IMG/VR virus record: IMGVR_UViG_3300002835_001247
Location: 1-21,845 of that record
DNA: 21,845 nt
Source: a virus
Reading direction: 5' to 3' (one strand)
A program made the translations under genes and the position numbers. This document shows positions 1 through 21,845 of the stretch, one piece after another. The first letter of the stretch is position 1, and each line of letters opens with the position of its first letter. The notes below the pieces were generated by a model. That model had not been told where the DNA came from, searched no databases, and saw nothing but the letters and a program-made list of their open reading frames with translations.

Positions 1-1184
1 TACTCTTCTCTAATATCTGAAGCGGTTCCACCATCAACATAAAATACTCTCTTGCTACTTTCTTGTCGAAGTTTTTCGTATAGCCTTTGACCATGCTCAA
101 TACGATGGAAAAGCACTAATGAGTTTCTGGGTACTCTTGAAATTACATTTGAGATAAAATTAAGCCGTGCATCGCTTGTAATTACAAAATTCTGTTCTAA
201 CGAGAATACGTCCTTACTGTCATATTTATTCTGTGCAAGTTCCATAAATGCAGTTCTCTGTTTTGGAGTTGCATAATTCATTTCAATAACTTTAACGACG
301 CATTGCGCAATATGTCCTTGTTCTTGTAAAAAACTTGCCTTAACTTCACTAATAACAGGTCCTGTCTGACTCATTAAGGTTAATTTGTCAAGTGTTCCAT
401 CCTTTGGTATGGTACCTGAAAGTCCAAATCTATATTTGGCGTTTACACATTTACTAAGAATTTCTTTGATTGATGCTCCTTTTGCTTTATGAGTTTCATC
501 AACAATAACCGCGTCGAATTCTGCAAAGTATGCAGCATCTTTTTTAATTAGGGACTGATATGTTCCAATAATTATGTTCTTATTATTTTTGACCTCTTGT
601 CCTGCAAATATCTGTTGGATCCTTAAATCAATTCGGTTTCTGTAGTTATATTCGTGAAAATCTTCATGTGCTTGTACTACTAATGAAACGTTTGGTACAA
701 TAAAAAGTATTCTGGTAGCATGTTGTTTTTCAAGCATATATGCAACTGTCATAAAACTAATCAGTGTCTTACCTGCAGATGTTGCTAGCTCTGCAAGACA
801 CTTTCTAAATTTTAAAATGTTATATGCAGTCTCGATTTGATAGTCTCGAGGAGTGAACTGCGAACCTTTAAAGAAGTCTAATGCCCATTCTTCAAACTGT
901 TCCGCATTAATATTTGAGTCAATAAGTCTTTTAATACCTTCGATTTTAAGTTCAAATCTGTATTCTTTACATATTGACATGATATGACGCCAAAGTCCGG
1001 CAGGAATCCATTTATCATCTTTAATATATGATACATATCCATCCCAAACTCCGCGTTTTACAAGAGGGTGAAACCTCCAACTTTCTATTCTTTTAGTCAG
1101 AGAGATTCTAATCTGCTCTAACTCAATTTCAGTAGCTTCGTCAATTCTTAAATATTGATTGTCTTCTGTTAATGTTAAAATCAA
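1..1184 (-). CDS. uvsW: UvsW-like ATP-dependent DNA/RNA helicase (C terminus cut by window edge)
   Basis: UvsW is the T4 superfamily 2 helicase that unwinds R-loops and branched DNA, ending origin-dependent replication in favour of recombination-dependent replication. The 394 visible residues show the family order: an N-terminal DNA-binding domain (about 1-100, with SWRFHPLVKRGVWDG at 35-49 matching the T4 RFNP..R.G.WDG region), Walker A ATSAGKT at 134-140, DETH box at 229-232, and the SAT-type motif LSGT at 255-258. T4 UvsW is about 500 aa, so roughly 100 C-terminal residues lie beyond position 1. The start is a TTG at 1182-1184. An in-frame TGA lies two codons upstream, the first in-frame ATG would delete the conserved N-terminal domain, and the TTG start gives an N terminus that aligns with T4 almost from residue 1. 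It lies 17 nt after the uvsY stop, the same pairing seen in T4. Family assignment is strong; the exact start is inferred. Confidence 0.9.
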   Translation of the reverse strand, partial: MILTLTEDNQYLRIDEATEIELEQIRISLTKRIESWRFHPLVKRGVWDGYVSYIKDDKWIPAGLWRHIMSICKEYRFELKIEGIKRLIDSNINAEQFEEWALDFFKGSQFTPRDYQIETAYNILKFRKCLAELATSAGKTLISFMTVAYMLEKQHATRILFIVPNVSLVVQAHEDFHEYNYRNRIDLRIQQIFAGQEVKNNKNIIIGTYQSLIKKDAAYFAEFDAVIVDETHKAKGASIKEILSKCVNAKYRFGLSGTIPKDGTLDKLTLMSQTGPVISEVKASFLQEQGHIAQCVVKVIEMNYATPKQRTAFMELAQNKYDSKDVFSLEQNFVITSDARLNFISNVISRVPRNSLVLFHRIEHGQRLYEKLRQESSKRVFYVDGGTASDIREE

Positions 1185-1201
1185 ACTTCATTCGATCTTT
1201 T

Positions 1202-1630
1202 TTACAACCTTGAAATATCTAGACGATTCTTTATTGCAAAGCCCATATTATCAAGTGTCTTAATTGATCCCTCAAAAAAACTTTTTTGAGTTACTAATAA
1301 CTCAAGGATAGTTGTATCATCTGAGATGTCTGCTTCAACAAACCTTTCTCGCATTTTATCGGTAAGTTTATAGTCATAGCTATAATACTCAACCCATTTA
1401 TCTTTATATCTTTTATCTACAGTTGCTTTTTGGGATTTAATACGATTTCCCATGGTTGCTAAGTGTTCAACCAATATTTGACGATAACTAAGTGTGTAAG
1501 CACTTACGCCTTCTAGATTATTACCAAGTTTTAATTCCTCGGTTAATCCTTTTATTTTAGATGTCCAATCCTCTCTCTGTTTGATTAAATAATCATCGAG
1601 CTGCTGAATTTTATCTTTGGATTCTATCAT
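1202..1630 (-). CDS. uvsY: UvsY-like recombination mediator protein
   Basis: UvsY loads the UvsX recombinase onto gp32-covered single-stranded DNA. The protein has 142 aa, against 137 aa in T4 UvsY. The C-terminal GFAIKNRLDISRL aligns with the T4 C-terminal GFAIKHIQDMRAF, and a central lysine/arginine-rich helical stretch (about residues 50-78, HLATMGNRIKSQKATVDKR...) corresponds to the T4 segment of similar charge and spacing before its LDYYSG. Here that segment is followed by WVEYYS. The ATG at 1628-1630 is the only sensible start; upstream sequence is A/T-rich without a Shine-Dalgarno. Its neighbour uvsW supports the call by T4 synteny. No UvsX gene is in the window, so its partner must lie elsewhere. 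Similarity is judged by eye, but the C-terminal match is distinctive. Confidence 0.85.
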   Translation of the reverse strand: MIESKDKIQQLDDYLIKQREDWTSKIKGLTEELKLGNNLEGVSAYTLSYRQILVEHLATMGNRIKSQKATVDKRYKDKWVEYYSYDYKLTDKMRERFVEADISDDTTILELLVTQKSFFEGSIKTLDNMGFAIKNRLDISRL

Positions 1631-1640
1631 GTAATGTTAT

Positions 1641-1859
1641 TTAAAAAAGTGAATTGCCTTTGTTTGTTTCCTTAATGTACACTGAACTTTTAAACTTTGC
1701 TTTAAGTTTCGGTTTTGTCATTGTAAATTCTTTGCCTTCATGAGAAATACTTGTCGATGAAAAGTCGATAATCAACTTCAGGTTTTTTCTCTTGTTTCTT
1801 TCGTTTTCAAAATCTTCGAATTGTTCGTCGATCATTTTTAAAAAATCTTTTTTTATCAT
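1641..1859 (-). CDS. small basic hypothetical protein between primase and uvsY
   Basis: A 72-aa lysine-rich protein that I do not recognise. It has an acidic/basic alternating helix at residues 5-28 (FLKMIDEQFEDFENERNKRK) and a lysine-rich C-terminal half (KPKLKAKFKSS at 49-59). There is no signal peptide, membrane segment or cysteine motif. The ATG start overlaps the primase stop codon as ATGA, and the stop lies 10 nt before uvsY, so it is almost certainly translated as part of the primase-uvsY-uvsW operon by coupling. Position and basic charge would suit an accessory of recombination or replication, but that is inference from context only. Confidence 0.6.
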   Translation of the reverse strand: MIKKDFLKMIDEQFEDFENERNKRKNLKLIIDFSSTSISHEGKEFTMTKPKLKAKFKSSVYIKETNKGNSLF

Positions 1860-2980
1860 AGGTGATACGCATCAAGTTTTGAATCCGAAAAATAATCATT
1901 TATTTTAGAAAGGCAAACATTTTTTGTAAACCATGCCGCAATAACCAAATCGTTTAAATCGCCTATTTGTTTAGGATATTTATCTCTTTCATTTTTATCA
2001 ACTTTTGATAGGAACTTTTCCCAATCTAAGTCAATTTTAGTATCTTTAAAGAACTTTTCCCATGTAAAAATCTTTTTGCCGCGTTTAAGTTTTTCCATCA
2101 TCTTTTGTTTACCAGTTGTATCATTATCAAACATGTATTTAATAGTAGGTATCTCATCAAATTCTGTTGTTGATCGACCTGCAGTTGCAAGTCCTATTGA
2201 ATTTGAGATAAACATAGCATCGATAGGTCCTTCAAACATTGTAACTTCTCGCTGAAAATCAACAAGCATAACTCCAAATAATGTTGAAAGTTTTTTAACG
2301 CTTACTAATTCTTCTTCACTCAAGGTCAACTCCAGCTTTGCCTCTTCATATATCTTTTCAAGATCGTATGTCAAATAACGAGAATTAGCCTTCTTCTCAA
2401 GGGATCTAGTTTGAAATCCGATCACTTTGTCTTGAGGTGCTAGATTTAATACAACAATTCTTTTATCTTTTGGAGAATACATAAATCTGTCTAATTTATT
2501 AGACAATAAACGTTTTCTTAGGTAAAAGAATGCTGGATCTCCTGCTTCGATTTCTTTAAATCCAAACCATTCTCTGACTTGGGCTCTTGTTGGAGATAAA
2601 TCATGCGTTAGCTTAAATACATCATGCTCAAGAACTTCGATATCATTAGTTTCCATTTTATGTTCTTGAATGTAATCAATAACTTGGATGGAATCATCAG
2701 TGCTTTGAAACTTGATGTGATGGTCTTTTAATAATTGATATGCATTTGAGTGGGTAGAACAGTTGAAGCAATGATATTGCAGGGTGTCCCAATACAAATT
2801 ACCACGTTTCTTTTTATGGTCAGTGCTCGAGTCACCGCAATAAGGACATGCCATTGTAATCCTACCTGGCATCTCTTTAATCATATGCTTGCTCGGTTCA
2901 TGATGAGCCTTTACAATTGCTTGTTTTACCAAGCTCCTGATTTTTGCTTTAAGTTCCTCTGTTATTTTTTGATTTTGCAT
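1856..2980 (-). CDS. 61: DNA primase, T4 gp61-like (zinc-binding plus Toprim)
   Basis: It makes the RNA primers for lagging-strand synthesis and in T4 works with the gp41 helicase. From the ATG at 2978-2980 the protein has 374 aa, a little longer than T4 gp61. An N-terminal zinc-binding domain carries CPYCGDS with Cys45/Cys48, and CFNC with Cys71/Cys74, as in gp61 (CPVCGDS, CYNC). A Toprim-type catalytic core follows: EGPIDAMF at 250-257 (T4 EGPIDSLF), FDND at 284-287, and GDLNDL at 340-345 corresponding to the T4 KDVNDM region. The frame stays open up to a TTG at 3005-3007, but that codon lies inside the stem of the gp32 terminator and would add nine hydrophobic residues, so the ATG is preferred. 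It overlaps the next gene by ATGA. Confidence 0.9.
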   Translation of the reverse strand: MQNQKITEELKAKIRSLVKQAIVKAHHEPSKHMIKEMPGRITMACPYCGDSSTDHKKKRGNLYWDTLQYHCFNCSTHSNAYQLLKDHHIKFQSTDDSIQVIDYIQEHKMETNDIEVLEHDVFKLTHDLSPTRAQVREWFGFKEIEAGDPAFFYLRKRLLSNKLDRFMYSPKDKRIVVLNLAPQDKVIGFQTRSLEKKANSRYLTYDLEKIYEEAKLELTLSEEELVSVKKLSTLFGVMLVDFQREVTMFEGPIDAMFISNSIGLATAGRSTTEFDEIPTIKYMFDNDTTGKQKMMEKLKRGKKIFTWEKFFKDTKIDLDWEKFLSKVDKNERDKYPKQIGDLNDLVIAAWFTKNVCLSKINDYFSDSKLDAYHL

Positions 2981-2994
2981 ACTTATTATATATG

Positions 2995-3023
2995 AAAAAA
3001 GGGCCAAGTTTACACTTGACCCT
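2995..3023 (-). terminator. intrinsic terminator after gp32 gene
   Basis: On the minus strand AGGGTCAAGT (3014-3023) pairs with ACTTGGCCCT (3000-3009) across a GTAA tetraloop: ten pairs including one G-U, closed by a GNRA-type loop. The 3' arm runs straight into a T tract (2995-2999). It starts 19 nt after the gp32 stop. This is the clearest terminator in the window and would isolate the abundant gp32 message from the primase operon, apart from read-through. Confidence 0.88.
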
Positions 3024-3042
3024 CTAATCTTACCTAATTATA

Positions 3043-3978
3043 TTAAATATCTAAATCATTTAAGAAAGAATCTAAGTCATCAGATGAATCTACGTTTGTA
3101 GAATCAGGGCTTGACGTCATTGATTCAGGAAATTCAAAATCTGAAGATCCATTAGCCGATTCAGCTACTTTTTCAGTTTTAGCTGGAGCTTTTTTAGCAG
3201 CTGGTTTGTTAACAACACTATCTAAAGAATCTCCTGGGTTTAAATAGTTTCTTAAGATACTATTAACGAAATCTAATGTTTCGCTATCCCATGCCTTGTA
3301 TTCGTATGGTTCTAAACTTGGAGCTGCTTCTAATTCAGCTTTAATTGTTCCCATTGTTTCTGCATTTCTTTCTGCTGGAGTACCATTCATATCGATTGGA
3401 CTCGTTTTAGAAGAGAATTTAGATTTATCGTAGTTGTTAAAATCTCCTTGGCGAGTAATAATTAACTCAAAGTTTTTACCTGCAAATAAGTCAAATACTT
3501 GAGTTGGCTCACCAAATGCTGGTTTTAATTCTTCGTCAATTTTCTCTTTGATTTTGTAACCAAATTTAAAGATTTTGTACTGCCCTTCCAATTCTGGATT
3601 TTGTGGGTCTTTAATAATCTTAACAAGAGCGAAATATTGTTCACGTCTTTTAAGTTTATCACTCATTTTACGGTCAACCGCTGAATCACTTTTACGTAAT
3701 TTAAAGAATACGTCTGCGATAGGGCATTTGTCACCAACAGTAGATGGAGAGTCAACCATTTTACCGTCACCGCTAGCGTTTGTTAACCAGTGTACGTACT
3801 TTTTTACTAATGAATTTCTTGGGTTTGAAGGGTTCGGAACAAAACGAATCATTGCTTTGTATGTTCCATCTTTACCATCGTCTGCTGTAGGTTTGTAAAG
3901 ATCGCTTCCAGATGAAGCTTGTGTTTCGTGAGTTTCAACATCGGAAACTCCTAGATTAAAAATGTCAAATTCTGCCAT
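3043..3978 (-). CDS. 32: single-stranded DNA-binding protein, T4 gp32-like
   Basis: gp32 coats ssDNA cooperatively and organises replication, recombination and repair. The protein has 311 aa (T4 gp32 has 301). Family features in order: TYKAMIRFVPN (39-49; T4 GQAVIRFLPS), the H..(x)n..CP region (63-86), RREQYFALVKIIKDPQNPELEG (111-132; T4 SYWANILVVKDPAAPENEG), GKNFELIITRQGDFNNYDKSKF (T4 [22 protein letters not shown]), an Ala/Lys-rich hinge, and an acidic serine-rich C terminus ending SDDLDSFLNDLDI (T4 DTDLDDLLNDL), the protein-recruiting tail. Two departures stand out. The basic LAST-type N terminus of T4 is replaced by MAEFDIFNLG, and three of the four zinc-ligand positions cannot be matched. 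A long leader and its own terminator indicate separate regulation. Confidence 0.92.
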   Translation of the reverse strand: MAEFDIFNLGVSDVETHETQASSGSDLYKPTADDGKDGTYKAMIRFVPNPSNPRNSLVKKYVHWLTNASGDGKMVDSPSTVGDKCPIADVFFKLRKSDSAVDRKMSDKLKRREQYFALVKIIKDPQNPELEGQYKIFKFGYKIKEKIDEELKPAFGEPTQVFDLFAGKNFELIITRQGDFNNYDKSKFSSKTSPIDMNGTPAERNAETMGTIKAELEAAPSLEPYEYKAWDSETLDFVNSILRNYLNPGDSLDSVVNKPAAKKAPAKTEKVAESANGSSDFEFPESMTSSPDSTNVDSSDDLDSFLNDLDI

Positions 3979-3980
3979 GT

Positions 3981-4049
3981 CTTTAATTGCTTTAATTTTT
4001 GTTAATACTTTAATTGTTCTAAGTTTTTAAGGGCCCTTTAATTAACTTA
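3981..4049 (-). promoter_or_regulatory. putative autogenous translational operator of gp32
   Basis: On the mRNA strand the 70 nt before the gp32 ATG contain four exact copies of AATTAAAG (plus-strand CTTTAATT at 3981-3988, 3990-3997, 4008-4015 and 4036-4043), the last two within 10 nt of the start codon. Upstream, an imperfect inverted repeat spans 4020-4049 (TAAGTT...AACTTA and TTAA...TTAA around a loop AGGGCCC). T4 gp32 represses its own translation by nucleating at a structured element and binding cooperatively over repeated UUAAA motifs up to the start codon. The same architecture here suggests the same mechanism; the repeats are seen, the function is inferred. Confidence 0.65.
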
Positions 4050-4058
4050 TGATAGTTA

Positions 4059-4092
4059 TATAGAGAATGAATATTTTGTTTCACTTTCTATA
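4059..4092 (-). promoter_or_regulatory. hairpin in gp32 leader
   Basis: TATAGAAAGTGA (4081-4092 on the minus strand) pairs with TCATTCTCTATA (4059-4070) across a 10-nt A-rich loop. It forms twelve positions with one A-C mismatch and one G-U pair. It lies about 80 nt upstream of the gp32 start and downstream of the putative late promoter. It could be a processing or stability element of the leader; there is no T tract, so it is not a terminator. Confidence 0.4.
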
Positions 4093-4145
4093 ATAATATA
4101 TATCTTTTTTATTCGGGAATCGTGACACCTAGAGACTCTCTTTTT

Positions 4146-4153
4146 TATTTATA
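4146..4153 (-). promoter_or_regulatory. T4-type late promoter box TATAAATA upstream of gp32
   Basis: Exact TATAAATA on the minus strand, in the non-coding leader 168 nt before the gp32 ATG and just after the weak terminator of the resolvase gene. T4 late promoters consist essentially of this box at about -10, read by gp55. In sequence this AT-rich, a few chance copies per strand are expected, so the position in the intergenic region is the main support. Confidence 0.5.
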
Positions 4154-4178
4154 AAATATTTTTAAGTACTTTTGAAAC

Positions 4179-4196
4179 AAAAACTCACATAGTGAA
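4179..4196 (-). terminator. weak hairpin plus T tract after resolvase gene
   Basis: Minus-strand TTCAC-TAT-GTGAG (4184-4196) forms a stem of four pairs plus a G-U, followed by TTTTT (4179-4183), 14 nt after the resolvase stop. The stem is short and the loop is three bases, so termination would be partial at best. Confidence 0.3.
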
Positions 4197-4210
4197 TATA
4201 ACTAAAGTCT

Positions 4211-4867
4211 TTAAGCCTCTGGGTAAAATAAACTTCTGGCTAAATGATTTAAAAAGTAAGCGTCCACTAAATCGTCCATTGGTTTTGGAACTTTTTTAAC
4301 GAACCCGATTTGAGATTGACAGAATGCAAGCAGTGACGAGTTTTCCAATGACGAATCATCAAGAACATTTTCCAGGAATTTAACCCAAAGTTCGTCTTTT
4401 TTCATGTTACCTTTTCCAGCATGTTTCTTAATTGTCGAAGGAGCAATTGTCATCATATCTAAGACTTCAAGCCTCGACATCATTTCCATCTTTAAGATTG
4501 CGGCTCCGGCAGCCATGTCAATAATATTGTTAGTTCCCGCAGAAGAACCATAAGAAGAACCTTCAAAAGCAATCACAAAAGGAGTTTCATTGCCTGCAAT
4601 TTCAATAATCATATTAATAATATCGTTTGCGGTTTGAGTGTGCCTTTGGATTTTAATCATTTCGCTCTTTGAGTAAGCTTCGTTATTCGTCCAGTCAGGT
4701 TGATGAGAGATCTGTGTATCTTCAAGTAGATTTAATTCCTCTTGAATCTTTTGTTCTGCTTTAGTTCCAGTACCTGGTTTTAAATACCCAATAAAATTGT
4801 ACTTGTTATCTGAAAAAATACAAATACCTGGAGAATTTAATGAAAAGTCAATTGTTACGAAATTCAT
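4211..4867 (-). CDS. RuvC-like Holliday junction resolvase
   Basis: A 218-aa RNase H-fold nuclease of the RuvC type, expected to cut branched DNA before packaging and during recombination. The four-acid D-E-D-D signature is visible: Asp7 in TIDFSLNSPGICIF (5-18), Glu102 in VIAFEGSSYG (98-107), and Asp198/Asp199 with Asp202 in PMDDLVDAYFLNH (196-208). The middle segment APSTIKKHAGKGNMKKDEL (142-160) corresponds to the RuvC P..VKK..tG.G.A.K substrate-contact region. It is not related by eye to T4 gp49 (endonuclease VII), the T4 packaging resolvase, so it appears to be a functional replacement. The ATG directly abuts the stop codon of the upstream gene (TAAATG). A close alternative is another RuvC-superfamily nuclease. 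Confidence 0.8.
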   Translation of the reverse strand: MNFVTIDFSLNSPGICIFSDNKYNFIGYLKPGTGTKAEQKIQEELNLLEDTQISHQPDWTNNEAYSKSEMIKIQRHTQTANDIINMIIEIAGNETPFVIAFEGSSYGSSAGTNNIIDMAAGAAILKMEMMSRLEVLDMMTIAPSTIKKHAGKGNMKKDELWVKFLENVLDDSSLENSSLLAFCQSQIGFVKKVPKPMDDLVDAYFLNHLARSLFYPEA

Positions 4868-5236
4868 TTAGATCTTTTTACCAAGAGAAGCACCAAGAGC
4901 GGCGCCTACTAATCTTGAAGTTAACATGTCGTACATTACGCCACCTTGAATTCCTAGGATATTTGCAACAGTTTTACCGATAGTTTTACCAAGAGCAAAA
5001 CCAGCAAGACCTCCAAAGATACTACCTAAAATTCCTTCATTAGTAATCTCTTCGTTGAATCTCTGAACATTGTAAGTTCCATCTTCGTTTTTGTAGGTCT
5101 TTGAAAATTCCTCTAAAGCCGCATCAACTTTAGCTTCAAGTTCTTCAGTCCATTCTGTTTGAAGGGATTCGTTTAATATCTGTAGTTCGACTGGAGTAAT
5201 ATTCTCTTCAGCCATATAATCTAAAAATGTTTTCAT
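4868..5236 (-). CDS. putative capsid-targeted glycine-zipper internal virion protein
   Basis: A 122-aa protein in two halves. The N terminus MKTFLDYMAEEN closely resembles the T4 capsid-targeting sequence of internal proteins (MKTYQEFIAEA), which directs proteins into the prohead core and is removed by the gp21 protease after a Leu/Ile-x-Glu. Here Leu21-Asn22-Glu23 fits that rule. Residues 24-67 form an acidic helix. Residues 68-120 form a glycine-zipper stretch (GILGSIFGGLAGFALGKTIGKT, GAALGASLGKK) typical of membrane-inserting or self-associating helices. It could be packaged and ejected with the DNA, or be a core component. The function is inferred. It is followed immediately by the resolvase gene, and preceded by a 13-nt gap with no Shine-Dalgarno. 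Confidence 0.6.
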   Translation of the reverse strand: MKTFLDYMAEENITPVELQILNESLQTEWTEELEAKVDAALEEFSKTYKNEDGTYNVQRFNEEITNEGILGSIFGGLAGFALGKTIGKTVANILGIQGGVMYDMLTSRLVGAALGASLGKKI

Positions 5237-5249
5237 ATACTTATATATC

Positions 5250-5801
5250 TTAATCTATTTCTAATGCTATATTAAATTTGTTATAATAGAAGTTAACATC
5301 AAATGTTGTAAATTCAGCAACGTTAGAACTCATGTTTAAATCAAGTTCTGAAATCGAATTCATAATTGGTTTTTCAAATACAGCGCTAATGATATGAATT
5401 CCCTCAGCGTCCATAATTTGTAATTTAATATCGTTAATAAAAGGCTCTCTTACTGCTTTTGAATAATAATAAAGAAGAGTATCTTGTAGAATCCAATAAT
5501 TAATGTAACCGTCTAATAGTTGCATTGTAACTTTAAACTGTCGATCAATTGTATTTTGTATTGGAATCGCTCCTCTATGATATGTTATTGTACCGTCATT
5601 TGGTGATACTTGAATCGGATCAAATGAAACTCCTGGAAGATTAACGCCTTGAATAGAATAGTTAACAAAATCTATTGGTTCGGTAATTAAATTACCTGGC
5701 ATTCTATTCAAATACTGTCGATATTTGTCAGCAACTTCCTTAGGAATAAAAGTCCTAGGGAATTTAAAATTGAATAAATTATTTCTACTATTTAAAATCA
5801 T
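5250..5801 (-). CDS. tail-tube-fold protein, probable baseplate hub/tube initiator (gp19/gp54-like)
   Basis: A 183-aa protein with the look of the contractile-tail tube fold. VNYSIQGVNLPGVSFDPIQV (47-66) is the early strand-loop region. RQFKVTMQLLDGYINYWILQDTLLYYY (87-113) matches the F.VT...dgy.NY..lydW segment of tube proteins. The C-terminal FEKPIMNSISELDLNMSSNVAEFTTFDVNFYYNKFNI (142-178) resembles the conserved F..a.p.sl..l..s.....ft.F.V.F.Y..y end of gp19/gp54. It is longer than a minimal tube protein at the N terminus and lies among baseplate-type genes, so a tube-initiator/baseplate role (T4 gp48/gp54) is more likely than main tube. Start and upstream stop overlap as TAATG, implying coupling to the 687-aa gene. 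Confidence 0.5.
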   Translation of the reverse strand: MILNSRNNLFNFKFPRTFIPKEVADKYRQYLNRMPGNLITEPIDFVNYSIQGVNLPGVSFDPIQVSPNDGTITYHRGAIPIQNTIDRQFKVTMQLLDGYINYWILQDTLLYYYSKAVREPFINDIKLQIMDAEGIHIISAVFEKPIMNSISELDLNMSSNVAEFTTFDVNFYYNKFNIALEID

Positions 5802-7864
5802 TATATGATGTTAACATTTCCAAAGTACAATAGCGATTCTGTACTTCCATTTTTAATATTAATATAAAATTTGTCCGCAAATTGATTAGCATCTGACTGA
5901 TCAAATCTAACGGCAACTGATTTTGGTATTTTAAAGAAAACTTCTCCAGCTCCCATATCAACTCCTGGAAATCCAGGGTCATGTGAAATTCTTTGTTCAA
6001 TAGCTCCACTTTTAATTATTAAAATCATATCTTCAGCGTTTACTAAGCTAATTGATTTTAAATTATCTCCGTCAGGCTGTACAACTTTAAATTTAACAAA
6101 GTTATCAGAAACTTTTGAAAGATTAATTGTTCCAACTCCTTCTTTTTCATATACAAATCCGTTTGTTGCATTTGCATTTGCTCCATCAACAGAAACTCCA
6201 GTACTTCCGGCTAAAATACCATAAGTATCAAGTGCTACAGGAACATATTTAGTTTCTCCAACGGTCGGTCTAATTGAGTTTACAAATCCATTAAGTTCTC
6301 TATTAACGCTAGTATTTGGTAGAGTATTATAAACAACAGTTGGAGCAAAACTTGAATTTAAGTTTAACTTCAATAATTTTTTACCATACTTTTTAGGCTG
6401 TCCATATATTAAAGATGCAGACTTTAAAATTTGAGTATTATCTGTTTCATTATAAATACGCATGTTAACACTAATTAAAAAGTTACTTGAAATTGAAGAG
6501 TTCATAATTACTGGTCTGAATACAATTGGCTTATCAAATTCAACAGTTTGTGTAAAGGTATTTGTAAAGGTATTAATATAATTAAGACCTAACTGTTCGC
6601 TTACTTGAACCTCATAGAACACGATTAAATCATCTCCCGTTGTTTGCAATCTTCCATTAATATAATTTTCAAAACCAGCAGTTGAACCGTCTTTTGTTCC
6701 ATATATTTTAAAATAATCTCCATCTTCAGCATGCTCAACATTAATAGCTAAATCAACATATTCATCTTCTTGAGGTAAAACTATTGCTTTGCTCTCTACT
6801 AAATTGATATACTCATATCCGTTAACTTCAATTACACTACTTATTAATTTAAAATCAAATTCATAATTAGCAGATTGAGGTATTGAATCTAAAGTTCCGT
6901 CTAAACCGAAAAAAGTTTCTTTAAACTCAAGATTTTTTGTCGGGTCATACATGTGTACTAGTGAAGGTACTTTAATTTCAATATATTTTGAATATGAAGT
7001 TTCACCTAAAATAAATGGATTTGGATTTTGAATCTCAAAACTAGAACTATTTAAGTATACTGTAGAGTTAAAATAACTATAAACTCCAGAATTTTTCTTA
7101 ACTTTAGTTCGGAATAAAAATCCGTCGTAACCTCTACCACTAAAAGAATATCCGGTTCTTAAGTGTAATTTTATAGTGTCATACCATACCGCTTGAACAT
7201 CTTGAGATGGTATAACTGTAAGATTTGATGAATTGGTTCCTTTCCATTCTTCAAAATCTAAATAATTTAAAGAATTATTAAGAAGCGCCATTAAGTTTTC
7301 AACCTCTGTTGAAACTGCGTAATATCTACCAACTTCACCAGGCGCTGTTTTAATATCATTACCTGTTTGAGAAAAAGGAACTGAAAATAATGAGCTAGCT
7401 CTATCAGATACTTGGATTTCTCCACCAATAAAGTTTTTACCAGCTAAATTAGTATAAGTATAAGAATACGCTCCATTTGTAGTAGGAACATAAACATATA
7501 TAGAACCTGATAAATATCCGTTACCATTTGGTATATTAAATCCATTAATATTATTAATACTAGAATCGCTTAAATCAAACTTGTAAGTTTTACCATTTTT
7601 TAGTAATAATTGTCTGCTCGCAAAGTTATTAACAACAACATGTCCATTTGACAATGTAACATTAAATTCAACAACATCTGCCCCTAATTCATGAATTAAA
7701 AATCTTGAAGCACTATCATCTCCATCAACTACATTTAAGTATTTTAGTTGACTTCCGTTATTATCATTTTCGATCTTTGCCAAATCGGTGTTTGACTGAT
7801 CGTGATAGATGAATTCCATTAAAACATCCTCGTCTATCTTCAGGAATCTTGATGATTTTGCCAT
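5801..7864 (-). CDS. virion structural protein, probable baseplate or fibre component
   Basis: A 687-aa protein rich in beta structure, Asn, Ser and Tyr, with no catalytic motif, signal peptide or membrane segment. The N terminus (MAKSSRFLKIDEDVLMEFIYHD) is followed by alternating short polar turns and hydrophobic strands throughout, the composition of large phage structural proteins. It is translationally coupled by TAATG to the tail-tube-fold gene downstream and follows the fibre cluster, which favours a baseplate or tail-fibre attachment role. I cannot name a family. The ATG start lies 13 nt after the previous stop in an A/T-only spacer (AAAATTATAAAAA). Confidence 0.6.
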   Translation of the reverse strand: MAKSSRFLKIDEDVLMEFIYHDQSNTDLAKIENDNNGSQLKYLNVVDGDDSASRFLIHELGADVVEFNVTLSNGHVVVNNFASRQLLLKNGKTYKFDLSDSSINNINGFNIPNGNGYLSGSIYVYVPTTNGAYSYTYTNLAGKNFIGGEIQVSDRASSLFSVPFSQTGNDIKTAPGEVGRYYAVSTEVENLMALLNNSLNYLDFEEWKGTNSSNLTVIPSQDVQAVWYDTIKLHLRTGYSFSGRGYDGFLFRTKVKKNSGVYSYFNSTVYLNSSSFEIQNPNPFILGETSYSKYIEIKVPSLVHMYDPTKNLEFKETFFGLDGTLDSIPQSANYEFDFKLISSVIEVNGYEYINLVESKAIVLPQEDEYVDLAINVEHAEDGDYFKIYGTKDGSTAGFENYINGRLQTTGDDLIVFYEVQVSEQLGLNYINTFTNTFTQTVEFDKPIVFRPVIMNSSISSNFLISVNMRIYNETDNTQILKSASLIYGQPKKYGKKLLKLNLNSSFAPTVVYNTLPNTSVNRELNGFVNSIRPTVGETKYVPVALDTYGILAGSTGVSVDGANANATNGFVYEKEGVGTINLSKVSDNFVKFKVVQPDGDNLKSISLVNAEDMILIIKSGAIEQRISHDPGFPGVDMGAGEVFFKIPKSVAVRFDQSDANQFADKFYINIKNGSTESLLYFGNVNII

Positions 7865-7877
7865 TTTTTATAATTTT

Positions 7878-8690
7878 TTAAAATCTAAGCCATTTTGGAG
7901 ACCACATTATTCCAATCCCAATTTGAGGTCCTACTGTTATAACTTGATTTGGTGTTAAATTCATACCGAATCCTCCGCCAATTCCAATTGACCAACCTGA
8001 TTTCTTTTCTTTCTTTTGATTTAATTTATCGTTAACTAAATTAATATTTTCAATATTTGTAAATTTAATTCCAGGGTAAAGAGTTGTAATCTTTAAAGAA
8101 TTAACGCCGTTTTCATTTAAAACTGCAGCTTTTAATTCAATACCTTGTTCAAAATCAAATCTACTTGAAGTAACTGAAAGGCTATTTGTCTCTCTATCTC
8201 TTAAAACATTTAATGTTCCATTGAATCTTCTCCAGTTATATTTATCCCAATTTTTTTCATCATTAAATTTAATATTTGATGTTGAATCTGTTAGCATAAC
8301 TACGCTTCCTTTTGAATTGATTATTGAATCTTTGACCCTAATTTCAGTTCTTAGTAGAGAATTAATACCTCTTATATCTTTTGTTAAATTAAGGGCTCTT
8401 TGATAATCTGCAATTGCTTTTTTATTAGCATCAGTTAATGAATTAATGTCATACTCATAAGAAAGCTTTTGAGCAACCAAATCGCCATTTTTATTTCTTT
8501 CAATTTTAATAGTATCTAAACCTGCTTTATAATTATTTAATGCCCTTTCAGAGACCATTTGTGTTTGTTCTAATTCTCTTTTTAACGAAGAATTTGAATT
8601 ACATTGGTGTAAGAAAAGAAGTAAAAACAAAGCTACCCCGATAAAAATCAGGGCATTTTTTGAAGGAATATATTTTTTAAAATCTATCAT
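7878..8690 (-). CDS. membrane-anchored coiled-coil protein, possible spanin-like
   Basis: A 270-aa protein with a short cytoplasmic lysine-containing N terminus and a single membrane segment (ALIFIGVALFLLLFLHQC, 13-30). The Cys at its end could instead be a lipidation site. A helical coiled-coil-prone region follows (35-125), then a beta-rich domain, and a C-terminal SGWSIGIGGGFGMNLTPNQV and ITVGPQIGIGIMWSP segment resembling amphipathic outer-membrane-type strands. Inner-membrane anchor, long helix and outer-membrane-seeking C terminus would suit a one-gene spanin bridging the envelope, but this is inference and I do not recognise the family with certainty. Its start overlaps the stop of the DUF1353 gene as ATGA, so the two are translated together. 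Confidence 0.5.
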   Translation of the reverse strand: MIDFKKYIPSKNALIFIGVALFLLLFLHQCNSNSSLKRELEQTQMVSERALNNYKAGLDTIKIERNKNGDLVAQKLSYEYDINSLTDANKKAIADYQRALNLTKDIRGINSLLRTEIRVKDSIINSKGSVVMLTDSTSNIKFNDEKNWDKYNWRRFNGTLNVLRDRETNSLSVTSSRFDFEQGIELKAAVLNENGVNSLKITTLYPGIKFTNIENINLVNDKLNQKKEKKSGWSIGIGGGFGMNLTPNQVITVGPQIGIGIMWSPKWLRF

Positions 8691-9124
8691 TTTATTTTAT
8701 TTTTATTAAAAACTCCTCTTCCGAAAAATTTAACAGCATAATATCTTGCATAGTTATCTAAATTTCTAATTGAAAGTTTTGAAGAGGTTCCGTTAGTTAC
8801 CTTGCTCCAAATTAACATTTCGGTATTTGCAAATTCAAAGGTAATATCAAGTTCAACGTGATGCTGATATAAATAGTCGTGAATTACAAATGAAATTTCT
8901 GCATCGCTATCTGGTGGAACAAGAGCCCATAAAAAACGAGGAACACTTGCCAAATCCCAGATATATCCTTTAGGAATCAATATAGTTTGTAAATTAGAAA
9001 GTTCTATCTTTAAATCTTCTAATAAAATATAAGTATTTATATTATTACTTCCGTAAACCCTTGATTTTTTTACAGGGTTATCTACAGTTTTTAATATTTT
9101 TTTTATGTTATTTAATGTTATCAT
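8687..9124 (-). CDS. DUF1353 family phage protein
   Basis: A 145-aa protein carrying the DUF1353 signature: GYIWDLASVPRFLWALVPP (53-71) followed by HDYLY (82-86), then an Asp-containing helix with TEMLIWS (101-107) and VKFFGRG at the end (131-137). The family is common in tailed phages, often near structural or lysis genes. Its biochemical role is not established, although conserved Asp and His residues suggest a possible catalytic or metal site. The upstream spacer (AAAATTTTAAAATAAA before ATG) has no Shine-Dalgarno. It overlaps the membrane-anchored protein gene by ATGA, suggesting paired function. Confidence 0.75.
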   Translation of the reverse strand: MITLNNIKKILKTVDNPVKKSRVYGSNNINTYILLEDLKIELSNLQTILIPKGYIWDLASVPRFLWALVPPDSDAEISFVIHDYLYQHHVELDITFEFANTEMLIWSKVTNGTSSKLSIRNLDNYARYYAVKFFGRGVFNKNKIK

Positions 9125-9157
9125 TTTATTTTAAAATTTTGAATTTATCATAGATTA

Positions 9158-11422
9158 CTAGCAATTAGCATACGGCGCGCCATAATAACCTGAATATGAA
9201 CTACATGGATCTGGATAAAGTCCACAGTTTCCATATTCATCCATACAATAATTAGCGCCACAATATTGACCACATGATGGGGAATTATAATCTACAACGC
9301 TAGATGTTTCTCCTCCAGCACCATCTGCTTCAAACCATATCAATTCGCACCCGTTACATTCAGACCTTAAGAAGGTTCCGGCTGGTGGAATATATTGTAA
9401 AGCAGCTGCTTTAATTTCAAAATTAACAGTAGAGCTTCCTCCTGGATTAACCGAACCGAAGCTATTATCCTTAACAATATAATCTAATCTATTGCCTCCA
9501 ATAACTGGGCTTACGGTCACAGAGTGCTCTGTAATATTTGCTCCCACTGTAATATTTCTCAGCGCAATCATTGCAAGACTAACATCTTCAAATAAATAAT
9601 CACCTTCTGAAGCAATAAAATATTTTAGGTATCTTACTGTTCCGGTATCTGCTGTAATTGTAAGATTAGTAAACAGAGTACCATCTGAATCTGGATCAGT
9701 TCCCAGGTCTAATACACCAGGTGCTATACTTCCATTAATAACATCATCTACAGTCGGATATGATGATATCGTCGGGTATGTAACAGTTGAAACCGGGATT
9801 GGTACTAAAATTCCGGTAAAGTTTGCACTTAATGTTGCAATAGTTCCATTAACTGGCTGGGCAGTAACAGGTACTGAAACATTTATTACAGTATATCTTG
9901 GGCCAGAACCACTAAATGAAGTACTTGGATTTCCTAAATATGAATTTCCTCCATTTCCTATAACAGGCAAACCACTCCAGTAATATCCCGAAGGAGCTGT
10001 AATTTGGAATGAAGGAGAATATGAACCACCTTGTGAAAATGTGCCAACACCTAAAGTATATGGGTTTGGTGAAACAATTCCAGCGCCATCTTGAACTTTA
10101 AAAGTTACATCAGTACTAGGAGCCTGTCCAATTCCACCATCTTGCCAATAACAATTACTCTCTCCTAAATAAATTACTTGAGGTAATCTTTTAATTTTAT
10201 ATGTACTACCACCCGAAGTAGTTTGAATGTCTACTATTGGTGTATCTATTGTTGAAGATATTCCATAAACACCAGGAGAATTAATCGAGGCAGTCATTAA
10301 AATGTCTGCACCTCCTACAATATGAACTCCATTATTTGTAACTGTTCTAGAACCTTGACTATTTGGATTAGTTGAAGCAGTATTATCAGCAATTGTATAT
10401 GAAAATGAATTAAGGTCTGGAACTATATGGTCCCTTGTACCTTTCCAAGTTTTACCGTTGCAGACATACCATCCGTCATAATCGCCAACGCCGCTACCTA
10501 CTTTAAATTTTATTAAATCGTCTGGATTTGCGAGTGTTTCGGTTTGTGTTTTAATAAATTTAGTATCATCATTAAAAACAGATGGAAGAATTGAAATAAT
10601 TGTCCCGTATGGCACAATTCCTCCAAGTTCTTTTATACTTTTAAAAATTATTTTACCGGTATTATTAGATGCTACTGCAATTTTATCAGTACCTGCGGTA
10701 GGATCTTCAATTATTAATTGTTCTTTAACAGTAACTGGTCTATTAAATTCAGTGTCAACATTATATTTAATAACCGAGTCAGTAATCTCTAAAAGAGCAT
10801 TACCGCTTAGATTACTTTTAAATATATGATTTTGTGCGTACCATATAAATGAAGAATTAATTGGATCTTTAAATTTAGATATAAATCTGTTTTTTGAATT
10901 TGACTCTTTTTCTATTACAAAATCAACCCAGTTATTAGTAACATCGCTTGTTGTAAATCTTAAGTTAGAAGAAAAGTGACTTTTTCTATTAATAATCCAT
11001 TGATATGGAACCTGAGCATTATTAACAGGTTGTGCAACGTTATATTCAGAATCACCGCTTGCAAACCCAACACTAACAACCGGCGGGAAAGACATATTTG
11101 GTCTTGGTGGATTTGGCGGAACAGTTACTGGGTTTTGTATAGGAATTATCGTGTCGGCTGATAAATCACTAGGTACTCCTGGTATGTTTTTCCAATATGC
11201 ATCTGTATTAGCACCTGCTAATCCTTGAACTCCTATTACTCCTTGAACTCCTTGATAACCTTGAACACCAGTAACACCCTGCGCTCCAGTGTCTCCTTTA
11301 GAACCAGTAGGTCCTTGCGGACCTCCTCCATTGGCAACAAGTTGATCAAAATTATAATTAATTTTATCAAGTTTTATGTTGTCGCTGTCGGTAAGATTAA
11401 CCTGTTTTAGATTTATTATCAT
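9158..11422 (-). CDS. collagen-like tail-collar fibre with cysteine-rich C terminus
   Basis: A 754-aa fibre protein, paralogous to the 915-aa protein just upstream. It has an N-terminal attachment motif DKINYNFDQL (19-28), then 13 Gly-X-Y triplets (34-72) able to form a collagen-like trimer, then a globular stretch. A phage tail-collar-like domain (about 268-425) follows, with YGTIISILPS, GWYVCNG (317-323) and PDLNSFSYTI. Beta-rich, probably Ig-like or adhesin-like modules follow (430-685). The end is a cysteine-rich tail with eight Cys (689, 692, 717, 721, 726, 733, 740 and the final residue 754). It is probably a receptor-binding or short tail fibre. It has its own TATAAATA box 11 nt before the ATG and is not overlapped by neighbours. 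Confidence 0.8.
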   Translation of the reverse strand: MIINLKQVNLTDSDNIKLDKINYNFDQLVANGGGPQGPTGSKGDTGAQGVTGVQGYQGVQGVIGVQGLAGANTDAYWKNIPGVPSDLSADTIIPIQNPVTVPPNPPRPNMSFPPVVSVGFASGDSEYNVAQPVNNAQVPYQWIINRKSHFSSNLRFTTSDVTNNWVDFVIEKESNSKNRFISKFKDPINSSFIWYAQNHIFKSNLSGNALLEITDSVIKYNVDTEFNRPVTVKEQLIIEDPTAGTDKIAVASNNTGKIIFKSIKELGGIVPYGTIISILPSVFNDDTKFIKTQTETLANPDDLIKFKVGSGVGDYDGWYVCNGKTWKGTRDHIVPDLNSFSYTIADNTASTNPNSQGSRTVTNNGVHIVGGADILMTASINSPGVYGISSTIDTPIVDIQTTSGGSTYKIKRLPQVIYLGESNCYWQDGGIGQAPSTDVTFKVQDGAGIVSPNPYTLGVGTFSQGGSYSPSFQITAPSGYYWSGLPVIGNGGNSYLGNPSTSFSGSGPRYTVINVSVPVTAQPVNGTIATLSANFTGILVPIPVSTVTYPTISSYPTVDDVINGSIAPGVLDLGTDPDSDGTLFTNLTITADTGTVRYLKYFIASEGDYLFEDVSLAMIALRNITVGANITEHSVTVSPVIGGNRLDYIVKDNSFGSVNPGGSSTVNFEIKAAALQYIPPAGTFLRSECNGCELIWFEADGAGGETSSVVDYNSPSCGQYCGANYCMDEYGNCGLYPDPCSSYSGYYGAPYANC
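9161..9361 (-). other. cysteine-rich C-terminal tail of the 754-aa fibre
   Basis: The last 67 residues contain eight cysteines in CNGC, CGQYC, CGANYC, GNCG and DPC contexts, plus many Tyr, Gly and Ser; the protein ends on Cys. The rest of this protein has very few Cys. The spacing suggests a small disulfide-knotted or metal-binding tip at the distal end of the fibre. The paralogous fibre has a Hint domain at the same position. Confidence 0.6.
11207..11323 (-). repeat. collagen-like Gly-X-Y repeat (13 triplets)
   Basis: Residues 34-72 of the 754-aa fibre are 13 uninterrupted Gly-X-Y triplets (GPQGPTGSKGDTGAQG..., then many GVQ/GYQ/GVI). Phage collagen-like segments form trimeric rod sections of fibres. 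The upstream fibre has exactly the same number of triplets. Confidence 0.85.
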
Positions 11423-11430
11423 CTTTTATT

Positions 11431-11444
11431 CTATATTTATATAG
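11431..11444 (-). promoter_or_regulatory. late promoter box TATAAATA within a dyad, before the 754-aa fibre gene
   Basis: The minus strand reads CTATATAAATATAG: exact T4-type TATAAATA (11434-11441) centred in a CTATAT/ATATAG dyad. It is in the 57-nt gap between the two fibre genes, and the box ends 11 nt before the ATG. With T4 geometry the transcript would start only about five bases before the start codon, giving a near-leaderless mRNA. Chance copies occur in such AT-rich DNA, so location is the main support. Confidence 0.5.
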
Positions 11445-11479
11445 GGTATATATTCTCTTTATATTATTACAGTTTATAT

Positions 11480-14227
11480 TTATTCTGGCGATATTCCTTC
11501 TATCGGCGCAACTTTATTATGGGTTAGTATACCATTTGCAATAAATAAATCGTTATCTTCAACATCTAAATTATAAACTCTAAAGTTTCCTCTAAAAATA
11601 TCTATAATTTCTATTTCTATTTCTTTACCATTTTGGTCTAATAAATAATCTCCAATTTTAATTTCGTTACCTTTAAGAATTCTCCAAATACCATCTTGTT
11701 TAATAACATGTAAATGATCTTCTGATGAAATTATTGTTTTGTTATTAAATGAGAAAACATGATCTACGTTGAACATTACAATATTTTTTAATTCTACCGA
11801 ATCATTTTGTAATTTTATATCTTCGGAATCTCTCCAATCTAATATAGTTTGATCCTCTTTAATTGGCATACCTTCTATTATTTTACTAGATAAAATATCG
11901 CCAATTTTTAGGTTTTCTATTTTATTTAAAGTTCCATCATTCATTAATATATTTGTTCCTTCTAGTAAACATCCAGTTCCAGTGTCTCCAGTACCTGTTC
12001 CAGAATCAAAACCAGTACATAGACTAACAATGCCTATAGTTCCTGATGTTTGATTAATTGGAGAGCTATATCCGCCCGGAAGGTCGCTGTTATATATTCT
12101 TTTCCAAGGAGAAGAATATCCAGGCGCGTTTTGACTAATTACATTAACTAATGCTGGTGTAACGCTTTCTGTTGCCGTTACCCAATTCATAGGAACATAA
12201 ACTTCTTTTCCTTCAAATTCATATATTGAAGTATAACCGCCAATATAAGTAGAAGAAGAGACATACGCAAGGGAAGGTGTTTTAATAACTAAAAGACTAC
12301 ATGCTGCTCTAGGAGATGTTGTATTGTTAAAAAACGTGGTGTTGTCTAACGAATCTTTAATTAAATAAATATAATCTTCAGTAAAAGAAAATCCTTGAAA
12401 GGAAGAACCATTCCAATATCTTCTAACACCAGTTACAATATCTCTATACCAATTTGCAGCTGGAATAAAACCGCCTATGCTTAATGTAGTTGCATCACTA
12501 AATGATGGATAATCTATTGTAAACTGCAAAGGAAATTGTAAGCCATTAGCAGGCCCGTTTAGTCCTCTAATTTCTTCAGAAAGCGCTAAATTTCTTGTAT
12601 ATGTAATTGATATAACACATGTATTTGGAGCGCCAAATGTCTGTGTTGAAGCATTCCAATATCTCCATACTTTTGTTGCAACATCAATATAGTGTCCTGT
12701 TGGTGCAAAGTTTGTGGTTCCATTGTTATATAAAAATATTCCTCCAGCACTCTGGTTAAATGATGCCCATGTCCCGTTTGTACCGCTCCATGCATATTGA
12801 TTTGCGGTTGTTACATCACATATTCCGTTAGGCGAGGCTCCATTTAATAAAATATATCCTAAAGAAATCTGATTAGTTGTAGGGGGAACTACTGTAGAAC
12901 TTGATTGCGACCATGTTAAATTTTCATTTTCTAAATAGACAACGTGGATCATTCTACCTACATACGAATTATTACTAGAATTACCAAGAAGTATGCTATC
13001 GTCCTGATTTCCAGCGGTGTCTACTGATATGTTATATAAGCCATTATTATAAGCAGCGGTCATTCCTATTTTATAACCACTTACTAAAATTTTTGCATTA
13101 TCTCCGCCATTGATTTGGTTTTGATCTCCTCCATTAGGTGCAATTGTAAAATCAAAAGAATTCAAATTTGGTGTTAAAATACTATTAACTCCCGGTGAAA
13201 TCTCCCAAGATTCTCCATTACATAAATACCATCCTGCAAAATCAGTGCCTGATTTTCCTCTTCCGAACCTATTTTTAAGTGTAGGTAGAGGACTTCCAGA
13301 TTGGCTTATACTTTCATTTAGAAAAAAATTGTCAGAATTAAAATCAGATTCTCTAATAGAAATAATAGAACCGAATGGAAAACTACCAAAAACAGATTTT
13401 TTATCTCTCCAGTTTGAAGTCCCTTGGGCATCGTCAGAAACTAAAACATAATCAGACTGCGCTCCCTTACTATAATTAAAAGTATGCTTTGATTTTGTAA
13501 ATTTTCCGGTTGAGTTACTCAGTATCGCAGTTGCAACACCCGAATTAATTATATTCGGCCTAGAATTTATTTTTATTAAAGTATCATTGATTTCATGAGG
13601 TAATGTTTCGCCATTATTTTGCGGCGTAATTGACCGAATAATACTGTCTTTTGCAATATGTACTATTTCAAACCCAGATTCTCCTGAAGTAAATTTACCA
13701 ATATGCAGCTCTAATACAGGACCTATCTTTACTAATTTATAATCAGAAACTTTGTCGTCGCTCTGAAGTCTTAGATTAATTTTTGGACTTTTTGAACTAG
13801 GTGATGGTTTAACATTTCCTAAAACAACATAGTCATAATAAGAACTTGGTGTGTTGTATCTCGGATCGGTTTCATCAATACCAATTCGCATTACAACTGG
13901 AGAATATTCTAAATTAGAATTAATATTCTTTTTAGTAAATAAATAAGGGGTGCTACTTATAGTATCAGCATAAAAAACCCAGTCATTTATGGCGTACGCA
14001 CCCTGAAGTCCTTGAGGTCCTTGCGGCCCTTGAGCGCCCTGAGGTCCTCTAAATCCTTTAGGTCCAAAATTACCATCTGGACCTATATGTCCCTGAGGTC
14101 CAGGCATACCCCCGTTAGATAATTGATAAAAATTATAGTTAACTTTATCTATTTTATCTTTAGATAACCATACACTGCTGTTAGGATCTAGATCACTTTT
14201 AAATAACTCTTTGATGTCAATCGCCAT
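11480..14227 (-). CDS. collagen-like tail-collar fibre with C-terminal Hint (intein-like) domain
   Basis: A 915-aa fibre protein. In order: attachment motif DKVNYNFYQL (27-36); 13 Gly-X-Y triplets (40-78); a beta-rich stem; a tail-collar-like domain (about 284-437) with FGSIISIRES, GWYLCNG (332-338) and PNLNSFDFTI; two related modules ending VWRYWN (520-525) and VRRYWN (601-606); a Gly/Thr linker (GTGTGDTGTG, 743-752); and a Hint domain from Cys753 to His903-Asn904, then an 11-residue tail KVAPIEGISPE. The collagen, collar and attachment parts are homologous to the 754-aa fibre downstream. It should trimerise as a tail fibre. The Hint domain predicts self-cleavage that would shed the C-terminal part or join the fibre end to a nucleophile. 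Its stop is 57 nt before the next gene; its ATG lies 2 nt after the previous stop. Confidence 0.85.
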   Translation of the reverse strand: MAIDIKELFKSDLDPNSSVWLSKDKIDKVNYNFYQLSNGGMPGPQGHIGPDGNFGPKGFRGPQGAQGPQGPQGLQGAYAINDWVFYADTISSTPYLFTKKNINSNLEYSPVVMRIGIDETDPRYNTPSSYYDYVVLGNVKPSPSSKSPKINLRLQSDDKVSDYKLVKIGPVLELHIGKFTSGESGFEIVHIAKDSIIRSITPQNNGETLPHEINDTLIKINSRPNIINSGVATAILSNSTGKFTKSKHTFNYSKGAQSDYVLVSDDAQGTSNWRDKKSVFGSFPFGSIISIRESDFNSDNFFLNESISQSGSPLPTLKNRFGRGKSGTDFAGWYLCNGESWEISPGVNSILTPNLNSFDFTIAPNGGDQNQINGGDNAKILVSGYKIGMTAAYNNGLYNISVDTAGNQDDSILLGNSSNNSYVGRMIHVVYLENENLTWSQSSSTVVPPTTNQISLGYILLNGASPNGICDVTTANQYAWSGTNGTWASFNQSAGGIFLYNNGTTNFAPTGHYIDVATKVWRYWNASTQTFGAPNTCVISITYTRNLALSEEIRGLNGPANGLQFPLQFTIDYPSFSDATTLSIGGFIPAANWYRDIVTGVRRYWNGSSFQGFSFTEDYIYLIKDSLDNTTFFNNTTSPRAACSLLVIKTPSLAYVSSSTYIGGYTSIYEFEGKEVYVPMNWVTATESVTPALVNVISQNAPGYSSPWKRIYNSDLPGGYSSPINQTSGTIGIVSLCTGFDSGTGTGDTGTGCLLEGTNILMNDGTLNKIENLKIGDILSSKIIEGMPIKEDQTILDWRDSEDIKLQNDSVELKNIVMFNVDHVFSFNNKTIISSEDHLHVIKQDGIWRILKGNEIKIGDYLLDQNGKEIEIEIIDIFRGNFRVYNLDVEDNDLFIANGILTHNKVAPIEGISPE
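11516..11971 (-). other. Hint/bacterial intein-like self-processing domain
   Basis: Residues 753-904 of the 915-aa fibre, 152 aa, too short to hold a homing endonuclease. Block A is CLLEGTNILMNDGTLNKIEN then LKIGD (Cys1 nucleophile, G(T)xI(L), KIGD). Block B is IISSEDHLHVI, a Ser in place of the usual Thr in TxxH with His838 conserved. KIGDYLLDQNG is a second repeat of the fold. The end is RVYNLDVEDNDLFIANGILTHN, matching intein blocks F and G, with penultimate His903 and terminal Asn904. The +1 residue is Lys rather than Cys, Ser or Thr, so classical splicing is not expected; N-terminal thioester cleavage and C-terminal Asn cyclisation remain possible, as in bacterial intein-like domains. 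Confidence 0.88.
13994..14110 (-). repeat. collagen-like Gly-X-Y repeat (13 triplets)
   Basis: Residues 40-78 of the 915-aa fibre: GMPGPQGHIGPDGNFGPKG and on to GPQGLQGAY, 13 uninterrupted triplets rich in Pro and Gln. It is the same length as in the paralogous fibre, and lies immediately after the shared N-terminal attachment motif. Confidence 0.88.
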
Positions 14228-14229
14228 TA

Positions 14230-17200
14230 TTATGCTTGTATTTTCACATGGATTTTAAAATTATAAGAATATCCAAGTCTTTTATTATATATTAGTCTAA
14301 AACTCAAGCCATCATTTTGATAACCTTGAATGTTAAAATTAGTTAATTGTTTAAAATTATTATTAGTTAGTTCGCTAGTACTTAACACCGGTAAAAAATT
14401 AGTAGTTAAATCTTTGCCTTCAATTCCATATATAAATATTCCATCAATAATAAATCTAGGTGAAATATTTGCTTTTGCATAAAGTTTTAAATCATCTTCA
14501 ATTGTTGATTTATCTCCAAAAGAATTACTAGCATTTACATATTTTTTAAAATATTTTCTAATTCCATCCTCGATTAATTCTTCTAATATTGCATCTGGTA
14601 AATAAAAATCAGCAATTATCTGTGAATCATCTTCATACCAATGAATTGTTTCAGTATTAGAGTTATTGCTTCTAACTTTATCTAAAGACTCTATTGAATT
14701 TTCTTGTACATTTGTATATTTTGTAATGTCATAACTGTCTCTAACTTTCATTATTGTCGACGCTAAAAACGATTTCTTTTCAATCGGACTTAAGGTTCCA
14801 AATACGGGAGTAGAATTACCAGCTGCCAGTGATTTTGTAAAATAATCAACCGAATATTTTGACTCAAATACGTTAACATCTTTTTTATCAATTGCAATTT
14901 CAGAAATAGCAGGATATAGCGGCAATTTATCAGTAGTTTGCGATAGCTTTAATATATTTTTTGAATCTTCGTCATTTGCTTTATGATAAAAATAATTTTT
15001 AATAACACCATATTCGGTATTATTTATTTTATATGAATCAAATGAAATTCCAGTATCGTTAAATTTATTATAAATTGCTTTTTCTTTTGCAGGATAATTG
15101 TTAACAACTTTGTTACGAGAATATACATCTGAGAAAGTTACAACATTATTAAATAAAGGAGTATAATCTCCGTTCATTCTTCGTAACAGTGTAATATATC
15201 CTCCATCTTCTCTATTTACAATAATACTACCAACTTCTCCTTTAGATAATTGATATGCTTTAGGTTTATCAGGATCTGTTTCAGACTTAACAAGAGATGG
15301 TTTAATTACATCAACACCTGATTCTATAGCTAAAACATAATCATTATTTGTAATTGTACCGTCAACTCCAACTGTTACATAGTCAATTTCTCCATATTTA
15401 TTAAATCTTTTAGCAAAATTATAAGCGTTTATTTCATTTAATAAAATGTTAAATCCATTACGGCCACCTTCCCAATAATAAAAATTAGATTGTATAGATA
15501 TTAGTGAGAATTGATTTGGATTAATTCTAAAATTAGCATTTGCAATTCCGGTCAGCGGATCAAATTGATATGGCCATCCAGAAACTCTTATTGTATCTTT
15601 ATCAATCACATTAACAACTTTAACAGCATAATTATCCCCTAATGCAGGAAACCAAATCCAAGAATATTCTCCAAACTCATCTTGCTTTATGTATTTAGTA
15701 AAATCTGGAGTAACTACCGAAAATTGAGAAGATTTTAAAGTAGCTTCTTTATTTCGATCTACTGGATCAAAACCAGCGCCTGGAAGATTTTCTAAGGTAG
15801 AACCTGGGAAATCTATATAAAAATCTACTTTAGTATCAACATTTATTTGCGCGAACTGAATATCTTTTAAAGTGTACAGTTTATATCTGTCTAAATATTT
15901 TATGTCATTATTAATCATATTTAATTCAATAACAACACATATAAATTTAAACTTGTCGTTTTTAATAGAACTTATTTTAATTGAATTTGATATAATAGGA
16001 TTCTCTGCACTTGAAACATTATATGTTAACACAACACCAAATTTATAATCATTGATGTTTGAATCAGATATAAATTCAGTAGGAACTTCATTCAATGTCT
16101 CTTTTCTTTTTAGGTATTCATATCTAAGTCCTCTAAAAACAGTTGATGAATTCTTTTCAGAATTACCTATATTAAATTTGGTCCAAAGTCTTTTATATTT
16201 ATTGTCATACCACTTTGATACTTGCACCTCACCAGGCTCTATTCTAGATACGTTTTTTCCAAAGTAACCATTCCAATTAAAATGTCTATCAAAATAATCA
16301 AAATCAACGCTTTTTAGTTTGTTAATTGTTATTCCTCCATCATCGGCAAAATCAACATAATTATTAAAGTCAAGTCCATCCTCCCCACTATTATACCTTA
16401 ATCCCTGTGGTATATTATTGATATGAAAGTGTTCCATATTCATGTACTCGACCCTTCTAGGAGAATCAATTTCTATATTTGGAGAAAGATTATCTTCACC
16501 AAAAGCTTCATTAACATTTAAAATGTATGGTAAGTTTCTTGCATTAGATGCGTCTTTTAGATTAAATTTACAAACTGTTGGAACAACCCTGCTCATAAGA
16601 GCGGTTTCTTTTAATTGATTTTCATTTAACCTATTATATTCATTTTTAATATTAGACTGTTCTGTCTCCGTTTGTATTTTTTCAGCTTCAAGCACTGGAC
16701 TTAATCCAATATAGAATCTAAAAGGATCTACATATTCTGCCAAAAATTTAGCAACATTAGGCGTCGATATTGCATCAACATATGACGGATTTTCAATATT
16801 GTATGTGTTACTTTTATCATATTCTAAATCGCCTAGATCTGAATTTCTTTCTGAATAAAAATCAAAATCAAAGTCCTTAATATCGTACGCTGAAAACCGG
16901 CCATGAGTAACTAAATAATTATTATAAATTTCAAAAGTATTATCGTTTGAAATTTTAACTTTAGAATTTAGTATAATTCTATAAGAATCATTTTCAATAG
17001 GATCCTTTTCAATTTCTATAATTTGAATAAAGTTGTTTGAGTCTTTTTGTTTTACCCATTCGCCAATATTAACATTTCCAAGATCGCTTGACTTTACAAG
17101 AATAGATTGGCCCTCTTCGGAACCTCCAATCATTGTATATATGTTCCAATCGCTAAAAACAGTATTAGTGCTTGATGGAACTATCGAATTTACTAGTCCA

Positions 17201-18771
17201 ATATTGTTATATTCTCCTGAATCAACTTGTATAAAATCAACTAGGTTTGGAATATAGACTCCAACTGCGTTTTGTCTTCTTCTATTTCCAGCAGCGTAAT
17301 CTTCAATAATAATTGAAGTATCAATAACCTTAGTTTTATAAGAAACAATTTCTCCATTATTAATAGCAGCAGCAATTGCTATTGCGATCTGCTGTAAACT
17401 TCCTCGGTTAGAAAATTTGTTACCGATTGCTCTTCCTGGTTGAATTGAATTTGACGCTAAAATAACGTAGTCTCCTAAGTTATATTTTGAAATTTCAATT
17501 TCAGTTTTGTCTCCAATAAAGATTCTGTCATTTTGAGATGGAACGTCTTTCACTGTTAATTTAACAAATCCTCTTGGATTTGGCGCAATACCCGAAGAGG
17601 TTATTATTTTACCCGTCTTCGCATATCCTTCAAACTCATTTATTTTTCCAGCATCTAAATTTATTACTAATTTATAATATGGATTATTTGTAGCGCCTAT
17701 TAAGTTGTACAATTCTCCATTTTTGTCTTTAATATACCTAAGAGATGGTATTTCAAATTCACTATTTAAAGGAATCATGTCATTGGCAGACAATCCAGTT
17801 TGTTGCAAATTATAAAAACTTTTGTAGCTATTAGGTTTTATGCTAATAACCCCACTAGAATTTACACCATCTGAAACAAATGAACCCTCTTCCACTGCAT
17901 CAACATATAAACCAAAATATCTGTATATTTTATAATCAGTTGCGGTCGCATCGTCAAATAAAAATTCTAAATTTATTAAATTAGCAGAAACAATACCATT
18001 TCTTTCAAATCCATTGGTTATTGTGTCATTGCTAAAAATCTCAGGGTAATCAACCTGTGTATAGTATTTGTCTAATTGTTCAGCCTTAGAAGTAAAACCT
18101 CCATTAACTATATCAATTCCATTAAACGTAGATTGAGAACCCTCTTTAAAATTAATACTTAAAGGAGATTCTGGAAAATATTTGTCATTTACGTGATTAT
18201 TTAAGTATTCACCTAACTTAGAAGATTTACTAAGGTCAAATGTTTTAATTATAGTAGCATTTTTAAGAAGCTCTAAAATTCTACCAGTCTGACCCTGGTT
18301 ATCATCAGTATAATCTCTGTTATAATCCGTATTTTCAACTCTATAAACTACAAACTTTGAAGGAACTTTCTTTTCGAGCCATATTGGTGCAAATATCTTA
18401 TATTGCTCATCATATAGCTTTGTTGAATTTTGAATAGCTCCTGCAATATATTGATCTTCATATTGAAACTCATAATCTGAATAAACTGTAGTATCTGGGT
18501 ATAGTCTAAGGGTCTGGTATCTGTCTGTTAAAGGAAGCCCTCTATAAAATGATGCAACATCGTAAGAATACCTTCCAGTATGATTGATCTCGCGTTTTTG
18601 ATATTCTATTTTAGAAAGTTCCTTGTTGGCTTTAAATGCGCTTAAAAATAAATCACCGAATGAACTAACAAGTAACTTAATATTACTTGTTAGTTTTGGG
18701 TTTGTTCGCAATAAAGCAAATGATTTGTTATCTATTGAATTATTTTCAATATCTGTATTAATTATAGCCAT
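14230..18771 (-). CDS. very large virion structural protein of unknown family
   Basis: A 1513-aa protein, the longest complete gene here. The N terminus is MAIINTDIENNSIDNKSFAL, followed by helical segments, an aromatic-rich region (RYSYDVASFYRGLPL, 67-81), then a long succession of beta-rich, Asn/Asp/Tyr-rich segments, ending in a compact all-beta stretch (RLIYNKRLGYSYNFKIHVKI). No signal peptide, transmembrane segment, collagen repeat or catalytic motif is visible. Size, composition and position between two other structural genes and the fibre pair suggest a baseplate wedge or fibre-attachment protein (T4 gp7 or gp10 would be positional analogues), but I see no sequence motif that proves this. 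It is preceded by a late-promoter-like box, and its stop lies 2 nt from the Hint-fibre start (TAATAATG), so the fibre is probably co-translated. Confidence 0.65.
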   Translation of the reverse strand: MAIINTDIENNSIDNKSFALLRTNPKLTSNIKLLVSSFGDLFLSAFKANKELSKIEYQKREINHTGRYSYDVASFYRGLPLTDRYQTLRLYPDTTVYSDYEFQYEDQYIAGAIQNSTKLYDEQYKIFAPIWLEKKVPSKFVVYRVENTDYNRDYTDDNQGQTGRILELLKNATIIKTFDLSKSSKLGEYLNNHVNDKYFPESPLSINFKEGSQSTFNGIDIVNGGFTSKAEQLDKYYTQVDYPEIFSNDTITNGFERNGIVSANLINLEFLFDDATATDYKIYRYFGLYVDAVEEGSFVSDGVNSSGVISIKPNSYKSFYNLQQTGLSANDMIPLNSEFEIPSLRYIKDKNGELYNLIGATNNPYYKLVINLDAGKINEFEGYAKTGKIITSSGIAPNPRGFVKLTVKDVPSQNDRIFIGDKTEIEISKYNLGDYVILASNSIQPGRAIGNKFSNRGSLQQIAIAIAAAINNGEIVSYKTKVIDTSIIIEDYAAGNRRRQNAVGVYIPNLVDFIQVDSGEYNNIGLVNSIVPSSTNTVFSDWNIYTMIGGSEEGQSILVKSSDLGNVNIGEWVKQKDSNNFIQIIEIEKDPIENDSYRIILNSKVKISNDNTFEIYNNYLVTHGRFSAYDIKDFDFDFYSERNSDLGDLEYDKSNTYNIENPSYVDAISTPNVAKFLAEYVDPFRFYIGLSPVLEAEKIQTETEQSNIKNEYNRLNENQLKETALMSRVVPTVCKFNLKDASNARNLPYILNVNEAFGEDNLSPNIEIDSPRRVEYMNMEHFHINNIPQGLRYNSGEDGLDFNNYVDFADDGGITINKLKSVDFDYFDRHFNWNGYFGKNVSRIEPGEVQVSKWYDNKYKRLWTKFNIGNSEKNSSTVFRGLRYEYLKRKETLNEVPTEFISDSNINDYKFGVVLTYNVSSAENPIISNSIKISSIKNDKFKFICVVIELNMINNDIKYLDRYKLYTLKDIQFAQINVDTKVDFYIDFPGSTLENLPGAGFDPVDRNKEATLKSSQFSVVTPDFTKYIKQDEFGEYSWIWFPALGDNYAVKVVNVIDKDTIRVSGWPYQFDPLTGIANANFRINPNQFSLISIQSNFYYWEGGRNGFNILLNEINAYNFAKRFNKYGEIDYVTVGVDGTITNNDYVLAIESGVDVIKPSLVKSETDPDKPKAYQLSKGEVGSIIVNREDGGYITLLRRMNGDYTPLFNNVVTFSDVYSRNKVVNNYPAKEKAIYNKFNDTGISFDSYKINNTEYGVIKNYFYHKANDEDSKNILKLSQTTDKLPLYPAISEIAIDKKDVNVFESKYSVDYFTKSLAAGNSTPVFGTLSPIEKKSFLASTIMKVRDSYDITKYTNVQENSIESLDKVRSNNSNTETIHWYEDDSQIIADFYLPDAILEELIEDGIRKYFKKYVNASNSFGDKSTIEDDLKLYAKANISPRFIIDGIFIYGIEGKDLTTNFLPVLSTSELTNNNFKQLTNFNIQGYQNDGLSFRLIYNKRLGYSYNFKIHVKIQA

Positions 18772-18785
18772 ATAGACACTCTTTT

Positions 18786-18793
18786 TATTTAGA
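18786..18793 (-). promoter_or_regulatory. late-promoter-like box TCTAAATA before the 1513-aa gene
   Basis: TCTAAATA differs from the T4 late box at one position and is followed by AAAAGAGTGTCTAT then ATG. The flank closely matches that of the exact box upstream of gp32 (TATAAATA followed by AAAAAGAGAGTCTC), which supports a shared element. The box ends 14 nt before the start codon. Confidence 0.4.
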
Positions 18794-18830
18794 TTATATA
18801 TCTTAGTTTTTAGATATATCCTAATCTAAA
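18788..18830 (-). other. long AT-rich intergenic hairpin
   Basis: Minus strand TTTAGATT-AGG-ATATATCT pairs perfectly with AGATATAT-AATCTAAA: 16 base pairs interrupted only by a 3-nt bulge, with an 8-nt loop. It occupies most of the 64-nt gap between two large structural genes. There is no T tract after it on either strand, so it is more likely an mRNA processing or stability element, or a promoter-overlapping operator, than a terminator. Confidence 0.55.
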
Positions 18831-18835
18831 GAATG

Positions 18836-21800
18836 CTAGTACATATTAATCTCAGGATATGAAAAATTAACTGAATTATCTGTTAAGTATTTTCTTCTAC
18901 CATTCCAACCGCCTCGTCCGCTATAAGATTCAAAGTTTGTTGAATAATTAGAAAGCATTGCGCTCGTAATATTATTAATATTTTTTCCTTGTGTAGTATA
19001 CTTTGCGTAAACTTCAACATCAAATTGGAAATCTGTTTTTCCAAGACCTAAAATATCAATACCTATCTTTTTTGAATATGTTAAATTAGTTAAAGTATTA
19101 TCTAAAATACCACCAACTCTTCCGGTACCTGTTGTGCCAACTCCATAAAAATCAGTCATTCTATATTGGAATACTAAGTCAATAGAAACCGCGTTTGCAG
19201 CACCTCCAGGAATAATCTTTTTACCGCTTTTATTAGGCGCATTTACTATTAGAGAATCAACACTAAGAGGAGAAAGATACAAGAAAGACCCGCATGAATG
19301 TCCGCCTAATAGATATTGATCTTCTGGTGAAAATGAAGTTTTACCAGTTTCTCTTAAACCAGGAATATCAATAGCCGGAGTTACTGTAGTATTTTGAGAT
19401 GCTATAGTTTTTATTAATCTAAATGGAGTCTGCTTTTTACCATTAGCATCAGTAGATCTAAGAGGTGCAGTTTTTGGCATACCAACTTGACCGTTCCTTA
19501 TGATACTTTCTGCTGTAACAACTCCATTTTGTAAAAGAGGATGTAAAACGTGCATGAACATTCCATTACTATATACGGCATTGGTTATTGTCGATACTGA
19601 AACTTTATTAGGTGTTGTTCCATTAAAATTTCCATTCCATATAAAATGTTCTTCTCCATCAGAAGACGTCCATGGCGTTATTGCTGCGTTAGTAAAATTA
19701 GTTACTTTAGAAGCAGAAATAGTAGGTAACGTTGCCCAATTAAATTTAAGTCCATATTCGTATGTATCGTAACCTGTGTTAAATGAAGCGTCGATGTCTC
19801 CATTAACACCTTCAGTAATCACGTATAGATTATCATCGTTTGCCGCATTTCTAAATCTAGAATATAAGAATTGTCCTTTAACTTGAGTTGATTGATTACC
19901 TGTAGTAAACCAATCATCAGTGTAGCCTTTAATATTTTGATAAACAACAGGAACCATATCATATTTGGCTTCAGTCGTATAATAAGTATCTCCGCCATAT
20001 ACAGGATCAATAGATCCTGCACCAGTACCAAGTCCGAATATTGTATTATCGGTAGAAACTGGAGCTGGTTTTGTAGTATCTCCTACAATTCTAGCAATTA
20101 ATTCTAAGTCAGTTGCTTTAGTATTTGAAAGTTCAATTTTAAAGTTTTTAGTAACAATGAATCCTTTACCTCCAACTGCAGGTATTTCATTAACATAATA
20201 TCCGGCAAATAACTCAACTGTCGTGTTGTTTGTTACTGGAGTAACATTACCACTTTCATCAATGATTTTTACCATTAATTCTCCTGTAGTACCTTCAATT
20301 ACAGCGCGTAAACTAAGAACTTCATTTTGTAAAGCTAAAAGTTTTTCATAAACTGTTATTGGTGATTGTTGATCTGTTAAAAAACCAGAAGCAATTGAGT
20401 TTGCGCTATGTGCAAACGTAGTATCTCCAACAGTAAACGATTGACCGACGTGTGAAAATACTCCAGCAGCATCTAAGTCCTGTTGGATTTGTACTTTTAA
20501 AGCATCCATTTCGTTTGCTTTGATAACATCACTTAAACCGTCAGTGTTTATTTCACCTTGTGGAAATTCTATTTTATAAATTTCAGACCATTCAGATTCA
20601 ACTGGATTTGCTGGAAAACCAGCTTCTGAAATTGATTTAATCATAAACTCAACAACCTCACCTGGATTAATAGATACATCTAAAGAGTTAAAATTAACTG
20701 CATTTGCATCTTCTTCACTTTCAATAATCCATTCGTATTTACCAGCTGCATTTAATTGTCTTTTTCTAACAGGGCCTAAAACTTCAATCCAATTTGAAAA
20801 CGCTGCTGTTTTTTCAACTTGATTAGTAGCATCTTTAAATTTAATCTGATCAATTACCGCTGTTTTACCAGTAGTAGAAACATATCGGTATCTAATTTTA
20901 AATTGAATAACCTCTTGTGAAACTTGATTCCCTATTCTTTTAGGTTCTGGTATTGACCAAAATCCTCTAACTTTATATTTTGGATCAACTGTTTGTAAAT
21001 CAGATGATTCAGCAGCTGATTTAATTTCAGTTACAACTGATGAATATAATTTTGCTTCAGATTCTTTTTGAGAAATCAACGAATTTAATTCATTTTGTTG
21101 TGAATCTTTTCCAGCACTTGAACTAAACTTTTTAGTGTTGATTAAAGATTTCTTTTGCTTGATAGATTCATCTAATTTCTTAAGAGATTGCTCAGTTGCA
21201 ATCTTGTCAGATTTTAATTGTTTAATCTTATCGGTTGTAGTATTATCAGTAAGGTGTTTATTTATTTGAACAACTTTAAAGTTTGTTGTATCAATTAATG
21301 GTGCACTTGGTACTATACCAATAGCAGCAGGTGGAATGTAATCTACCTTAAGCGATTTGATAAATTGACCAAAGTCAGAAACCTCATTTTTATAATATTC
21401 TGCAAGATTCATTTTTGTTCCAGCAGTATCAGTAATTTCTAATTCATTAGAATAGAATGCAATACCTGGAGAATAGTTTTCTGCTGGTATTTTAGAAACT
21501 GGATCAATTGGCTTTACAAAAATGATTTGTCTTTCGTTGAATCCAACTTTAATTTCAATGTCTAAATTAGTGTCTACGTCTTTATAAATTCCTAATTGAT
21601 TTGCGCCTAACTTAATAGACTCCGAACCTTCTAATAATAATAATTCTACTTGTGAAGTTGAATTATCTATTGAAACAATTTGGTATCTTGTTCTGTAATT
21701 TCCAGAATTAACAATTAAAGAATCGTTAATTTTTAAAGTTTCAGTATCTTTAAGAGCTTTAGTTGAATCAGTATATGTTAACTTGTTAACTGTGTATAAT

Positions 21801-21845
21801 TTAACCGTTTTTGTTTGAGATACTCCATCAATAACTATTGTTTTT
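18836..21845 (-). CDS. large virion structural protein (N terminus beyond right edge)
   Basis: The frame is open from the TAG at 18836-18838 to the window edge, so at least 1002 codons are present. The methionine at 21410-21412 is internal: 144 further in-frame sense codons lie to its right, with no ATG, GTG or TTG among them. Counting from that Met, there is a strong coiled-coil region at about 60-135 (Lys/Glu/Gln-rich). A fibronectin-III-like segment follows at about 146-285 (FWSIPEPKRI, FKIRYRYVST, FSNWIEVLGP, VEFMIKSISEAGFP, SEWSEIYKIEFP). A second helical segment lies at about 345-365 (VYEKLLALQNEVLSLRAVIEG), followed by a long beta-rich C-terminal part. There is no enzyme motif. It is probably a tail, baseplate or fibre component; the family is not recognised. 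Fibronectin-like folds are common in phage tail proteins. Confidence 0.65.
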   Translation of the reverse strand, partial: KTIVIDGVSQTKTVKLYTVNKLTYTDSTKALKDTETLKINDSLIVNSGNYRTRYQIVSIDNSTSQVELLLLEGSESIKLGANQLGIYKDVDTNLDIEIKVGFNERQIIFVKPIDPVSKIPAENYSPGIAFYSNELEITDTAGTKMNLAEYYKNEVSDFGQFIKSLKVDYIPPAAIGIVPSAPLIDTTNFKVVQINKHLTDNTTTDKIKQLKSDKIATEQSLKKLDESIKQKKSLINTKKFSSSAGKDSQQNELNSLISQKESEAKLYSSVVTEIKSAAESSDLQTVDPKYKVRGFWSIPEPKRIGNQVSQEVIQFKIRYRYVSTTGKTAVIDQIKFKDATNQVEKTAAFSNWIEVLGPVRKRQLNAAGKYEWIIESEEDANAVNFNSLDVSINPGEVVEFMIKSISEAGFPANPVESEWSEIYKIEFPQGEINTDGLSDVIKANEMDALKVQIQQDLDAAGVFSHVGQSFTVGDTTFAHSANSIASGFLTDQQSPITVYEKLLALQNEVLSLRAVIEGTTGELMVKIIDESGNVTPVTNNTTVELFAGYYVNEIPAVGGKGFIVTKNFKIELSNTKATDLELIARIVGDTTKPAPVSTDNTIFGLGTGAGSIDPVYGGDTYYTTEAKYDMVPVVYQNIKGYTDDWFTTGNQSTQVKGQFLYSRFRNAANDDNLYVITEGVNGDIDASFNTGYDTYEYGLKFNWATLPTISASKVTNFTNAAITPWTSSDGEEHFIWNGNFNGTTPNKVSVSTITNAVYSNGMFMHVLHPLLQNGVVTAESIIRNGQVGMPKTAPLRSTDANGKKQTPFRLIKTIASQNTTVTPAIDIPGLRETGKTSFSPEDQYLLGGHSCGSFLYLSPLSVDSLIVNAPNKSGKKIIPGGAANAVSIDLVFQYRMTDFYGVGTTGTGRVGGILDNTLTNLTYSKKIGIDILGLGKTDFQFDVEVYAKYTTQGKNINNITSAMLSNYSTNFESYSGRGGWNGRRKYLTDNSVNFSYPEINMY

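Follow-up and report, generated by a model that had tools for sequence, protein, structure and literature searches.

A Hint domain at the C terminus of a phage collagen-like tail fibre and a conserved lysine in its tail

Described Hint systems and the fibre of the window

The BIL2 domain of the Tetrahymena thermophila BUBL1 polyubiquitin locus (PDB 6TMM, 6Y75) has a Hint fold, a native Cys1 and a terminal Asn (the solved construct is C1A-N143A). It lies between two ubiquitin-like domains and is reported to join a lysine side chain, located on the downstream one, to the upstream C terminus by an isopeptide bond (PMC8616854). A-type BIL domains, such as CthBIL4 (PDB 2LWY), are defined by a His-Asn end, the absence of a +1 nucleophile and a location in variable regions of non-conserved host proteins (PMC7765530, PMC5874633); they also have Cys1 and the block B His. 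Class 1 inteins, including those of phage terminases and helicases, have the Hint fold, Cys1, TxxH or SxxH and His-Asn, together with a homing endonuclease, a +1 Cys, Ser or Thr, a completing C-extein and a conserved insertion site. The Hedgehog Hog/Hint domain (PDB 1AT0) is C-terminal, has Gly at -1, forms a thioester with the secreted or structural part that precedes it and is followed by a sterol-recognition region. Phage tail spikes and fibres have another known self-removing C-terminal domain, the intramolecular chaperone Peptidase_S74 (PMC10579305), whose fold and chemistry are unrelated to Hint.

The window (the whole stretch of DNA analysed) is a 21,845-base record of an uncultured virus. 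By gene order and protein matches its kin are large phages (LR756500, Lak phages, and Tenacibaculum and Chryseobacterium phages), and on the same grounds its host is likely a member of the Bacteroidota. The relevant features are as follows.

14230-18771, minus strand: conserved 1513-aa protein, upstream neighbour of the fibre and anchor for orthologous loci; no function from family searches, probably a baseplate or tail component
11480-14227, minus strand: fibreA, 915-aa collagen-like tail-fibre gene that carries the Hint domain (ORF; PHROG tail-fibre matches over the collagen part; orthologues in about 70 related loci, gene order kept)
13994-14110, minus strand: Gly-X-Y collagen repeat, fibreA residues 40-78 (Pfam Collagen E 1.4e-5, slightly under the gathering score)
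12017-13420, minus strand: fibreA body, residues 270-737, ending at Cys737 (alignment; AlphaFold model)
11972-12016, minus strand: Gly/Thr/Ser/Asp linker, residues 738-752, with Gly752 at -1 (lacks a counterpart in Hint-less orthologues; disordered in the model)
11516-11971, minus strand: Hint (Hedgehog/intein) domain, residues 753-904 (profiles, AlphaFold, Foldseek)
11969-11971, minus strand: Cys753, predicted to act as nucleophile in the N-S acyl shift (conserved as Cys in 41 of 45 non-redundant family members)
11714-11716, minus strand: His838, block-B histidine of SxxH (His in 43 of 47 family members)
11516-11521, minus strand: His903-Asn904, motif for C-terminal cleavage by Asn cyclisation (His 47/47, Asn 46/47)
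11483-11515, minus strand: 11-residue tail KVAPIEGISPE, in which Lys905 (11513-11515) is the proposed acceptor amine (Lys in 39 of 40 non-redundant short tails)
9158-11422, minus strand: fibreB, paralogous collagen-like fibre with a Cys-rich C terminus and no Hint (the orthologue in L095 and L100 bears the Hint instead)

The fibreA body contains two GWYRD..RRYWNG (DUF2510-like) repeats (window 12008-13420), and 7 of the 24 fibreA orthologues scanned have a Pfam DUF2510 match. Its AlphaFold model has a pLDDT of 84, and no PDB relative was found by profile, or by fold at E 0.001. The preliminary description of this DNA called the protein a collagen/collar fibre. The collagen repeat stands, but neither the window fibre nor the 24 orthologues scanned have a Pfam tail-collar match, and a collar domain is not supported. 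Peptidase_S74 (PF13884) has no match in the window fibre either. The neighbouring fibreB ends in a 40-residue tail with six cysteines, and its orthologues in L001 and L002 end otherwise; fibre C termini vary greatly within the clade of the window.

The Hint domain had been placed at 11516-11971, and these limits are exact: the codons of Cys753 and Asn904 lie at 11969-11971 and 11516-11518. The catalytic residues are also present in the 915-aa ORF as previously read, namely Cys753, the SxxH histidine (block B is Ser835-Glu-Asp-His838), His903-Asn904, then Lys905 as the first of 11 following residues. Profile searches bear the assignment out. TIGR01443 (intein_Cterm) matches with 29.3 bits against a cut-off of 15.6, and Pfam PT-HINT (PF07591) matches with E = 3.5e-5 and 24.5 bits, slightly below its gathering threshold of 27.7. 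A profile of the family described below matches solved BIL domains and inteins in the PDB with E values down to 7e-16. The AlphaFold model of the domain, made from 30 family members, has a pLDDT of 89 and a pTM of 0.84, with linker and tail disordered; Foldseek places BIL2, CthBIL4, inteins and the Hedgehog Hog domain among its best PDB folds. Judged by profile and modelled fold, the domain is a member of the Hint superfamily, far beyond chance and with intact catalytic residues, and its nearest solved relatives are Tetrahymena BIL2 and Clostridium BIL4. BIL2 is the best PDB match (profile 7e-16, fold 1.5e-10), at about 22% identity and with additional sequence separating blocks A and B; CthBIL4 is the second-best PDB protein by both measures.

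By its sequence the domain has every testable feature of an A-type BIL. It has the fold with blocks A, B, F and G, and it ends in the conserved His903-Asn904, the terminal Asn being a BIL and intein feature. Lys905 stands at +1 in place of Cys, Ser or Thr (in the family, 9 of 47 members have Thr there, one Ser and one Cys). The domain occupies the variable end of a non-conserved protein, being present in 4 of 48 non-redundant orthologous fibres. As in BIL2, there is a lysine downstream of the domain. The family differs from BIL2 in that the proposed acceptor belongs to a tail 1-27 residues long and a phage fibre forms the upstream part, and from A-type BILs in its position at the extreme C terminus of virion proteins and in its conserved tail lysine. 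No report of such a lysine in A-type BILs was found in the open-access literature.

The definitions of inteins, Hedgehog domains and pretoxins, as far as sequence can be compared, do not fit. The domain lacks a homing endonuclease, has neither a +1 Cys, Ser or Thr nor a completing C-extein, and does not occupy a conserved insertion site, being fused past the natural C terminus of the fibre. Hedgehog-like lipidation is ruled out because the 11 residues that remain contain no sterol-recognition region; unlike the Hog domain, which also ranks lower by fold (3e-6), the window Hint keeps the terminal Asn. Toxin release of the PT-HINT kind is likewise ruled out, since only the 11-residue tail follows the Hint.

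An added module on fibres that are complete without it

Orthologous loci were gathered via the neighbouring 1513-aa protein. The four Hint-bearing fibres among the 48 non-redundant complete fibres at this position fall in two separate clades and, as we read the sequences, these two lineages acquired the domain independently. The closest Hint-less fibres stop where the window linker starts, frequently at a Cys resembling Cys737. Two contigs from the same clade, L095 and L100, carry the Hint on the adjacent fibre gene instead. Comparison with homologous fibres agrees with the earlier view that this is not an intein that restores a host protein: the +1 residue is Lys, and most orthologous fibres have no Hint and end before the linker. 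The tail matches the C terminus of no Hint-less orthologue and is therefore not a cut-down C-extein, and an intein remnant is ruled out because linker and tail are both foreign to the fibre. By these alignments the Hint was recruited onto fibres complete without it and is not an inserted intein.

Between the window and L009/L077, the Hint has a synonymous divergence of 0.33, compared with 1.2-1.5 for the remaining fibre. Compared with 393 background windows of 152 codons from the operon, the Hint has a value of 0.27, slightly under their minimum of 0.276 (median 0.59). This low divergence, with sharp edges at codons ~750 and ~900, suggests that the module has been swapped as a cassette; low divergence is also seen elsewhere in the operon, so the mosaic is general. 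The dN/dS of the Hint is ~0.29, so the domain has been kept functional by purifying selection.

In LR756500, a distant relative, the fibre gene at the corresponding place ends in Peptidase_S74. This fibre aligns to the window fibre only over a short N-terminal stretch, and as a parallel to the Hint this one case is only suggestive.

A family of C-terminal phage Hints and their tail lysine

Iterated searches found 47 IMG/VR loci with a related Hint. In about 40 cultured Erwinia, Dickeya and Yersinia jumbo phages and in phage NCTB, a virion or tail protein ends in a related Hint and is followed by collagen-like fibre genes. Phage tail and virion proteins closed by a Hint are thus, on sequence similarity, a widespread family. 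The fibre as a whole gives a much narrower result: a direct search found only a relative matching at 80% in the Hint and one partial match, and among named phages only NCTB, via its Hint. A tblastn search of named phages with a more distant HNK-ending Hint found no match. The invariant motif DVExND carries no weight here, having served as the retrieval pattern, and a repeat search with it mostly re-found the 47-locus set.

The catalytic residues are retained across members that are 20-30% identical. Cys1 is kept in 41 of the 45 non-redundant members (of 47) that have a residue there, the exceptions being three stand-alone paralogues and one Ser, and most members share a Trp and an Asn located between blocks A and B. 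Position +1 varies freely (K in 15 of the 47, T in 9, F in 5, A in 4, and others). Tails are mostly 2-27 residues long, most of them at most 11. Gly is favoured at -1 (26/41 against a 10% background), and it occurs there in 21 of 40 short-tailed Hints vs 7 of 83 long-tailed, intein-like Hints.

Several variants occur. Stand-alone Hints of ~155 aa (L006:744-1205, L032:7474-7941, L036:7474-7941) have lost Cys1 and the block-B His and keep His-Asn; in NCTB-like jumbo phages these genes lie between the Hint tail protein and (in NCTB) the collagen fibre genes. A 484 kb phage (L061, LR756508) encodes a divergent C-terminal Hint in which Gln replaces the block-B His and the tail is the two residues KH. 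In a prophage of Pontibacter aydingkolensis (L141:3395-6528), a 262-aa Hint-ended protein directly follows an S74-ended tail fibre, and this bacterium is a possible cultured host for experiments.

Lysine follows the His-Asn in 39 of 40 non-redundant short-tailed Hints (combined sets, <60% identity). The expected number is 16.8 (P 3e-16), or 18.5 with a strand-matched control (P 2e-14); both controls use the C termini of other genes in the same loci, and the P values are indicative, as they assume independent tails and relatedness persists below the 60% cut. Base composition, translation signals and gene-end bias are ruled out as sources of the lysine, since the excess survives both controls. 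The rule was noticed in the first set (<70% identity; 32 of 33 tails, expected 14.4, the single exception having no Cys1) before it was tested. Two later sets are cleaner but small. They were collected from loci with the DNA patterns ANGI.[TV]HN and ADGI.VHN, which are blind to the tail, and counted over short-tailed Hints with Cys1 and a +1 residue other than Cys, Ser or Thr; lysine is present in 11 of 12 (expected 3.7) and in 5 of 5 (expected 1.05; four of the five are new).

All 14 tails of at most four residues contain lysine, and five non-redundant Hints end HNK-stop, with nothing further after the Asn. The first lysine is at +1 (13), +2 (12) or +6 (7), or scattered elsewhere, over a range of +1 to +9. 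Other residues of the short tails, arginine included, are not enriched, so charge alone fails to explain the lysine. The window and L009 have diverged tails, in which the lysine is retained (at +1 and +2). A single short-tailed Hint that retains Cys1, L221 (QLHQHDYN), lacks lysine. In the first independent set, 158 of the 166 long-tailed Hints carry Cys, Ser or Thr at +1. In the bacterial genomes sampled, the +1 residue of Hints followed by a long C-terminal part is A, S, N, Q, G or R; the only additional Hint whose protein closes with HN and a short tail continues as KILNPN...

Intein-domain annotations in tail proteins already exist (NCTB, Y3, Yoloswag), and traces of C-terminal Hints in the literature are annotation-level notes and uncultured-phage entries titled 'Hint domain containing protein'. 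Neither the C-terminal Hints of phage fibres as a family nor the tail lysine is described in the mainly open-access literature searched. The lysine rule is the main new result.

Predicted self-excision and the fate of the thioester

Established Hint chemistry yields a thioester at Gly752-Cys753. Here we predict that Cys753, aided by His838, attacks the Gly752 carbonyl to form it. With no Cys, Ser or Thr at +1, a BIL hydrolyses or finds an amine; from the tail lysine rule and the lysine chemistry of BIL2, we propose that the side-chain amine of Lys905 attacks the Gly752 thioester. Asn904, with His903 assisting, would then cyclise and free the Hint. The product would be a fibre that ends at Gly752 and is capped by the tail peptide via an isopeptide bond. 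The likely purpose, by analogy, is maturation, in which a transient C-terminal domain is removed after fibre folding, as S74 chaperone domains are elsewhere. S74 aids trimer folding; we know of no such role for Hint.

We regard self-excision of the Hint from the fibre as highly probable. Joining of the tail lysine to Gly752 by its side chain has, in our judgement, about an even chance, and we are equally divided over the explanation as a whole (A-type BIL module, lysine splicing, maturation). The conserved lysine, its free position, the lack of arginine enrichment and the favoured Gly at -1 fit a BIL2-like step. The scatter from +1 to +9 suits a flexible nucleophile and also a looser role, and L010 has Pro at -1, a residue generally thought poor there for the acyl shift.

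The strongest competitor, though unlikely, is plain self-trimming, in which water hydrolyses the Gly752 thioester, Asn904 cyclises, and the tail lysine merely assists as a base or by electrostatics, leaving a trimmed fibre much as S74 removal does. The fibres are complete without the Hint, BIL domains yield mainly cleavage products (PMC7664689), and a lysine outside the motifs is reported to activate the N-terminal junction in the Tko CDC21-1 intein (PMC4031507, PMC5874633). Yet a base with a fixed role should sit at a fixed position, whereas the lysines are spread over +1 to +9, and the absence of arginine enrichment makes charge insufficient.

The preliminary description was right to treat attack of an amine on the Gly thioester as a serious option, as the reported use of lysine by BIL2 indicates (PMC8616854). 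Its Hedgehog-like version, in which the fibre is linked to a glycan, the host surface or another virion protein, is not supported: the conserved lysine in the Hint's own tail indicates an acceptor within the same polypeptide, and no sterol-recognition region follows Asn904. One variant makes the tail lysine obligatory and has it attack the thioester of another chain, in trimeric or neighbouring collagen-like fibres, which would be covalently stapled or tagged by a widespread, ATP-free and self-acting phage isopeptide system; we consider this improbable. Conjugation elsewhere, in which an amine or hydroxyl of another fibre chain, a virion protein, a glycan or the host surface attacks the thioester and so fixes the fibre tip covalently, also seems improbable to us. 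BIL2 reportedly links the ubiquitin-like domain that precedes it not only to its own C-flank but also to other proteins (PMC8616854), Gly is favoured at -1, and the jumbo-phage Hint proteins adjoin two collagen-like fibre genes. However, the conserved nucleophile is within the same polypeptide, the conserved Asn904 would sever the tail from the Hint, no partner-binding domain lies past the Hint in these mostly short-tailed proteins, and the majority of related phages have no Hint.

An inert module (an intein remnant, or a Hint serving as a structural cap and uncleaved in the virion) would suit the Hint-less majority of orthologues, but is very improbable given catalytic residues kept between members of such low identity, purifying selection on the Hint, +1/+2 lysine and -1 Gly patterns that have no structural reason, and a tail unlike the C terminus of Hint-less orthologues.

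If the lysine rule reflects chemistry, side-chain splicing would be the means of self-processing for a large class of phage tail proteins that has mostly gone unnoticed; to our knowledge, such splicing has so far been reported only for the ciliate ubiquitin locus. The predicted mature ends of many phage fibres would change, those of the cultured Erwinia, Dickeya and Yersinia phages among them, and there would be a second fibre-maturation chemistry beside S74 domains. Such Hints might also provide compact, cofactor-free domains that attach a protein C terminus to lysine. The earlier view that this maturation would be unusual for a tail fibre needs qualifying, as phage tail proteins commonly end in a Hint and S74 self-removal is known.

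Two further arrangements were found. Some uncultured phages encode tandem Hints a few residues apart (HNR..PPGGPC and similar), the last of which is HNK-stop (L349:575-1969, L411:5730-7949, L309:56-1624, L506:2-1090). Fibre-like proteins of another group (L024, L025, L031, L039, and also L026-L029 and L042-L044) have an internal Hint with Lys-Gly from +1, followed by ~100 residues that are fn3/Ig-like in L024; release of this C-terminal domain is possible.
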